Shown: piece after piece, positions 1 to 64,000 of the stretch
Numbering within the stretch: the stretch's first letter is position 1
Layout: each line of letters starts with the position of its first letter
DNA from: Andreprevotia sp. IGB-42
Lineage (GTDB): Bacteria; Pseudomonadota; Gammaproteobacteria; Burkholderiales; Chitinibacteraceae
DNA: 64,000 nucleotides
NCBI RefSeq assembly: GCF_009848685.1
Contig: NZ_WXTX01000002.1
Location: forward strand, 186,001 to 250,000
Reading direction: 5' to 3'
Made by a program: the position numbers and the translations under genes
Notes under the pieces: model-generated
The model's database searches: none
What the model saw: the letters and a program-made list of their open reading frames with translations, nothing else
Told to the model about the DNA's origin: nothing

Positions 1-254
1 GTATGCGGCAGCGAGATCAGGAAAGCCACCATCGCAGCCACCTTGATCTGCACCATGAACGGCGCGGCGATGCCGAACGAGATCAGCTGATGCGTGGGCA
101 GCACGTTGGTAAGCGGCGCGGCAACGAAGTTGTACAGCGTTTCACGCACGGCGAAGCACGCCAGGAAGGCCACGATGAACACCAGCGAGCCGCGCACCAG
201 CCGGGTACGCAGCTCCAGCAGGTGCACCAGCAGTGGTTGAAGTTGTTCCTGCAT
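1..254 (-). CDS. tatC: Sec-independent translocase TatC, N-terminal part only (gene runs off the left edge)
   Basis: Integral membrane receptor of the twin-arginine translocase, which binds RR signal peptides together with TatB. The 84 codons present begin MQEQLQPLLVHLLELRTRLV, matching the cytoplasmic N-terminal helix of TatC with its H-L-x-E-L-R motif. A first membrane segment follows, then the periplasmic loop with a P-L dipeptide in the expected place. The ATG is two bases downstream of the tatB stop, so translation is probably coupled. The remaining two thirds lie outside the window. Confidence 0.93.
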   Translation of the reverse strand, partial: MQEQLQPLLVHLLELRTRLVRGSLVFIVAFLACFAVRETLYNFVAAPLTNVLPTHQLISFGIAAPFMVQIKVAAMVAFLISLPH

Positions 255-256
255 GG

Positions 257-811
257 TCAGCGCCTGTCCCTGGCTATCGCTACGGGCGCCGGGGGCGGCG
301 CGAAAAGATCGAGCTGGCGCTCGTCGACCACCGGGGCCAGTAACGCCGGTACGACATCTGCCGCCATGTCAGCCGGGTAGTCCGCGATGTCCCCGCCGGG
401 ATCATCGACAGGCACATCGATGGGCGCGGCCAGCAGCGGGGCTGGTGCCTCGTCTGCCAGCACCGTATGCACCGGTGCCTGCAGCAAAGCCGCAGTGGCT
501 TCGACCTCGGCATGCACCGGGCGCGAGAAATCCGTGAAATCGCTGTGCGCCTGCCGTACCGGGGCCACCACGCTCTGGTGGATGGTATTGCGCAGGTCAT
601 CGCCCTCGGCCCGTAATTCGGCCTCGATACGTGCCAGCTCGGTCTGATGCATTTCGCGATCCAGATCTGCCTTCACGCTGGTAACGAAACGCTGTGCACG
701 GCCGATCAGCGCGCCAACCGTGCGTGCAACCCTGGGCAGCCGCTCGGGGCCGAGCACGACCAGCGCGACAGCCCCCACCACCACCAGCTCACCAAAACTG
801 ACATCGAACAC
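257..811 (-). CDS. tatB: Twin-arginine translocase subunit TatB
   Basis: TatB forms the substrate receptor with TatC at the inner membrane. The 184-residue product starts MFDVSFGELVVVGAVALVVL, the usual TatB N-terminus with the conserved Glu at position 8. The single membrane helix is followed by G-P-E-R-L-P at the hinge and a long amphipathic helix. The C-terminal 80 residues are acidic and Ala/Pro-rich, low complexity as in other TatB proteins. It lies between tatA and tatC, three bases after the tatA stop. Confidence 0.96.
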   Translation of the reverse strand: MFDVSFGELVVVGAVALVVLGPERLPRVARTVGALIGRAQRFVTSVKADLDREMHQTELARIEAELRAEGDDLRNTIHQSVVAPVRQAHSDFTDFSRPVHAEVEATAALLQAPVHTVLADEAPAPLLAAPIDVPVDDPGGDIADYPADMAADVVPALLAPVVDERQLDLFAPPPAPVAIARDRR

Positions 812-814
812 GGC

Positions 815-1027
815 TTAACGCTTGTCCTTGTCTGCCGCCTCGATCACGCGGCCGGCTTCATCGGTCTTGGCCTTGGGGGCCTCGTCGCCTTCACCCTTGA
901 TGCCATCCTTGAAACCGCGCACCGCGTTGCCAAGATCCTTGCCGACGTTGCCCAGCTTCTTGGTACCGAACACCACCACCACGATCGCCAGCACGATCAA
1001 CCAATGCCAAATACTGAAGGAACCCAT
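815..1027 (-). CDS. tatA: Twin-arginine translocase subunit TatA
   Basis: Pore-forming Tat subunit. The 70-residue protein has the TatA signature: a short N-terminal helix beginning [20 protein letters not shown], the F-G hinge ([14 protein letters not shown]), an amphipathic helix and a charged tail. It is the first gene of tatABC and lies about 120 bases downstream of hinT, an arrangement common in betaproteobacterial his-tat loci. A likely client in this window is the RR-signal FAD lipoprotein at 60794-62380. Confidence 0.97.
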
Positions 1028-1151
1028 GATTATTCTCCGAGCAGGTTTGAATTTGCCGGGCGCCGCGCATGGCCTGCGCCCCTGTATGCGAAAGATGCCT
1101 GGCTTTTGTTACCGCCGAACTGGTGTAGACGACCAACCCGACCAGCGTGCA

Positions 1152-1508
1152 TCAATGTGTAGCAACGCCGACGATGCCGGCAGGCAGCCCCGGGCCGCCG
1201 ATCACGTGCACATGCAGGTGGAACACCGTCTGCCCACCGCCTGCACCCGTGTTGATGATGGTGCGGAAACCGCTTTCCAGCCCCAGCTCGCCCGCCACTT
1301 GCGCCGCCACCAGCATCAGCTTGCCCAGCAGCGCCTGATGTTCGACAGCGGCATGCGCAAGAGATTCGATATGTGTTTTCGGCACCACCAGCACATGCAC
1401 CGGCGCCACCGGGTGCAAATCGTGGAACACCAGCACGTCGTCGTCCTCATAGACTTTGTTCGACGGGAACACGCCGGCGGCAAGCTTGCAGAAAATGCAG
1501 TCTGTCAT
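1152..1508 (-). CDS. hinT: HIT family purine nucleoside phosphoramidase
   Basis: HinT hydrolyses AMP-N bonds in nucleoside phosphoramidates. The 118-residue product begins MTDCIFCKLAAG, the typical C-x-x-C-containing start of this branch. It carries the histidine triad H-L-H-V-H-V near residue 100, where the middle His is the nucleophile. The ATG at 1508 is chosen because the family starts there; the open frame extends further upstream only by chance. It follows hisE by four bases, the standard betaproteobacterial order hisI-hisE-hinT-tatABC. Confidence 0.95.
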   Translation of the reverse strand: MTDCIFCKLAAGVFPSNKVYEDDDVLVFHDLHPVAPVHVLVVPKTHIESLAHAAVEHQALLGKLMLVAAQVAGELGLESGFRTIINTGAGGGQTVFHLHVHVIGGPGLPAGIVGVATH

Positions 1509-1512
1509 GGGT

Positions 1513-1839
1513 TTACTCCTGCGGGCGCGAGGCTTTTTCTTCGATGCCGGAAATGCCTTCGCGGCGCGCCAGCTCTGCCAGCACGTCTTCGTGGCTGAGG
1601 CCTTCGTGCGCCAGCAGCACCAGTGTGTGGAACCACAAGTCGGCCACTTCGCGCACCACGTGCAGCTTGTCGCCATCCTTGGCGGCCATCACCACTTCCA
1701 GCGCCTCTTCGCCGACTTTTTTCAGGATGGCTTCGGTGCCCTTGTGATAGAGCTTGGCCACGTAGGAGGTGGACGGATCGGCGCCGCGGCGGCTGGCCAG
1801 CGTGGCGGAAAGGCGTTCAAGGATTTCGGCAGAGACCAT
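1513..1839 (-). CDS. hisE: Phosphoribosyl-ATP pyrophosphohydrolase
   Basis: Second step of histidine synthesis: hydrolyses PR-ATP to PR-AMP. The protein has the all-alpha NTP-pyrophosphohydrolase motifs, with [17 protein letters not shown] supplying the acidic metal ligands and [13 protein letters not shown] closing the fold. The ATG at 1839 gives 108 residues, the family length. An upstream TTG at 1881 would add 14 residues with no family support. hisE and hisI are separate genes here, as usual in Neisseriales. Confidence 0.94.
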
Positions 1840-1986
1840 GCGGGCTTGTCCGGTCAGGGGGTGATCAATGGATAGGGGCAATTATATTGCCGTTTGCCTT
1901 CATTCACGTTGCACTTCAACGTGACAGATTGAAAAAGGCCGGCCATGGGCCAGCCTTTTCTGCCGCTTTGCACGTCGGGCAGCGCG

Positions 1987-2373
1987 TCAATGCTTGTGGT
2001 AGATCGCCGCCGGGTCTTTCAGCACCGGGTCTACCGCGACCCAAGCGCCGTCTTGCAGCACGCGGAAAAAGCAGCTGGCGCGGCCGGTGTGGCAGGCAAT
2101 GCCGCCTTCCTGCTCGATCAGGTAGATCAGTACATCACCATCGCAATCGAGGCGGATTTCGTCCACACGCTGGAAATGGCCGCTTTCCTCGCCCTTGTGC
2201 CACAGGCGGTTGCGCGAGCGCGTCCAGTAATGCGCGGTGCGGTGCTCGGCCGTCAGCGCGACCGCATCGCGGTTGGCATAGGCGAACATCAGCACGCGGC
2301 CGCTGTGCTTGTCTTGGGCAATCACCGGCACCAGGCCTTTTTCATCCCACAGGATTTCGTCCAGCCAGCCCAA
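1987..2373 (-). CDS. hisI: Phosphoribosyl-AMP cyclohydrolase
   Basis: Third step of histidine synthesis: opens the adenine ring of PR-AMP. The 128-residue protein contains the zinc and magnesium site D-C-D-G-D with H and C residues in [13 protein letters not shown]. The start is a TTG directly abutting the TGA of the upstream periplasmic-protein gene. The N-terminus ([20 protein letters not shown]) aligns with HisI proteins and no better start is available. The TTG and zero spacing suggest translational coupling and modest expression. About 150 bases separate it from hisE. Confidence 0.93.
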
Positions 2374-2721
2374 TCAATCCACCTTCAGCGTTGCCGCGGT
2401 GTAATCGGGGCTGGGCGTGTAGTGCGCGCGGATGGCAATGGCGCCACCCGGGGCCAGGCTCTGCGGCGCGGCGTCCACGCTGGCCGGCTTCTGGCGGCGG
2501 CCGTTTTCGTCGACCACGTACAGGCTGTCGGCACCGTTGAACGCATACGCGCCCTTGCCCTCGTTCTTGAGCGTGAGGAACAGCGTCAGCTCGTTATGCG
2601 TGCCATGGCGCATGTTGTTCACTTCGATTTTCAGCGGCTTGCCGGCGGTATCCACCTCCAGCTCGCAGGCCAGCGCGGCCACCGGCAACATGGCCAGTGC
2701 AATCAATACCCATTTTTTCAT
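2374..2721 (-). CDS. Secreted hypothetical protein inside the his operon
   Basis: I do not recognise a family. The 115 residues begin with a clear Sec signal peptide, [18 protein letters not shown], with cleavage after ALA leaving an N-terminal Cys-Glu. The rest looks like a small beta-sandwich, with alternating hydrophobic strands ([23 protein letters not shown]), similar in feel to periplasmic copper-chaperone-like or BsuPI-like domains. That comparison is only an impression. It overlaps the hisF stop by four bases and abuts hisI, so it is transcribed with the his genes although nothing links it to histidine synthesis. Confidence 0.8.
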
Positions 2722-3485
2722 AATCTCACCTCGATCCCGGCGGCCTGCATGGCTTCTTTGGCCTGGCGCACCGTGTACTCGCCAAAATGGAAAATGCTGG
2801 CTGCCAGTACCGCATCGGCATGCCCGCGGGTTACACCATCCACCAGATGTTGCAGATTGCCTACGCCACCGGATGCAATCACCGGGATATCCACGGCATC
2901 GCTCACCGCACGGGTCAGCGGCAAATTGAAGCCGATCTTGGTGCCGTCGCGGTCCATGCTGGTCAGCAGGATTTCACCGGCGCCCAGTTGCTGCATCCTG
3001 CACGCCCACTCTACCGCATCCAGCCCGGTTGGTTTGCGCCCGCCGTGGGTAAAGATTTCCCAGCGGGTATTGCTGTCATCGACCGCCTTGGCATCGATGG
3101 CAACAACGATGGCCTGGCTGCCGAATTTGCTGGCGGCGGCTTCGACGATTTCCGGGTTGGTAACTGCGGTGGTGTTGATGCTAACCTTGTCGGCACCGGC
3201 ATTGAGCAGGCGGCGCACATCGGCCACCTGGCGCACACCGCCACCCACGGTCAGCGGAATGAAAACCTGCGATGCCACCGCCTCGATCACGTGCAGGATC
3301 AGGTCACGGTTGTCGCTGGACGCGGTGATGTCGAGGAACGTCAGCTCATCCGCGCCCTGATCATCGTATTTCTTGGCAATTTCGACCGGATCACCCGCAT
3401 CGCGCAAGCCGACGAAGTTGACGCCTTTGACGACACGACCATTGGTCACGTCAAGGCAGGGGATGATGCGTTTTGCGAGGGGCAT
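2718..3485 (-). CDS. hisF: Imidazole glycerol phosphate synthase cyclase subunit
   Basis: HisF uses ammonia from HisH to convert PRFAR into IGP and AICAR. The 255-residue (beta/alpha)8 barrel starts [21 protein letters not shown], with the catalytic Asp in CLDV. The second catalytic Asp is in [15 protein letters not shown], and the barrel ends with [14 protein letters not shown]. The length is normal. It is separated from its partner hisH by hisA and an inserted methyltransferase gene. Confidence 0.98.
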
Positions 3486-3493
3486 GGCAAGCT

Positions 3494-4264
3494 TCAGGGC
3501 GCGAGGGGTGCGCAGTAGATACGGGTCTGGTAAAGGAATTCGATGGCACCGTCCTGCTGGTGCGCATCGAACAGGGCATCAAGCGCTGCCATCATTGCAT
3601 CGAAGCCGGCTTCCCCGGCCTTGGCCACGTAGGAAACCGACAGCAGGCGACTGTGCAGCATGGCGCGGTCGCAGCGGTGCACATAGGGCACGGCGGCGAT
3701 CCTGGGCGACGTGCCGAAGAACGTGCTGATGATGGGCACATCGATGCGCTTGTGGTTGACCTGGTGGTAATCGGTACCGAAGCGCTGCAGCAGTGCCTCG
3801 TAGCCCACCAGAAACGGTGTGGCATCGAGTTCGCGGTCATTCCAGATCAGTGCGGCCTGCCGGCCGGGCTTGAGGATGCGGCGCCACTCGGCACGGGTGG
3901 CTTGCGGATCGAACCAGTGGAAGGCCTGGCTGGCGGCAATCAGGTCGACGCTGGCATCGGCCAGCGTGGTGGCCTCGGCCGAGCCGTTGATGCTGGCAAA
4001 CAACGGCGTGCCGGCAAAGCGCAGCTCGGCCGCCTCGCGCATCGCCTTGTTGGGTTCCACGCCGCAGACGGTATAGCCGGCCTGCAGGAACAACGCGCTG
4101 GAAATACCGGTACCGGCACCGATATCGGCCACCACCGCGCCATCGGGCAATGCGCCCCAGTCGCGCAGCTGGTCGATCACCGCCGTGGGGTAGCCGGGCC
4201 GGCCGCGCACATAGGCATCGGCATGATCCGAAAAACGCTTGGTAGGATCGTTGCCGTGGCGCAT
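3494..4264 (-). CDS. Class I SAM-dependent methyltransferase (Methyltransf_11-like)
   Basis: The protein has 256 residues. The SAM-binding motif I is [20 protein letters not shown] near residue 45, followed by CGVEPNKAM with the acidic residue that binds the ribose. Motif II-like [13 protein letters not shown] is the usual fingerprint of the UbiE/COQ5-like small-molecule methyltransferases that act on unknown substrates. It is inserted between hisA and hisF (4 and 8 bases apart), so it is co-transcribed with them. No substrate can be deduced and the link to histidine synthesis is positional only. Confidence 0.88.
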
Positions 4265-4268
4265 GGGA

Positions 4269-5012
4269 TCAGGCCGTTACCAGTTGATCGGCCAGCTCTT
4301 GCGCGGCCCTGAAGTCGATGGTGCCTTCGTAGATGGCACGACCGGTGATCACGCCCTCGATGCCTTCGGCTTCCACTTCGGCCAGGCGGCGCACATCGTC
4401 GAGGTTGGTCAGGCCGCCCGAAGCGATCACCGGGATGGTCAGCGCCTGCGCCAGCTTCACTGTGGCCTCGATATTCACGCCGGACAGCATGCCGTCGCGG
4501 CCGATGTCGGTGTAGATCACGCTTTCCACGCCATAGCCTTCAAAGCGCTTGGCCAGATCGACCACATCATGGTCGGTGATCTTCGCCCAGCCATCGGTGG
4601 CAACCTTGCCGTCCTTGGCATCGAGGCCAACGATGATGTGGCCCGGGAACGCATCGCAGGCTTCGTGCAGGAAACCCGGCTGCTTGATGGCTGCGGTGCC
4701 GATGATCACGTAGTCGATGCCGGCATCGAGATACATCTCGATGGTTTCCAGGCTGCGGATGCCGCCGCCCAGTTGCACCGGCACATCGCCATCTATCGCA
4801 CGCAGGATGCGTTTGACCGCATCGAGGTTCTTGGGCTTGCCGGCAAACGCACCGTTGAGGTCCACCAGGTGCATGCGGCGCGCGCCCTGGCCCAGCCAGT
4901 GGCTGACGAAGCTGGCCGGATCGTCGGAGAACACGGTGGCGTCGTCCATTTCACCTTGGCGCAGGCGTACGCACTGGCCGTCTTTGAGGTCGATAGCAGG
5001 AATGATCAGCAT
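4269..5012 (-). CDS. hisA: ProFAR isomerase
   Basis: Fourth step of histidine synthesis (Amadori rearrangement of ProFAR to PRFAR). The ATG at 5012 gives 247 residues beginning [20 protein letters not shown], with the catalytic Asp in AIDLKDG. The second catalytic Asp lies in [14 protein letters not shown], and the phosphate-binding loops are QLGGGIRS and IASGGLTN. The open frame continues 85 codons upstream but reads through the hisH-hisA spacer, so the internal ATG is the start. Confidence 0.98.
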
Positions 5013-5047
5013 GATTAGAAAAACAATAGAACAATTGAAAGAAGGAC

Positions 5048-5695
5048 TTAAGCCTTGCCGTCCCAGTTTACGAAATTCTGCAACAATTGCAGACCTGCGC
5101 GATGCGATTTCTCCGGGTGGCACTGGATGGCGAAGATGTTGTCGCGCGCCACTGCCGCCGCAAAACGGTAAGGATAAGCCGATTCGACCACGGCAATGGC
5201 CTCGGTCGGGGCAAAATGGTAGCTGTGCACGAAGTAGAAGCGCTCGCCATCGGCAATGCCGTTCCACAGCGGGTGGCTGTGCTTGATGAACATTTCGTTC
5301 CAGCCCATGTGCGGCACTTTCAGCTTGTGCCCGTCCGCGCCCACCATCTTGTCGGCGGGAAAGCGCACCACATTGCCCTTGAATACGCCCAGGCTGTCGG
5401 TAGGGCCTTCTTCGCTGCGCTCGAACAGCAGCTGGGCGCCCACGCAGATGCCGAAGAACGGTTTTTCTTCCGCCGCCTCGAGCACCGCGGCTTTCAGGCC
5501 GGATTCGTTCAGGTGCAACATGCAGTCGGGCATGGCGCCCTGACCGGGAAACACCACCTTGTCGGCAGCGGCCACCACGGCCGGATCAGCGGTCAGCGCG
5601 ATCTCGGCGCGCCCGTCCGCCACCAGCTCGAAAGCCTTGGTCACCGAGTGCAGATTGCCCATGCCGTAGTCGACGATGGCGATTTTCTGGGTCAT
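5048..5695 (-). CDS. hisH: Imidazole glycerol phosphate synthase glutaminase subunit
   Basis: Class I glutamine amidotransferase that feeds ammonia to HisF. The 215-residue protein has the oxyanion region [11 protein letters not shown], the nucleophile Cys in [13 protein letters not shown], and the His/Glu pair in [14 protein letters not shown] 35-base spacer precedes hisA and 52 bases separate it from hisB. Confidence 0.98.
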
Positions 5696-5747
5696 GCGGC
5701 GCGATCCATGGAGTAAAGCTGGCCGAGGCAGCTGGCAACAACGCGTG

Positions 5748-6350
5748 TCATCCGACCAGTGTGCCCTTGGTGGACGGGGTGATGCCGCTCATCCGTTCAT
5801 CGAACGACACCGCCATGCGCAGTGCGCGGCCCAGCGCCTTGAAGATGGTTTCGGCCTGGTGGTGGGCGTTCTTGCCCTTGAGGTTGTCGATATGCAGGCT
5901 GATGGCGGCATGGTTGACGAAACCGCGGAAAAACTCGCCGAACAGGTCGACATCGAAACCGCCGATCATCGCCCGCGTGTATTCGCAGTCGTATTCCAGG
6001 CAGGGGCGGCCGGATAGATCGACCACCACGCGCGACAGCGCTTCATCCAGCGGCACATAGCTGTGGCCATAACGGACGATGCCCTTCTTGTCGCCAACGG
6101 CCTTCGCAAACGCCTGGCCCAGCGTGATGCCGACGTCTTCCACCGTGTGGTGGGCATCGATATGCAGATCGCCGACGGCCTTGATCTCGATATCGAACAG
6201 GCCATGGCGTGCCACCTGGTCGAGCATGTGTTCAAAAAACGGTACACCGGTATCGAACTTGGATACGCCGGTGCCATCCAGATTCAGCGTGATGGTGATC
6301 TGGGTTTCCAGCGTGTTGCGGGTGACGGTAACAATACGTGCGGCGGTCAT
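5748..6350 (-). CDS. hisB: Imidazoleglycerol-phosphate dehydratase
   Basis: Sixth step of histidine synthesis. The 200-residue protein is the monofunctional form, without the N-terminal phosphatase domain of enteric HisB. The manganese-binding repeats [15 protein letters not shown] and [18 protein letters not shown] are intact. The start overlaps the hisC stop by one base, implying coupled translation. A separate histidinol-phosphatase is therefore needed and is not in this window. Confidence 0.98.
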
Positions 6351-7423
6351 TACGAGCAGATCTCTTTAAGTGCCGCGAGGACAACGGCGTTGTCTTCCGG
6401 GCGGCCAACGGTAAAACGCAGGCAATTATCCAAGACTTTCGGCCCGCCGTGCAGATTCTTGATGAGTATCTTCTTTTCTTTCAGCGCATTGAAGATACGC
6501 GGCGCATCCGGCACGCGCGCCAGGATGAAGTTGGCCTGGCTGGCAAACGCGGTCACGCCGGGCAAATCGTTCAGTGTCTGCAACAGTTTTTCACGCTCCA
6601 CCTTGAGCGTGGCGGCCTGGTCATTGAGGATATCCACATGCTCCAGCGCAAACTCGGTGGCAACCTGCGTCAATACATTGATGTTGTAGGGCAGGCGCAA
6701 TTTATCAAGCTCGGTAATCCAGCCCGGTGCACCGGCAATGAAGCCCAGCCGCAAACCGGCCAGCCCCAGCTTGGAGAGCGTGCGCATCACCAGCAGGTTG
6801 GGGTAGCGCGCCAGCCGCGAAAAGAAACTGTCTTCGGCAAACGCATGGTACGCCTCGTCGACCACCACGATGCCGGGCGCGGCTTCGATGATGGCCTCGA
6901 TCGCTGCGGCATCGAATGCATTGCCGGTGGGGTTGTTCGGGTAAGCGAGGAACACCAGCGCCGGCTGGTGCTTGTCGATCGCCGCCAGCGTGGCAGCCAG
7001 ATCGAGCGAAAAATCGGCGGGGTTCAGTGGCACGCCCACGTATTCGAGGCCGCAGAAGGTGGCGATCATGTTGTACATGACGAAGCTCGGCTCCACCGAC
7101 AGCAAGGTGGCGCCCGGCTTCATCACCAGCATGGCCAGCAACTGGATGATTTCATCCGAACCGTTGCCCAGCAGCACATCGAAACCCGCCGGGATGCCCA
7201 TCGCCGTTTGCAGTCCTGCCTTGATGCCGCCGCCCTGTGGATCCGGGTAGCGGTTGATGGCGGCACTGGCCAGGCGCCGGCCCAGCTCGGCCTGCAGATC
7301 AGCGGGCAGATCGTAGGGGTTTTCCATGGCATCGAGCTTGAGGAAGCCCGTGGCAGGCGGTACGTGGTAGGCATGCAGCGCAGAGATTTCGGCGCGGAGG
7401 ATATCGGTGTGGCGGCTTGTCAT
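6350..7423 (-). CDS. hisC: Histidinol-phosphate aminotransferase
   Basis: PLP-dependent fold-type I aminotransferase, seventh step of histidine synthesis. The protein has 357 residues. The cofactor-contacting motifs are [17 protein letters not shown] and [15 protein letters not shown]; the Lys in TLSK forms the internal aldimine. The ATG overlaps the stop of the upstream TfoX-N gene (ATGA), so hisC appears to have been attached to a new upstream transcription unit. Confidence 0.97.
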
Positions 7424-7773
7424 GCGGTTTTCTTTTTGCGTTGAGGCGAGCGCAGCGCTGCGGCCAGCGCTTTCCGGGCCCAGAGCAGCAGTTCGGCCTG
7501 ATCTTCGAGCGCGGATTCAGGCGGCGGATAGTACTTCATTGTCTGCGCGATGCCATCCTTCATCGCATAGCTGAAGGGCTGCAGGTGCTGCGCGGCAAAG
7601 TCGGGAATCGATACGTCGTCGGCTTTCAGATACAGCACGTCATCGGCAACGATGGCAAAAAACAGGTCGTCGCAGTAAAGGCCGAAGCCGCCGAACATTG
7701 CCTTGGCGCGCACGCTGCCCAGCGGGGCAAGCTGTTCGATCAGCCAGGAAAGATATTCGTTGCGGGCAGCCAT
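7420..7773 (-). CDS. TfoX N-terminal domain protein
   Basis: A stand-alone TfoX_N domain of 117 residues from the ATG at 7773; a second ATG two codons upstream at 7779 is also possible. The family signature is RAKAMFGGFGLYCDDLFFAIV, followed by DVLYLKAD and a Lys-rich tail. It lacks the C-terminal helical domain of full-length TfoX/Sxy competence regulators, so a role in competence should not be assumed. It is translationally coupled to hisC through an ATGA overlap. Confidence 0.85.
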   Translation of the reverse strand: MAARNEYLSWLIEQLAPLGSVRAKAMFGGFGLYCDDLFFAIVADDVLYLKADDVSIPDFAAQHLQPFSYAMKDGIAQTMKYYPPPESALEDQAELLLWARKALAAALRSPQRKKKTA

Positions 7774-7891
7774 GCGCATACCGTATCACGACAGCGGCAG
7801 CGCTTCCATCGCCGGTGACTGATGGAACAAGGCTGCCTGGCGCTTCGCCCGGCATGCGGCCCCTCACGCCATATGCCGCTCCGGTAGAAAC

Positions 7892-8137
7892 CTAATCACT
7901 GCTGCAGTCTCGGCCACCCCCGTCATCGCCACCGGAGGAAGAGAAATCCTGGTCACTCCCGAAGATGCCGGTGTTGCCATCCTCATCCGTCGTGCGCTCC
8001 GAAAGCCAGCGCCATAACGCCGGCAACACGAATAGCAGGAACAACAGCAGGGCAGCGGTTCCCATCAGCACCATGCTGCGCGACATTGCGCCCAGCAACA
8101 GCATTCCCAGAAAAATACCGCCCAGCAGCAAACGCAT
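7892..8137 (-). CDS. Small membrane protein with acidic Ser/Gly tail
   Basis: 81 residues, no family recognised. Residues 1-15 and 22-44 form hydrophobic segments (MRLLLGGIFLGMLLLGAMS; LMGTAALLLFLLFVLPALW). They are followed by a hydrophilic, acidic tail rich in Ser, Gly and Asp that ends in CSSD. It lies between the DUF58 gene and the TfoX-N gene on the same strand, so it may be the last member of the MoxR cluster. The composition is consistent with a real small membrane protein, but homologues would be needed for certainty. Confidence 0.6.
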   Translation of the reverse strand: MRLLLGGIFLGMLLLGAMSRSMVLMGTAALLLFLLFVLPALWRWLSERTTDEDGNTGIFGSDQDFSSSGGDDGGGRDCSSD

Positions 8138-8225
8138 TGTTGCTCCATACCCTGCCGCCTGTACGGCGGTCGTCCGTCATGCATCCGATGCAACGAGGCG
8201 CCATGCCCCAAGCGACCTGACACGC

Positions 8226-9524
8226 TTACAGTGCGCCGCTTTCCTTGAGTTCGCGATAACGGTTCACCAGCGTGACCGGCAACGCCTGCGGCGTGACATC
8301 GATCAGTTCGCGCGCCGGGCCGGCCAGCGCGGCAAAGGCCTTGCGGCGCTGTTCCAGATAGGTCAGCGTGCTGCAATGCGTGAGCGCATCGTCGAAATCG
8401 GCTACCGGCTGCGTCAGCGTGGCATCGAGCACGGTTTCACGCAGGCTGGCGCACAGCACGCGGTGCGGGTGCACCAGCAGCGTCATCGCATCAGCGAGGC
8501 CATCGCCATCTTCGTCGCGCAGATTGGTCAGCAGCACGATCAGGCTGCGCTTTTTCACCCGTTCTGCCAGTGCCTCGGCAGCAGCCAGATAGTCCGGATG
8601 TGATTCTGTCGGTTCCAGGTCATACAGGCTGGACAGCAGCCGGTCGAACGATGCCCTGCCTTTTTGTGGAGCAAGCCAGCGCTCGTTACCGCCAAAGGTA
8701 TACAGGCCGATGGCATCACCCTGCTTCTGCGCCAGCCAGGCCAGTACCAGCATGGCATTGAGTGCGTGGTCGAAATGCGAGGTATCGCCGTCCTGCGCCT
8801 GCATGCGCCGGCCGCAGTCGAGCAGGAACACGATCTGCTGATCGCGCTCTTCCTGGTATTCGCGGCTGATGGGTTTTTGCAGCCGTGCGGTGGCTTTCCA
8901 GTCGATGGCACGCAGGCTGTCGCCATTGCGGTACTCGCGCAGCTGGTGAAAATCCGTGCCTTCGCCACGGCGACGACGGCGCAGCACGCCCGCTTGCGGC
9001 ACCATGCGGTCCGCTGCCACCAGCGAGCGTTTGAGCACCGGTGCAAAATCGGGAAACACCCGTACTTCGCTACCGGCGCCAACACGGCTCTGGCGCAGCC
9101 ACAGCCCGAATGGCGATTCGATCCGCACGCCCAGCGCTTCGAAACGATGATCACCACGGGCCAGCGGCTGCACCCGGTACGCCAGCCGCACGAACTGCCC
9201 GGGGTTGAGGCGGCACGATTGCGGCAGCCCTTCCATTGCCCAGCCTTGCGGATAGTGATCGAACACCTGCAACGCAATGTTCCGGCCAGACTGATGCCGT
9301 ATCGTCAGCGCAACCTCGCCCCAGCGGCCACGCGCCCATGCGCCGGCCATCTGGCGCTCCACCACCAGTGCCGGCAGGCGCCAGCCCAGCAGCGCGTCGA
9401 CCACGGTCAGCGCACCGGCAATGGCAGCCGCGCCCCACCACAGCCAGTGCGGCATCCAGGGCAGGGCAAACGCCAGCGCGGCAACGAGGCCGGTCAGCAG
9501 CAGCAGACGGCGTGTGGGGATCAT
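8226..9524 (-). CDS. DUF58 domain protein of the MoxR cluster
   Basis: 432 residues. Two N-terminal hydrophobic segments (about residues 7-40) anchor the protein. The DUF58 core motif [20 protein letters not shown] lies in the middle, followed by a von Willebrand-like half with [10 protein letters not shown]. That last stretch replaces the D-x-S-x-S metal site, so a metal-binding MIDAS is unlikely. DUF58 proteins pair with MoxR ATPases as presumed chaperone or assembly modules. Here it overlaps moxR by four bases. Confidence 0.92.
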
Positions 9525-10489
9525 GCGCGCGGCGCGGCGATCTGTTCCAGCAGGCCCGCCAGCGCACGGTCTGCGGTGATGCCTTCCAGCTCGGCCTCCG
9601 GCGCCAGCGCCACGCGGTGGCGCAGCACCGGCAAGGCGGCCTGCTTGATTTCATCCGGGGTGACAAAATCGCGCCCGGCAATCAGCGCCAGTGCACGCGC
9701 CACGCGCACCAGCGCGATAGCGCCACGCGGGCTGGCGCCGATCGAGAAGCCCGGCCAGTCACGCGTGGCACGCACGATGCGTACCGCGTAATCGAGCACC
9801 TGTTCATCGACGGCGATTTCCGCCACCAGTTGCTGCAGAGCAAGCACGGTTTCCGGCTTGATCAGTGTGCCCACGGCATTGACGTCGAGCGCGTCGCCAA
9901 TCTGGCTGCCGGTAATCTGCTTCACCAGCGCCAGCTCTTCAGCCTCGGTGGGGTAGTCGATCAGCACCTTGACCAGGAAGCGGTCGAGCTGCGCTTCCGG
10001 CAATGGATACGTGCCTTCCTGATCGATGGGGTTCTGTGTAGCCAGCACCATGAATGGCGACGGCAGCGGATTGGCCTCGCCCTCGATGGTGACCTGGCGC
10101 TCCTGCATGGCTTCCAGCAACGCCGCCTGCGTTTTGGCCGGCGCACGGTTGATTTCGTCGGCCAGCACCAGGTTGGCAAAAATGGGGCCGCGGCGGATGG
10201 TGAAGCGATGCTCCTTCATATCGAGGAACGCATGGCCGGTCACGTCGGCCGGCATCAGGTCGGGGGTGAACTGGATGCGCGCAAACTGCCCGGAAAAGGT
10301 CTTGGCCAGCGCCCGCACCAGCAAGGTCTTGCCGAGGCCGGGCACGCCCTCCAGCAATACGTGCCCCCCTGCCAGCAAACTGGCCAGCGCGGTATTGACG
10401 GTATCAGTCTGGCCGACGACAGCGCGGCCGATTTCCTCGCGCAGCCGCCGCACGATTTCGACAGCCTGGTTGAAGCGTTCCGGGGTCAT
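9521..10489 (-). CDS. MoxR-family AAA+ ATPase
   Basis: 322 residues. Walker A is [14 protein letters not shown] near residue 55, Walker B is [22 protein letters not shown], sensor 1 is [24 protein letters not shown], and the lid contains [17 protein letters not shown]. All are intact, so this is an active ATPase. MoxR ATPases remodel or activate partner proteins. The genomic partners here are DUF58, DUF4350, DUF4129 and SpoIIM-like membrane proteins, all joined by 4-11 base overlaps. Confidence 0.95.
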
Positions 10490-11658
10490 AACTTGTTCCT
10501 CAGCGTTTGTAGGGTGGCCACGGCGGCGGTGAATGCGGCGGGCTGGTCGGATCTGGCCTGGTTGAGTGCGGCGTCGATGTCGGCCTGCGGCAAGTCGTAG
10601 CGTGTTGCCAGACGGCGCGCCAGTTCATCTGGCGGCAGGCGCGACCATTCGGGCACACGGGTGGCGATCAGCGCCAGCGTGCTGCGGCGCGCGGCCTGCA
10701 GCAATGCCGCGCGGCCGTCATGACGCCACGCCCAGCGCGCGCTGGCGCGGATATGCTCCAGCAGTGCCCGGCGTGGCGGTGCGGCCTGTGGCAGCAATGG
10801 GCCAAACCGCACACCGTTGTTCCACAACAGCAGGGCCAGCAACAGCGCCAGCATCAATACCGCTTGTGGCCACATGTGCCACAACCGCGCATACCACACC
10901 TTGGGTGTGCCGCCACGCGCCAGCCAGACCTTGCCCGGATTGAGGGTGGCCAACCGCCACAGGAACTCGGCGTGATCGCGCTGTGCCAGCGCATGCCGAT
11001 CGAACAGCCGCGAATTATTGAGCACCACCAGCCAGCCCTGTCCCATGCGATAGGCAAACATCTGCTGGCCGGTGCTGTCTTGCCACGCCGGCGGCACCGC
11101 CGCAGCCGGCGCCAGCCGCTTGTAGCCCAGTTCAGTCAGCGTCAGCGGATAGGCAGACCCCGGCGGAGTGAGCTGCAGCGTGCCTGCTGCAGTCGCACCA
11201 GATGCAGCAACATCACCCGGTTTGCCGGCACCCTCGTCATCATCACTACGTACCCGCAGCTGCAGCGGCGCAACGATGGCGTTTTCCGCCAGCACTTCAT
11301 CGTCTTCTTCGTCATACAAGGTGATCGACGTCACCAGCACGCCACCGCGCCGCACCCAGCCCAGCAGCGCCTGTTGCTCGGCCAGCGGCAGATCGTCGTT
11401 GATCTGCAACGCCAGCAGGGTATCGTGGGGATGCAATTGCGCGGCCACGCCATGCACTGATTCTTCTGCCACCGTTTGCAAACCACGGCGCTGCAAGTAA
11501 CGCTCTGCCGCCAGCAAGGGGTTTTCGAGTGCCGCACGTTGCGGCAGGCGGAACACCCAGTCGGGCTGGCGCTCCATATTGCCGGCCCACCACCACGATC
11601 CATAAGCCACCAGCGCCAGCAACAGCGCGGCGGCAATCCAGCGCAATACCCTGCTCAT
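10486..11658 (-). CDS. DUF4350 domain membrane protein
   Basis: 390 residues from the ATG at 11658, which overlaps the DUF4129 stop by four bases. An N-terminal membrane anchor ([20 protein letters not shown]) precedes a periplasmic or cytosolic DUF4350 domain with [14 protein letters not shown] and [16 protein letters not shown] second membrane segment ([19 protein letters not shown]) is near residue 265. The C-terminal region is helical and hydrophilic. DUF4350 proteins are regular members of MoxR/DUF58/DUF4129 operons; their biochemical role is unknown. Confidence 0.88.
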
Positions 11659-13259
11659 GCGCCACCCCCGCCCAGGCCCAGCCGCCATGCGGCCAGCGCA
11701 TGGTCGAGCTGAGCATCATCGGGCCAGCGTGCTGCATAGGCAGCATTGCGCCACACGCCGGTGACCTCTGCGCATGCGGCCTCCGCCGGCTGCGGCAACG
11801 CACCGTTGCGATGCGCGGCCTGGCTGGCAGCCAGGATATCGCCCTCGGTATCGCCGCGATGCAGTTCGAGCGCGTGATCATGTGCCAGCTTCGATACCGT
11901 GGCACGGTACAGCAGCGCCAGCGCCTCACGCCGGCTGCCGGCCTGCCACAGGCGATTCACGCTGGCCGGCACATCTTCGGGCAGGGTTTCCGGGCGGATA
12001 TCCATACCCAACACCTGCTGCGGTGGCGCAGCCCGCTGCCTGCGCTGCGTAACCAGCGCTCCCAGCGGCCCGCGGTAGCGCCACAACAACCATGCAAACA
12101 GCGCCACCAGCACGCCGATCAGGCCCAGCTTGACCGCCCCCGCGCCGGAGAAATCATGGATTTTCTGTTCCTCATCCTTGGCTTCACCGGGCTTCCTGTT
12201 CTTGAACAGCCAGGTCAGGAAGCGCACCAGCCAGTTCTCTTCATCATCCTGCTTGGCTTCCGGCCGCTTTTTAGGGGCCCATGTCATCTGGCAATCCCAC
12301 TGGCGGAATTCATCGCTCTGGAAAACGGCGTCGATATCGCGTCGCAGTGCGGCTTGCGATGCGTTGTGCGCGGGGCCGCGCTGCTTTTCCAATTCCAGTT
12401 GCGCCTTGGAGGGCGCACAGGTGGCGGCGCTGGCGTCGTGTTGCGGCAGCGCCCATAACGCCGCGCATAGCAGCATCGCCAGCGCAGATTTGCCCAGCGT
12501 GGCCAGCCTGCGGCGGCGCTCTGCCAGCCGGCGCAGCGACAGCTCGATATCCCAGCCTTCCAGCTCGGCGCGACGGCGCAGGTACAGCGTGAAGCATCCG
12601 GACGCGTATACGGGCCCGATCAGCCCATCGGCGATCACGTAGCAGATATGCCCGGTCAGTGCCAGCGTGGCCGGGTCACTGAAATACTTGATCATGAACA
12701 GCATGGGATTGGCCTCTTCCGGCCGCGCCATGAACAGGCCCAGCATAGCCAGCAGCGCCAATTCCAGCACCAGCGTGAAATGCACGCACGCCAGCCCGAA
12801 CCACGATGCAGCACCATAAGCGCCACGGGCGCCCAGTGCACGGCGGCGCTGGTTGGCAAACCGGCCTTTGGCGCCTTCCAGCATCCAGATCGGTGCATAC
12901 AGGCCGCGGCCCAGCATGATGGGGCGCCACCAGGTCAGGCTGCGCAACCACCCACCCAACTGCCACGGCCATGCGCGCAATGCCTGCCACGCAGTCACCC
13001 GTTCACCGAATACCTCGCGCGACAGGATGTACACCGGCAGGCGGTCGAACAGCGGCCGCAACCACCAGATCGCCAGCGTGCCCCAGCCCAGATAGGCAGC
13101 GGGCAGGCACAACCATAGCAAGACAGCCAGCGTCAGCCACGGCAGCCACCATGCCAGATAGACCTGCTGCCAGTAACGTCGCAGCAGTGACTGCCCCAGA
13201 TCAATGGCGGCAGCGTGCGAACCCGGGCGGATATCGATCTGCAGGGATTCAAGCTGCAC
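11655..13259 (-). CDS. Polytopic membrane protein with C-terminal DUF4129 domain
   Basis: About 534 residues. The N-terminal half has several membrane segments (around residues 32-65 and 160-200). A further segment around residue 270 ends in a signal-like ALWALPQHDASA, then comes a Lys/Glu-rich linker with ENWLVRFLTWLF. A last membrane span is followed by the C-terminal DUF4129 region (SRREALALLYRATVSKLAHD). The start is uncertain: GTG at 13259 gives VQLESLQIDIRPGS, and GTG at 13265 is two codons longer. Both overlap the SpoIIM-like gene. It belongs to the MoxR cluster. Confidence 0.87.
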   Translation of the reverse strand: MQLESLQIDIRPGSHAAAIDLGQSLLRRYWQQVYLAWWLPWLTLAVLLWLCLPAAYLGWGTLAIWWLRPLFDRLPVYILSREVFGERVTAWQALRAWPWQLGGWLRSLTWWRPIMLGRGLYAPIWMLEGAKGRFANQRRRALGARGAYGAASWFGLACVHFTLVLELALLAMLGLFMARPEEANPMLFMIKYFSDPATLALTGHICYVIADGLIGPVYASGCFTLYLRRRAELEGWDIELSLRRLAERRRRLATLGKSALAMLLCAALWALPQHDASAATCAPSKAQLELEKQRGPAHNASQAALRRDIDAVFQSDEFRQWDCQMTWAPKKRPEAKQDDEENWLVRFLTWLFKNRKPGEAKDEEQKIHDFSGAGAVKLGLIGVLVALFAWLLWRYRGPLGALVTQRRQRAAPPQQVLGMDIRPETLPEDVPASVNRLWQAGSRREALALLYRATVSKLAHDHALELHRGDTEGDILAASQAAHRNGALPQPAEAACAEVTGVWRNAAYAARWPDDAQLDHALAAWRLGLGGGGA

Positions 13260-14196
13260 GGTCACGCCCCGCGAAACAGAAGTAGGCAATCACCGCCAGC
13301 CACATGCCACTGCCTACCAGATATTTGACGAAATGCGGGATATCGGTGCGCGCAGACCAGAAGCCTTCGATGAAGGCGGCCAGGAAAGTCATCAGCGCTG
13401 CCCCCATCAGCATGGGCAACATGCGGGATGCGGTTGCACGTAGCGCCGCGCCGCGCGCCAGCCGCCCGGGCATCAGCAGTGCTGCGCCCAGTTTCATGCC
13501 GGCTGCGGCAGACAGGATCAGCCCTGTGACCTCCAGCGAGGCATGCGTGATCACGAACGACCAGAAATTGCCCGATGTGGCCGCCGAGCGCGACAACCAT
13601 GCCCCCACCACGCCCAGATGCATGCCATTGAACGCGCTGGCAAACAGCGCCCCCAGCCCGAACACGATGCCGCTGGCAAAAGTACGGAAGGCAATGGCCA
13701 CGTTGTTCCAGATGTAGAAGCCGAACATGTACACGTCGTCTTCCGCGCCGCGCCGCGCCAGCCGGTGCGCACCATCCTGATACATGCTTTCCATGCCGGA
13801 GAGCTCTGCCGGGGTCATGAATGCATACGCCAGCTCGGCCCGCCACGCGATCAGGCCACCGGTCAGCAGCGCCACGCCAAAGAAAGCCAGCATGGCCAGG
13901 CAGACCACCCGCCACTCGGCCCGTACCAGTCGCGGGAAATCCCGTTTCAGCCAGCGGATGAACGCGTACTCGCGTGAGCCCGTCTCGGCATAGATGACGC
14001 GGTGCGCATTGATGGCCAGCGTATCGAGCCGCTTGACCAATGAGGGCGAATAGCCACGCTGGCGCGCAACGGCCAGCGTATTGCATAGCGCGCGGTAACG
14101 CTCGGGCAGCTGTGGTGACGGTTTCCTGCTGACCACCTCGGTCTCCATGCCGGCCCACAGCGCCGCGTGGCGCGCCTCGAATTGTCGCTGCCTCAT
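13249..14196 (-). CDS. Stage II sporulation protein M-like (DUF95) membrane protein
   Basis: 315 residues. An N-terminal cytosolic helical region (residues 1-90, with ARQRGYSPSLVKRLDTLAINAHRVIY) is followed by five or six membrane segments carrying the SpoIIM/DUF95 motifs FIWNN-like YIWNNVAIAFRTFASGIVFG and HASLEVTGLILSAAAGMKLG. In non-sporulating bacteria this family occurs with RDD, MoxR and DUF58 genes, exactly as here. The stop overlaps the DUF4129 gene and the start overlaps the RDD gene stop by four bases. Confidence 0.93.
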   Translation of the reverse strand: MRQRQFEARHAALWAGMETEVVSRKPSPQLPERYRALCNTLAVARQRGYSPSLVKRLDTLAINAHRVIYAETGSREYAFIRWLKRDFPRLVRAEWRVVCLAMLAFFGVALLTGGLIAWRAELAYAFMTPAELSGMESMYQDGAHRLARRGAEDDVYMFGFYIWNNVAIAFRTFASGIVFGLGALFASAFNGMHLGVVGAWLSRSAATSGNFWSFVITHASLEVTGLILSAAAGMKLGAALLMPGRLARGAALRATASRMLPMLMGAALMTFLAAFIEGFWSARTDIPHFVKYLVGSGMWLAVIAYFCFAGRDRAA

Positions 14197-14885
14197 GATC
14201 TGGCCTCGCCAGTCAGCCCGGCCGCGTACTGGAACAGGCGCTGCAACGATGCTTCGCCATCCAGCCCGGTCAGCGGGCGCGCCAGATCACCCAGCTCCTG
14301 CTGGCGTTGCGGCGGCACGGAGCGCACCCGCTCGACCAGATCCAGCAACGCATGCTGCTCTTGTGGCGTGAGCGGAAAGGGCAACGGTAACGGCTCGGCT
14401 TGCGCCAGCGCCACGGCCTTGGCGGCAGGCTCGCGATAAACCACCAGCGTGCCCGCGACCATATCGCCAATACGGCGGAAATTGCCATCCATCAACATGA
14501 TGACAAGGCCGACGCCATACAGCATGGGCAGGAAATCGATGCCGCGCAGCAAGTTGCGCAGTGCCGATTCACGCCAGCCTACCGGCAGGCCATCGTCACG
14601 CACCACCTGCAGCCCCAGCATGCGTTTGCCCGGCGTCATGCCGCTGCCGAATACCTCGAACACCACCGGGTATGCCCATTCCATCAGGAAATAGCCGACC
14701 AGCGCCAGGCCGCGCCCCATGGTGGGCCCCAGCAACAGCACCAGGCCGATGGTCAGCAGTATATTGAGCAGCACGCGCAGCAGCAGATCGATGAACCACG
14801 CATACCCGCGCCGCGCCGCGCCGGCAGGGGTCAACGCAAGCGTCACGCCCTCGGGCGTGGAAAGGTGGAGTTTGCCGTCCAGCAT
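14193..14885 (-). CDS. RDD family membrane protein (MoxR-cluster member)
   Basis: 230 residues. The RDD domain has the Arg-containing first helix GAARRGYAWFIDLLLRVLLN, with the family Arg and Asp. The TPGKRMLGLQVVRDDGLPVGWRES motif in the second half is diagnostic. Three membrane segments are predicted, then a C-terminal cytosolic helical tail rich in Leu and Arg. It sits first in the overlapping SpoIIM-DUF4129-DUF4350-MoxR-DUF58 string, the standard composition of this presumptive membrane complex. Confidence 0.92.
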   Translation of the reverse strand: MLDGKLHLSTPEGVTLALTPAGAARRGYAWFIDLLLRVLLNILLTIGLVLLLGPTMGRGLALVGYFLMEWAYPVVFEVFGSGMTPGKRMLGLQVVRDDGLPVGWRESALRNLLRGIDFLPMLYGVGLVIMLMDGNFRRIGDMVAGTLVVYREPAAKAVALAQAEPLPLPFPLTPQEQHALLDLVERVRSVPPQRQQELGDLARPLTGLDGEASLQRLFQYAAGLTGEARS

Positions 14886-14894
14886 GGGTGCGGA

Positions 14895-15410
14895 TCAGGT
14901 CGTCACGACGATGGTATTGGCCAGGTCATCATGCAGGCAGCGACGCGTTTCCCGGAAGATCAGCAAGCTGTCGAGCAAGCTCACCAGCAGCCCCAGGTAG
15001 GGAATGGCCTTCACGATGCCCAGTGGCAGGCTGCGAATGAAAAGATAGCGCCGCAGGCTGCAGCGCTGCCCATCCGCACAGACCACACGGATGCCCAGTG
15101 CTTTCTTGCCCAACGTTTGCCCATTGCGATGAATCAACGTGCAGTTGATCGCAACGAGTGCAATCCAGGCAACACCCATGGCCACGAAAAAAGCGACGGT
15201 ACCCGCGCCCCAGCCCAGACCGGGGCTGGAACGGCTGCTCAACAATACGGGAACCAGAAGCAACGTCGGGATCAGCATCGCTGCAACCCAGATCAGACCA
15301 TCCACCACAGTCGCGCCAAACCGTGCACTTCGCGTTGCCAACTCGTATCCGGTGCCCGGCGCCGCTTCCAGCTCGGCATGCGACGGGGCATAGGGGTTCA
15401 CATCGTTCAT
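14895..15410 (-). CDS. Second RDD family membrane protein
   Basis: 171 residues starting MNDVNPYAPSHAELE; an ATG one codon earlier at 15413 is possible, but the one at 15410 has better spacing from an AGG. The RDD signatures are ATRSARFGATVVDGLIWVAA and GQTLGKKALGIRVVCADGQR, with three membrane segments. The N-terminal NPYAP motif is common in short RDD proteins of Gram-negatives. It lies nine bases upstream of the other RDD gene and probably heads the operon. A promoter-like sequence and a dyad are directly upstream. Confidence 0.88.
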   Translation of the reverse strand: MNDVNPYAPSHAELEAAPGTGYELATRSARFGATVVDGLIWVAAMLIPTLLLVPVLLSSRSSPGLGWGAGTVAFFVAMGVAWIALVAINCTLIHRNGQTLGKKALGIRVVCADGQRCSLRRYLFIRSLPLGIVKAIPYLGLLVSLLDSLLIFRETRRCLHDDLANTIVVTT

Positions 15411-15439
15411 CATCAAGCCTGTAAGAATAAAACGTATGC

Positions 15440-15494
15440 CTGTCAGCAGCTGACAGCGGCACCATTCTACCGTGAACAAAAAATACCTCGTCAA
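15440..15494 (-). promoter_or_regulatory. Candidate promoter plus operator-like dyad ahead of the RDD-MoxR cluster
   Basis: On the minus strand, TTGACG (15489-15494) and TAGAAT (15464-15469) resemble -35 and -10 boxes, though the 19-base spacer is long. Immediately downstream, at 15440-15456, is a perfect dyad: CTGTCAGC and GCTGACAG around one base. Its position just after the -10 is where a repressor would bind. The prediction rests on sequence resemblance only. Confidence 0.4.
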
Positions 15495-15588
15495 AAACGG
15501 GGCATTTTCCCGGGATCAGCCGTTGGCAAAGGCATGGATGCAACAATGTCCGCGCACTGGCGCGCCGCTGGCGCGGTCAGCTACCGCT

Positions 15589-16887
15589 TTATCGCGGCTT
15601 GAGCCTGAACTCGGCCGCATTGGCATGCGCAGTCAGCCCCTCGCCGTGCGCCAGCACGGCGGCGATCCTGCCCAGCTTCTGCGCGCCCGCTTCGGAGACC
15701 TGGATCAGGCTGCTGCGTTTCTGGAAGTCGTACACGCCCAGCGGGCTGGCAAAACGCGCGGTGCGCGCGGTCGGCAACACGTGATTGGGGCCAGCGCAGT
15801 AATCGCCCAGCGATTCACTGGTGAACTTGCCCATGAAGATGGCGCCGGCGTGGCGCAGCTTGTGCACCCATTCCTTGGGCTCGGCCACTTGCAGCTCCAG
15901 ATGCTCGGGGGCGATCTGGTTGGAAATGGCACATGCTTCGTCCAGATCCTGCACCAGGATCAGCGCCCCGCGGTTTTGCAGCGATGCGGCAATGATGTCG
16001 CGGCGCGGCTGCGTGGGCAGCAGGCGCGCGATGCTCTCTTCCACACGGCTGATGTATGCGGCATCCGGGCACAGCAGGATGGCCTGGGCGATTTCATCGT
16101 GCTCGGCCTGGCTGAAGAGATCGATCGCCACCCAGTCCGGATCGGTGGCGCCGTCGCACAGCACCAGGATTTCGGACGGGCCTGCCACCATGTCGATGCC
16201 GACCACACCGAACACTGCGCGCTTGGCCGCAGCCACATAGGCATTGCCCGGGCCGGTGATCTTGTCGACCGGCGGCACGGTTTGCGTGCCGTACGCCAGC
16301 GCACCGACCGCCTGCGCACCGCCCACGGTAAACGCCCGCGATACGCCGGCGATATAGGCAGCGGCCAGCACCAGATCGTTACGCTCACCTTTGGGGGTTG
16401 GCACCACCATGATGATCTCGGCCACGCCGGCTACGTGCGCGGGGATGGCATTCATCAGCACCGACGACGGGTATGCCGCCTTGCCGCCCGGCACGTAGAT
16501 GCCGACGCGGTCGAGTGCGGTGATCTGCTGGCCCAGCATGGTGCCGTCTTCGTCCTCGTAGCTCCAGGAGGCCATTTTCTGGTGTTCGTGATAGCGGCGC
16601 ACGCGCCCGGCGGCAGCAAGCAGCGCATCACGCTGCTCTGCAGGCAGCCGGTCATGCGCGGCTTTCAGTTCGTCCTGCGTCAGCTCCAGATCAGCCATCG
16701 ATTGCGCAGCGGTGCCGTCAAAACGGTTGGTGTACTCCACCACCGCGGCATCGCCACGTGTTTTCACATCGGCAAGAATGGCGGCCACGCGCTGGTCGAC
16801 CTGCGGGTCTTGCGAGGTTTCGAATGCCAGCAACGCAGCAAGCTGGGTCTGGAAATCGGGGGAACGGGAATCGAGTCGGCGGATCAT
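15589..16887 (-). CDS. hisD: Histidinol dehydrogenase
   Basis: Last two oxidations of histidine synthesis, NAD+ and Zn2+ dependent. The 432-residue protein has the family signature including [13 protein letters not shown], the catalytic Glu-His in [10 protein letters not shown], and zinc ligands in [17 protein letters not shown] and [10 protein letters not shown]. It is intact and of normal length. It is cut off from hisG (7 kb upstream) and from hisC (8 kb downstream) by unrelated genes, and it has its own -10 sequence upstream. Confidence 0.98.
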
Positions 16888-16918
16888 GGCGCACAGTCAG
16901 CAACAGATTGGATAGCTG

Positions 16919-16924
16919 ATTATA
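16919..16924 (-). promoter_or_regulatory. Candidate -10 box for hisD
   Basis: A consensus TATAAT reads on the minus strand 31 bases before the hisD ATG, which would give a leader of about 25 bases. No convincing -35 box is seen 16-18 bases upstream; that stretch is G-rich. The site would let hisD be expressed independently of the displaced hisG. Confidence 0.4.
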
Positions 16925-16991
16925 CCCAAGCTGCCCGCCCCCGCCTGCCGCGTGCACCAGTTACAGCGCCGAACCGCCATGGGCGCCTACC

Positions 16992-17603
16992 TCAGGACAG
17001 TGCCACCTTCAGGCCGAGCGCTACCAGCACGCCTCCCAGCAATTTGTCGATCACGCGTTGCGCGCGGGTCAGCACGCGGCGCACCGGGCCGCTCTGGATC
17101 AGGAACACCAGCAATGGCCACCAGATCACCGCGAGCGCCCAGATCACGAACGCATACCAGAGCTTCTCGAACGTGGTGCTGTGGATATCCAGCACCTGCG
17201 TGAACATCGCCAGGAAAAACAGCGTGGCCTTGGGGTTGAGCAGATTGCACAGCAGGCCCTGCATGAACGCGGCGCGCAAGGTCACCTCCTCCCGCCGGGT
17301 ATCGGGCGAAAGCGTGCTACCGGCTTGCGAGCGCAATGCCTGGATGCCGATCCAGATCAGATAAGCAGCCCCTGCGTACTTGAGCACATTGAACAACCAC
17401 GGCGTGGTGGTGATCACCACCGCAAGGCCGGCCACGCAGTAGGCCATATGTACGAGGACGGCGGTGTTCACGCCGGCCGCCGTCGCCAGCGCGGCCGACC
17501 TGCGGTAGCGCGCGGCATTTTTCACCACCAGGAAGAAATCCGGCCCGGGCGAGAGCATGCCCAGCGTGGCGATGGTGATGACGATCAACGTGGTTTCGAG
17601 CAT
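16992..17603 (-). CDS. LysE/RhtB family amino-acid exporter
   Basis: 203 residues from the ATG at 17603. The LysE superfamily signature is near the N-terminus, TLGMLSPGPDFFLVVKNAAR, followed by GAAYLIWIGIQALRS. Five to six membrane segments are predicted, and GLLCNLLNPKATLFFLAMF is typical of the family. Substrates of this branch are usually amino acids such as homoserine, threonine or lysine, but the substrate here cannot be deduced. It lies about 100 bases upstream of hisD on the same strand. Confidence 0.93.
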   Translation of the reverse strand: MLETTLIVITIATLGMLSPGPDFFLVVKNAARYRRSAALATAAGVNTAVLVHMAYCVAGLAVVITTTPWLFNVLKYAGAAYLIWIGIQALRSQAGSTLSPDTRREEVTLRAAFMQGLLCNLLNPKATLFFLAMFTQVLDIHSTTFEKLWYAFVIWALAVIWWPLLVFLIQSGPVRRVLTRAQRVIDKLLGGVLVALGLKVALS

Positions 17604-17705
17604 GCTCTGATCCAGTGTGGGGACAATAACGGCATCGTGCCGTGGCGACAGTGCACCGACCATGCGGGGTTTCCGTGATGCGTGGCAGCACGGGCCCGTG
17701 GGCAG

Positions 17706-19007
17706 TTACCGGGCCGGTGCTTCGTTGCTCTCGGTACCGTGATCGCTTTCCTGCTCATCGTCGCTATCCATATCCGCGCTGTCTGCCGAATCTGCCCCGG
17801 ACTGGCTTGCCGTGGTTTTTTCATAACGGTGGCGCAGGTTTTCCTTCTTCATCAGGAAGGGCAGCATGATCAGCGACAAGATCAGGCCAAGGCCACCCAC
17901 CACGGTGATCCAGGTGGTTGGCGGCTCGGACGGCGCACCGTATTCGTTCCCGTCCTTGCTACCCGGCACCACGCACAGCGCGAATGAACCCAGCGTGATG
18001 CCGCCAGCGACGACCATACCCAGCGTGGGATTGAACTGATGGCTGGCGTAGCCGGCAATCGATGCACCGGTAATCCAGTAACCGGACAAATTCAGATCAT
18101 GCAGGCGCAGGATGGTTTGCCGTACATACAGCCACCAGACCGCCAAGGACAGGATCGCGGTCAATACGAGCGAGTTCAGTACCAGCACGGCACCAACAAG
18201 CAGGGGAATGGCTGCGACGATCACCACCATGGTATAGGCCAGGTAACGCATGCGGCCGAGCCGGCCATTGCTGCGCAGACTGAAAATCGACGGCGTTTCA
18301 TACCAGGCTTCTTCAGGCGGGGCCGCCTGGCTCCCAGGGTTGCGGGCATAGGGATTGGCAGCGATGTCTGGCTCCCGCGCTTTCAGCCTTTCTGCCTGGG
18401 CTTCCGTTTCGCGCGCGGCAATCATGCGTGGCATGTCGGTGCCGCACCCCAGACACAAGGTGCGCTTGGGCTGTTCACGCCCGCAGGACGGGCAGGTCGT
18501 TGTCGCGGCCGCCACGGCGATTTCATCCACCAGCGCCAGTGCCTGCCTGGGCTGAGGCGCCGGCGTTGCCACCGGGGGCGCCGCCACAGTGGCCGATGCG
18601 GCGGCGGCGATCAGGGGTTCCAGCCCCGGGATCGGGGCCACGGCTGCAGGTTCGGGCACAAGCGAAATCATCGCGACGTGATCTCGTGCAGGCATCGCAG
18701 CCCTGGCATCCGGCACGGACGCCCTGGCTGCCGCCACCGGCTGGTTGGGCGCAGCAGCGGGATCGGCAGGCGGGCGGGCAGGCGGCAAGGTTTTTGCCAC
18801 GACTCCGGCCCTGTTGAGGCCAGCGATATAGGATTCGACATCCTTGTGTGGCAGGTTCTGCTTGATGACCGTGGGCGCATTCTGCAGCAACTGCCGTGCA
18901 CGCCCCAGATCAAGCCGCATGATGCGCGCCAGGTTTTCAGCTGCGCTATCCTCGGTAAAGCCCGGTAGCAAATGTCCTGTCAGTATTAATTGAACCGTAT
19001 CGCTCAT
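17706..19007 (-). CDS. DUF805 membrane protein with N-terminal helical domain and zinc ribbon
   Basis: 433 residues with a composite layout. Residues 1-75 form an alpha/beta domain (VQLILTGHLLPGFTEDSAAE) resembling ribosomal L7/L12-like or SPOR-like small folds; this is a guess. A Pro/Ala-rich linker runs to about residue 165. A zinc ribbon, C-P-S-C ... C-L-G-C, follows at about 170-188. A DUF805 membrane domain comes next, with SLRSNGRLGRMRYLAYTMVV, LRLHDLNLSGYW and VPGSKDGNEYGAP. It ends in an acidic Asp/Ser/Glu tail. It is divergent from the lipid-type cluster that starts at 19208. Confidence 0.82.
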   Translation of the reverse strand: MSDTVQLILTGHLLPGFTEDSAAENLARIMRLDLGRARQLLQNAPTVIKQNLPHKDVESYIAGLNRAGVVAKTLPPARPPADPAAAPNQPVAAARASVPDARAAMPARDHVAMISLVPEPAAVAPIPGLEPLIAAAASATVAAPPVATPAPQPRQALALVDEIAVAAATTTCPSCGREQPKRTLCLGCGTDMPRMIAARETEAQAERLKAREPDIAANPYARNPGSQAAPPEEAWYETPSIFSLRSNGRLGRMRYLAYTMVVIVAAIPLLVGAVLVLNSLVLTAILSLAVWWLYVRQTILRLHDLNLSGYWITGASIAGYASHQFNPTLGMVVAGGITLGSFALCVVPGSKDGNEYGAPSEPPTTWITVVGGLGLILSLIMLPFLMKKENLRHRYEKTTASQSGADSADSADMDSDDEQESDHGTESNEAPAR

Positions 19008-19207
19008 GACTGTGCCAATAATGCAAATATTGCCAAAAATGGTGAATAAATTCAGTTTCCAGCAAGAATTTACCGGGTATTCTGCGATTTGTTAATGCCG
19101 CCCGTCGTCCGTTGGCCGGTCCGGGCGATCGGCCCCTTTATTCTGCTGACACCGGACGGGGCCAATCGGCCCGGCTCTGGCCCGATCACTCATAGCCTGC
19201 CTATTCA

Positions 19208-19984
19208 ATGCGCGAATACATACTCCACTGCAGTTGGTACCAGATCATCGTGGTGGGCTGGGTGTTCTTTGGCGGCCTGTATCTGGGCATGGGCGCACTC
19301 AACACGTTGCTGAGCCGGTACGTATTGCCCGCTGTGCACTACGGCCGGCCGCTGGACCCACGCCCGCTGCTGCCGGGCCAGACCCGGCGCGAATTGTTGC
19401 AATCGGCCGGCTCCGTTTTCCTGTTCGGCATCGACATGATCTTTCCGTGGGGCCTGCTGCAGCTGGGCTGGGCGCAGCTGGCCATGGCCCCGCCATGGTG
19501 GCAAAGCGCGCTGGAGATCCTGGTGCTGGTGGTATGGAACGAAGTGCACTTCTACGCCAACCACTGGCTGCTGCATACGCGCTGGCTGCGGCGATTTCAC
19601 ATGCAGCATCACCGCTCGGTGGTGGTGACGCCGTGGGCCGCCTACAGTTTCCACCCGGTAGAGGCGCTGATGCTGGGCAACGTGGTGATGCTGCCCATGG
19701 TGGTACACGACTTCAGCGTGTGGGCAGTGGTTGCGCTGCCGGTTGTCAGCCTGGTGTTCAACAACATCGGCCATTCAAACTACGACTTCCTGCCCGATGC
19801 GCATGCCGACCGCTGGTGGCTCAACGGTGCGCGCCGCCATCATCTGCATCATGCGTGCTTTCACGGCAACTTCGGCTTCATGTTCCCGTTCATGGATCGG
19901 CTGTTCGGTACCGCGCTGCCGCCGGACGCCGCCGACAAACACATCGACAGCTGGCGTGCACGGCACGCGCGCGATGCTGCGTAA
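19208..19984 (+). CDS. Fatty acid hydroxylase / sterol desaturase superfamily protein
   Basis: 258 residues, integral membrane, non-heme diiron. The three His boxes are complete: HWLLH (HX3H) at about residue 117, HMQHH (HX2HH) at about 131, and HHLHH followed by FHGNFG near 219. Membrane segments flank them. The family hydroxylates or desaturates lipid chains, sterols or carotenoids. This gene opens a plus-strand cluster with a desaturase and a ketosynthase-oxidase fusion and overlaps the desaturase by 11 bases, so a lipid-chain substrate is likely. Bacteria of this group make few sterols, so sterol is improbable. Confidence 0.9.
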   Translation: MREYILHCSWYQIIVVGWVFFGGLYLGMGALNTLLSRYVLPAVHYGRPLDPRPLLPGQTRRELLQSAGSVFLFGIDMIFPWGLLQLGWAQLAMAPPWWQSALEILVLVVWNEVHFYANHWLLHTRWLRRFHMQHHRSVVVTPWAAYSFHPVEALMLGNVVMLPMVVHDFSVWAVVALPVVSLVFNNIGHSNYDFLPDAHADRWWLNGARRHHLHHACFHGNFGFMFPFMDRLFGTALPPDAADKHIDSWRARHARDAA

Positions 19985-20828
19985 TTGGCGCGATCTGCAA
20001 TCACTGACCTACCTGACTGCGTTGCCGCTGCTGGTGGCATGGCAATGGCGGCACGGTTTCAGCTGGCCACTGTATGCGGCCGTGCTGTTCCTCACGCTGG
20101 GCGTGGGGGTCATCCATCACAACCACGCGCACTTGCCCATGTGGCATAGCCGCTGGCTGAACCGGCAGGGCGATTTCTGGCTGACACTGTTGCAGGGCCA
20201 CCCCACCTATGTGTTCCACGCCACACATGTGGCCAATCACCACCGCTACCGCCACGGCCCGCAAGATATCGTGCGGACCTACCGCTTTGGCGACCACAAC
20301 CACCTGGCCGGCTACCTGCTGCACCCGTTGCAGGCGGTGCCGGTGCTGTACCCGGTCTTCGTGGCATGGTTGCGGCAACTGCAGCGCCGCGACCCCGCTG
20401 CGCTGCGCTATTGCCAGCTGCAATACGCAGCAGTGCTGATGCTATGGGGCAGCCTTGCATGGCTGGATTGGCAAAAATGGCTGTTGCTGGTACTGATCCC
20501 GCAATTGCACGGGCTGCACTGGCTGCTAGCCACCAACTACCTGCAGCATGCCCATGCCGATGGCCATTCTCGCATCAATTACGCGCGCAATTTTGAAGGC
20601 TGGGTGAATCCGCTACTGTTCAATATCGGCCTGCATACCGCCCATCACGAACACCCGCGTGCGCACTGGTCTGAACTGACCGCGCTGCACCAGCGCTACC
20701 GCAGCCAGGTAGATCCGCGCCTCAACGCCGGTGGCCTGCTGCCCTATATGTGCCGTACTTTCCTGCTCAGCCTCGTTTTGCCGCGCCATCGCAGCCACAG
20801 CCTGATGGCGCCCCCGGAGACCCATTGA
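19974..20828 (+). CDS. Membrane fatty acid desaturase
   Basis: 284 residues from the ATG at 19974. The His boxes of acyl-lipid desaturases are present: H-H-N-H-A-H at about residue 47, HATHVANHHRY at about 80, and HTAHHEHPRAHW near 222. An extra HAHADGH motif lies near 191. At least three membrane segments are predicted. The upstream part of the frame is out-of-frame sequence inside the hydroxylase gene, so the internal ATG is used. TGATG overlap with the next gene indicates coupled translation. Double-bond position and substrate are not deducible. Confidence 0.9.
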   Translation: MLRNWRDLQSLTYLTALPLLVAWQWRHGFSWPLYAAVLFLTLGVGVIHHNHAHLPMWHSRWLNRQGDFWLTLLQGHPTYVFHATHVANHHRYRHGPQDIVRTYRFGDHNHLAGYLLHPLQAVPVLYPVFVAWLRQLQRRDPAALRYCQLQYAAVLMLWGSLAWLDWQKWLLLVLIPQLHGLHWLLATNYLQHAHADGHSRINYARNFEGWVNPLLFNIGLHTAHHEHPRAHWSELTALHQRYRSQVDPRLNAGGLLPYMCRTFLLSLVLPRHRSHSLMAPPETH

Positions 20829-22717
20829 TGCCCACCCGTTTCAAGCACGTTTACATCGAAGCCGCCGGCTACCACCTGCCCGGGCCGCCAGTGGGCAACG
20901 ATGCCATGGATGCGTATATCGCCCCGATCAACCGTATTTCCGGCCGCATCAAGGCACGCATCCTGGCGGAAAACGGCATCAGGACCCGCCACTACGCAAT
21001 CGATGCTGACGGCAATACCGTGCTGTCGCACGCGCGGCTGGCTGCCAATGCGGTGGCCGATTGCCTGCAGCGTGCGCAGGCCACCATCGCCGACGTCTCA
21101 CTACTGGCAGCAGGCTCGTCCGGCGGGGATGCGCTGATGCCGGGCTTTGCCAGCATGATCCAGGGCGAACTGGGCGCACCGCCGATGGCCACGCTATCGA
21201 GCCAGGGCGTATGTGCTGCCGGCGTAACGGCGCTGGCACACGCCGCCCAGGGCATCGAGCTGGGTGCGCACCGGCAGGCGCTGGTGGTGGCGGCGGAGAT
21301 GCCCTCGCGCATGTTCAAGCACAGCCGCTTTGCACCACGCGGTTACGATAGCGATTTCGATGCGCATTTCCTGCGCTGGATGCTGTCGGACGGCGCGGGT
21401 GCCATGCTGCTGACCGACAGCCCGAGCGGGCGTAACGGGTTACGACTCAAGCTGAACTGGGTGCATCAGCAGAGCTTCGCCGGCGATTACCCGGTCTGCA
21501 TGCAGCTGGGGCTGAGCGAGGATCGCAGCACCTCCTTCCTTGATTACCCGTCGAGCAGCGAAGCGGAAGCCGCCGGAGCGCTGTCGTTGCGCCAGGACAT
21601 CCGCCTGCTGCCGCACCTGTTCGATGTATCGATCCACGAATACGTGAAGCTGGTGGAGGCAGGCTGGGTGACATCGGCCGGGGTCGATCACTTTTTGTGC
21701 CACTACTCGTCCGAAAAATTCATTCCGGTGGTGGAAGACCTGCTGGACAAGGCCGGGCTGACCATCCCGAAGGAGCGCTGGTACAGCAACCTTGCCACGC
21801 GCGGCAATACCGGTGCGGCGTCCATCTTCGTGATGCTGGCCGAGTTCCTCGATACCCATGCGGTGCAGCCGGGGGAGAAAATCCTCTGTTTCATCCCCGA
21901 ATCGGGCCGCATCAGCGCTGCCTACATGCTGCTGGAAGTGGAAGATGCCACTGCGCCGCTGGCCACAGCCACGCGGGGCGCCGTAGCAGTGCCGGCCAGC
22001 TGCGATACCGTACCCGGCACCATCACCGCGCCACACGATCCCGCCAGCGCGCCCGAGCCGTTGCAACCGCTGCTGACCGCGCTTGCGGGCATCTGGCATG
22101 ACTACCGCTCGAAAGTCTGGCGCAGCCCGGTGATCCACAAGCTGGTGGCCGGCCGTTTCGGGCTGGCCGATTACCGCAGCTGGATCGCGCAATGGGTGCC
22201 GCAGGTGCGCGAGGGCAGCCTGTGGATGCGCGAAGCGGTGGCATCGCTGACGGGGCCGTTTGCCGAGCTGGGTGCGCTGATCGAAATGCACGCCGGCGAT
22301 GAACAGAACGACTTCATGATCCTGTATCAGGATTACCGGGCAGCCGGCGGCAGCGCGCCGCTCGATACGCTGCGGCGCAATCCGGGTGGCGAGGCGCTCA
22401 ATGCCTACCTGCACGCGCTGGCCGCAACGGAAAACCCGCTGGGTTTGCTGGGGGCGATTTACGTGATCGAGGGCACTGGCCAGCGCATCGTGCCCGCGTT
22501 GCTGCCACTGCTGCGCAAGCAGGTGGACTTGCCCGCCAGCGCATTCCGCTTTCTGGAATACCACGGCGCCAACGATGAACATCATCTGGCGCGCTGGCTG
22601 GCGGCGGTCGAGATCACGCTGGACATATCACCAGCGGCAGCCGACGCCATCCTCGCCACCGCAAAGCGCACCGCGCAGCTGTACCTGATGCAGTTCGAGC
22701 ACATCATTGCGCATTGA
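20828..22717 (+). CDS. StlD/DarB-like ketosynthase fused to a heme-oxygenase-like diiron oxidase domain
   Basis: 629 residues in two domains. Residues 1-375 resemble StlD/DarB ketosynthases (dialkylresorcinol-type condensing enzymes, FabH fold), with the fingerprints NDAMDAYIAPINRISGRIK and FLRWMLSDGAGAMLL. The triad is intact: Cys129 in SSQGVCAAG, His292 in FLCHYSSEKF and Asn327 in TRGNTGAAS. After an Ala/Pro linker, residues 410-629 look like an iron-containing redox enzyme of the TenA/PqqC/UndA-type fold. Its candidate metal ligands are Glu486, His488, Glu548, His579, Asp583 and His586. The ATG overlaps the desaturase stop. Such a fusion could condense two acyl chains and then oxidise the product. 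No aromatase is seen nearby, so the product is unknown. Confidence 0.85.
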   Translation: MPTRFKHVYIEAAGYHLPGPPVGNDAMDAYIAPINRISGRIKARILAENGIRTRHYAIDADGNTVLSHARLAANAVADCLQRAQATIADVSLLAAGSSGGDALMPGFASMIQGELGAPPMATLSSQGVCAAGVTALAHAAQGIELGAHRQALVVAAEMPSRMFKHSRFAPRGYDSDFDAHFLRWMLSDGAGAMLLTDSPSGRNGLRLKLNWVHQQSFAGDYPVCMQLGLSEDRSTSFLDYPSSSEAEAAGALSLRQDIRLLPHLFDVSIHEYVKLVEAGWVTSAGVDHFLCHYSSEKFIPVVEDLLDKAGLTIPKERWYSNLATRGNTGAASIFVMLAEFLDTHAVQPGEKILCFIPESGRISAAYMLLEVEDATAPLATATRGAVAVPASCDTVPGTITAPHDPASAPEPLQPLLTALAGIWHDYRSKVWRSPVIHKLVAGRFGLADYRSWIAQWVPQVREGSLWMREAVASLTGPFAELGALIEMHAGDEQNDFMILYQDYRAAGGSAPLDTLRRNPGGEALNAYLHALAATENPLGLLGAIYVIEGTGQRIVPALLPLLRKQVDLPASAFRFLEYHGANDEHHLARWLAAVEITLDISPAAADAILATAKRTAQLYLMQFEHIIAH

Positions 22718-23006
22718 GTTTTGCCAATGGCCAGTCATAAAACAGGATTAGCTGCTGTCTGGCTATCCAGGTTGAGGCGGTTTTTTTTAATGCAGATTTA
22801 TCCAAAGCAACCCACTGCCCACTACAGAGCCCCGAAGAACCACTGACGAGTGACAACGAGGCGCCCTCGCGGCGGCGAGGGCGGGGGAAGTGGAATGGAA
22901 CAGGATGTGCCGCTGCTTCGCTCTTCCACGATAGCTTGGAGCCCGGCTTGGCCGGGCTTTTGATACGATTTGGCTCACCGTAGCCGTCACATGGAACAAC
23001 AAGGCG
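22718..23006. other. Intergenic region, GC-rich and hairpin-bearing, no gene seen
   Basis: 289 bases between the ketosynthase fusion and the next plus-strand gene. It contains a T8 run at about 22782-22789 and a hairpin with arms CCCTCGC and GCGAGGG near 22863-22880. A second hairpin with a T run is listed separately. The texture resembles a dispersed extragenic repeat. No codon-like pattern or start with a ribosome binding site is visible on either strand. Confidence 0.5.
22940..22963 (+). terminator. Rho-independent terminator after the ketosynthase-oxidase gene
   Basis: AGCCCGGC and GCCGGGCT arms flank a TT loop at 22940-22957 and are followed by a short TTTT run. It lies about 220 bases downstream of the fusion gene and about 45 bases before the next ORF, so it may limit read-through into that ORF. 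Confidence 0.6.
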
Positions 23007-23894
23007 ATGAAACACCTGCCCAACTTCCTGCTGCAAGAGCACGACCCGCGCGACCCCAATCCGTGGCTGGCGCTTTACCTGGACCAAAGCACGCCGCTAC
23101 CCGATCACGTGAAGCGCGCATGGCTGGCCGATTCCAGCTCCGTAGCGCGGCAGTTCCTGCTGCCCTTCGTGCGCCCGCTGGCACGGGTCAGCATCATCCT
23201 GATCCAGGTGGTGAAGACGTTCATGCCGCGCCGCTGGGCGGCATCGCGTTTCCTGCACTGGCTGCTGGCGGAGGGGCTGAAAAAGCTGGTGTCCCCGGAA
23301 GCCAACTGGCTGGTGATGCGGCACTTCCACATCGGTGGGCAGATCCTCGAGTTCATCGCGAAGAACGCGCCGGTACCGGCAGAAACCGCGCCGCTCAAGC
23401 CCTTGGTGCTGGATGACCTGAAAGATGACACGTTTCTCAAACACGATCTCAACCTGTTCAACTTCGTGATCAGGCTGAACCAGGCGCTGCGCTTTGCAGA
23501 TCAATCGCTGATCCCGCTGGACCGCCCCGATTTCAGCATGATCGAAGAACCGCCGCTGTCGCTGGCCGCGATGCCGCATGGCCGGCTCAATGTGGTCGAT
23601 CTGCAAACGGCCATCGAATGCTTCACGCCGGTCTACCAGCTCTTCCTCACCGACAACGATTTCTGGCGGGCCGCCAACTCGCTGCAGCTGGATGAAACCA
23701 TTGCCGTCTATGCCGCCACCATCCTCAACGCACCGCAGCATCTGCTGCTGCTCAACAACAAGCATCCATTGGTGCCGCTAAGCACCTTGCGCGCCGGTTA
23801 CCGGCTGGTGTTGCACGGGCTGTCATCCGAAATGCTGCACGCGCTGCTGATGCAGCTGAAAGCGGCGCAGCAGGCCGAGGATCAGGCGCGCTGA
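23007..23894 (+). CDS. Uncharacterised protein next to the lipid-type cluster
   Basis: 295 residues, family not recognised. The N-terminus has HDPRDPNPWLALYLDQSTPL, then amphipathic or weakly hydrophobic helices (RQFLLPFVRPLARVSIILIQ). A cluster of potential metal ligands, EANWLVMRHFHIGGQILEF, spaces Glu, His, His and Glu within one or two helices. There is no signal peptide and no clear transmembrane span, though membrane association is possible. It is codirectional with the hydroxylase-desaturase-ketosynthase genes and is followed by a terminator, so it may be the last member of that set. A terminator-like hairpin upstream leaves open separate transcription. Confidence 0.8.
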   Translation: MKHLPNFLLQEHDPRDPNPWLALYLDQSTPLPDHVKRAWLADSSSVARQFLLPFVRPLARVSIILIQVVKTFMPRRWAASRFLHWLLAEGLKKLVSPEANWLVMRHFHIGGQILEFIAKNAPVPAETAPLKPLVLDDLKDDTFLKHDLNLFNFVIRLNQALRFADQSLIPLDRPDFSMIEEPPLSLAAMPHGRLNVVDLQTAIECFTPVYQLFLTDNDFWRAANSLQLDETIAVYAATILNAPQHLLLLNNKHPLVPLSTLRAGYRLVLHGLSSEMLHALLMQLKAAQQAEDQAR

Positions 23895-23910
23895 GGTAGC
23901 AGGCAAAGAA

Positions 23911-23933
23911 AACGCCCCGACATACGGGGCGTT
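23911..23933. terminator. Bidirectional terminator between the 295-residue gene and hisG
   Basis: Perfect stem AACGCCCCG / CGGGGCGTT with a five-base loop. On the minus strand it is followed by TTTCTTT, which suits hisG. On the plus strand it closes the convergent gene and is followed by CTGCTTG, a weaker tract. Confidence 0.8.
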
Positions 23934-23956
23934 CTGCTTGTTGCGGTATTGCCGGA

Positions 23957-24607
23957 TCAATCGGCTTCGCGCGCGGCCACGGTTGCCGCAAATGCATCGA
24001 GCACCGGCTGGATCAGGTCGTGCTTGAGCTTGAGCGCAGCCTGATTCACCACCAGGCGGCTGGAGATATCGCGGATGTGTTCAACCGCCACCAGCTTGTT
24101 GGCCTTGAGCGTGCCGCCGGTGGACACCAGGTCGACAATGGCGTCCGCCAAGCCTACCAGCGGCGCCAGCTCCATCGAACCGTACAGCTTGATCAGGTCC
24201 ACGTGCACGCCTTTGGCGGCAAAGTGTTCTTGCGCGCCATACGTGTACTTGGTGGCCACGCGCAAACGCGCACCCTGCTTGACGGCGCCCTCGTAATCGA
24301 AGCCCTCGCGCACGGCAACCATCAGCTTGCACTTGGCGATTTCCAGGTCCAGCGGCTGGTAGAGGCCCGCACCACCATGCTCGAGCAGCACGTCCTTGCC
24401 GGCAATGCCAAGGTCGGCTGCGCCATATTGCACATAGGTCGGCACGTCGGTGGCGCGCACGATGATCAGGCGCACATCGTCGCGGTTGGTGCCGATGATG
24501 AGCTTGCGGCTCGCTTCCGGGTCTTCGCTCGGTACCACGCCTGCGGCGGCAAGCAGCGGCAGGGTTTCTTCGAAAATACGGCCTTTGGACAGCGCAATCG
24601 TGATCAT
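23957..24607 (-). CDS. hisG: ATP phosphoribosyltransferase catalytic subunit, short form
   Basis: First committed step of histidine synthesis (ATP + PRPP). At 216 residues this is the short HisG_S form, which lacks the C-terminal ACT-like regulatory domain and requires the HisZ partner. HisZ is not in this window. It begins [19 protein letters not shown] and carries [17 protein letters not shown] and the PRPP-binding loop [16 protein letters not shown]. It lies 5 bases after the DUF4870 gene downstream of murA. hisD no longer follows it; a plus-strand cluster intervenes. Confidence 0.97.
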
Positions 24608-24612
24608 CGGTT

Positions 24613-25016
24613 TTACTTGAAAAGTTTAAGAGTCAACGGGTACTTCGATTTCCAGCCATTGATGGCCTTGGCGCCTTCCCACAGGCCAAACGCGGACGAC
24701 ACGATCGTTACCCACCAGATCAGCGCCGGCGTATGCAGCGCCATGCCCAGCAACATGGCCAGCACATACATGCAGCCCATCAGCAACTGGAAGTTGGCCG
24801 CCTGCATTGCGTGCTGTTCGACGAACTCCGAATGCACGCGGGCAAACTGCAGGATGATGAACGGCACGATCAGCGCCAGGCCGGGAATCGGCAACAACGG
24901 AATCCACAACAGGCCCGCCAGGTGCGCCATCGCCGCAAAGCCTTTCTCGGCTTGTGTGGGCGGCTTGAGCTGGCCGTCGCCGTCTTCCTTGGCAGGTTTG
25001 GGATTGAGCGTGAGCA

Positions 25017-25017
<1 letters not shown>
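24613..25017 (-). CDS. DUF4870 domain membrane protein
   Basis: 134 residues. A hydrophilic N-terminus of about 20 residues precedes [20 protein letters not shown], the typical first segment of DUF4870 proteins. It continues with a [29 protein letters not shown]-type amphipathic linker and two further membrane segments. Function unknown; the family resembles small Tic20-like membrane proteins. It overlaps the murA stop by one base and precedes hisG, so it is an insertion within the usual murA-hisG pair. Confidence 0.85.
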
Positions 25018-26345
<1,328 letters not shown>

Positions 26346-26349
<4 letters not shown>

Positions 26350-26543
26350 TGGAATTTCCACCAAAGGAAGGCCACCAGCGCAATCAGCAGCGGCAGGTTG
26401 GTCAGCGCCATCAGCCGGCCGCCACTGCGATCACCCTTCTTGCTGGCGTTTTCCTTGGCGCGGGCGAGCGCATCCTGCTGTTTCTGGATCCCATCAAGAC
26501 TGAAGCGGTCGCTGCTTTCTTCCTCGGGCCGATCGTAGCTCAT
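26346..26543 (-). CDS. Small C-terminally anchored membrane protein between ibaG and murA
   Basis: 65 residues beginning MSYDRPEEESSDRFSLDG. It has a charged coiled-coil-like stretch (IQKQQDALARAKENASKK) and a single C-terminal membrane segment, LTNLPLLIALVAFLWWKFH. The ATG overlaps the ibaG stop (ATGA), a strong sign of a real coupled gene. No family recognised. It could be a tail-anchored partner in the envelope operon. Confidence 0.7.
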
Positions 26544-26782
26544 TGCGCTGCCGCCCATTCTTCCGGCGTCAGCGTCTTTTCCAGGCTGAGCGCATGCAGC
26601 TCGCCCGAATCGATCACGTCCTTCAGCGCGTCCTTCACCAGCCGGTGGCGCGCCAGCAGCCCCAGCCCCGCAAAACGCGGGCTGGCCAGCTTGGCATAGA
26701 AATGATGCCCGTCACCGCGTACATCGGTATGCGTGGCATCCAGGCGGTCAGTCAGTAGTTGTGCAACGAATTCAGGTGCCAT
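26540..26782 (-). CDS. ibaG: BolA family protein, IbaG-like
   Basis: 80 residues from the ATG at 26782. The BolA fold is recognisable by DVRGDGHHFYAKLASPRFAGLGLLARHRLVKDAL, with the conserved His residues that coordinate Fe-S clusters with monothiol glutaredoxins, and it ends with the LHALSLEKTLTPEEW strand-helix. Position next to murA and downstream of the mla genes is that of E. coli ibaG. A monothiol glutaredoxin, its usual partner, is encoded at 35368-35694. Confidence 0.93.
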   Translation of the reverse strand: MAPEFVAQLLTDRLDATHTDVRGDGHHFYAKLASPRFAGLGLLARHRLVKDALKDVIDSGELHALSLEKTLTPEEWAAAQ

Positions 26783-26988
26783 CGGGTGTTCTAGGGTCCA
26801 GCAATGTTCAATATGGAAAAGACTGCAACCGCCGACACTAGCATCCTCTTCGGCAGGCAGTTGTGTCATGCGCATCAGTCAGCAAGCGGTGTTCGGAAAA
26901 TGTCGCTGGCAAGGCGTGCGAAGCGCAGACAGTACAAGCAGTACGGCAAGCAAGCACAACGCAGCCAGCGGCTTTTTACGAACACCGC

Positions 26989-27744
26989 TCAGTGGCGGAT
27001 TTTGTAGCCGGATCTTATCAGCCCGTAACAGTACCCGGACAACACAATGAAGGTTGCGCCGACGACCGCAACGCTGGTCCACGGTGAAACGTCCGAAACA
27101 CCGAAGAAACCGTGACGGAAACCATCAATCGCGTAGAACACCGGGTTCCATTGCGATACGCCGTACCAGAACGGCGGCAGCGAGTGGATCGAATAGAACA
27201 CGCCGGATAAAAATGTCAGCGGCATGATCAGGAAGTTCTGGAATGCAGCCAACTGATCGAATTTCTCGGCCCAGATGCCGGCAATCAGCCCCAGCACCGC
27301 CATCAGGCCGCTACCCAGCAACGCAAACGCCAGTACCCACAACGGGTTGGAGAGCGGCGGCACTGCAAACACCATGGTCAACACCAGCACGCCGATGCCA
27401 ACAAACACGCCGCGCACCACTGCAGCCAATACGTAGGCGGCAAAAAACTCGAAATGCGACAGCGGCGGCAGCAGGATGAACACCAGGTTACCGGTGATCT
27501 TGGACTGGATCAGGCTGGACGAAGTATTGGCAAACGCGTTCTGCAGCATGCTCATCATCGCGAGGCCGGGAATCAGGAACGCCACATAGCGCACGCCCGG
27601 ATACGGCTGCACATGCGCATCGAGCACATGGGCAAAAATCAGCAGGTAGAGCAGCGCAGTCAGCACCGGTGCCAGCACGGTCTGGAAGGCTACCTTCCAG
27701 AAGCGCAGCAGTTCCTTGTAGAACAGCGTGGAAAAACCCGTCAT
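26989..27744 (-). CDS. ABC-2 type exporter permease (YadH-like)
   Basis: 251 residues with six membrane segments, starting MTGFSTLFYKELLRFWKVAF. ABC-2 motifs such as SKITGNLVFILLPPLSHFEF, AFQNFLIMPLTFLSGVFYS and the C-terminal YWGY-like FWYGVSQWNPVFYAIDGFRHG are clear. The pair with the ATPase at 28176-29084 matches YadGH-type transporters, whose substrate is unknown. An acetyltransferase gene is wedged between permease and ATPase and overlaps the permease by four bases. Confidence 0.93.
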   Translation of the reverse strand: MTGFSTLFYKELLRFWKVAFQTVLAPVLTALLYLLIFAHVLDAHVQPYPGVRYVAFLIPGLAMMSMLQNAFANTSSSLIQSKITGNLVFILLPPLSHFEFFAAYVLAAVVRGVFVGIGVLVLTMVFAVPPLSNPLWVLAFALLGSGLMAVLGLIAGIWAEKFDQLAAFQNFLIMPLTFLSGVFYSIHSLPPFWYGVSQWNPVFYAIDGFRHGFFGVSDVSPWTSVAVVGATFIVLSGYCYGLIRSGYKIRH

Positions 27745-28175
27745 GTGTCGCTACCGATTTTCTTGTAAAAACGCAGGCCGTTGTTGGCAAAGCCGCGTCG
27801 CTCGTAAAACGCATGCGCCTCGGGGCGGTGCGTGCCGCTGTTGAGCTGCAGCGAGGTGGCACCGTGGGCGCGCGCCCAGCGCTCTGCCTCGTCCATCAAT
27901 GCCACGCCGATGCCCTGCCCGCGCGCATGCTCGTCTACCACCAGTGCAACGATGCGCACCTGCATGCCGTCCAGCTCGATCATCCAGGCCTGCGCCAGCA
28001 GCACCAGGCCCACCAGCCGCCCGCCATCGTCTGCTACCAGGCAGGCATAACCGCCGGCACGCTCGAGATTGGCGAGGCGCACGCGAACCGCGGCCTCATC
28101 GCTGGGGTAACCCAGATCGGCCAGCAGCGGGCAGATGGCCGCCGCATCGTCATCCACAACCGGTCGGATCAGCAT
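27741..28175 (-). CDS. GNAT family N-acetyltransferase
   Basis: 144 residues with a complete GNAT fold. Motif A is IVALVVDEHARGQGIGVALMDEAERWARAHGATSL, with the acetyl-CoA pyrophosphate loop RGQGIG. Motif B ends HAFYERRGFANNG. The substrate is unknown. It starts one base after the stop of the ABC ATPase gene and overlaps the permease start, so it is part of the transporter operon. It may modify the exported substrate, but this is inference from position. Confidence 0.92.
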   Translation of the reverse strand: MLIRPVVDDDAAAICPLLADLGYPSDEAAVRVRLANLERAGGYACLVADDGGRLVGLVLLAQAWMIELDGMQVRIVALVVDEHARGQGIGVALMDEAERWARAHGATSLQLNSGTHRPEAHAFYERRGFANNGLRFYKKIGSDT

Positions 28176-29084
28176 TCAGTCCACCTGCGGCGCATCGCGC
28201 ATCATGCTGACGAAAATGTCTTCCAGATCCGGCTTGGCCACTTCGATATCGCTGATGCTGATACCCGCATCCTTCAGCGCAACCAGAATGTCGGTCAGCG
28301 CATCGGGCTCGGACAATTTCAATTCGAATTGATCATCACGCTGCGCAACCTGCAGCGAGCGCAACGCCTCCGGCAGCTCGGCCGGGCGCAACCGCAAGGT
28401 GAGCGAGCGCGCCTTGCCACGGTTCATCAGCGCGGATTTTTCTTCCAGCGCCAATAGCCGCCCCTGCTTGAGCATGGCAATGCGGTTGCACAGCGCTTCG
28501 GCTTCTTCCAGGTAATGCGTGGTCAGCACGATGGTATGGCCATCGGCATTCAGGCGCTGGATGAACGCCCACAGCGTCTGGCGCAGCTCGACGTCCACAC
28601 CGGCGGTGGGTTCATCCAGCACGATCACCGGCGGGCGATGCACCAGCGCCTGCGCCACCATCACGCGGCGCTTCATGCCGCCGGAGAGCGAGCGCATATT
28701 GGCATTGGCCTTGCTGGTGAGGCCAAGGCTGGCAAGGATTTCGTCTATCCATGCGTCGTTCTTTTTCAGCCCGAAGTAGCCGGACTGGAAGGCCAGCGTT
28801 TCCCGCACGGTGAAGAAGGGATCGAACACCAGCTCCTGCGGCACGATGCCGACGGCGCGGCGCGCGGCGCGGTAATCGCTGGCCACGTCATGCCCCATCA
28901 CCGCCACATTGCCACCACTGGCCTGGGTGAGCCCGCCCAGAATGGAGATCAGCGTGGTCTTGCCGGCGCCATTGGGGCCAAGCAGGGCAAAAAAGTCGCC
29001 CGGTTCGACATCGAAGCTGACGCCGGACAACGCCTCGAAATCACCGAAGCGCTTCACCACCCGATCAAACCGGATGGCACTCAC
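28176..29084 (-). CDS. ABC transporter ATP-binding protein (YadG-like)
   Basis: 302 residues. Walker A is LLGPNGAGKTTLISILGG, the signature is MRSLSGGMKRRVMVAQALV, Walker B is PPVIVLDEPTAGVD, and the H-loop is VLTTHYLEEAEAL. A C-terminal regulatory extension of about 80 residues follows, as in exporters of the drug/polysaccharide (DRA) class. It overlaps mlaA by four bases. The coupling of YadGH-like genes with the Mla locus is common in betaproteobacteria. Confidence 0.95.
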   Translation of the reverse strand: MSAIRFDRVVKRFGDFEALSGVSFDVEPGDFFALLGPNGAGKTTLISILGGLTQASGGNVAVMGHDVASDYRAARRAVGIVPQELVFDPFFTVRETLAFQSGYFGLKKNDAWIDEILASLGLTSKANANMRSLSGGMKRRVMVAQALVHRPPVIVLDEPTAGVDVELRQTLWAFIQRLNADGHTIVLTTHYLEEAEALCNRIAMLKQGRLLALEEKSALMNRGKARSLTLRLRPAELPEALRSLQVAQRDDQFELKLSEPDALTDILVALKDAGISISDIEVAKPDLEDIFVSMMRDAPQVD

Positions 29085-29878
29085 TTTGCCGGCTCCGCTG
29101 CTGCGGGTGCGCTGGCAGAAGCGGGTGCTGCCGGCGCGGCGGCCGCCGCATCGGTGGCAGCGTCGTCCTCATCGCCATCGTCACCCAGCGGCAACGGCGC
29201 TGGCGGGCTGCCATCCCACACGTCGTTGTAGCGCTTCTGCAGCCACGCATCACGCAGATAGGCATAAGGATCGATTTGCGCTTCGATCAGCGGATCGAGC
29301 GCCAGCGTACCGGCACGGGCATCCACCGCTTCCCCCCCCCAGCGCAGCACTTCCACTGCGGTGGTGGGATCGAACGCGGCATCCACCGGGTCCAGGAAGA
29401 AGCGCCCCAAGGGTGTGGCCATGTCACGCGCGGACGAGGGGCCGAAGAACGGCAGCATCAGGTAGGGGCCGGTACCCACACCCCAGCTACCCAGCACCTG
29501 GCCGAAGTCTTCTTCGGTTTTCTTCAGGCCCATGTCGCTGGCCCAGTCCACCATGCCGAACATGCCGATACTGGTGTTGACCAGCACGCGACCGGCGCTG
29601 TTGCCGGCATCGCTGACCTTGCCTTGCAGCAGGTTGGAGAAAATCGAGTAGAAATCGTCGAAGTTCTCGAAGAAGTTATGTGTGCCATCCTTGGCCGGCC
29701 CCGGCATGTGGTTCTTGTAGGCGGTCGCCACCGGCTTGACCGCAGCGCGGTCGAGCACGGTATTGAATGCGAACACGCCACGATTCACTTTCTCGAGCGG
29801 ATCGTAGTTGTTCTGGGGGGTGGCACAGCCGGCAACAAGCGCGGCGGCACCAACAGCAAGCAGGGTAGTCAGGCGCAT
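29081..29878 (-). CDS. mlaA: Outer-membrane phospholipid transport lipoprotein MlaA (VacJ)
   Basis: MlaA removes phospholipids from the outer leaflet of the outer membrane and passes them to MlaC. The ATG at 29878 gives 265 residues with a lipoprotein signal, TLLAVGAAALVAGCAT, and the family motifs YDPLEKVNRGVFAFN, FFENFDDFYSIFSNLLQGK, DFGQVLGSWGVGTGPYLMLPFFGPSS and DPYAYLRDAWLQKRY. The C-terminal 35 residues are Asp/Ala/Pro-rich. A run of nine G residues lies in the codons around residue 180 and could be a slippage site. Confidence 0.95.
   Translation of the reverse strand: MRLTTLLAVGAAALVAGCATPQNNYDPLEKVNRGVFAFNTVLDRAAVKPVATAYKNHMPGPAKDGTHNFFENFDDFYSIFSNLLQGKVSDAGNSAGRVLVNTSIGMFGMVDWASDMGLKKTEEDFGQVLGSWGVGTGPYLMLPFFGPSSARDMATPLGRFFLDPVDAAFDPTTAVEVLRWGGEAVDARAGTLALDPLIEAQIDPYAYLRDAWLQKRYNDVWDGSPPAPLPLGDDGDEDDAATDAAAAAPAAPASASAPAAAEPAK
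29332..29340 (-). repeat. Nine-G homopolymer tract inside mlaA
   Basis: The plus strand shows nine consecutive C bases, read as G9 in the mlaA coding strand within the codons for W-G-G-E. Loss or gain of one base would change the frame after about residue 180 of 265. The frame as given is intact. Confidence 0.9.
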
Positions 29879-29957
29879 GGCAGTGACGGGGCTTAGAAAA
29901 ACGTTATTGTAGGGGATGCAGCGCGTGCCGGGCATGGTTACCCATGCGCACAGCATA

Positions 29958-30233
29958 TCAGGCCGCCGGCGCAAAGCCGGGCAAGCCCGCAAGGCCGTAT
30001 ACGCTGGCCAGTTGCTGCAGGCCAGGCGGCATGTGGCTCAATTGCAGCGTGACTTCTTTTGCCGCTGCCGCGCGCAGCCAGTGCAGCAGCACCGATACCC
30101 CGGCGGAATCGGCCGCTTCGACGCCGGAAAAATCCAGCGTCAGCGTATCACCGGCAGAGGGCCACACCATTTCATCCAGCCGCTGCGCGGCGGTATCGAA
30201 AGTCAGGCGACCGCCCACTTTCACGGTGGTCAC
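29958..30233 (-). CDS. mlaB: STAS domain protein MlaB
   Basis: 91 residues; the STAS core LTLDFSGVEAADSAGVSVLLHWLRAA has the conserved D-S-A-G. MlaB binds MlaF and is required for activity of the inner-membrane MlaFEDB complex. It overlaps mlaC by four bases. The stop is about 80 bases upstream of the mlaA ATG. Confidence 0.92.
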   Translation of the reverse strand: MTTVKVGGRLTFDTAAQRLDEMVWPSAGDTLTLDFSGVEAADSAGVSVLLHWLRAAAAKEVTLQLSHMPPGLQQLASVYGLAGLPGFAPAA

Positions 30234-30847
30234 TTGGGCGCAGCCTTGCTGGCACCGGCCGCAGATGCAGCATTCAGCTCTGCCAGTTGCTTGATCAGGC
30301 CATCGATGCCTTTCTGGCGGATGGCCGCGCCGAACTGGTTGCGGTTGTTCACGGTGAAGCTGATGCCGTCCACCGCGATGTCGTACACCTTCCAGTTGCC
30401 ACCCAGTTTTTCGAAGTAAAACTCCAGCGGAATCGATTTCTGGCCGGGAATGCTCACTTCGGTGCGCACGCTCTGCTCGTCGGCGCTTTCGCCCGGGCGC
30501 GCGCCGATCACATTGACCTGCGCATTCTTGTAGATGGTCAGTGCCGACAGGTAGGTGCGTACCAGCATCTGGCGGAACTCGTTGGTCAGCGCTGATTGCT
30601 GCTCGGGCGAGGCCGTTTTCCAGTAACGGCCTACTGCCAGAGAGGTCATGCGCGTGTAGTCGGCCAGCGGCTCGACCTTTTGCGACACCTGCTCGCGCAG
30701 CTTGGCCACATCCTTGTCATTCTTCTTGATCGCCTCGAGCACGTCACGGCTGACGTTCTTGACGATCACTTCCGGAGTCTCGCCCGCAGCAGCCAGCGCA
30801 AACGCCGGCAACAGGCCCAACAAACACACTACCAGCCACTTTTTCAT
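30230..30847 (-). CDS. mlaC: Periplasmic phospholipid carrier MlaC
   Basis: 205 residues from the ATG at 30847, beginning with a Sec signal peptide MKKWLVVCLLGLLPAFALAA. MlaC (Tol-Tol-Ttg2) features include PLADYTRMTSLAVGRYWKTA, EFRQMLVRTYLSALTIYKN, and the C-terminal WKVYDIAVDGISFTVNNRNQF. It shuttles phospholipids between MlaA and MlaD. The ATG is two bases after the mlaD stop. Confidence 0.95.
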   Translation of the reverse strand: MKKWLVVCLLGLLPAFALAAAGETPEVIVKNVSRDVLEAIKKNDKDVAKLREQVSQKVEPLADYTRMTSLAVGRYWKTASPEQQSALTNEFRQMLVRTYLSALTIYKNAQVNVIGARPGESADEQSVRTEVSIPGQKSIPLEFYFEKLGGNWKVYDIAVDGISFTVNNRNQFGAAIRQKGIDGLIKQLAELNAASAAGASKAAPK

Positions 30848-30848
30848 C

Positions 30849-31376
30849 TCATTTCTCCACTGCATGATTCGATTTCGGTTCGGTCGCGGCGGTGCCGCCG
30901 CCCTCTGCCCCATTGCCGCCTTCCTGCGCCTTGGAGAACAGGAAGCGGCTGATCAGTTGTTCCAGCACCACCGCGGACGACGTGATGGTGATACGGCCAC
31001 CTTCTTCCAGCATGCGGTCATCCGCACCGGGCTCGAGGCCGATGTATTGCTCGCCCAGCAGGCCGGACGTCAGGATGGCGGCGCTGGTATCGCGGCTGAA
31101 CTGGTAGCGCTTGTCGATGGCGAAGGACACCTTGGCCATATAGGTATGCGGATCGAAGATGATGCCGGTTACCCGGCCGATCACCACACCGGAGCTCTTG
31201 ATCGGCGCGCGGGTTTTCAGGCCGCCGATATTCTCGAAGTTAGCGCTCAGCGTATAGGTATCGCTGGCGACCAGCATGCTGGTGCTGCTGACCTTGAACG
31301 CGAGGAACAGCAAAGCGACGATACCCGCCGCCACAAAGAGGCCCACCCAGAAATCGATCAAGCCACGTTTCATCAA
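30849..31376 (-). CDS. mlaD: MCE-domain phospholipid transport protein MlaD
   Basis: 175 residues: a single N-terminal membrane helix (DFWVGLFVAAGIVALLFLAF) and one MCE domain, with YTLSANFENIGGLKTRAPIK and GVVIGRVTGIIFDP. The C-terminal region includes GLLGEQYIGLEPGADDRML, then a helix that forms the hydrophobic pore, and a short low-complexity tail. It overlaps mlaE by four bases. Confidence 0.96.
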   Translation of the reverse strand: MMKRGLIDFWVGLFVAAGIVALLFLAFKVSSTSMLVASDTYTLSANFENIGGLKTRAPIKSSGVVIGRVTGIIFDPHTYMAKVSFAIDKRYQFSRDTSAAILTSGLLGEQYIGLEPGADDRMLEEGGRITITSSAVVLEQLISRFLFSKAQEGGNGAEGGGTAATEPKSNHAVEK

Positions 31377-32167
31377 ACACCCCTAAACATGAATGCGGTC
31401 AGGATCACGTCCAGACCCAGAATAACCAGCGCTGATGTCACCACCGTGCGCGTGGTGGCACCGGACACACCCTCCGCAGTTGGCGTGGCGTCGTAACCTT
31501 CGAATACGGCAATCAGCGATACCGCGATGCCGAAGAAAATACTTTTGATCACGCCATTGATCACATCGAGGCGGAAATCCACCGCGCTCTGCATCTGCGA
31601 CCAGAAACTGCCCGAATCGAGGCCGAGCAACTGCACGCCCACCAGATAGCCGCCAATGATGCCCATGGCGCTGAACATGGCCGCCAGCAGCGGCATCGAG
31701 ATCACCCCGCCCCAGAAACGCGGTGCCACCACGCGGGCAATCGGGTTGACCGCCATCATTTCCATCGCGGACAACTGCTCGGTGGCTTTCATCAGGCCGA
31801 TTTCGGCAGTAATGGCAGAGCCTGCGCGGCTGGCAAACAGCAACGCGCCCACCACCGGCCCCAGTTCGCGCACCAGCGAGAGCGCCACCAGGATGCCCAG
31901 CGACGACGACGCGCCAAAGCGCACCAGCGTGTCGTAGCCTTGCAGCGCCAGCACCATGCCGATGAACAGCCCGGATACCCCGATGATCAGCACCGACAGC
32001 ACGCCCGCAAACCAGATCTCGCGCATGGTGAGCGAAAAGCGCAGCAGCGAGGTGGGCGAGTGGCGCAAGATCGCCACGAAGAAACGCCCGGCAAAGCCCA
32101 ATTTGAGCAGCGCATCGGTAAACGGCGCGCCCAGCCGGCTGAAAAAACGCACCAGCACATCAGCCAT
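31373..32167 (-). CDS. mlaE: Phospholipid ABC transporter permease MlaE
   Basis: 264 residues from the ATG at 32167, overlapping mlaF by eight bases. Five or so membrane segments are seen, with the MlaE family signatures LVRELGPVVGALLFASRAGSA, TAEIGLMKATEQLSAMEMMAV, PRFWGGVISMPLLA and the C-terminal GATTRTVVTSALVILGLDVI. The frame extends 26 codons further upstream inside mlaF and is not used. Confidence 0.96.
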   Translation of the reverse strand: MADVLVRFFSRLGAPFTDALLKLGFAGRFFVAILRHSPTSLLRFSLTMREIWFAGVLSVLIIGVSGLFIGMVLALQGYDTLVRFGASSSLGILVALSLVRELGPVVGALLFASRAGSAITAEIGLMKATEQLSAMEMMAVNPIARVVAPRFWGGVISMPLLAAMFSAMGIIGGYLVGVQLLGLDSGSFWSQMQSAVDFRLDVINGVIKSIFFGIAVSLIAVFEGYDATPTAEGVSGATTRTVVTSALVILGLDVILTAFMFRGV

Positions 32168-32972
32168 GCGCACGCTCCAGGCCCAGTTCGGCAGCCAGCG
32201 GCGTGGCCTGACGGTGGAATGGCACCGGGCCATCCGGCTCGCCATTGATGAACTGCTTCACGAACGGGTGCGTGGACGCACGCACTTCGTCCGGCGTACC
32301 TTGCGCAACGATCACGCCATCGGCCAGGAACACAACGCGGTCGACGATGGCCAGCGATTCGGCCACATCGTGCGTGACGATCACCGAGGCACTGCCCAGT
32401 GCATCATTGAGCTCGCGGATCAGCTTGCCGGTCACTGCCAGTGAAATCGGGTCGAGCCCGGTAAAGGGTTCGTCGTACAGCATCACCAGCGGATCGAGCG
32501 CGATGGCACGCGCCAATGCAACCCGCCGGGCCATGCCGCCGGACAATTCATTGGGCATCAGTTGCGCTGCGCCGCGCAGGCCGACTGCCTGCAGCTTCAT
32601 CAGCACCAGATCACGGATCACCGATTCGGGCAGCGCGGTGCGCTCGCGTAGCGGGAACGCGACGTTCTCGAACACGGAGAGATCGGTAAACAGCGCGCCG
32701 AACTGGAACAGCATGCCCAGCTTGCTGCGCAACCGGTACAGCGCCGCTTCCTTCAGGCTGGCCACATCCTCACCGTCAACGCGCACATGGCCGGCACTGG
32801 CCTGCAGTTGGCCGCCGATCAGCTTGAGCAACGTCGTCTTGCCCGATCCCGACCCGCCCATGATGGCCACTACTTCGCCACGCGCCACCTTGAAGGAAAC
32901 GTCGCGCAGCACGTCACTTTCGCCATAGGCGAACCGTACCTCATCAAGTTCAACGACAGCAGCAGAGGGCAT
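32160..32972 (-). CDS. mlaF: Phospholipid ABC transporter ATPase MlaF
   Basis: 270 residues: Walker A IMGGSGSGKTTLLKLIGG, signature NELSGGMARRVALARAIA, Walker B PLVMLYDEPFTGLDPIS, and VIVTHDVAESL. First gene of the mlaFEDCB operon, followed by mlaA and the ABC exporter genes. The upstream region 32973-33060 is AT-richer and probably holds the operon promoter, but I see no hexamer pair good enough to list. Confidence 0.97.
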   Translation of the reverse strand: MPSAAVVELDEVRFAYGESDVLRDVSFKVARGEVVAIMGGSGSGKTTLLKLIGGQLQASAGHVRVDGEDVASLKEAALYRLRSKLGMLFQFGALFTDLSVFENVAFPLRERTALPESVIRDLVLMKLQAVGLRGAAQLMPNELSGGMARRVALARAIALDPLVMLYDEPFTGLDPISLAVTGKLIRELNDALGSASVIVTHDVAESLAIVDRVVFLADGVIVAQGTPDEVRASTHPFVKQFINGEPDGPVPFHRQATPLAAELGLERAHG

Positions 32973-33433
32973 GGGGAACCAGATTTAGACTGGTGAGTAC
33001 AAGTAAAGACGCATTCTAAGCTTGCGCCCCCATTACGAACAGTGCGGTATCTCACGCTATGACATTTTCACACCTATCCCCACCCGGATCGGGTCAGAAA
33101 GCCCGCCTTGGCAGGGGAGAAAGGCGGGCCTGAATCCGGGCAGGCGGGTAAGGACAGGGTAATGCAATCGGCCTGAAATATTCTGCTCCGCAGGCCCGCC
33201 AGCAGCATGCGCCGGGCACGTACGGATTACCGGAATGCCGCCAACAACAGAGGAATGTGGCGCCAGGCTCTCGCAGATCAAAGCCAACAAGGGCTGTAGG
33301 CAAGATCCAAAGAACCGGTCAGCCTAAAACTTACATGCAATCTCTTTCATTACATATTAGCAATTGGTGTTACACTGAGCGCAGCAGTGCCCTACCCGCT
33401 TCCATACATTGCTGCAACCGGAAAAAACACAGT
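32973..33433. other. Divergent intergenic region with hairpins, no gene seen
   Basis: 461 bases between mlaF (minus) and the pilin-like gene (plus). At 33101-33129 there is a perfect nine-base stem, GCCCGCCTT / AAGGCGGGC, with an 11-base loop. Near 33081-33096 lies a smaller ACCCG / CGGGT stem. The segment 33060-33130 resembles a dispersed extragenic repeat. The stretch 33330-33375 is AT-rich and suits a promoter for the pilin-like gene. No supported ORF is present. Confidence 0.5.
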
Positions 33434-34060
33434 ATGCGTGCCCCTCTGCAACAAGGCTTTACCTTGATCGAAGTCGCAACCATTGCCGTGATCGTCGGCA
33501 TGGTGCTCGGGCTGGCTTTCAAGGGGCGCGACCTGATGGACAGTGCGCGGGTGAAGAGCACGCAGGCCAGCGCAATCAAGATCCAGTCGGCCATTGCCCT
33601 GTATCACGAGCGCTACGGCCGCTATCCCGGCGATGGCTGCACTGGCAGCACGCCCACGACCGAGGCTACATGCAAGGGCGCCCGCGATGGCCTGCTCAAT
33701 ACCGCCAGCGAGCGCATTGCCTTCTGGCAGCAGTTATCCCCGGTTGCCGGCGTGCTCTCGCCCGCAGATCGCAATACGCCGCTGGGCGTGCAGTGGAATG
33801 TGGTCTCCAAGGGCAGCAATCTGGGCGCGGCCGACTCTTCCGCGTGGATCGTGGCCGGCAACGATGGCAGCCAGCCGACAGTGGATATCCGCTACGTTTG
33901 CGCGATCGACAACGAGTTCGATGATGGCGAGCCCGATACCGGCAACATCCGTAGCAGCGCCGCGCATGGCGCCGGCAGTGGCCAGTACCAGCAAAACGAC
34001 CGTTGCTGGTCCAAGGGCAAGACCGACCTGCAGACACTGGCAATACGCATCCTGCCCTGA
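33434..34060 (+). CDS. Type IV pilin-like (pseudopilin) protein
   Basis: 208 residues from the ATG at 33434. A class III signal is present: seven residues (MRAPLQQ) then G8/F9, with FTLIEVATIAVIVGMVLGLA and the key Glu at position 5 of the mature protein. The rest is a soluble domain with Cys residues at CTG, TCK, VCAIDNE and RCWSK that could form two disulfides. There is no assembly gene nearby, so it must use a prepilin peptidase and secretion or pilus machinery encoded elsewhere. It could be a minor pilin or a type II secretion pseudopilin. Confidence 0.85.
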   Translation: MRAPLQQGFTLIEVATIAVIVGMVLGLAFKGRDLMDSARVKSTQASAIKIQSAIALYHERYGRYPGDGCTGSTPTTEATCKGARDGLLNTASERIAFWQQLSPVAGVLSPADRNTPLGVQWNVVSKGSNLGAADSSAWIVAGNDGSQPTVDIRYVCAIDNEFDDGEPDTGNIRSSAAHGAGSGQYQQNDRCWSKGKTDLQTLAIRILP

Positions 34061-34156
34061 GCGGAAGCGGGCCGCCCCGGTGGCCTGACTGCGCAGCAGC
34101 ACTTTTCCCCGTTGCACGATTGACGTGCCGGGGCGCAAAGCCGTTATCCTTGCCGC

Positions 34157-35302
34157 ATGCTGCGCGTACACCCCCATATCGCCGACCTGCCCGCTGATGG
34201 CTGGAATGCCCTTGCCGGCACCAGCCCGGTGCTGCAGCACGCGTTTCTTGCCGCGCTGGAACAAACCGATTGCGTGGGTGCCGGGGCCGGCTGGCAGCCG
34301 TGCCACCTGGAGCTGACCAATGAAGCGGGGATGAGTCAGGGCCTGCTGCCGCTTTACCTCAAGCACCACTCCTACGGTGAATACGTATTCGACTGGTCGT
34401 GGGCACAGGCCTACCGTGAACACGGGCTCGATTACTACCCCAAGCTGGTCAGCGCCATACCGTTCACGCCGGTGCCCGGCGAGCGCCTGCTGGCGGTGGA
34501 TGAAGCCAGCCGCAGCATGCTGGTGCGGGGTGCGCTGACGCTGGCGCAGGATATCGAAGCCAGCAGCCTGCACCTGCTGTTCCATCCGCCCGCCGACCTG
34601 CCGTTATTGCACGCAGCCGGACTACAGACGCGCACGCAAATCCAGTTTCACTGGCTCAATCAGGGCTGGCAGCATTTCGATGACTTCCTGGCGGCGATGA
34701 AGCGCGAGAAGCGCAAGAAAATCCGCCAGGAGCGCAGCAAGGTGGCAGCCACCGGCATCCGCATCGTGCGCAAGACCGGCCACGACATCAGCCACGAAGA
34801 CTGGGCATTTTTTGCCCGCTGCTACAGCAACACCTACCACGAACACCGTTCCAGCCCCTATCTGAGCGAGGCGTTCTTCCAGTTGCTGGGCGATGCACAG
34901 CCCGAGGCATGCATGCTGGTGCTGGCCTACCGCAACGACGAGCCGCTGGCGTGCGCATTGAATCTGATCGGGCCGGAGCGGCTGTACGGCCGCTACTGGG
35001 GTGCGGACTGGAATGCGGGGGGTGGCGGCTTCGAGCCCAGCCTGCATTTCGAGCTGTGCTACTACCAGGGCATCGAATTCGCCATCGAGCGTGGCCTGGC
35101 GGTATTCGAAGGCGGCGCACAGGGCGAGCACAAGCAGGCACGAGGCTTCTCGCCGGTACTGACCTACTCCGCACACTGGCTGGCACACCCGGGCTTTGCC
35201 CGCGCGGTGGCGGACTATCTGCAGCGGGAACGCCCGTTGATCGAGCAACAGTATCAGGCGCTACTGGCACGTGATGCGTTTTCGGCCAGCAGTTCCGAAT
35301 AA
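34157..35302 (+). CDS. FemAB-like GNAT-fold acyltransferase (COG3146 / peptidogalycan-type)
   Basis: 381 residues, a double GNAT-fold protein of the COG3146 family. Typical sequence blocks include VLQHAFLAALEQTDCVG, GLLPLYLKHHSYGEYVFDWSWA, FDDFLAAMKREKRKKIRQERSK, CYSNTYHEHRSSPYLSEAFF and GLAVFEGGAQGEHKQARGF. The family is related to FemABX peptidyltransferases but its substrate is not established in Gram-negatives. It stands alone between the pilin-like gene and grxD, about 100 bases after the former. Confidence 0.9.
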   Translation: MLRVHPHIADLPADGWNALAGTSPVLQHAFLAALEQTDCVGAGAGWQPCHLELTNEAGMSQGLLPLYLKHHSYGEYVFDWSWAQAYREHGLDYYPKLVSAIPFTPVPGERLLAVDEASRSMLVRGALTLAQDIEASSLHLLFHPPADLPLLHAAGLQTRTQIQFHWLNQGWQHFDDFLAAMKREKRKKIRQERSKVAATGIRIVRKTGHDISHEDWAFFARCYSNTYHEHRSSPYLSEAFFQLLGDAQPEACMLVLAYRNDEPLACALNLIGPERLYGRYWGADWNAGGGGFEPSLHFELCYYQGIEFAIERGLAVFEGGAQGEHKQARGFSPVLTYSAHWLAHPGFARAVADYLQRERPLIEQQYQALLARDAFSASSSE

Positions 35303-35315
35303 ACCCGGCAACAGA

Positions 35316-35345
35316 AAAAAACAAAGCCCCCGCCAAAGGCAGGGG
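35316..35345 (-). terminator. Terminator downstream of grxD
   Basis: On the minus strand the stem GCCCCTGCC / GGCGGGGGC (one mismatch, AAA-type loop) at 35325-35345 is followed by TTTGTTTTTTT. It also closes the convergent plus-strand gene that ends at 35302. Confidence 0.8.
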
Positions 35346-35367
35346 CCTGGCGCAGCGCCGGCTTGGA

Positions 35368-35694
35368 TCAGCCGACCTTGTGCGCTTCCAGCAGCTTTTG
35401 CAGCTCGCCGTTTGCGTACAGCTCTTTCATGATGTCCGAACCGCCAACGAACTCACCGTCGATGTAGAGCTGGGGAATGGTCGGCCAGTTGGCATAATCC
35501 TTGATGCCCTGGCGGATATCTTGGTCGGCCAGCACGTTGACAGCGGCAAACTGCACACCAACATTCTTCAACAGCTGCACGGCACCGGCCGAGAAACCGC
35601 ATTGCGGGAAAGTCGGTGTGCCTTTCATGAAAAGCGCCACCGGGTTTTCGGTCACGATCTGGTGGATTTCCTGCTGGATATCGCGTTCGCTCAT
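35368..35694 (-). CDS. grxD: Monothiol glutaredoxin (Grx4 type)
   Basis: 108 residues with the CGFS active site in GTPTFPQCGFSAGAVQLL and the glutathione-binding WPTIPQLYIDGEFVGGSDI. Members of this family deliver Fe-S clusters and form complexes with BolA-type proteins; ibaG is encoded at 26540-26782. It is monocistronic or follows prmC by 84 bases on the same strand. Confidence 0.97.
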   Translation of the reverse strand: MSERDIQQEIHQIVTENPVALFMKGTPTFPQCGFSAGAVQLLKNVGVQFAAVNVLADQDIRQGIKDYANWPTIPQLYIDGEFVGGSDIMKELYANGELQKLLEAHKVG

Positions 35695-35778
35695 GGGTAG
35701 TGCCCCTAATAACCTATCAAATCAGTCGGATATTGTACCGGCGAGTCTTGCCCGGCTGCAAGATGCCGCCGGGCAGCA

Positions 35779-36597
35779 TCACGGCCGGTGCACAGCGCAA
35801 CGCCCGCCCGTCACCCGGTCCAGGCCGGCCAGGTCGTGCCAGGTTTGCACCTCGCTGAACCCCGCCGCGTCGAGCAAGGCGCGGCTTGCCCCGCCCTGAT
35901 CGTAACCGTGCTCGAACAACAGCCAGCCACCCGCACGCAGATGCTCCACACAGGTCGTGACGATATGGCGGATATGCAAGAGCCCATCCGCACCATCGGT
36001 CAGCGCGCCACGCGGTTCGAAGCGCAAATCGCCCTGTGCCAGGTGCGGATCGTGCTGTTCGATATACGGCGGATTGGAAACGATCAGCGAGAAGGTCTGG
36101 CCTGCCAGCGCGGCAAACCAGTCAGAGTGGACAAACTGCACCTCCGCGCCCAGCCGGCGCGCGTTGTGCTGCGCCACAGCCAATGCATCGCTGGAGATAT
36201 CCACCGCGCTCACCAGCAGATCAGCCCGCTCCAGCTTGAGGGTGACCGGAATGCAACCGGAGCCCGTACCCAGGTCCAGCACCCGTGCATTGTCACCAGC
36301 CCGTGCCAGCGCCAGCTCCACCAGCAGTTCGGTTTCCGGGCGCGGAATCAGCACGGCGGGGCTGACGGCGAAATCGCGGCCATAGAATTCACGCGTGCCC
36401 ACCAGATAGGCAACCGGCTCGCCAGCACGGCGCCGTGCGGCGAGGGCATCATATGCGGCGGCCAGCGCAGGGTCTGCTTCGTCGCTGCCGTGCGCGATCA
36501 GCCATGCGCGGTTATGGCCGGACACGTGGCTGAACAGCACTTGCGCATCGATGCGCGCGAGGCCGCTAGCGGCCAGCAGGGTCTGGTAATCAGGCAT
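35779..36597 (-). CDS. prmC: Release factor glutamine methyltransferase
   Basis: Methylates the Gln of the GGQ motif in release factors 1 and 2. The 272-residue protein has an N-terminal helical domain with EPVAYLVGTREFYGRDFAVSP, SAM motif VLDLGTGSGCIPVTL, and the catalytic N-P-P-Y at residues 175-178. The start at 36597 (MPDYQTLLAAS) is normal. The usual upstream neighbour prfA is not present; an EAL gene lies just upstream. Confidence 0.95.
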   Translation of the reverse strand: MPDYQTLLAASGLARIDAQVLFSHVSGHNRAWLIAHGSDEADPALAAAYDALAARRRAGEPVAYLVGTREFYGRDFAVSPAVLIPRPETELLVELALARAGDNARVLDLGTGSGCIPVTLKLERADLLVSAVDISSDALAVAQHNARRLGAEVQFVHSDWFAALAGQTFSLIVSNPPYIEQHDPHLAQGDLRFEPRGALTDGADGLLHIRHIVTTCVEHLRAGGWLLFEHGYDQGGASRALLDAAGFSEVQTWHDLAGLDRVTGGRCAVHRP

Positions 36598-36629
36598 GGC
36601 GGCAGTTTAGCAGCCGCGCACAGTGTTGA

Positions 36630-37343
36630 TCACGGGTGCACGCTGTGAAAGCAATCGCGGAAGAAAAAGCCCTGCACGTAGTCGACGCCGAGATCCATGG
36701 CCGCTTCCCAGTGCGCCACCGTCTCCACGCCTTCCAGTATCGTGGCTTGCCCGTGCTCGCGCGCAAAGCGCACCAGCGTCTGCAGCAGCTTACGGTAGCC
36801 GGGGCTGTGCCAGTGCTGCCACCAGTGGCGATCAAACTTGAGGTAGTCCATCTGCAGCAGCACCGGCAGCGACAGCACCGATGCCGGCGCGCCGATATCA
36901 TCCAGCGCCAGCCGTACATCACGTGCGGCAAACGCATCCGCCATGGCGAGGCTGCGGTCGGCATCGCCTGACGAGCTGTTCTCGATGATTTCCACCGTCA
37001 GGCCGGCACGGCCGGATACCAAGTCCACCAGCGGATGCGGGCCCTTGTCCTTGCTGGCGATATGGAAGGTATCCGGGTCGAGATTGATGAACAGCATGCC
37101 CGCTGGCGATTCATCGATCTGCAGCCGCTTGAGCGTGTGCTCCACCTGATACAGCGCCAGCGGATGCGCTTCGAGCGCATCGAATACCGCCTGCGGCGGC
37201 ACCGCGGCACCGGCAGCGGTATAGAAGCGTGCCAGCGCCTCGTGCGCGTACGCCTCGCCGCTTTTCACTTCGACGATGGGCTGGTACTCGACACCGAAGC
37301 GACGGCTATGCAGCAGTTCGATCAGGATGGCTGGAGAGAGCAT
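36630..37343 (-). CDS. EAL domain protein (probable cyclic-di-GMP phosphodiesterase)
   Basis: 237 residues, a stand-alone EAL domain from the ATG at 37343. The signature is YAHEALARF. Other expected catalytic residues are present: Asn in LFINLDPD, Glu in VEIIENSS, the Asp pair in LALDDIGAP, Lys in DYLKFDRHW, Glu in LEGVETV, and Gln in VQGFFF. The loop usually reads DDFGxG but is DDIGAP here, which may change loop 6 and activity. There is no sensor domain or membrane segment. It is codirectional with prmC. Confidence 0.88.
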   Translation of the reverse strand: MLSPAILIELLHSRRFGVEYQPIVEVKSGEAYAHEALARFYTAAGAAVPPQAVFDALEAHPLALYQVEHTLKRLQIDESPAGMLFINLDPDTFHIASKDKGPHPLVDLVSGRAGLTVEIIENSSSGDADRSLAMADAFAARDVRLALDDIGAPASVLSLPVLLQMDYLKFDRHWWQHWHSPGYRKLLQTLVRFAREHGQATILEGVETVAHWEAAMDLGVDYVQGFFFRDCFHSVHP

Positions 37344-37470
37344 CTGGCGGGTATCGGTGGACGATGCCTTTATTGTTTCGGGCCATGCTACCCGAAGCGG
37401 ATGGCGCTGCGGCATACGGGCAAGCACCTAGTGCGGGGGGCAGCATGCTGACACGAACAGTTGATCCTGA

Positions 37471-38901
37471 TCAGCGCAGGAATACCGTTGCCAACCCCAG
37501 AAAGATGAAAAAGCCCATGCTGTCGGTAGTAGCAGTCAGCAACACGCTGGAGCCATAGGCCGGATCGCGCCCGAGCTTCTGCATGGTGAGTGGCACCAGG
37601 ATGCCCACCAGCGCGGCTACCTGCAGGTTGAGCACCATGGCTGCCATCATCACGCCGCCCAGCTTCCATTGGCCGTACAGCATGAAGGCGATCAGCCCCA
37701 GCACGCAGCCCCACACCACGCCGTTGACCAGTGCAATACCCTGCTCCTTCACCAGCAGGCGCAGCGAGTTGGACGGCGTGATCTGCCCCAGCGCCAGCCC
37801 GCGGATGATCAGCGTGATGGTTTGCGTGCCGGTATTGCCGCCGATGCCCGATACGATGGGCATCAGCGTGGCCAGTGCCACCAGATGGGCGATGGTTTCC
37901 TCGAACGCGCCGATCACGCGGCTGGCGAGAAAAGCGGTGCAGATATTCACCGCCAGCCACGGCCAGCGATTTCTGGTGGATTTCCAGATGCTGGAAAACA
38001 GGTCTTCTTCCTTCATGCCCGCGAGGGACAGCACGTCCGAATCCTCGCGGATCACGTCCAGCATGTCGTCGACGGTCAGCCGGCCGATCACGCGCTGGTT
38101 GGAGTCAAGCACCGGCGCGGAGACCAGGTCATAACGCTCGAACGCGTTGGCGGCATCTTCCACGCGGCCATCGGGCGCAAACACCACCACATCGCTGCTC
38201 ATCACCTCGGCAACGGCTTTCTTCGGGTCGTTCAGCAACAGGCGCTTGAGCGACAGCACGCCCTTGAAGGTGCGCTGCCGGTCGGTCACGAACAGTTTGT
38301 CGGTATTGTCGGGCAGGTTGTCGAACCGGCGCAGGTAACGCAGCACGGTAGCCAGCGTGACATCGTCACGGATGGTCACCATGTCGAAATCCATCAACGC
38401 GCCCACTTCATGCTCGCCATAGGACAGCGCACTTTGCACCTGCGCACGCTCGTCGGCATCCAGCCCCACCATGACCTCGGACAGCAGGTGCTCGGGCAGA
38501 TCGGGCGCGAGGTCGGCGAGTTCATCCGCATCCAGCGTGCCGGCGGCGGCAACGATGTCCTCGTTGTCCATCTGCTCGAGCAGCGATTCACGCACCGCAT
38601 CGGAGACTTCCAGCAGGATTTCGCCATCGCGCTCGGCGCGCACCAGTTCCCACACGGTAAAGCGGTCACTACGCGGCAGGGCTTCCAGGATGTCGGCAAT
38701 GTCGGCCGAATGCAGCCGTTCCAGCTTTACCGACAGCTCGGCCAGGTTCTGTTTATGCACCAGTTGCTCGACCAGATCGTGGCGCGGCATTTCCTGCTTG
38801 TGCACCATGCCCTCGACCAGTTTGTGGCGTGCCAGCAGGCGCTGCACCTGGGCCAGCGTTTCCTGAAAATTTTCCTGGGTCTTGCGGGTAGTGACGGTCA
38901 T
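37471..38901 (-). CDS. mgtE: Magnesium transporter MgtE
   Basis: 476 residues from the ATG at 38901. The cytosolic half has an MgtE N domain (LHSADIADILEALPRSDRF, AALDADELADLAPDLPEHLL-type repeats) and two CBS domains (VMSSDVVVFAPDGRV, APVLDSNQRVIGRLTVDDML). The C-terminal half has five membrane helices with the selectivity region LMPIVSGIGGNTGTQTITLIIRGLALGQI. The cytosolic domains sense intracellular Mg2+. The frame stays open to 39255, but the extension has no MgtE similarity. It is divergent from corA. Confidence 0.95.
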   Translation of the reverse strand: MTVTTRKTQENFQETLAQVQRLLARHKLVEGMVHKQEMPRHDLVEQLVHKQNLAELSVKLERLHSADIADILEALPRSDRFTVWELVRAERDGEILLEVSDAVRESLLEQMDNEDIVAAAGTLDADELADLAPDLPEHLLSEVMVGLDADERAQVQSALSYGEHEVGALMDFDMVTIRDDVTLATVLRYLRRFDNLPDNTDKLFVTDRQRTFKGVLSLKRLLLNDPKKAVAEVMSSDVVVFAPDGRVEDAANAFERYDLVSAPVLDSNQRVIGRLTVDDMLDVIREDSDVLSLAGMKEEDLFSSIWKSTRNRWPWLAVNICTAFLASRVIGAFEETIAHLVALATLMPIVSGIGGNTGTQTITLIIRGLALGQITPSNSLRLLVKEQGIALVNGVVWGCVLGLIAFMLYGQWKLGGVMMAAMVLNLQVAALVGILVPLTMQKLGRDPAYGSSVLLTATTDSMGFFIFLGLATVFLR

Positions 38902-38937
38902 ACGGGTTCCGTTACACGGCGGCGTCGACAGCCTGGT

Positions 38938-39212
38938 GCCTGTCAACCCTGGTTTCGCAACTGCACCGGGCCGCAAAAGCCCATATAACAAGGCGTGCGA
39001 CGCAGGCAATAACGGGTTATTGCCAGGGAGCGTAACACCGTAAATGGGCTTTTTGCGGCCCAGCGCTGTGGGTTCGGGGTATTTCAGCCAGGCCGGGGCC
39101 GCCTGCGAGCAAGCAGGCGACTTGCAAAAGCGGGGTGGCGGCTCTTTAAAACGACCACATGCAGCCCGGCTGGAAGACCCCGGACGCGGTTGTGAAACCG
39201 GGGTTAACAGGC
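38938..39212. promoter_or_regulatory. Nested inverted repeats between the divergent Mg2+ transporter genes
   Basis: Three symmetric layers are visible. Outer arms of 27 bases (38938-38964 and 39186-39212) match in 23 positions, all differences being transitions. Middle arms GGGCCGCAAAAGCCCAT (38968-38984) and ATGGGCTTTTTGCGGCCC (39044-39061) pair fully apart from one extra T. An inner perfect hairpin GGCAATAAC / GTTATTGCC occupies 39005-39024. Read toward each gene, the outer arm contains GTT-GNGA-AAC, with loops GCGA (mgtE side) and GTGA (corA side), both GNRA-type. This suggests a duplicated cis-regulatory element, RNA or DNA. Confidence 0.6.
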
Positions 39213-39240
39213 CCGCGCAAGGTGTTACAACATGTGCGCC

Positions 39241-39268
39241 GACGAATTCGTCCAATCGCTTATATAAT
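39241..39268 (+). promoter_or_regulatory. Candidate corA promoter -10 box and upstream palindrome
   Basis: TATAAT at 39263-39268 would give a leader of about 40 bases to the corA ATG. No good -35 box is present. Instead a perfect 12-base palindrome GACGAATTCGTC (39241-39252) sits where an activator or repressor could act. Confidence 0.45.
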
Positions 39269-39313
39269 CGCGCGGCCTCGCAGTTTCCAGGGCAGGTTCA
39301 ACCGGAGTCACTC

Positions 39314-40276
39314 ATGCTCGCAGCCTTCGCACTGGCCCATGGCCGCCTTGTACACCTGCCGGTGCAGACACCCGCCGATCTTGCCCGCCCCGAGGTGATG
39401 TGGGTGGACCTGGTCGACCCCAGTGATGACGAGCGGGCAATGGTGCAAAGCGTGTTCCGGCTTGAACTGCCCGAGGACGAAGAGCTGGAGGACATCGAGG
39501 AATCCGCGCGCTGCTATGTGGATGAAGCCGGCCTGCACCTCAACTCCTACTTCCTGCACCAGCATAGCGAAGGCGCGGACAACGTCACCGTCTCTTTCCT
39601 GCTGAACGAAGGCCGGCTGCTGACCATGCGCCAGGAAGAGCTGGCGGTGTTCCGGCTGTTCCGGCTGCGTGCCCGCGTGCAGCCGGAATTCGTCAGCAGC
39701 GCCGAGGACATCCTGCTATCCATCTATGAAGTGGCGGTGGAATACGATGCCGACGTGCTGGAAGGCGTGTACAGCGCGCTGGAGAAAGTGAGCAGCCGCG
39801 TGCTGAATCGCGAAACCGACATGAACGACGAAGCGATGGCGGAAACCGTTGCCGATATCGCCCAGCAGGAAGACGTGAACGGCAAGGTCAGGCTGGACCT
39901 GATGGATACGCGCCGCGCGCTGTCCTTTTTGCTGCGCTCGCGCGTGATCGGCCGCGAGCAGGAGGGCAACCTGCGCGAAATCCTGCGCGATCTGGAATCG
40001 CTGAACAACCACACCGGCTTCCTGTTCGACAAGATCAACTTCCTGATGGACGCGGTGATGGGCTTGATCAATCTGTCGCAGAACAAGATCATCAAGATTT
40101 TCTCGATTGCCAGCGTGGTGTTCCTGCCACCGACGATGATTGCCAGCGTCTACGGCATGAACTTCGGCCTGATGCCCGAACTGAGCTGGGAATTCGGTTA
40201 CCCGTTCGCCATCCTGCTGATGCTGCTGTCCGGGATTGCGCCATACTGGTTCTTCAAGAAGAAAGGCTGGCTGTAA
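39314..40276 (+). CDS. corA: CorA-family magnesium/divalent cation transporter
   Basis: 320 residues from the ATG at 39314. A long cytosolic domain (VMWVDLVDPSDDERAMVQSV, NVTVSFLLNEGRLLTMRQEE) is followed by the stalk helix. Two C-terminal membrane helices flank the essential YGMNFG motif (Gly-Met-Asn at 281-283), and a basic tail FKKKGWL ends the protein. It is divergent from mgtE, giving two unrelated Mg2+ uptake systems under one intergenic region. The following hydrolase gene starts 42 bases downstream. Confidence 0.95.
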   Translation: MLAAFALAHGRLVHLPVQTPADLARPEVMWVDLVDPSDDERAMVQSVFRLELPEDEELEDIEESARCYVDEAGLHLNSYFLHQHSEGADNVTVSFLLNEGRLLTMRQEELAVFRLFRLRARVQPEFVSSAEDILLSIYEVAVEYDADVLEGVYSALEKVSSRVLNRETDMNDEAMAETVADIAQQEDVNGKVRLDLMDTRRALSFLLRSRVIGREQEGNLREILRDLESLNNHTGFLFDKINFLMDAVMGLINLSQNKIIKIFSIASVVFLPPTMIASVYGMNFGLMPELSWEFGYPFAILLMLLSGIAPYWFFKKKGWL

Positions 40277-40317
40277 CGCAACACGCCGTTGCGCGGCGCC
40301 CGCCTGCTGGAGTGCAT

Positions 40318-41154
40318 ATGTTCCGTCTGGATGCCCAGGATGCCATTCTGCTGGTACACGGCCTTGCCGGCAGTGAAACCGAAATGCGCCCGCTGGGCAA
40401 AAAGCTTGAAGCGGCCGGCTTCGCAGTGGAAATACCGCTGCTGGCCGGCCATGGCAGCACACCGGCCGAACTGGCGGCCACGCACTGGCAACAGTGGTAT
40501 GCCAGCGCCGAAGCCGCGCTGGAATCATTGCTGGCGCGCTATCCGCGCGTGTCCATCGGCGGCTTGTGCATGGGGTCGTTGCTGTCGATCAAGCTCGCGC
40601 ACAAGTACCAGCACCGGCTGCGTGCACTGATCCTGGTTTCCCCGACGATGTTTTTCGATGGCTGGGCGCAACCCTGGTACCGTTTCATCCTGCCGCTAGT
40701 GGTGAAAACCCCGCTCAAGCACCGGCTGTCTTTCCCGGAAGCGCCACCTTACGGCATCAAGAACGCCAAGCTGCGCTCGCGGCTGGAAAAACAGATCCAC
40801 GCCGGCCAATCGCACTATGGCGCCACGCCGGTGGCTGCCATCCATGAAGTGATGCAGCTGATCGATACGCTGACCCCGCAGGTACTGGGCGAGATGTATC
40901 TGCCCACGCTGATCGTGCACGCGCTGGAAGACGAGGTGGCCGCACCCACCACGCCGCTGCACCTGAAGCAGCACTTGGCGCATTGCGATTGCGAGCTGGT
41001 GTGGCTGGAAGACAGCTATCACATGGCCACCATGGACAACCAGCGCGACCGCGTCAGCCAGCATGCATTGCGCATGCTGCGCCTGGCCGGGCATCAGGCC
41101 AGCCTGCCGGCGCTGGCGCCGTTTGCCTGCCCGACTGCGCTGGCGGCGGGGTAG
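40318..41154 (+). CDS. Alpha/beta-fold hydrolase with Cys nucleophile
   Basis: 278 residues from the ATG at 40318; a GTG two codons earlier is possible. The oxyanion motif LLVHGLAGSE and the cap region of a carboxylesterase or thioesterase are present. The nucleophile elbow reads GGLCMGS, placing Cys84 where most family members have Ser. Asp205 (LEDEVAAP) and His235 (DSYHMATMD) complete the triad. Cys nucleophiles occur in dienelactone hydrolases and some related groups, so the enzyme need not be dead. The C-terminal 25 residues are Ala/Pro-rich. Substrate unknown. Confidence 0.88.
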   Translation: MFRLDAQDAILLVHGLAGSETEMRPLGKKLEAAGFAVEIPLLAGHGSTPAELAATHWQQWYASAEAALESLLARYPRVSIGGLCMGSLLSIKLAHKYQHRLRALILVSPTMFFDGWAQPWYRFILPLVVKTPLKHRLSFPEAPPYGIKNAKLRSRLEKQIHAGQSHYGATPVAAIHEVMQLIDTLTPQVLGEMYLPTLIVHALEDEVAAPTTPLHLKQHLAHCDCELVWLEDSYHMATMDNQRDRVSQHALRMLRLAGHQASLPALAPFACPTALAAG

Positions 41155-41213
41155 GGCCGGCGCGGCAGCTCCCCGCCAGCCCCGGTTACCGTGCAACCGG
41201 CCAGTAGCGGCCT

Positions 41214-41915
41214 TTACAGTCCCAATGACAGCATGCAGACGATCTGCCCGTCCTCGGCGCCGGCCAGGTTGGCACGCGCACAACGCAGCCGCATGCCGCT
41301 GGCGGTGATGATTTCATCGGCCAGCGCCCACGCCGGGTCAACGTGGTCATCCTGCAATGCCAGCCAGGCACGCGCGGTGTTGTTGGCGGCTTCGATGCGG
41401 CCATTGCGCAACCACAGCACGGCCGCAGGGAATGCATCGAACAGGCCGGGAAAGCGCGTACGCAAGTGCTGCGGATCCTGCAGCCGCAGTGCCAGCTCGG
41501 CTTCCAGATCAGTTTGCCTTGCTGCCAGCGCGAACTGCGTGCGGCTCACCAATACCGCCTTGTCGTGCAAGCGGGCGATCACCTGCACGCAGATCAGCGC
41601 GCTGGTCATCAGCACCCCCAGCCGCACGGCGGTTTCCACGCTGTGCACGCCAAAACGGTAGTACGGCCACAGAAAGAAGAAATCGTAGGCGATGATGCTT
41701 GCCACGCTGATCGCCAGGCCGCCTGCCAGCCCCAGATAGAGGCTGGCGTACACCACCGGCACGATCAGCAGCATGTCGGCCACGCCGTGCCGCCCGAAGT
41801 GCCCCAGCACCATGCCGATGGCAATCACTGCCGCCAGCAGCAACGCCGAGATCAGCACATGGCGGCGGCGCAATGCCTGCGGGTTATCCAGCGGATTGGC
41901 AAACAATTGCGACAT
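41214..41915 (-). CDS. DUF4118 (KdpD-like) membrane sensor domain protein without kinase
   Basis: 233 residues. Four membrane helices (about residues 20-115) form a DUF4118 domain of the KdpD type, with MLLIVPVVYASLYLGLAGGLAISVASIIAYDFFFLWPYY-like sequence. A coiled-coil linker (RQTDLEAELALRLQDPQHL) follows, then a short PAS-like half-domain (GLFDAFPAAVLWLRNGRIEAANNTARAWL). There is no histidine kinase or other output domain. The downstream frame shows no remnant of one, so it is either a stand-alone sensor or an ancient truncation. Convergent with the hydrolase gene. Confidence 0.82.
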   Translation of the reverse strand: MSQLFANPLDNPQALRRRHVLISALLLAAVIAIGMVLGHFGRHGVADMLLIVPVVYASLYLGLAGGLAISVASIIAYDFFFLWPYYRFGVHSVETAVRLGVLMTSALICVQVIARLHDKAVLVSRTQFALAARQTDLEAELALRLQDPQHLRTRFPGLFDAFPAAVLWLRNGRIEAANNTARAWLALQDDHVDPAWALADEIITASGMRLRCARANLAGAEDGQIVCMLSLGL

Positions 41916-42068
41916 CTCGGTGTCCTCGGCGTAACGTATATGCCATGCAGTTTAGAGGCAAAGGCGGCAGCTTGCGCCGGCCATCGACCCGTATGCATGG
42001 CAAGGTGGATTGAATTGGCAGCCTTTGCCACCATATGCTGCACTCGTAGAACGCCAACGGAACCCATC

Positions 42069-43367
42069 ATGAGTGTCCCCCACCTGACTACCGCGCTGTC
42101 CGGCCCGCTGCTCGACCTGGAGCGCAAGATCCTGGATGCGCAATCGGAAATCGAACACTGGTTCCGTAACCAATGGCAGGAGCACACGCCCCCGTTCTAC
42201 GGCTCGGTGGATTTGCGCAATGCCGGCTACAAGCTGGCACCGGTGGACATGAATCTGTATCCGGGTGGCTTCAATAATTTGAACCCCGATTTCCATCCAC
42301 TGGCAGTGCATGCGGCAATGAGCGCGGCAGAAAGTTTCTGTCCGGACGCACGCCGCCTGCTTTTGATCCCGGAAAACCATACCCGCAACCAGTTCTACCT
42401 GCAGAACGTGGCCGCGCTGGCACGCATCCTGCGCCATGCCGGCCTGAAAGTGCGCATCGGCACGCTCAACCCGGATATCACCGAGCCAACCGAGTTCGAG
42501 CTGCCCAATGGCGCCAAGCTCAAGCTCGAACCGGTGGTGCGCAACGGCCGCCGCGTGGGCCTGCCCGATTTCGATCCATGCGTGGTGTTGCTGAACAACG
42601 ATCTGTCGGCCGGCGTGCCGAAAATCGTCGAGGACATCGAGCAAACGCTGCTACCGCCCTTGCATGCCGGCTGGTACATGCGCCGCAAGACCAACCATTT
42701 TGCCGCTTACGACCAGGTGGTGAACGAGTTTGCCAGGCTGATCGGCATCGACCCGTGGGTGATCAACCCTTACTTTGCCAGGGTGGGCGGGCTGGATTTC
42801 CACGAACGCACCGGCGAGGAAAAACTGGCCGCTACCGTGGACGAGATGCTGGAGAAAATCCGCGTCAAGTATGCGGAACACGGCATCACGCAAACGCCGT
42901 TCGTCATCGTCAAGGCAGATGCCGGCACCTATGGCATGGGCATCATGACGGTAAAATCGGGCGAAGAACTGATCGGCCTCAACCGCAAGCAGCGCAACAA
43001 GATGTCGGTGATCAAGGAAGGGCTGCAGGTGCACGATGTGATCGTGCAGGAAGGTGTACCCACCTTTGAAACCATCGACGGCGCAATTGCCGAGCCGGTG
43101 ATCTACATGGTCGATCACTTCGTGGTGGGCGGTTTCTACCGCGTGCATACCGAGCGCGGCATCGACGAAAACCTCAACGCCCCCGGCGCGCAGTTCGTGC
43201 CGCTGGCGTTTGCCTCGCCGCCGAACACGCCGGAGTGCGACGACAACCCGGATTGCGAAACCAACCGTTTTTACGCCTATGGTGTGATTGCACGGCTGGC
43301 ACTGCTGGCCGCCGCGCACGAGCTGGAAGCTACCGCCCCCGAGCCCGCCCTGGCGCTGGCCATTTAA
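42069..43367 (+). CDS. gshA: Glutamate--cysteine ligase (proteobacterial gshA_ferroox type)
   Basis: First step of glutathione synthesis. The 432-residue protein belongs to the betaproteobacterial/acidithiobacilli class that is unrelated in sequence to E. coli GshA. Characteristic blocks are NAGYKLAPVDMNLYPGGFNN, PENHTRNQFYLQNV, MRRKTNHFAAYDQVV, FVIVKADAGTYGMGIMTVKS and YMVDHFVVGGFYRVHTERG. The ATG at 42069 is the family start; the frame runs upstream by chance. gshB follows after 12 bases. Confidence 0.95.
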   Translation: MSVPHLTTALSGPLLDLERKILDAQSEIEHWFRNQWQEHTPPFYGSVDLRNAGYKLAPVDMNLYPGGFNNLNPDFHPLAVHAAMSAAESFCPDARRLLLIPENHTRNQFYLQNVAALARILRHAGLKVRIGTLNPDITEPTEFELPNGAKLKLEPVVRNGRRVGLPDFDPCVVLLNNDLSAGVPKIVEDIEQTLLPPLHAGWYMRRKTNHFAAYDQVVNEFARLIGIDPWVINPYFARVGGLDFHERTGEEKLAATVDEMLEKIRVKYAEHGITQTPFVIVKADAGTYGMGIMTVKSGEELIGLNRKQRNKMSVIKEGLQVHDVIVQEGVPTFETIDGAIAEPVIYMVDHFVVGGFYRVHTERGIDENLNAPGAQFVPLAFASPPNTPECDDNPDCETNRFYAYGVIARLALLAAAHELEATAPEPALALAI

Positions 43368-43379
43368 GCTGGAAATCGC

Positions 43380-44327
43380 ATGAAACTGCTCGTCATTGCC
43401 GACCCGCTCGTCAAGTTCAAGATCCACAAGGATTCCACCTACACCATGCTGGTGGAAGCCAGCCGCCGCGGCTACGCCATCCATACCTGCGAGGCAGACA
43501 CGCTGCGCGTGAAGGATGGCGTGGTCGAAGCGCAGGTGCTGCCGTTTGCACTGACCGCAACGCAGGCCTACGGCAGCTGGTTTGCAGCCAGCGAAGTACA
43601 AACCGTGGCACTGCGGGATTTCGATGCGGTGATCATGCGCAAGGATCCGCCATTCGATCAGCAATACCTGTACAACACGCACCTGCTGACGCTGGCCGAA
43701 GCGCAGGGCGCCAAGGTATTCAACCCGGGCGGCACGCTGCGCGAGTACAACGAGAAGCTGTCCATCCTCAAGCATCCGGAATTCATCACGCCCACGCTGG
43801 TGGCGCAGCAGGAAAGCGACCTGCGCGCGTTCCTGAATGAGCATGGCGATATCATCCTCAAACCGCTGGACGGCATGGGCGGCACCGGCATTTTCCGCGT
43901 GCGCGATGACGACCCCAATGTGGGGAGCATCATCGAAACGCTGACCGCCAACGGCCGGCAGACCATCATGGCGCAGCGCTACCTGCCCGCGATCAAGGAA
44001 GGCGACAAGCGCATCCTGCTGATCGACGGCAAGCCGGTGGACTGGTGCCTGGCACGTATCCCGAAGGCGGGAGAAACCCGTGGAAACCTGGCCGCCGGCG
44101 GCACCGGCGTGGCCCGCCCGCTGACCGACAGCGACCGCGCGATTGCCGAAGCACTGGGTCCGCGCCTGGCGGCCGAAGGGCTGCTACTGGTGGGGCTGGA
44201 CGTGATCGGCGACAAGGTGACGGAAATCAACGTCACCAGCCCGACGTGCTTCCGCGAAATCAGCGATCAATCGGGCATCGACGTACCGGCGCTGTTCATC
44301 GATGCGCTGGAGCGCCATGCCGCTTGA
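43380..44327 (+). CDS. gshB: Glutathione synthetase
   Basis: ATP-grasp ligase joining gamma-Glu-Cys and Gly. 315 residues starting MKLLVIADPLVKFKIHKDST. Key motifs are VIMRKDPPFDQQYLYNTHLL, the glycine-rich ATP loop DIILKPLDGMGGTGIFRV, and VTEINVTSPTCFREISDQ at the C-terminus with metal ligands Glu and Asn. It overlaps the apbE-like gene by 11 bases. Confidence 0.98.
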   Translation: MKLLVIADPLVKFKIHKDSTYTMLVEASRRGYAIHTCEADTLRVKDGVVEAQVLPFALTATQAYGSWFAASEVQTVALRDFDAVIMRKDPPFDQQYLYNTHLLTLAEAQGAKVFNPGGTLREYNEKLSILKHPEFITPTLVAQQESDLRAFLNEHGDIILKPLDGMGGTGIFRVRDDDPNVGSIIETLTANGRQTIMAQRYLPAIKEGDKRILLIDGKPVDWCLARIPKAGETRGNLAAGGTGVARPLTDSDRAIAEALGPRLAAEGLLLVGLDVIGDKVTEINVTSPTCFREISDQSGIDVPALFIDALERHAA

Positions 44328-45333
44328 GCACTGCCACCGCTGGCTTGCCTACCCGGGCAGGCTGCTGTGCGTGCTGACCGTGTTGCTATCGCTGGCCGCC
44401 TGCAGCAAGGAGCCGCTGTACCAGAAAGAAGCACAGGCTTTCGGTGGCCGGCTGAAGATCACCATCTGGGGGCTGCCCGATGAGCTGGCGGCCCGCCACG
44501 CCAATGCGGTCATTGCAGACATGCAGCGGCTGGATGCCAAGCTCGGTAGCGGGCCACGCTCGGCGGTCAGCGCGCTGAACGCCACCTTGTTGCGTGGTGA
44601 GCCCGTGCAACTGGATGAAGAACTGCAGGAAATCCTCGCCCAGGGCAGCGATGTTGAACTGCGCTCGGATGGGCTGTTTCCCGCCGCTACCACACGCATG
44701 CCCGCGACATCGGCGGTGCAGGCGGCCAGCGCGCCTGCAACCGAACCTGCCATGCTACGCAGCGCGGGTCTGGCAGCCCTGCATCTGGATGGCAATCAGC
44801 TCAGTGGCGACGGCGCGACCACGCTGCGGCTGGATCATGTTGCCCAAGGCTGGGCGCTGGACCGGATGGCCGCCTATCTGCGCCGTCACCGCGTTTTCAA
44901 CGCGCTGCTGCAGCTTGACGGCGCCACGCTGGCGCTGGGCAAGCGCGGCGAGACACGCTGGAAGGCAGTGATTCCCAGCCAGAAATCCAGCACGCCACTC
45001 GCAATGCTGGCACTCAAGAGCGGCGAGGCCTTTGCCTATGCCAGCGCTGCAGATACAACACTGGCTGTCGACCCGAAAACGGGCAAATCCGCCCGCAAGG
45101 TACAGCTGGCGGCTGCGCTCACGCCTGCGACGCTGCAGGCTACCGCGTTGGCAGGCATCGCCGCCAAAACTGCATTTGTGGCCGGGCTGGACGGTGCGCT
45201 ACGCTACGCGGGCCGCTATGGCACGCAAGAAGCACTGATCGTTGCCAATGACGACAGTATCTACGTGACCGCCGGGCTGCAGCAGCGGCTGGAGTGGCAA
45301 AGCAGGCCTGCGCATTTGTACCGTTTGCGCTAA
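44317..45333 (+). CDS. ApbE-like FAD:protein FMN transferase lipoprotein, divergent
   Basis: 338 residues. An N-terminal lipoprotein signal ends in VLLSLAACSKEP. Resemblance to ApbE rests on DMQRLDAKLGSG...AVSALNA, LDHVAQGWALDRMAAYLRRH, which matches the KGYAVD-type flavin region, and NALLQLDGATLALGKRG. The usual Mg2+-binding T-D-A/S motif near the C-terminus is not obvious, and the Lys of the K-G motif is replaced by Gln. Activity is therefore uncertain. It overlaps gshB by 11 bases and is about 140 bases before the PTS genes. Confidence 0.72.
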   Translation: MPLEHCHRWLAYPGRLLCVLTVLLSLAACSKEPLYQKEAQAFGGRLKITIWGLPDELAARHANAVIADMQRLDAKLGSGPRSAVSALNATLLRGEPVQLDEELQEILAQGSDVELRSDGLFPAATTRMPATSAVQAASAPATEPAMLRSAGLAALHLDGNQLSGDGATTLRLDHVAQGWALDRMAAYLRRHRVFNALLQLDGATLALGKRGETRWKAVIPSQKSSTPLAMLALKSGEAFAYASAADTTLAVDPKTGKSARKVQLAAALTPATLQATALAGIAAKTAFVAGLDGALRYAGRYGTQEALIVANDDSIYVTAGLQQRLEWQSRPAHLYRLR

Positions 45334-45404
45334 GTACAGGGAACTGGCTGTTGCGGCAGACGTCAACCCGAACCGCCCCGCTGTAAAGGCGGGCCGGATT
45401 GCGG

Positions 45405-45410
45405 TATAAA
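45405..45410 (+). promoter_or_regulatory. Possible -10 box ahead of the PTS genes
   Basis: TATAAA within the 139-base gap between the apbE-like gene and the EIIA gene, 68 bases before the EIIA ATG. No convincing -35 hexamer is present, so this is weak. Confidence 0.25.
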
Positions 45411-45472
45411 TTCATCAATTCATGATACTCAGGCGTCATCCACCGTGATGATGCGAAAGGAAAGCCATCCGC

Positions 45473-45871
45473 ATGGTCGGCATCATCATCGTCACCCACG
45501 TTTCGCTGGGTGATGCGCTTATGTCGTGTGCCCAGCACATCATGGGCCGCCCGTTGTCCAATGTGTCGCAACTGGCAGTCAGCAAGGCCGACGACCCGGA
45601 CAAGGTGGTCGAGCGCGCGCGCCAGATCATCACCTCGCTCGACGACGGATCAGGCGTGTTGCTGCTGACCGACATCTACGGGGGCACGCCCTCGAACGTG
45701 GCCAACCGGCTGATCGTGCCGGGCCGCGTGGAAGCGGTTGCCGGCGTGAACCTGCCCATGCTGGTGCGTGCGTTGACCTATTGCCACCAGCCACTGGAAA
45801 CCGTGGTCAGCAAAGCGATTACCGGCGGTCTGGAAGGCGTACTCTATATGCTGCCCAGCGCCACAGAATAA
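45473..45871 (+). CDS. PTS EIIA component, mannose family
   Basis: 132 residues of the EIIA-Man fold, starting MVGIIIVTHVSLGDAL with the phosphorylatable His9. GVLLLTDIYGGTPSNVANRL is the second signature, containing the active-site Asp. There is no EIIB or EIIC gene, so it is probably a regulatory acceptor of the HPr phosphorelay, as in other betaproteobacteria with gshAB-EIIA-HPr-EI order. It precedes ptsH by 14 bases. Confidence 0.95.
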   Translation: MVGIIIVTHVSLGDALMSCAQHIMGRPLSNVSQLAVSKADDPDKVVERARQIITSLDDGSGVLLLTDIYGGTPSNVANRLIVPGRVEAVAGVNLPMLVRALTYCHQPLETVVSKAITGGLEGVLYMLPSATE

Positions 45872-45885
45872 AAACGGATGCACCT

Positions 45886-46158
45886 ATGCCCAGTCAAGAA
45901 GTAGAAATCGTCAACAAACTTGGTCTGCATGCCCGCGCATCCAGCAAATTCACCCAGCTTGCCAGCCAGTTCCAGTGCGAGGTGTGGATCAGCCGCAACC
46001 AGCGGCGTGTCAACGCAAAGTCCATCATGGGCGTGATGATGCTGGCCGCCGGCAAGGGCAGCATGGTCACCATCGACACCAGCAATGGCCCGGATGAAGT
46101 GGAGGCACTGGAAGCACTCAAGGCACTGGTCGCGGACAAGTTCGGCGAAGGGGAATGA
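45886..46158 (+). CDS. ptsH: Phosphocarrier protein HPr
   Basis: 90 residues from the ATG at 45886. His15 in the NKLGLHARASSKF motif is the EI phosphorylation site. The regulatory Ser in NAKSIMGVMMLAA is present, so HPr kinase control is possible; hprK is not in the window. It lies between the EIIA gene and ptsI. Confidence 0.97.
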   Translation: MPSQEVEIVNKLGLHARASSKFTQLASQFQCEVWISRNQRRVNAKSIMGVMMLAAGKGSMVTIDTSNGPDEVEALEALKALVADKFGEGE

Positions 46159-46243
46159 CACGCAGCCCGGGAGCGGGACCCCGGGCATGCAGACAGTGGC
46201 GCCACGACAATAGCCCACAGGGCAAAAAGAACGAGGAAGGCGA

Positions 46244-47971
46244 ATGAGCATCTCACTGCACGGTATCGGCATCGGCGGCGGCATCGCAATTGGCCGCGCC
46301 CACCTCGTTTCGCAGGCCGATATCGAAATCGACCATTACATGCTGCACGATGCGGACGTGCCGGCCGAGCAGGTCCGCTACGACGCGGCCATCCGTCATG
46401 CCCGCCAGGAGCTGGAGCAACTGTGGGGCAGCATTCCGGAAAACGCCCCCACCGAACTGGGCGCCTTTCTCAGCCTGCACATCATGCTGCTGAACGACCA
46501 CACGCTGTCACGCGATCCGCGCGACCTGATCGCGGAACAGAAATGCAATGCCGAATGGGCATTGCAGCAACAGCTCGATTCGCTGCTGGCGCAATTTGAC
46601 GAGATCGAGGAAGAATATCTGCGCGAACGCCGCGCCGACGTGATCCAGGTGGCAGACCGCATCTTCAAGGCCCTGGCCGGCCACGACGCGCTGGCGCCGC
46701 TGCCGGTACCCAACGCTGGCGACGGCATTCTGGTGGCGCACGATCTTTCCCCGGCCGACATGGTGCTGTTCAAGGACAGCCAGTACGTGGCTTTCATTAC
46801 CGACGTGGGCGGCCCCACCTCGCACACCGCCATCCTGGCGCGCAGCCTGGATCTGCCATCGGTACTGGCGCTGCGCCATGCGCGCGCGATGATCCGCGAT
46901 GGCGAAACCATCATCGTCGATGGCGTGAACGGCATGGTGATCGTCGACCCGGACGAAGGCATCCTGGCCGAATACCGTGCTCGCCAGGATCAGTGGCAGG
47001 TCAAGAAAGACGCGCTGCAAGGCATCCTGAAGAAAAAAGCCGTCACCCGTGATGGCACCGAAATCGAGCTGTTCGCCAATATCGAGCTGCCCGACGACAG
47101 CGAGCAGGCACTGGGTAACGGCGCGGCCGGCATCGGCCTGTTCCGCTCGGAATTCCTGTTTCTGAAGGAAGACGACCTGCCGACCGAAGAAGAACAGTTC
47201 GAGGCCTACAAGCAAGTGGCGGAGGCCATGGGCAAGAAGCCCATCATCATCCGCACCATCGACTTGGGCAAAGACAAGATCCCCAAGTGGCAGGAAGAGG
47301 TGGAAACACCCAACCCCGCGCTGGGGCTGACCGGCATCCGCCTGTGCCTGGCCGAGCCGCAGCTGTTCCGCACGCAGCTGCGCGCGCTGCTGCGCGCTTC
47401 TGCGTTCGGCAAGATCAAGCTGCTGATTCCCATGCTGTCGCATGTGGGCGAAATCCGGCAGATCCGCCGGCATCTGGATGAAGTGGCCGCGCAACTGGCC
47501 GAGGAAGGCATTGCCTTCGATACGCAGATCGAGCTGGGCGGCATGATCGAGGTGCCAGCGGCAGCCGTTACCGTGGCTTCGTTCCTGGCGCAGCTCGATT
47601 TCGTCTCGATCGGCACCAACGACCTCATCCAGTACACGCTGGCGGTCGACCGCAACGACGATGCAGTCAATCACCTGTACGACCCGCTGCACCCGGCGGT
47701 GATTTCCTTGCTGGGTCATGTGATCGACACCGCCAACCGGATGGAAAAACCGGTATCGATGTGCGGCGAGATGGCGGGCGATCCGGCGCTGACCCGGCTG
47801 CTGCTGGGCTTGGGGCTGCGCCGCTTCTCGATGCTGCCCGCGCAGTTGCTGAAAGTGAAGCAGCAGGTGCTGTCCACCGACCTGGACAAGATACGCGATC
47901 TGATCGATGCGATGCGCAACAGCGCTGATGCCGACGAGCTGCGCAATCTGCTGGCACAGCTCAACGCTTGA
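46244..47971 (+). CDS. ptsI: Phosphoenolpyruvate--protein phosphotransferase (EI)
   Basis: 575 residues, full length. The active-site His is at about residue 194 in VGGPTSHTAILARSLDLPSV. The PEP-binding barrel has GNGAAGIGLFRSEFLFL, IRTIDLGKDK and FVSIGTNDLIQYTLAVDRND, with the catalytic Cys in PVSMCGEMAGDP. It phosphorylates HPr encoded upstream. Without sugar permease genes nearby the relay is likely regulatory, or serves permeases elsewhere. Confidence 0.98.
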   Translation: MSISLHGIGIGGGIAIGRAHLVSQADIEIDHYMLHDADVPAEQVRYDAAIRHARQELEQLWGSIPENAPTELGAFLSLHIMLLNDHTLSRDPRDLIAEQKCNAEWALQQQLDSLLAQFDEIEEEYLRERRADVIQVADRIFKALAGHDALAPLPVPNAGDGILVAHDLSPADMVLFKDSQYVAFITDVGGPTSHTAILARSLDLPSVLALRHARAMIRDGETIIVDGVNGMVIVDPDEGILAEYRARQDQWQVKKDALQGILKKKAVTRDGTEIELFANIELPDDSEQALGNGAAGIGLFRSEFLFLKEDDLPTEEEQFEAYKQVAEAMGKKPIIIRTIDLGKDKIPKWQEEVETPNPALGLTGIRLCLAEPQLFRTQLRALLRASAFGKIKLLIPMLSHVGEIRQIRRHLDEVAAQLAEEGIAFDTQIELGGMIEVPAAAVTVASFLAQLDFVSIGTNDLIQYTLAVDRNDDAVNHLYDPLHPAVISLLGHVIDTANRMEKPVSMCGEMAGDPALTRLLLGLGLRRFSMLPAQLLKVKQQVLSTDLDKIRDLIDAMRNSADADELRNLLAQLNA

Positions 47972-48051
47972 GCCTACATGCACAGGCGCAGGAATGCGCA
48001 TTGTCGCCCGGCGGCTGATTTACCTACAATGGCAGAGCCAAAGGCACTGCC

Positions 48052-49677
48052 ATGAAACGAGCCAACCCTGACCCTCTCGGTGAAATTGATCGCCTGATCG
48101 ACGCGGCGAGGGATTCGTACGCGCCGCGTTGCGAGGAGACGCTGACGCTGGCGCAGCAAGCTGCAGACGCCGCGCGGCGTGTGCATTACACCGCTGGCGA
48201 GGCGCGCGCACTGCTTTGGTGGGCCCGTTCGGTACTGGTGCTCAAGGGCTGGCACGATGCCAAGCCGCTGGTGCAACGCGCGTTGCGGCTGGTGCAGGAC
48301 GATGCAGACCTGCCTACGCGCGCCATGCTGCTGCATGTACTGGCACAATGCCAGGCGGCAGCCGGGCAGCCCGCAGTGGCGGCCCGAAGCTGGCTGCGCT
48401 GCCTGACGGATGCGCTGGCCAGTGGCGCAACCGAATGCTGCATCGAAGCCTGCCTGGGCCTGGGCGACCTGTTCGTGCTGCACGAAGACATCGAACAGGC
48501 GTTTTACTACCATGCGCTGGCGCACGAGCTTGCCGGCCTGATCAGGCACGAAGACCTGCGCGCCAAGAGCGGCCTGTTCATGGCATCGGCGCTGATCAAG
48601 CTCAAGCGCTTCGATACCGCCAAGAGCATCCTGCTCGATACCGAGCGCCACCTGATCCTGCCACTGCGGCGCGACTGGCTGGCCGAAACCTGCCATTACC
48701 TGGGCCTGATCCACAGCGAGGCTGGTGACTACGCCATTGCCCGCCACTACCTGGATCGTGCCTACGAAATCAGCGTGGAAACCGGCTACCTGTGGGACCA
48801 GACCATCACGCTGCTGTCACTGGGGCGCATGACGCGCAAGGAAGGCAAGGAGGCAGAAGCCGAACAGCTGCTGCACAAGGCGCTGGACGTGGTATCGCGC
48901 TTTGGCGCCGCCAACCTGACCATGCAGATCCACGAAGAATTGTCCGCGCTGTACGAGGCACGCGGTGACCATGCGCGTGCGGTCATGCACTACATCGGCT
49001 TCCATGATCACTACATGCAGATCGCCCGCGAAGGGCTGGCGGCGCTGGCGGCACGGCAATCGGCACGCCGGCTGGCCAGCCTGGAAATCAAGCTGCGGCT
49101 GATGTCGTCCGAGCTGGAAGTGCAGCAGTTGCGCCAGCAGAGCGAAGCGCACAACCAGCAGATGAAACAACTGGAAACCGCCGCCTACCGCGACGGGCTG
49201 ACCGGCATCTACAACCGCCGCACGCTGGATCAGCGGCTGCCCGACCTGGTGCAGCTGGCGCAATCGAGCGATACCGCGCTCTCGCTGCTGGTGATCGATT
49301 TCGATCATTTCAAGCAGATCAACGACAATCACTCGCATCTGGCCGGTGACCGCGTGCTCAAGCAAGGCGCGCTGCTGCTGCAGGACGGCATACGCGATGC
49401 CGACCTGCTGGCGCGCTACGGCGGCGAGGAATTCACGCTGGTGCTGCCGGGGGCCCCTTTGCACGTAGCCATGCAGGTGGCCGAGCGCATCCGCCGGCGC
49501 ATTGCAGAATACCCGTGGGAGAAAGTCGCCCCCGGCCTGCATGTGACCGTCAGCATCGGCTGTGCTCAATTGCGGGATGGGGACGGCGGCGACAGCCTGA
49601 TCGCACAGGCGGACGAGGCGCTTTACCGCGCCAAGCGTGCAGGCCGCAACCGTGTACTTGAAGCCGAGATGGGTTAA
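48052..49677 (+). CDS. TPR-GGDEF diguanylate cyclase
   Basis: 541 residues. Residues 1-335 are TPR-like helical pairs (for example HYLGLIHSEAGDYAIARHYLDRAYEI). A coiled coil at about 340-380 (LEVQQLRQQSEAHNQQMKQL) leads into a C-terminal GGDEF domain with RDGLTGIYNRR and the active GGEEF at 457-461. An RDAD inhibitory site lies five residues before it (448-451). It is therefore a probable c-di-GMP synthase with product feedback. There is no membrane segment. The sensory input is presumably a protein or peptide bound by the TPR array. A TPR-only paralogue follows after four bases. Confidence 0.92.
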   Translation: MKRANPDPLGEIDRLIDAARDSYAPRCEETLTLAQQAADAARRVHYTAGEARALLWWARSVLVLKGWHDAKPLVQRALRLVQDDADLPTRAMLLHVLAQCQAAAGQPAVAARSWLRCLTDALASGATECCIEACLGLGDLFVLHEDIEQAFYYHALAHELAGLIRHEDLRAKSGLFMASALIKLKRFDTAKSILLDTERHLILPLRRDWLAETCHYLGLIHSEAGDYAIARHYLDRAYEISVETGYLWDQTITLLSLGRMTRKEGKEAEAEQLLHKALDVVSRFGAANLTMQIHEELSALYEARGDHARAVMHYIGFHDHYMQIAREGLAALAARQSARRLASLEIKLRLMSSELEVQQLRQQSEAHNQQMKQLETAAYRDGLTGIYNRRTLDQRLPDLVQLAQSSDTALSLLVIDFDHFKQINDNHSHLAGDRVLKQGALLLQDGIRDADLLARYGGEEFTLVLPGAPLHVAMQVAERIRRRIAEYPWEKVAPGLHVTVSIGCAQLRDGDGGDSLIAQADEALYRAKRAGRNRVLEAEMG

Positions 49678-49681
49678 AGCG

Positions 49682-50776
49682 ATGGAAAAGCTGAATCCGG
49701 CGGAACTCGCCATGGCGATCGACACGTTGCGCGAGCGCATCGACATCGGTGAGCAGCGCAACCAGGCCTTGCCGAGGGCCGAGCAACTGGTGGCCCATGC
49801 GCAGCAGCTGGGCGATCTGGCGCTGCTGGCACGCGCCCAGCGCGAGCGCGCCCGCGCCATCACCCACGGCGGCCATCCCCGGCAGGGGGTGACGGTGATG
49901 CAGGAAACCATACGCCTGCTGCAGAAGGAAAAACGCGCCGACTTGCTGGCCTGGGCACATAACGAGCAGGCCGAAATGCACTACCACGCTGGCGAGTACC
50001 AGCCGGCACTGGATGCCTGGCTGCGCTGCCTGGAAATCGCCGGCGAGCGCAATGAGCGGCAATTCTGTGCGCTGGCATACATCGGTATCGGCAAGGTGTA
50101 TTACGCGTTCGACGACTTCACCAACGCCCTGCATTTCCATCGGTTGGCCGAACAGATCGCCCGGCCGCTGGATCAGCCGCTACTCAGTTGCGGCATCCAT
50201 ATCAATATCGCCGGCGATGCGTACCGGCTGCACGATCATGCGGCCGCACTGACTGCGCTCTCCGCTGCCGAGCTGATGCTGGATCAAGGCATTGTCCGGC
50301 CGGTATGGCGGGCGGAAATCGTCTACTACTACGGGCTGATCCATTTCGAGCAGGGCGATTTCGAGCGCGCCGAACGCTTCCTGAATGACGCATACCGCAT
50401 CTACCGCGATACCAACAACCAGTGGGGCGAAGGCCGCGTGCTGTTGCACCTGGGGCGCAGCTACCAGAAGCTGGGCCGCCCGCAAGCAGCGCTGGAGTGC
50501 CTGCAGACCGCCAATCACATCGGCGAAACCGCCAAGCTGCCCAGCCTGTTGCTGCAGACCGAAGAGCTGCTGTCCCAGCTTTACCTGGATGTGGGTGAAT
50601 ACCGGCAGGCGCTGGTGCATCACAAGCGCCTGCACGCCACGGTGAGCAGCCACGAGCACAAGCAGGGCGGGCTGCGCCTGCCCAAGGCCACCCGCCAGCA
50701 ACTGCACCAGCTGGATTTGCAGCTGCAGCTGGAGCGGGTGCGCCTGCAGCAGCAGGTGCGCAAGCCCTGCGCCTAG
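49682..50776 (+). CDS. TPR protein resembling the sensor half of the upstream diguanylate cyclase
   Basis: 364 residues from the ATG at 49682, four bases after the cyclase stop. TPR repeats such as AYIGIGKVYYAFDDFTNALHFHRLAEQ and LLHLGRSYQKLGRPQAALECLQTA match the layout of the cyclase N-terminus. The spacing to a final helix (LDLQLQLERVRLQQQVRK) resembles its coiled-coil linker. It stops where the GGDEF domain would begin. It could be a duplicated sensor that titrates ligand, dimerises with the cyclase, or is a decayed copy. Confidence 0.88.
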   Translation: MEKLNPAELAMAIDTLRERIDIGEQRNQALPRAEQLVAHAQQLGDLALLARAQRERARAITHGGHPRQGVTVMQETIRLLQKEKRADLLAWAHNEQAEMHYHAGEYQPALDAWLRCLEIAGERNERQFCALAYIGIGKVYYAFDDFTNALHFHRLAEQIARPLDQPLLSCGIHINIAGDAYRLHDHAAALTALSAAELMLDQGIVRPVWRAEIVYYYGLIHFEQGDFERAERFLNDAYRIYRDTNNQWGEGRVLLHLGRSYQKLGRPQAALECLQTANHIGETAKLPSLLLQTEELLSQLYLDVGEYRQALVHHKRLHATVSSHEHKQGGLRLPKATRQQLHQLDLQLQLERVRLQQQVRKPCA

Positions 50777-50798
50777 CGCTGCTGGCCCGATGCGGTGC

Positions 50799-52034
50799 TC
50801 AGGTCACGCCGCGATCCGCAGACTTGCCGGTACGCTTTGCAGCGCCAGCCTTCTTCGCTGCAGCAGGCTGGGGTGTGGCTGCAACCGGCGCCGTACTGCG
50901 CAGCGGCGTTGCCACCGCCGGCCCCAATACATCGGCAGTGGTCCAGTTTTCCGGCAGCGCCGCCACGCCGGGATCAAAGGTGATACCCAACCGTTCGGCA
51001 TGCGCTTCGGCAAAGCGCAGGCCCACATCGAAGCCGATGCGGAACAACGTGGACAGATTGCTGTACGACCAGTCGAACATATGCGCCCAACGCTCTGGGG
51101 GCAGGTTCTTGTCGAGCAGCGGCACTTTCAGCAGCGTGCGCCGGGGGCTGCCATCCGCGTTGCGGTTGTGTACCAGCTCGAACAGCTTGAGGTCATCGCG
51201 GGCAATTTCGGTCAGCGGCGTGATGATGGACATCACCCAGGCATCATAAAGATCGGTTGGCGCGCGCAACAGCTCATCCGCGCCCAGTACGTCGAACACC
51301 ACCAGCGTATCGATGTCCGCGCACGGGCCATCTTCGGCGACCAGTGCCTTGAAATTGAGCGTATCGATGGCGGCGCCCTCGATGTAATGCTCGGGCTTGC
51401 CATCCTTGTCCGGAATCACCGTGGGCGGGTACAGAAAGGGGAACGACAGCGCCGCGCGGAAATGCGCAACGTCGATCTCCTTGCTGTCCCAGATCGCCAT
51501 CTCGTGCCGGTCCAGGTTGTAGGCATTCAGATAGAGCTGGCCGGTGTAGGCCTGCAACTGCTCGAAATCGACGATGTCCTCGATGAACGGCACATGCGCA
51601 CACAGGCCCAGGCTATCGCTGCCCAGATCGCTGGGCGTTGCCACCGCCCACAGCAATTGGTGCCAGTCCGCCCAGAGCCGGAAGCCCGGGCTGGCGTCGT
51701 GCAGTTTTGTCAGCAGCTGCGCAAAGGGTGATTGCTTCAATTGCTGGCGGAACAGATCAGCCAGCTGGCCGGGCTTGTTGAAGACCTTGTAGTTGACCGG
51801 ATAGGCATCGAAGATCGGATCTGCAATGCCCATCTTCACCATGCTGGCCAGCGCTTCGATCGGCGTGGTGTTCTTCGGCGCGGCATACAGCAGTCCCACC
51901 AGTGCCCCGGCACCCGATGTGGAAATCACGTCGAACTGCACCTTCTGCCGCAGCAGCGCTGCCAATGCACCCGCCATCAGCGGCATGTTGGGCGCGCCGC
52001 CCCCGATGATCAATGCAGTCTTGTGTCCCGCCAT
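50799..52034 (-). CDS. Patatin-like phospholipase family protein with altered catalytic motifs
   Basis: 411 residues from the ATG at 52034. The oxyanion loop is ALIIGGGAPNMPLMAG. The nucleophile elbow reads ISTSGAGALVG, where the first Gly of G-x-S-x-G is Ser. The catalytic Asp block, usually D-G-G/A, reads YIEGAAIDTLNF, so Glu occupies the Asp position. As I recall, related betaproteobacterial proteins share this pattern, so it is probably a subfamily trait. The C-terminal 40 residues are Ala/Pro/Lys-rich, reminiscent of granule-associated proteins. Lipase activity is not assured. Confidence 0.85.
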   Translation of the reverse strand: MAGHKTALIIGGGAPNMPLMAGALAALLRQKVQFDVISTSGAGALVGLLYAAPKNTTPIEALASMVKMGIADPIFDAYPVNYKVFNKPGQLADLFRQQLKQSPFAQLLTKLHDASPGFRLWADWHQLLWAVATPSDLGSDSLGLCAHVPFIEDIVDFEQLQAYTGQLYLNAYNLDRHEMAIWDSKEIDVAHFRAALSFPFLYPPTVIPDKDGKPEHYIEGAAIDTLNFKALVAEDGPCADIDTLVVFDVLGADELLRAPTDLYDAWVMSIITPLTEIARDDLKLFELVHNRNADGSPRRTLLKVPLLDKNLPPERWAHMFDWSYSNLSTLFRIGFDVGLRFAEAHAERLGITFDPGVAALPENWTTADVLGPAVATPLRSTAPVAATPQPAAAKKAGAAKRTGKSADRGVT

Positions 52035-52124
52035 GAATGTGTCCTCGTAGCAATGATGCAACAAGGATAGCGTTACTTTCTTTCAGACACAGCTTTTGTA
52101 ACAAGCCACGTCAGCCCATGCCGC

Positions 52125-53030
52125 TCAGTACACGCCGGGCATGCCTTCCGGCCGGGTCTTGAAGCGGCGGTGCAGCCAGTAGTACTGGCTGGGGTGCTCG
52201 CGCACGCAGGCTTCGATGAAGGCATTCATCCGCGCGGTATCCGCTACTTCGTCACCAGCCGGGAAATCCTCCCAGCACGGGTAGAAGCGCGATACGAAGC
52301 CATTTTTATCCAGCGTTGTCACCATCGGCACCACGACCGCGCCAGCGAGCTTGGCAAGCTTGCCCAGCGCCGGCACGGTGGCGGTGGGTACACCGAAAAA
52401 CGGCACGAAAATGGATTCGCGTGGCCCCAGGTCCTGATCGGGCAGGTAATAGAACGAGCGCGGTTCGCGCAATGCCTTGATGATGGCGCGGATGCCATCG
52501 TTGCGGCGGATCAGCAGCGTACTGCCAAAGCGGCTGCGCCCGGCCAGCAATAACTGGTCGAACGCATTCTCGTGCGATGCCGAATACATGCTGCAGCCGT
52601 GGTGATCGACGCTGAGGCGGATCCCGCCGGCATCCAGCCCCAGAAAATGCGGCACCAGCAGGATGACGGGTCGGCCGCTGGCCACCGCAGCGGCGTAATG
52701 CTCGTAGCCTTCGTGCCGTACCAGCGCCTTGAAGCGCTCACGCCCGGCAAACCATACGTGTCCGTAGGCGAAAATGCAGGTCGCCAGTTGCCGGAAATGC
52801 TGGCGCAATACCTGCCGGTGCCGGGTATCGCGCCACTCGGGGAAACACAAACGCAAATTGACGAGGCCGATATGCCTGCGGCGGCCCAGCAGCAGATACA
52901 GCATGCTGCCCAAGCCGCCCCCCAGCACATGCAGCAGCGGAAACGGCAGCAAAGCCAGCAGGCGGAACGGTAGTGCCAGCAGCCGGGCCGCCAGGCCCGG
53001 CGCAGTTGCAGGAAAAAAAGTCTGATTCAA
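52125..53030 (-). CDS. Lipid A biosynthesis lauroyl/myristoyl acyltransferase, copy 1
   Basis: 301 residues of the LpxL/LpxM (HtrB) family, inner membrane. An N-terminal hydrophobic helix (FRLLALLPFPLLHVLGGGLG) is present, with the catalytic HX4D in VPHFLGLDAG, a second conserved block YLPDQDLGPRESIFVPFFG, and C-terminal YYWLHRRFKTRPEG. The start used is a TTG at 53030 overlapping the stop of the next acyltransferase gene (TTGA). A later internal start would remove part of the membrane helix. Acyl-chain specificity cannot be deduced. Confidence 0.92.
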   Translation of the reverse strand: MNQTFFPATAPGLAARLLALPFRLLALLPFPLLHVLGGGLGSMLYLLLGRRRHIGLVNLRLCFPEWRDTRHRQVLRQHFRQLATCIFAYGHVWFAGRERFKALVRHEGYEHYAAAVASGRPVILLVPHFLGLDAGGIRLSVDHHGCSMYSASHENAFDQLLLAGRSRFGSTLLIRRNDGIRAIIKALREPRSFYYLPDQDLGPRESIFVPFFGVPTATVPALGKLAKLAGAVVVPMVTTLDKNGFVSRFYPCWEDFPAGDEVADTARMNAFIEACVREHPSQYYWLHRRFKTRPEGMPGVY

Positions 53031-53905
53031 TGCGGAAACTCCGGTGCAGGCGGCGCACCGGCCGGTTGCTTGTAACGGTTATAGCTCCACAGATACTGTG
53101 TGGGCGCGAGCTTGATCAGGGTTTCGAGATGCTGGTTCAGCAACGCCGCGTCGTATTCGGGCTTGCCGCTGAATGCCCCGGCCATGGGTAGCACATGCAG
53201 CCGATAACCGCGCCCCCAGCTCAGCCTCTCGGCAAAACAGAACAGCACGGTAGCATCAAACTGGTGTGCCAGCCGTGGCAGCAGCGTCATGGTATACGCA
53301 GGCCGCCCGAAAAACGATGCCCATACGCCGTCACCGGCCCCGGGCGCCTGATCGGGCAGCAGGTATGCCGTCTGGCCGGCGCGCAGCGTCTTGAGCAACA
53401 GGCGCACGCCCTTGGCATTGGCGGGAGCGGCCAGACCGTTCTCGCGGTCGCGCGATGCCAGCATCAACGGTTCCAGCGCATGGATCTTGGGCGGGCGGTA
53501 GAGCGCAGCCAGCTGGCGCGGAATGCGCATGGCCAGATGGATACCGCAAGCCTCGATCGCACCATGATGTGGCGATACGAACAGGATGGGATTGGGCCTG
53601 GCCAGTGCGGCGTCTACATGCTCCCAGCCATTGCGCTCGACCACCAGCTGCGCCACCTTTTCGGCCGGGCGCAACCAGTGCACCATCATCTCTGCGGCAG
53701 CCCGCCCCTGCTCGCCCACACTGGCACGCAACAAACGGTTATAATCTCGGCCGCTTTTAGCGAGATTCGCTTGGCGCAGATTGTCGGCCAGCCGGCGGCG
53801 ATAGGCGGAGTCCAGCAACCAGGCAAGCCAGCCCAGCAGCGTACCTGCCGCGTGAAAGAACCACAGCGGTAGCCAGGCAAAAGGCCGAAGCAAGCGAACG
53901 AGCAT
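53027..53905 (-). CDS. Lipid A biosynthesis lauroyl/myristoyl acyltransferase, copy 2
   Basis: 292 residues, paralogue of the downstream gene. It has an N-terminal membrane helix, HX4E in [32 protein letters not shown], and [13 protein letters not shown] near the end. First gene of the acyltransferase pair and divergent from metK with 75 bases between starts. The two copies presumably add the two secondary acyl chains to lipid A. Confidence 0.93.
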
Positions 53906-53980
53906 GTTGTATCCGTAGTAGGTAGCAGGCAGGATTTTATCGGCTTTGCGCCTCTCAAGACACTTAGGAGCTCAGCGCCC

Positions 53981-55150
<1,170 letters not shown>

Positions 55151-55171
55151 CAGGCCGGGCCAGTGCGACAA

Positions 55172-55194
55172 GGGCGGCGTGAGCCGCCCTTTTT
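55172..55194 (+). terminator. Rho-independent terminator of metK
   Basis: Stem GGGCGGC / GCCGCCC with a GTGA loop followed by TTTTT, 22 bases after the metK stop. Confidence 0.9.
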
Positions 55195-55348
55195 CACGGC
55201 TGCCGTAACCGTGATGCGCTGCAGTCAGGCCAACAGCACTGATGTTCCTGCAACCCGCGCCCGCGTTTACAATGGCGGATTGCGCAATGCAGGCACGCAG
55301 CAATCAATTGCGGCGTCTGCACGCCGTCCTCTTCGAAATGGAACCCGC

Positions 55349-55675
55349 ATGCAACAACTGACCGCAACCGATCTGGCCGCCTGGCTGGCCGACGATAGCC
55401 GGGCGCAGCCATTACTGCTTGATGTGCGTGAAGGCTGGGAGGTTGCGCAATGCCGGTTACCCGGCATCACGCATATCCCGATGAACGAGATCCCCGTGCG
55501 CCAGCAAGAGCTGGACCCGGATGTTCCCACGGTGGTGATCTGCCATCACGGCATGCGCAGCTATCAGGTGGCGATGTTCCTGGAGCGCAACAACGGTTTC
55601 TCGGCGCTGTTCAATCTGGCCGGCGGCGTTGCCGCGTGGGCGGATGAAGTGGATCCGGCGTTTCCGCGCTACTGA
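55349..55675 (+). CDS. Single-domain rhodanese-like protein
   Basis: 108 residues from the ATG at 55349. The persulfide-forming Cys is in TVVICHHGMRSYQVA, and the CH2A-like LLLDVREGWEVAQCRLPG and C-terminal FNLAGGVAAWADEVDP motifs are intact. It is predicted to be a cytosolic sulfurtransferase of unknown partner. Monocistronic, convergent with speH. Confidence 0.93.
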   Translation: MQQLTATDLAAWLADDSRAQPLLLDVREGWEVAQCRLPGITHIPMNEIPVRQQELDPDVPTVVICHHGMRSYQVAMFLERNNGFSALFNLAGGVAAWADEVDPAFPRY

Positions 55676-55708
55676 TACGGCACGCCTTGTGGCCGCCGTC
55701 GGACGACA

Positions 55709-56110
55709 TCAGGCGCGTGGCAGGCTACCGCGCGCTACGTCCCGCAGCGTATGCGTTTGCGGCGCCAGTGCAGCCAGCAATGCGTCGACCGCGCGTTGCG
55801 GCTGCGCATGGCCACACATGAAGATATCCAGCGCCGCATAGCCATGTTCTGGCCAGGTATGGATGCTGATGTGCGATTCCATCAGCAGCAACACCCCGGT
55901 TACCCCCTGCCCCACGCCGAAGGCATGGAAATGGGCGAACAGCGCGGTAGCGCCCGCCGTCTGCGCCGCGGCACGCAACATATGCTCCAGCACGGCAGCA
56001 TCGGTCAGCAGCGCCGCAGCCACGCCGTGCACATCCAGCAACAGATGGCGGCCAATGGCATCGGCGGCGGCCTGCGCGTCGCCCGAATCCGCTCCTGGCC
56101 GCATGGTCAT
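55709..56110 (-). CDS. speH: S-adenosylmethionine decarboxylase proenzyme (SpeH type)
   Basis: Produces decarboxylated SAM, the aminopropyl donor for SpeE. 133 residues from the ATG at 56110; a GTG at 56125 directly after the upstream stop is an alternative. The self-cleavage site is Glu78-Ser79 in LLLMESHISIHTWPEHGY, where Ser79 becomes the pyruvoyl cofactor. His84 and Cys99 are also in place. It is the last gene of a minus-strand string with DUF4178, SPFH and DUF350 genes, and the divergent unit carries speE. Confidence 0.93.
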   Translation of the reverse strand: MTMRPGADSGDAQAAADAIGRHLLLDVHGVAAALLTDAAVLEHMLRAAAQTAGATALFAHFHAFGVGQGVTGVLLLMESHISIHTWPEHGYAALDIFMCGHAQPQRAVDALLAALAPQTHTLRDVARGSLPRA

Positions 56111-56125
56111 ATCCGGCTCACGCAC

Positions 56126-56290
56126 TTACTTGTGGCTGCCGCCATACGACCAGCCGCTGCCGCCGCTGGAGTGACCGCCGCTGCCCCAGCCGCGCCCGGC
56201 GCTACGCTGGCCATCGGTCTGCGACATATTGATGCCGGTCGACACCACGCTGATGATCAGCGCGTAGATGATGTACACAAAGCGCGACAT
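56126..56290 (-). CDS. Small Gly/Ser-rich membrane protein, 54 residues
   Basis: A short gene, ATG at 56290, sandwiched between the DUF4178 stop (TGA directly before the ATG) and speH. The product starts MSRFVYIIYALIISVVSTGI, one membrane or signal segment, followed by a Gly/Ser/Trp-rich tail with W-G-S-G-G-H and S-G-W-S-Y-G-G-S-H-K at the end. The tight packing and the absence of any gap otherwise argue that it is real. No family is recognised. Similar short Gly/Ser-rich proteins occur beside DUF4178 and speH genes elsewhere, as I recall, but I cannot verify this. Confidence 0.72.
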   Translation of the reverse strand: MSRFVYIIYALIISVVSTGINMSQTDGQRSAGRGWGSGGHSSGGSGWSYGGSHK

Positions 56291-57745
56291 TCAGTCCTTC
56301 ATTTCCTTGCCCGCCGGCCACCACAACAGCACAGCGGCAATCAGGGTTACAAAAAAGATACCGCCACCATCATCCGATGCCAGCCATAGCGGCAGGTTGA
56401 TCAGCAGCAACAGCACGATGGCAACGATGGCGGGGCTTTTCAGTGCCGAATCGCTGACCGCAGCCGCACCTGCCGGTATGGCCTTGGCCGGCTTGGCAAA
56501 CCATTGCGCAATCTGCTCCGCAGTCACCGGGCGCGCCAGCGACCATCCGGCCTCCTGCGCGGTCGATTCCTTGCTCAGCTTGCCATCCGGCCCCTTGTAA
56601 TCGGCCAGATGGGTGATGTCGCCCACTTTCACCCGCCAGTTGAACGCGCCAACCGCATAACCCACCACTGATGCGTAGTTGTACAGGTTCTTGTATTCCT
56701 TGCCGCGCAGGGTGGCCTCCATCGAGGTGAACCGCTCCGGCCATTCGTCCAGCACCATTACGCGTTCCCACCCCTCCATGCTTTCCACCAGCCACTGGAA
56801 GCCCCGTGAGGGGTTGTACAGCAGGTATTCGGTCCACACCGATGATGGCTCATCGCGCTCGTGGCAGCGCATCACGCCGATCACAGCCCATTTCGTGCCG
56901 TCAATCTTGCCTTCATCGCCCGGCGCCAGCGTGGTGACGACGCGCGACAATTCAGTGGCTTTCTGCAGTACTTCGGTCTTGTCGCCGGTGCAATCCACCT
57001 GTGCCTGACACGCCGGGCAGATCACCTGCGTGGCCCGGCCCGCCTGGTAGGAGATCGGGCTGCCACAGCTGGGGCAGTCGAGCACATTGGCCCGCCCCGG
57101 CAGGCGCCCGGCAGTTTCGGCGATTCTTTCCGGCTCACGGCTCAATTGCACCCGCAGCCCTTCCAGCGTGACGGCTTCGCCCAGGTAAAGCCTGGCGGGG
57201 CCATCAGAGTAATCAAGCGTGAGGAACAGCTTGCCGCTGCGGGCATCGGCCACCCTGGCCTGCCAGCCCGCACCCACGCTGAATGGCAGCTCGCCCTCGC
57301 CACCGGTGCATTGCGCGGTGCGTACGTCGCTGAACACAAAGCTCTTGCCGTCGCGGTTGTAGCGGAATTCGGGGCGCAGCGTCTCGAACGCCGGCGCATC
57401 GGTAGCCGGCCCCAGATCGGTGGTCATCACGTACTGGCCGGAGGCGTCAGCCAGCCAGCCGGCACGGCCATCGTCGAACCACAGGTACCACTCGTTCCAG
57501 AGCCCGTCTTCATAACGCAGCTGGATACGGCCCACCACGCTGAACGGCCGGTTGGCCCACAGCCCGGACATGCCGATCTGGATGCGGCTGTAATCCTCCA
57601 GCACCGCACTCATCTTGCCCTGATCGCGCACGCTGTCCGCATCGCGCAGCAACGTGCTCTGGCAATAGCTGCACACCGCCATCACGGATGCCGGCGACCT
57701 GAATATGACTTCGCCGCCGCATGCGGGGCAGGGAGTGCGGTACAT
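56291..57745 (-). CDS. DUF4178 protein with two zinc ribbons and a C-terminal membrane anchor
   Basis: 484 residues in a duplicated layout. A zinc ribbon (C-P-A-C near residue 6 and C-S-Y-C near 26) is followed by a first DUF4178 domain with IQIGMSGLWANRPFSVVGRI and EWYLWFDDGRAGWLAD. A second ribbon (C-P-S-C near 223 and C-P-A-C near 242) is followed by a second DUF4178 domain with KWAVIGVMRCHERDEPSSVW and LLYNPSRGFQWLVES. Two membrane segments near the C-terminus end in KEMKD. Function unknown; the family travels with speH, SPFH and DUF350 genes. Confidence 0.92.
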   Translation of the reverse strand: MYRTPCPACGGEVIFRSPASVMAVCSYCQSTLLRDADSVRDQGKMSAVLEDYSRIQIGMSGLWANRPFSVVGRIQLRYEDGLWNEWYLWFDDGRAGWLADASGQYVMTTDLGPATDAPAFETLRPEFRYNRDGKSFVFSDVRTAQCTGGEGELPFSVGAGWQARVADARSGKLFLTLDYSDGPARLYLGEAVTLEGLRVQLSREPERIAETAGRLPGRANVLDCPSCGSPISYQAGRATQVICPACQAQVDCTGDKTEVLQKATELSRVVTTLAPGDEGKIDGTKWAVIGVMRCHERDEPSSVWTEYLLYNPSRGFQWLVESMEGWERVMVLDEWPERFTSMEATLRGKEYKNLYNYASVVGYAVGAFNWRVKVGDITHLADYKGPDGKLSKESTAQEAGWSLARPVTAEQIAQWFAKPAKAIPAGAAAVSDSALKSPAIVAIVLLLLINLPLWLASDDGGGIFFVTLIAAVLLWWPAGKEMKD

Positions 57746-57751
57746 GCAGGC

Positions 57752-58783
57752 TTAACCGATCAGTTTCTTGATGACTTCGGCCTTGGCGCTATCGAAATCC
57801 GCCTGCGTGATCAGCCCCTGGTCAAGCAGGCCCTTGAGCTGCGCCAGCTTGGCTTGCAGCGGATCTGCCGCAACGGCAGGTGCGGCAGGTGGCGGTGCTG
57901 CCCCAGGTTGCGCCTGCGGATTGATGGCGCCGCGCATCGAATCGGCCATCACCTGGCCAAAGCCCACCCCGGCCGCCAGGCCGGCGCCGAGGCCGGCGAG
58001 GCCGCCTTCGTTCTGCGCCGCCAGCGGAATCGCCTGTGCAGTCTGGTACTGGGTGAACTTCTGCATGTCGCCCACCATGCCCATGCTGATGCGGGTATCG
58101 ATGGCCTTTTGCAGCTCTTCCGGCAACGAGATGTTCTCGACCGCGAAGTTGTCCAGCGCCAGCCCGTACTTGCTGAAAGTGGGCAGCAGCACTTCGGAAA
58201 TCTTCTGCGCCATCAGGCCCTGGTTGCCGGCCATGTCGAGGAAGGGCACGCCCGAGCCACCCAGCGCGGTGGTCATCGATGACACCACCAGGTTGCGCAG
58301 TTGCAGCTCCAGGTCATCGCGCGTGTACTCCTCGCGCGTGCCGCTGATTTCGGCAAAGAACAGCTTGGGGTCGACCAGCTTGTACGAATACAAGCCGAAT
58401 GCGCGCAGGCGCACCATGCCAAAGTCCGAGTCACGCACGGTGATCGGCTGCTGCGTGCCCCACTTGCGGCCCAGTTGCAGCCGCGTGCTGAAGAAGTACA
58501 CATCGCTCTTGAACGGGGATTCGAACAGCTTGTCCCAGTTTTTCAGGTAGGTGAGCACCGGCAATGTCTGCGTGGTGAGCTTGTGCGTACCCGGGCCGAA
58601 CACGTCGGCAATCTGCCCCTCATTCACGAATACCGCCAGTTGCGATTCGCGCACCGTCAGGCTGGCGCCGTTCTGGATTTCCATATCCTGCATCGGGAAG
58701 CGCCACGACAATACGCCGTCGCTGTCCTCATTCCACTGCAGGATGTCGATAAACTGTTTCTTGATGAATGAACCGAGACCCAT
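57752..58783 (-). CDS. SPFH domain protein with C-terminal SHOCT motif
   Basis: 343 residues. Residues 30-230 form an SPFH/band-7-like domain of the YdjI/virion-core-like branch (SQLAVFVNEGQIADVFGPGTHKL, RRDLELQLRNLV-type sequence, FAVENISLPEELQKAIDTRISMGMV). A Gly/Ala/Pro-rich linker (about 255-305) leads to a SHOCT motif (LQAKLAQLKGLLDQGLITQADFDSAKAEVIKKLIG-type, positions 308-343). It is a likely oligomeric membrane scaffold, six bases upstream of DUF4178. Confidence 0.92.
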   Translation of the reverse strand: MGLGSFIKKQFIDILQWNEDSDGVLSWRFPMQDMEIQNGASLTVRESQLAVFVNEGQIADVFGPGTHKLTTQTLPVLTYLKNWDKLFESPFKSDVYFFSTRLQLGRKWGTQQPITVRDSDFGMVRLRAFGLYSYKLVDPKLFFAEISGTREEYTRDDLELQLRNLVVSSMTTALGGSGVPFLDMAGNQGLMAQKISEVLLPTFSKYGLALDNFAVENISLPEELQKAIDTRISMGMVGDMQKFTQYQTAQAIPLAAQNEGGLAGLGAGLAAGVGFGQVMADSMRGAINPQAQPGAAPPPAAPAVAADPLQAKLAQLKGLLDQGLITQADFDSAKAEVIKKLIG

Positions 58784-58835
58784 GACGGTACTCCTGAGGT
58801 CAGATTGGTCAAAAAAACGGAATGATTACGGCAGA

Positions 58836-59222
58836 TCAGGACAAGCAGGCGGCATTGGCAACCCCCACTACCAGCGACACCGTGCCCATCAGCGAGCCCA
58901 TGGCGACGTTATTCTCTTCCAGCGCCTGATTCATATTGGGCAGCACGCGTGACAGGATCACGTAGGTCAGCAATTGCACCGCCATCGCGCCAGCCGCCCA
59001 CGCCAGGAACCAGAGGTAATCGGCATGATAAATGGCCGATGCCGCCAGCGTGAGCGTAAAACCCAGCAAAGCGCCGCCCAGGCTGAGCGCGGCGGAGATC
59101 TTCCCCTCGCGGATCAGCTTGATTTCATCGAACGGCGTGACCTTGCAATACACGACGGCAAATACCGCCAGCAGTGCAAAAATGGTCAGCAAGTAGATCA
59201 GATAGTTGTAGAGCTGTAGCAT
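58836..59222 (-). CDS. DUF350 membrane protein
   Basis: 128 residues with four membrane segments in the two-repeat DUF350 pattern: IYLLTIFALLAVFAVVYCKV, GKISAALSLGGALLGFTLTLA, DYLWFLAWAAGAMAVQLLTYVIL and MGSLMGTVSLVVGVANAA. The role is unknown; E. coli YjfL is a relative that also sits with polyamine-related genes. First gene of the minus-strand string and only 15 bases from the divergent speE start. Confidence 0.93.
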   Translation of the reverse strand: MLQLYNYLIYLLTIFALLAVFAVVYCKVTPFDEIKLIREGKISAALSLGGALLGFTLTLAASAIYHADYLWFLAWAAGAMAVQLLTYVILSRVLPNMNQALEENNVAMGSLMGTVSLVVGVANAACLS

Positions 59223-59237
59223 GCGGCAGTCCTTGCG

Positions 59238-60797
59238 ATGGCAAGCATGATAGCCGTCAATATTAAGTCAGATCGTACTGGAGCGCATTTGGATCGTATC
59301 CTCATCCTGTCGGTTTTCGTCGTTGCTTCCTGCGGGCTGGCGTATGAACTGATTGCCGGCGCGCTGGCGAGCTACCTGCTGGGCGATTCGGTACTGCAGT
59401 TTTCCAGCATCATCGGCTGTTACCTGTTTGCGATGGGTGTGGGCTCGCATCTTTCCAAGTATGTGAAAGACGAGAATACGCTGGGCGCGTTCGTCGAGAT
59501 CGAGCTGCTGGTCGGCCTGATCGGCGGCTTGTCCACCACCTTGCTGTTTCTGGTGTTTGCATGGGCATCCGCGCCGTTCCGCAGCGTGCTGTACGCACTG
59601 GTATTCATCATCGGGGTGTTCGTCGGCATGGAAATCCCGCTGGTGATGCGGGTGATGAATGCACGCAATGCCGAATTCAAGGAGCTGGTCAGCCGGGTAC
59701 TGACGTTCGATTACCTGGGGGCGCTGGCGGTATCGCTGCTGTTCCCACTGGTACTGGCACCACACTTGGGCATGGCGCGCACCGGGCTGCTGTTCGGCGT
59801 ACTCAATGCTGCGGTGGCGGTGTGGACCTGCTGGTGTTTCCGCAACAGCATTCCGCAACTCGCCGCCAAGCTCAGCCGCGCCGGCCTGGTGCTGCTGGCC
59901 TTGCTGACTGCATTTGCGTTCTCGGACCGGCTGACGACGTGGGCAGAGAAAGGCCTGTTCGGCGACGATGTGATCCACGCCGAAACCACCCGGTACCAGC
60001 GCATGGTGGTTACCCGCTGGCACGATGACCTGCGGCTGTATCTGAACGGCAACCTGCAGTTTTCCAGCCGCGACGAGCATCGCTACCATGAGGCGCTGGT
60101 GCACCCGGTGCTGGCCACGCTGCCGTGGGCAAAGCGCGTGCTGATCCTGGGCGGCGGCGATGGGTTGGCACTGCGCGAAGTGTTGCGCTACCCGAATATC
60201 GAGCACACCACGCTGGTCGACCTGGACCCGGCGATGACCACGCTGTTTGCCACCGCGCCACAGCTGACCGCGCTCAACAAGGGATCGCTCAAGGACAAGC
60301 GCGCCACCGTCATCAATGCCGATGCCGCGCAGTGGCTGGAAAGCAACAGCGAGGTGTTCGACGCCATCATCATCGACTTCCCCGATCCCACCAATTTTGC
60401 GCTGGGCAAGCTGTATTCGGTGCCGATGTACCGGCTGGTGCAGCGCCACCTGTCGCAGAACGGGCTGGCAGTGGTGCAATCGACCTCGCCTTATTTCGCC
60501 CCCAAGAGCTACTGGTGCATCGATGCCACGCTGCGCGAGGCGGGTTTTCATACCTGGCCGTACCATACCTACGTACCGTCGTTCGGCGAATGGGGCTTCA
60601 TCCTGTTCGCCAGCACCGCCACCTACCGCCCGCCCGAGCGTTATGCACTGCCGATGCGCTTTCTGGATGCCGCCAGCACCCGCTTGATGTTCCAGTTTCC
60701 CGCCGACATGCAGAAGGTGGACGTCGAGCCCAACCGGCTCAACTCGCAATCGCTGGTGCACTACTTCGAAGACGACTGGCGCAACGTGCAACGATGA
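59238..60797 (+). CDS. speE: Membrane-bound polyamine aminopropyltransferase (SpeE-like)
   Basis: 519 residues. Residues 20-225 carry six or seven membrane helices. Residues 240-500 are a spermidine-synthase domain: RYQRMVVTRWHDDLRLYLNGNLQFSSRDEHRYHEALVHP-type entry, RVLILGGGDGLALREVLRY (dcSAM site), LVDLDPAM, and DAIIIDFPDPTNFALGKLYS with the catalytic Asp. The start at 59238 (MASMIAVN) or the ATG at 59247 are both possible. It is divergent from DUF350 and overlaps the FAD oxidoreductase gene (ATGA). It probably uses the dcSAM made by SpeH. Confidence 0.94.
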   Translation: MASMIAVNIKSDRTGAHLDRILILSVFVVASCGLAYELIAGALASYLLGDSVLQFSSIIGCYLFAMGVGSHLSKYVKDENTLGAFVEIELLVGLIGGLSTTLLFLVFAWASAPFRSVLYALVFIIGVFVGMEIPLVMRVMNARNAEFKELVSRVLTFDYLGALAVSLLFPLVLAPHLGMARTGLLFGVLNAAVAVWTCWCFRNSIPQLAAKLSRAGLVLLALLTAFAFSDRLTTWAEKGLFGDDVIHAETTRYQRMVVTRWHDDLRLYLNGNLQFSSRDEHRYHEALVHPVLATLPWAKRVLILGGGDGLALREVLRYPNIEHTTLVDLDPAMTTLFATAPQLTALNKGSLKDKRATVINADAAQWLESNSEVFDAIIIDFPDPTNFALGKLYSVPMYRLVQRHLSQNGLAVVQSTSPYFAPKSYWCIDATLREAGFHTWPYHTYVPSFGEWGFILFASTATYRPPERYALPMRFLDAASTRLMFQFPADMQKVDVEPNRLNSQSLVHYFEDDWRNVQR

Positions 60798-62380
60798 AAC
60801 GGCGTGATTTCCTGCTGCTGTCCGCCGGTGCGCTAGCCGGTTGCGGCCTGCACCCGGGCGTGGCCTTGCGCCGCAATGCACCCGGCATGGCAGAAGGCCA
60901 CGCGCTGCGCGATATCCGGTCGCTACCGCCACCCTCGGCAGAGATCGAAACCGATGTGGTCATCCTCGGCAGCGGCGTGGCCGGGCTCAGCGCCGGCTGG
61001 CGGCTGGCCTCGCAGGGCTATCGCGATTTCCTGATGGTGGCGGGGCCTGAATGGCATGGCAATGCCAGCGGTGCGCTGCTGGGCGGCACACCATGCCCGC
61101 TGGGTGCACACTATTTGCCCATCCCCGGCCCGGCCGCCACCCATGTGCGCGATCTGCTGGCCCAGATGGGCGTGATCGAGCAGGGTGCCAGCGCGCTCAA
61201 GCCCACCTATGACGAACGCTGCCTGATCCATGCGCCGGAAGAGCGGCTGTACCTGAACGGCCAATGGCATGACGGATTGATCCCGCCCGGCAATACGTCG
61301 GACGAAACCGCGCAGATCAAGCGCTTTTTCGACTACGTGCATGGTTTGCGCGGGCAAGCGGGCAGCGACGGCAAGCGTGTATTCGAAATACCCAGCGCGT
61401 TGTCGTCACAAGACCCGCAATGGCGCGCGCTGGACCAAATCTCGTTTGCCCAGTGGCTGGACCGGCAGCACTACACTGCCGCGCCACTGCGCTGGTACCT
61501 CGACTACGCGTGCCGCGATGACTACGGCGCCAATAGCAGCCGGGTTTCCGCCTGGGCGGGCCTGCACTATTTTGCCAGCCGCAATGGTGCGGCCAGCAAT
61601 GCCGATGACGATGCCGTGCTCACCTGGCCGGATGGCTTGAACCCGCTGGCACGGCACATGGCCGGCCGGATCGGCGCGGATCGCCTGTTGCCGGGGCTGG
61701 CCGCACATGTGACCGAACGCAATGGCCGTGCCGATGTACTGGTGTGGCAGCCGCAGCAACGCCGCACGCTGCGCATCCGTGCGCGCAAGGCCATTTGCGC
61801 GATGCCGCTGCACGTGGCGGCACATGTGGTCGAGCCCATGCGTGCACTCGGTTTCGACACGCGCGATCACATGCCCGCGCACGCCCCATGGCTGGTCAGC
61901 AATTTCGTGTTCGATCAATTCCCTGCGGAAGCGCAAGGCGTACCACTGGCGTGGGATAACGTGGTGTATGGCAGCAACAGCCTCGGCTATGTGGTGGCCA
62001 CGCACCAGTTGATCCGTGCCGCACGGCCGGAACGCACGGTGTTTACCGCCTACCATGCACTGGCCGAACACACGCCGGAAGCGGGCCGGCGCTGGCTGCA
62101 ACAGGCCAGCGATGATGCGCTGTATACCCTGGCCAGCAGCGACCTCGCACAGGTCTACGGCTGGAAGCTGTGGCGCAATGCCAGCCGGGTAGATTTCACG
62201 CTGCGCGGCCATGCGATGGCGGTGCCGGGGCCCGGCTTCCTTGGCAACGCCGGGCTGGCTGCATTGCGCGCGGTCGATGGTGCCGTCCAGTTTGCGCATG
62301 CCGATCTGTCGGGGTTTTCCATTTTCGAAGAAGCGGCATGGTGGGGAGACGTAGCGGCAACGCGGCTGCTGCAAGGCTGA
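60794..62380 (+). CDS. Tat-exported FAD-dependent oxidoreductase lipoprotein
   Basis: 528 residues from the ATG at 60794. MKRRDFLLLSAGALAGC combines a twin-arginine motif and a lipobox with Cys17, so it is likely folded before export and then anchored by lipid. The dinucleotide fold is VVILGSGVAGLSAGWRLASQG. The C-terminal region LRGHAMAVPGPGFLG resembles flavin amine oxidases. Its coupling to speE (overlap of four bases) suggests a polyamine or amine substrate. This is inference; no substrate residues can be named. Confidence 0.85.
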   Translation: MKRRDFLLLSAGALAGCGLHPGVALRRNAPGMAEGHALRDIRSLPPPSAEIETDVVILGSGVAGLSAGWRLASQGYRDFLMVAGPEWHGNASGALLGGTPCPLGAHYLPIPGPAATHVRDLLAQMGVIEQGASALKPTYDERCLIHAPEERLYLNGQWHDGLIPPGNTSDETAQIKRFFDYVHGLRGQAGSDGKRVFEIPSALSSQDPQWRALDQISFAQWLDRQHYTAAPLRWYLDYACRDDYGANSSRVSAWAGLHYFASRNGAASNADDDAVLTWPDGLNPLARHMAGRIGADRLLPGLAAHVTERNGRADVLVWQPQQRRTLRIRARKAICAMPLHVAAHVVEPMRALGFDTRDHMPAHAPWLVSNFVFDQFPAEAQGVPLAWDNVVYGSNSLGYVVATHQLIRAARPERTVFTAYHALAEHTPEAGRRWLQQASDDALYTLASSDLAQVYGWKLWRNASRVDFTLRGHAMAVPGPGFLGNAGLAALRAVDGAVQFAHADLSGFSIFEEAAWWGDVAATRLLQG

Positions 62381-62436
62381 TACCCGCCGATGGGCCCTGC
62401 GCCGGTTCATGCCCAGCTGACCTGCAGACGCAAAAA

Positions 62437-62456
62437 CGGGGCGCCTTGGCGCCCCG
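62437..62456 (-). terminator. Terminator downstream of the SYLF gene
   Basis: Perfect nine-base stem CGGGGCGCC / GGCGCCCCG with a two-base centre. On the minus strand it is followed by TTTTTGCG, 30 bases after the SYLF stop. It also closes the convergent FAD oxidoreductase gene. Confidence 0.85.
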
Positions 62457-62486
62457 CTTCTTCCTGCCAGCCAGAAAACAGCCGGT

Positions 62487-63113
62487 TTACTTGCCCGAAT
62501 TGAGCTTCTTGCTGACCGAGAACTTGGTACCTGCCACAGTCACTTCGGCAGTCAGGCCGTTCGCGGTGATCTGGTACGCATATACTTCCGGCGCAATCAG
62601 CGAAGCACCCGATACGGCACCGCCGCTCTTGCCGGCCTTGGCAGCAGCAGTGGCATCACCAGAGAACGCCCAGCCCGACTTGATGAACTTGTTGAACGCC
62701 TTCTCGCTGGTGAACACCAGCAGCAGGCGCGATTCCTTGGCCCCCAGGCCCAGACCGGCCTTGATCTGACCCACGGTCATGAAGGTTTCCTTGCCGTTGT
62801 GCACGGCAACGCCGTCACCACCTGCACCACCGGCAAACACCACCTGCACACCGCCGGTCTTGAAGGTGGCATAGCCTGCGGCCTTCTCGATCTGATCTTT
62901 GGCTTCCGGGTACTTGGCATACACTTCCGCCAGCGTCTTCTTGGCGTTTTCGCGGGCATCGGCACGGCGCTCGGCCGGGCTCTTTTCCTTTTCCTTGCTG
63001 GTTTCAGCCTGATTGTTGGTGCCTTCAGGATTCTGGCTTTCCGCATGAGCGGGCACGGCTACTGCAAGGGCAAAACCGAACAGACTGGCAATCAGTGTTT
63101 TTTTGGCAAACAT
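62487..63113 (-). CDS. Secreted SYLF (YSC84-type) lipid-binding domain protein
   Basis: 208 residues. A Sec signal peptide is followed by ALAVAVPAHAES and a charged Lys/Glu-rich linker (residues 28-60). The SYLF domain begins AKKTLAEVYAKYPEAKDQIEKAAGYATF and includes GGAGGDGVAVHNGKETFMTVGQIKAGLGLGAKESRLLLVFTSEKAF-type sequence. SYLF domains bind phosphoinositides in eukaryotes; bacterial versions are periplasmic and of unknown role. A good AGGAG site precedes the ATG. Divergent from the CNNM gene. Confidence 0.92.
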   Translation of the reverse strand: MFAKKTLIASLFGFALAVAVPAHAESQNPEGTNNQAETSKEKEKSPAERRADARENAKKTLAEVYAKYPEAKDQIEKAAGYATFKTGGVQVVFAGGAGGDGVAVHNGKETFMTVGQIKAGLGLGAKESRLLLVFTSEKAFNKFIKSGWAFSGDATAAAKAGKSGGAVSGASLIAPEVYAYQITANGLTAEVTVAGTKFSVSKKLNSGK

Positions 63114-63184
63114 ATTGGTATCTCCTATGTGCAGGGCAGCAATCCCATGGACTCACTGTAGTCGTTCAAATAGATAAACATGGA

Positions 63185-63197
63185 TGTCAAAATGACA
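63185..63197. promoter_or_regulatory. Short palindrome in the SYLF/CNNM divergent region
   Basis: TGTCA and TGACA arms around AAA form a 13-base dyad about 72 bases upstream of the SYLF ATG and 96 bases upstream of the CNNM ATG. It could be an operator. A GATAAT at 63259-63264 may be the CNNM -10 box. Confidence 0.3.
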
Positions 63198-63292
63198 AAC
63201 GGCTGCGGTAAAAGTAACTGCAAGCTTTCTGCCAGCAAACATGTGTTCCGTGTATCGGTGATAATCAAGCCATCGTCACAAGAGTCTTCCCC

Positions 63293-64000
63293 ATGAGCTT
63301 CGGCACTGCGCTGTTCGTGATGTTCCTGCTGGTTGTCCTGAGCGCATTCTTCTCGATTGCGGAGATTTCGCTGGCAGCGGCCCGCAAGTTCAAACTGCAA
63401 ACCATCGCCGAAGAGGGTGAACCCAATGCATTACGGGTTATCGCATTGCAGGAAAAACCCGGCGACTTCTTTACCGTAGTACAAGTAGGTGTCAATGCGG
63501 TGGCCATTCTGGGCGGTATCGTCGGCGAAGCGGCCTTTACCCCGGCAATGACCCGCGGCTTCGAAGCGATGGGCCTGGGCGGCGATACCGCCGGCCGGCT
63601 GGGCTTTCTGGCCGCCTTCCTGCTGACCATCACGCTGTTCATCCAGTTTGCCGACCTGATTCCCAAACGCCTAGGCATGCTGATGCCGGAAAAAGCCGCC
63701 GTGCTCATCGTGCGGCCGATGCTGATCTGCACCGCCCTCCTGCGCCCGCTGGTATGGCTGTTCGACGGCATTGCCAACCAGTTCTTCCGCCTGTGCGGAC
63801 TGCCGGCCGCGCGGGCCGATGCGATTACCTCGGCAGAGATCGTGGCGCTGGTCGATGCCGGCACCGAGGCCGGCACTTTCTTCCGGCAAGAACACCGCGT
63901 GATCGAAAACCTGTTCGAGCTGGGCGAGCGCTGGGTGACCTCGACCATGACGCAGCGTGATCAGGTGGTGTATTTTTCGCTGACCGAAGCGGCCGAGGCC
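63293..64000 (+). CDS. CNNM/CorC-type (HlyC/CorC) membrane protein, 3' end beyond the window
   Basis: 236 codons are present, starting MSFGTALFVMFLLVVLSAFF, and the frame is open to the right edge. The DUF21 (CNNM) membrane domain has SIAEISLAAARKFKLQTIAE, DFFTVVQVGVNAVAILGGIVGEA, FADLIPKRLGMLMPEKAAV and then the linker SAEIVALVDAGTEAGTFFRQEHRVIENLFEL into the first CBS domain. Family members transport or regulate Mg2+ and other cations. It would be a third cation-related gene in the window after mgtE and corA. Confidence 0.9.
   Translation, partial: MSFGTALFVMFLLVVLSAFFSIAEISLAAARKFKLQTIAEEGEPNALRVIALQEKPGDFFTVVQVGVNAVAILGGIVGEAAFTPAMTRGFEAMGLGGDTAGRLGFLAAFLLTITLFIQFADLIPKRLGMLMPEKAAVLIVRPMLICTALLRPLVWLFDGIANQFFRLCGLPAARADAITSAEIVALVDAGTEAGTFFRQEHRVIENLFELGERWVTSTMTQRDQVVYFSLTEAAEA

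Follow-up and report, generated by a model that had tools for sequence, protein, structure and literature searches.

A ketosynthase-oxidase fusion linked with DUF6999 proteins points to a possible uncharacterised route to ring-shaped lipids in bacteria

Background

The closest described counterparts of the locus studied here are the DarA-DarB(-DarH) systems of dialkylresorcinol synthesis. According to the accessible part of one article (PMC5515871, citing Fuchs 2013), DarB makes 4-carboxy-2,5-dialkylcyclohexane-1,3-diones. DarA is labelled 'DAR-aromatase' in a table within the accessible part of another (PMC3949708). A second relevant group of proteins are the heme-oxygenase-like oxidases (HDOs), which have the ligand motif E-H-E-H-(D/E)-H (PMC11363339). 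C-C bond cleavage is described for such HDOs as UndA and BesC in the available part of PMC13108848.

We analyzed a window of 64,000 nucleotides from Andreprevotia sp. IGB-42 together with related loci from other genomes. The window encodes a StlD/DarB-like ketosynthase (KS) fused to an HDO domain (KS-HDO below) and, downstream, a protein of the DUF6999 family. We found no description of the KS-HDO fusion or of DUF6999 in the literature, with subscription journals and preprints covered in part, which is not a proof of novelty. We estimate at roughly 0.5 the probability that these genes are a biosynthetic operon for a variant of the StlD/DarB (dialkylresorcinol) pathway, in which the HDO would replace the DarA aromatase.

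Methods

The counts rest on tblastn and HMM searches because a naive gene caller misses genes in G+C-rich loci (it gave "no KS" at several loci where tblastn finds one). The named loci are the best 80 of at least 591 confirmed stretches, picked by likeness to the fusion; some of the at least 591 stretches may be KS-only. The genome draws overlap in membership and hence are not independent of each other. The counts are not independent events either, because each species is represented by one genome and the genomes are related. In the class-level draw 201 of 274 genomes were among the matches listed. The share is this high because at 1e-5 FabH-like proteins and other HDO-like proteins are picked up as well, and we interpreted the strong matches only. 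The ketosynthase tree has 77 rows from the loci collected, none dropped after the choice, and two of its rows (L088 and L172) are one gene. Residue numbers of KS-HDO count from TTG 20825.

Results

Layout of the locus

Four open reading frames were confirmed on the plus strand at 19208-23894. The first (19208..19984, 258 aa) encodes a membrane fatty-acid-hydroxylase-type protein (PF04116, 84.3 bits) with the boxes HMQHH and HHLHH. The second (19974..20828, 284 aa) encodes a membrane fatty-acid-desaturase-type protein (PF00487, 86.2 bits, scanned from 19977) with the boxes HHNHAH, HVANHH and HTAHH. Next is the KS-HDO fusion (20828..22717, 629 aa from ATG 20828), identified by the NCBIfam StlD/DarB and Pfam Haem_oxygenas_2 models. 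The gene positions and overlaps of the original prediction agree with the sequence: the hydroxylase and desaturase genes share 11 bases (19974-19984), and TGATG is at 20826-20830. A gap of 289 bp (22718..23006), in which no repeats were found and which many relatives lack, separates the fusion from the DUF6999 gene (23007..23894, 295 aa). Downstream of the latter is a terminator-like hairpin with a 9-pair stem (23911..23933, plus strand). It is a plausible end of the transcription unit, but a weak one, because 5 such sites were found in the region vs 3.2 expected.

Ketosynthase half

The ketosynthase domain (residues 6-374, 20840..21946) is nearest to StlD/DarB by both sequence and fold and keeps the catalytic residues Cys130-His293-Asn328. 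In the PDB its sequence match is StlD (5gk0, E 2.4e-62). StlD is also the top Foldseek match (E 6.8e-27, 34% identity) of the predicted structure, the model of the fusion having mean pLDDT 80.4 and pTM 0.59. In an alignment of 111 loci, three of them DarB-only, C130 is kept in 109 (the other two are gaps), and H293 and N328 in all 111. The NCBIfam StlD/DarB model (PRK06816), for which the curated cut-off is 450, matches residues 9-372 at 331 bits (E 1e-98), and the DarB model gives 262 bits vs a cut-off of 550. Since StlD identity is 34% and both scores are under the cut-offs, the product of this ketosynthase could differ from that of StlD/DarB.

This bears on an alternative that we regard as unlikely: the ketosynthase would make a linear beta-keto compound or a pyrone/lactone, and the HDO would cleave or oxygenate the chain to give an alkene, a ketone or a hydroxy-lipid with no aromatic ring. 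The C-C bond cleavage by UndA and BesC would suit such chemistry, as would the score below the DarB cut-off and the presence of AbyA1, PqsD, FabH and OleA among the other Foldseek matches. However, StlD is by far the best match in both sequence and fold, and a cyanobacterial KS-HDO scores 444.7 with PRK06816, close to the cut-off of 450. Against the same cut-off the Shewanella and Pedobacter proteins score 394 and 414, and the DarB-only protein of locus L083 scores 593.

Oxidase half

The HDO domain (residues 405-627, 22037..22705) passes the Pfam cut-off of Haem_oxygenas_2 (PF14518; 45.9 bits at residues 514-620, cut-off 28.9); the split HDO of locus L145 matches the same family at 37 bits. 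Of the solved structures, 3dde alone is a significant relative by sequence (profile match, E 2.7e-11); it was deposited as a protein of unknown function. H489, E493, D496, E549, H580, D584 and H587 are identical in 108 of 108 loci. Among them H489, E549, H580, D584 and H587 fit the last five positions of the HDO ligand motif. The first Glu of the motif has no conserved counterpart just before H489, and the candidates for it are E463 (E in 91, Q in 9 and D in 8 of the 108 loci) and E493 (108/108). Agreement with the published motif is hence not plain, and this counts against the StlD/DarB variant. According to the original prediction, a fusion domain lacking metal ligands would make a joint pathway unlikely; at the level of invariant residues, ligand-type residues are kept in all 108 loci. 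The HDO is probably a dimetal O2-using domain.

In 8 of the 77 tree rows (two of the eight being one gene) the HDO is encoded separately, by a neighbouring gene, and the same holds for two further genomes (L222, L223) and one Pseudoalteromonas record. The split HDOs of Shewanella and Rheinheimera are such natural single-domain proteins. Therefore, the KS and HDO halves appear to serve one pathway.

Conserved core and accessory genes

Co-occurrence of the genes in other genomes, proposed earlier as a check, goes far beyond chance. KS-HDO and DUF6999 are present in the identical 16 of 43 family genomes. At phylum level, 9 of 398 genomes have the HDO subfamily of the fusion, and exactly these nine have DUF6999, the two adjoining each other every time. 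The cluster was seen in Pseudomonadota, Cyanobacteriota and Bacteroidota, to which single metagenome-assembled contigs add Acidobacteriota, Verrucomicrobiota, Planctomycetota and Bdellovibrionota. That unrelated genes merely sit together has a negligible probability: the four-gene form is indeed not universal, but the co-occurrence counts in effect refute this explanation, with the gene overlaps and the gene fusion on the same side.

The genes do form a conserved unit, as was predicted, but not a unit of four. What is conserved is a core of KS, DUF6999 and an HDO that is either fused to the KS or encoded by the gene next to it, because among the named loci (best 80 of at least 591) DUF6999 is beside KS-HDO in 77, the hydroxylase in 47 and the desaturase in 42; the latter two are accessory. 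A possible exception to the core are two Variovorax loci (L115, L121) with the desaturase and KS-HDO but without DUF6999 or the hydroxylase.

One could suppose a membrane-lipid modification operon, with the hydroxylase and the desaturase as the main enzymes and KS-HDO supplying a modified acyl chain. Both genes accompany KS-HDO in all 15 family relatives (the hydroxylase in two frames in L029) and in 39 of the 80 named loci (best 80 of at least 591). However, same-strand tblastn within 6 kb found neither of them in 30 of these best 80 of at least 591 loci, at least four of which are on contigs that are short upstream (L135 and L142 begin inside the KS, L143 and L165 have less than 1 kb), while KS, HDO and DUF6999 persist. 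The same 30 include L160 with a divergent desaturase and L133 with an FA_hydroxylase on the other strand. We therefore consider such an operon improbable.

DUF6999 partner

The 295-residue protein was originally thought to be of unknown family. It belongs to a recognisable one, Pfam PF22523 (DUF6999; 420.8 bits, gathering cut-off 27), which itself has no described function. It looks like an obligatory partner of KS-HDO rather than a bystander: of the 17 relatives in which starts were called (16 fused and one split), 11 have a DUF6999 start codon that overlaps the stop codon of the gene before it. The near-invariant residues H106, H146, D147, D198 and D229 are each conserved in all 107 loci compared or in all but one. 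The predicted model (mean pLDDT 83.7) has no fold match in Foldseek (best E 1.2), and no sequence match was found in the PDB. DUF6999 is absent from 50,697 phage records and present in one of 72,556 plasmid records, a Pseudoalteromonas megaplasmid.

We also considered DUF6999 as a divergent HDO. This is unsupported: profile comparison with the HDO alignment gave a probability of 0.2%, and Foldseek gave nothing below E 1. Three HDO/TenA-fold entries (9pj2, 9prr and 1udd) are in the Foldseek top 50 with E 4.9-7.5, which is not significant.

DarA-like proteins and the ketosynthase tree

Another explanation is that the oxidase is just an extra in an ordinary dialkylresorcinol cluster, with the DarA step done by an aromatase encoded elsewhere. 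The likeness of the KS to the StlD/DarB family fits it. So does a 'resorcinol' region called by antiSMASH with DarB as the core gene in an Achromobacter mucicolens strain, according to the available part of PMC9045304; Achromobacter loci carry KS-HDO. However, a DarA-like protein (a name given by position beside DarB, the two examples scanned being unrecognised by Pfam and NCBIfam) is nearby in 17 of 18 loci of DarB-type ketosynthases without HDO vs 0 of 107 KS-HDO loci, among which L171-L186 span roughly 3-4 kb and at least four (L135, L142, L143, L165) have less than 1 kb upstream. This contrast is the sharpest finding of the analysis. In whole genomes, DarA-like proteins were found in three DarB-only controls and in none of six with KS-HDO, including that of the window. 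DarH (a BtrH-related acyltransferase by its NCBIfam name) likewise had no match in the 107 KS-HDO loci and strong matches in 13 of the 18 DarB-only loci.

In the tree, the DarB-only ketosynthases group apart, on one side of a single branch with support 100/99. With midpoint rooting this group falls within the KS-HDO lineages, where its neighbour is the split form L088; KS-HDO therefore need not be one clade, which counts against the StlD/DarB variant. The lack of DarA-like proteins, the separate grouping of the DarB-only ketosynthases and the constancy of DUF6999 beside KS-HDO (77 of 80 named loci, best 80 of at least 591) leave the ordinary cluster a low probability. The earlier statement that this is not a standard dialkylresorcinol operon holds for the related loci and for the window's genome, none of which has a DarA-like protein.

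Genomic neighbourhood

The cluster was predicted to separate hisG from hisD, consistent with insertion. It does lie between hisG (23957-24607) and hisD (15589-16887), but two more genes, for a LysE-type protein (16992-17663) and a DUF805 protein (17706-19007), are situated between it and hisD. All four are on the minus strand, and hisG, hisD and the LysE-type gene were named by sight. A congener (G002) has hisG-lysE-hisD without the cluster, in favor of insertion. On the other hand, in G016, which is another genus, the cluster adjoins the same DUF805-lysE-hisD side (hisG was not found within its 20 kb), and the G+C content of the cluster agrees with that of the flanking DNA. These two facts speak against a clearly recent insertion; the cluster is rather a presence/absence block. 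hisD was located in seven other family genomes, G002 among them.

Discussion

We infer the following chemistry for the StlD/DarB pathway variant. The ketosynthase would condense and cyclise two acyl thioesters into a (4-carboxy-)2,5-dialkylcyclohexane-1,3-dione, like DarB. The attached HDO would take over from DarA and oxidise this ring to a dialkylresorcinol or to a more oxidised product, and DUF6999 may perform or support the step that follows. Where the membrane hydroxylase and desaturase are present, as in the lineage of the window, they would modify the alkyl chains.

A more specific and rather doubtful version is that the fused HDO acts as a decarboxylating aromatase similar to UndA, releasing the ring carboxylate as CO2 and removing a neighbouring hydrogen, and that DUF6999 is a new dedicated enzyme. 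The 4-carboxy-2,5-dialkylcyclohexane-1,3-dione would then acquire a C4=C5 double bond and tautomerise to the dialkylresorcinol. If so, several phyla would share a route to bacterial aromatic lipids that depends on O2 and a metal.

The linked occurrence of KS-HDO and DUF6999 points to a possible route to ring-shaped lipids that is as yet uncharacterised. An orphan Pfam family and an uncharacterised HDO subfamily are now tied to a tractable ketosynthase pathway across several phyla. If the StlD/DarB variant is real, a diiron-type oxidase at the usual place of the DarA aromatase would be a new solution for resorcinol-type lipids, and the fusion places this oxidase beside the enzyme expected to make its substrate.

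Comparison with known systems

antiSMASH probably flags the KS-HDO cluster as 'resorcinol', and such automatic calls may lump two chemically different cluster types. The Achromobacter mucicolens region is probably the same type of locus, flagged through its DarB-like KS; it is an automatic call, and the available part of PMC9045304 mentions no product, oxidase or DUF6999 for it.

Among solved structures the best relative of the window's KS domain is StlD of the Photorhabdus stilbene pathway (PDB 5gk0-5gk2), which is not fused to an oxidase, unlike the KS studied here. The HDO shares PF14518 with UndA, BesC, SznF and CADD, and at least three of its acidic residues are invariant along with three His. 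It differs from them in being joined to a ketosynthase and in having the acidic residues after, not before, the first His. With the DarA-DarB(-DarH) system (flexirubin, arcuflavin) KS-HDO has in common the ketosynthase superfamily and the Cys-His-Asn triad, and both should link two acyl chains and close them into a ring, but KS-HDO loci have an HDO and DUF6999 instead of DarA-like proteins and DarH.

Gene content of the cluster

All four plus-strand genes of the original prediction were found, with the overlaps claimed for them. In order, they encode an FA_hydroxylase (PF04116; 19208-19984), an FA_desaturase (PF00487; 19974-20828), a StlD/DarB-like ketosynthase (KS) domain fused to a heme-oxygenase-like oxidase (HDO) domain, Haem_oxygenas_2 (PF14518; 20828-22717), and a protein assigned by Pfam to DUF6999 (23007-23894). 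The ATG at 20828 is a likelier start of the fusion than the TTG at 20825, from which its residues are numbered here. In the PDB, the KS domain has a match in StlD both by sequence (E 2.4e-62) and by fold (E 6.8e-27, 34% identity). The sole significant solved relative of the HDO profile is 3dde (E 2.7e-11), a TenA/HO-like protein of unknown function.

Residue conservation was assessed over 113 sources, leaving out those without a match to the respective domain (two for KS, five for HDO, six for DUF6999). The KS catalytic triad is preserved: Cys in 109 of 111 sequences (the other two have gaps), His and Asn in 111/111. Seven HDO residues (H489, E493, D496, E549, H580, D584 and H587) are invariant in 108/108, and position E463 is occupied by E (91), Q (9) or D (8). 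The HDO ligand motif is described in PMC11363339 as E-H-E-H-(D/E)-H, whose first two residues lie on helix alpha1. The family studied here agrees with its last five positions (H489, E549, H580, D584, H587); E463 and E493 are candidates for the acidic residue that would complete the site. In DUF6999, H106 and H146 are found in 107/107 sequences and D147, D198 and D229 in 106/107.

Co-occurrence of the genes

The fusion was detected in 16 of the 43 genomes of the family, including the genome under study, and the genomes with DUF6999 are precisely these 16. The four-gene order is conserved in 15/15 family relatives. The hydroxylase of one of them, G031, is split over two frames (L029:1301-2028), which suggests decay or a sequencing error.

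At 1e-30, 14 of 200 genomes sampled from the order matched, 11 with the full fusion (own genome counted) and three with the KS only. All ten relatives having the fusion have DUF6999; seven also have both hydroxylase and desaturase, two the hydroxylase only (L080, L082) and one the desaturase only (L081). At the same threshold, the HDO subfamily occurs in nine of 398 genomes sampled from the phylum. DUF6999 occurs in the same nine and adjoins it in all of them; the KS was also found in the three newly met genomes among these. Six of 274 genomes sampled from the class have DUF6999, four of them (G000, G133, G255, G313) with strong KS and HDO matches. In G310 an orphan DUF6999 gene (L087:9392-10285) adjoins what by sight is a transposase-like gene, and the genome has no HDO match; G288 (L089) has DUF6999 fragments and a KS fragment with internal stops. 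Both are apparent relics of lost clusters. Among 14 control genomes DUF6999 occurs only in Caulobacter vibrioides, so some version of the system may occur in a model organism.

A contig scan with the fusion alignment gave at least 591 confirmed stretches, of which the best 80 were analysed as named loci, counting neighbours on the same strand within 6 kb. DUF6999 lies near KS-HDO in 77 of these best 80. One of the three others, L090, is on a contig that stops right past the fusion; the only clear exceptions among the best 80 are Variovorax L115 and L121, which keep the desaturase and KS-HDO and lack DUF6999 and the hydroxylase at the locus. In the same set the hydroxylase is found in 47 loci, the desaturase in 42, both in 39 and neither in 30, although the last number includes two loci that start within the KS (L135, L142), two with less than 1 kb upstream (L143, L165), one with a divergent FA_desaturase (L160) and one with an FA_hydroxylase on the opposite strand (L133). 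The expectation that the four genes co-occur holds nearly always for KS-HDO with DUF6999 and, within the family, for the whole order; beyond the family the hydroxylase and desaturase vary.

Loci were found in Pseudomonadota, Cyanobacteriota and Bacteroidota, and on single metagenome-assembled contigs labelled Acidobacteriota, Verrucomicrobiota, Planctomycetota and Bdellovibrionota.

Split forms and a possible substitute oxygenase

KS and HDO are separate adjoining genes in five gammaproteobacterial loci (L145, L147, L150, L156, L157), in L222 and L223, and on a Pseudoalteromonas megaplasmid, where the annotations read "beta-ketoacyl-ACP synthase III", "iron-containing redox enzyme family protein" and "hypothetical protein". 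In L155:6870-8749 they form two overlapping ORFs, and the tree neighbour is a fused form; this state may reflect gene fission, a frameshift or an error in the sequence. The split cluster of G843 (L223:7238-8140) adjoins hisG like the cluster in the window, in a different orientation, probably by coincidence.

Seven of the 30 loci with neither oxygenase encode a conserved His-containing membrane-type protein of ~190 residues (L145:3620-4195, L147:6605-7165, L150:7426-7998, L156:7432-7998, L157:440-1009, L160:10757-11344, L166:10792-11352). It has motifs such as CHR, HExxAH and ExHxHxYL, adjoins the core where the PF04116 hydroxylase is lacking, and gave no Pfam family above the cut-off in the three of seven scanned. 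It may be a substitute oxygenase.

Genomic setting

In the same-genus genome G002, hisG, lysE and hisD are present, and the cluster and the DUF805 gene (17706-19007 in the window, minus strand) are both missing between them. In another congener, G003, the cluster is present and flanked by all of these genes. In G016, of another genus, the cluster adjoins DUF805, lysE and hisD, and no hisG was found beside it within the 20 kb examined; in G013 the DUF805 side is the only flank in common. The DUF805 match in G016 and G013 is in two pieces with 39-49% identity. The G+C content of the cluster (0.61-0.65) is like that of its surroundings (0.59-0.65). Together with the flank comparisons, this gives the cluster the character of a presence/absence block without a recent look.

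Proposed reaction

The reported products of DarB are 4-carboxy-2,5-dialkylcyclohexane-1,3-diones (PMC5515871, citing Fuchs 2013). DarA, encoded next to DarB, is labelled aromatase in a table of PMC3949708, and darA with darB in a heterologous host gave dialkylresorcinol (PMC3992019). HDOs are O2-using, mostly dimetal enzymes, among them UndA, which converts a fatty acid to an alkene and CO2 (PMC13108848). Given the attachment of the HDO to a ketosynthase and the lack of DarA, the HDO would most simply act by oxidising what the ketosynthase makes. A bolder reading is that it would do so by decarboxylation, giving an aromatic ring in one step. The hydroxylase and desaturase would contribute steps of their own, and any role of DUF6999 is likewise conjectural.

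Relation to dialkylresorcinol clusters

No description of the KS-HDO fusion, and no paper mentioning "DUF6999", was found in the literature searched. An antiSMASH "resorcinol" region with DarB as core gene is reported for an Achromobacter mucicolens strain (PMC9045304), and A. mucicolens LMG 26685 has the fusion (L100). The locus has therefore probably been machine-flagged before, if, as we infer, the two are the same.

For comparison we used 18 loci with a StlD/DarB KS and no HDO (L083-L085, L171, L173-L186). Among 77 KS domains placed in one tree (51 fused, 8 split and 18 lacking HDO), the HDO-less KSs lie on one side of one branch (support 100/99). With midpoint rooting they are nested beside L088/L172, a split form, and KS-HDO is therefore not shown by the tree to be a single clade. 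Cellvibrio, a gammaproteobacterium, and Rhodoferax fall near the window's KS and its own family is split, which points to horizontal spread.

The DarA-like reference was the protein that L083 and L085 encode in the DarA position, its gene overlapping that of the KS. It was recovered in 3/3 DarB-only control genomes; whole-genome searches of six KS-HDO carriers, including the genome under study, did not find it. The original prediction that the cluster is not a standard dialkylresorcinol operon agrees with this comparison: none of 107 KS-HDO loci matched the DarA-like protein or DarH (name from NCBIfam) at 1e-3, whereas the HDO-less loci have a conserved DarA-like protein of ~330 residues in 17 of 18 cases (the exception, L174, being near a contig end) and a strong DarH match in 13/18.
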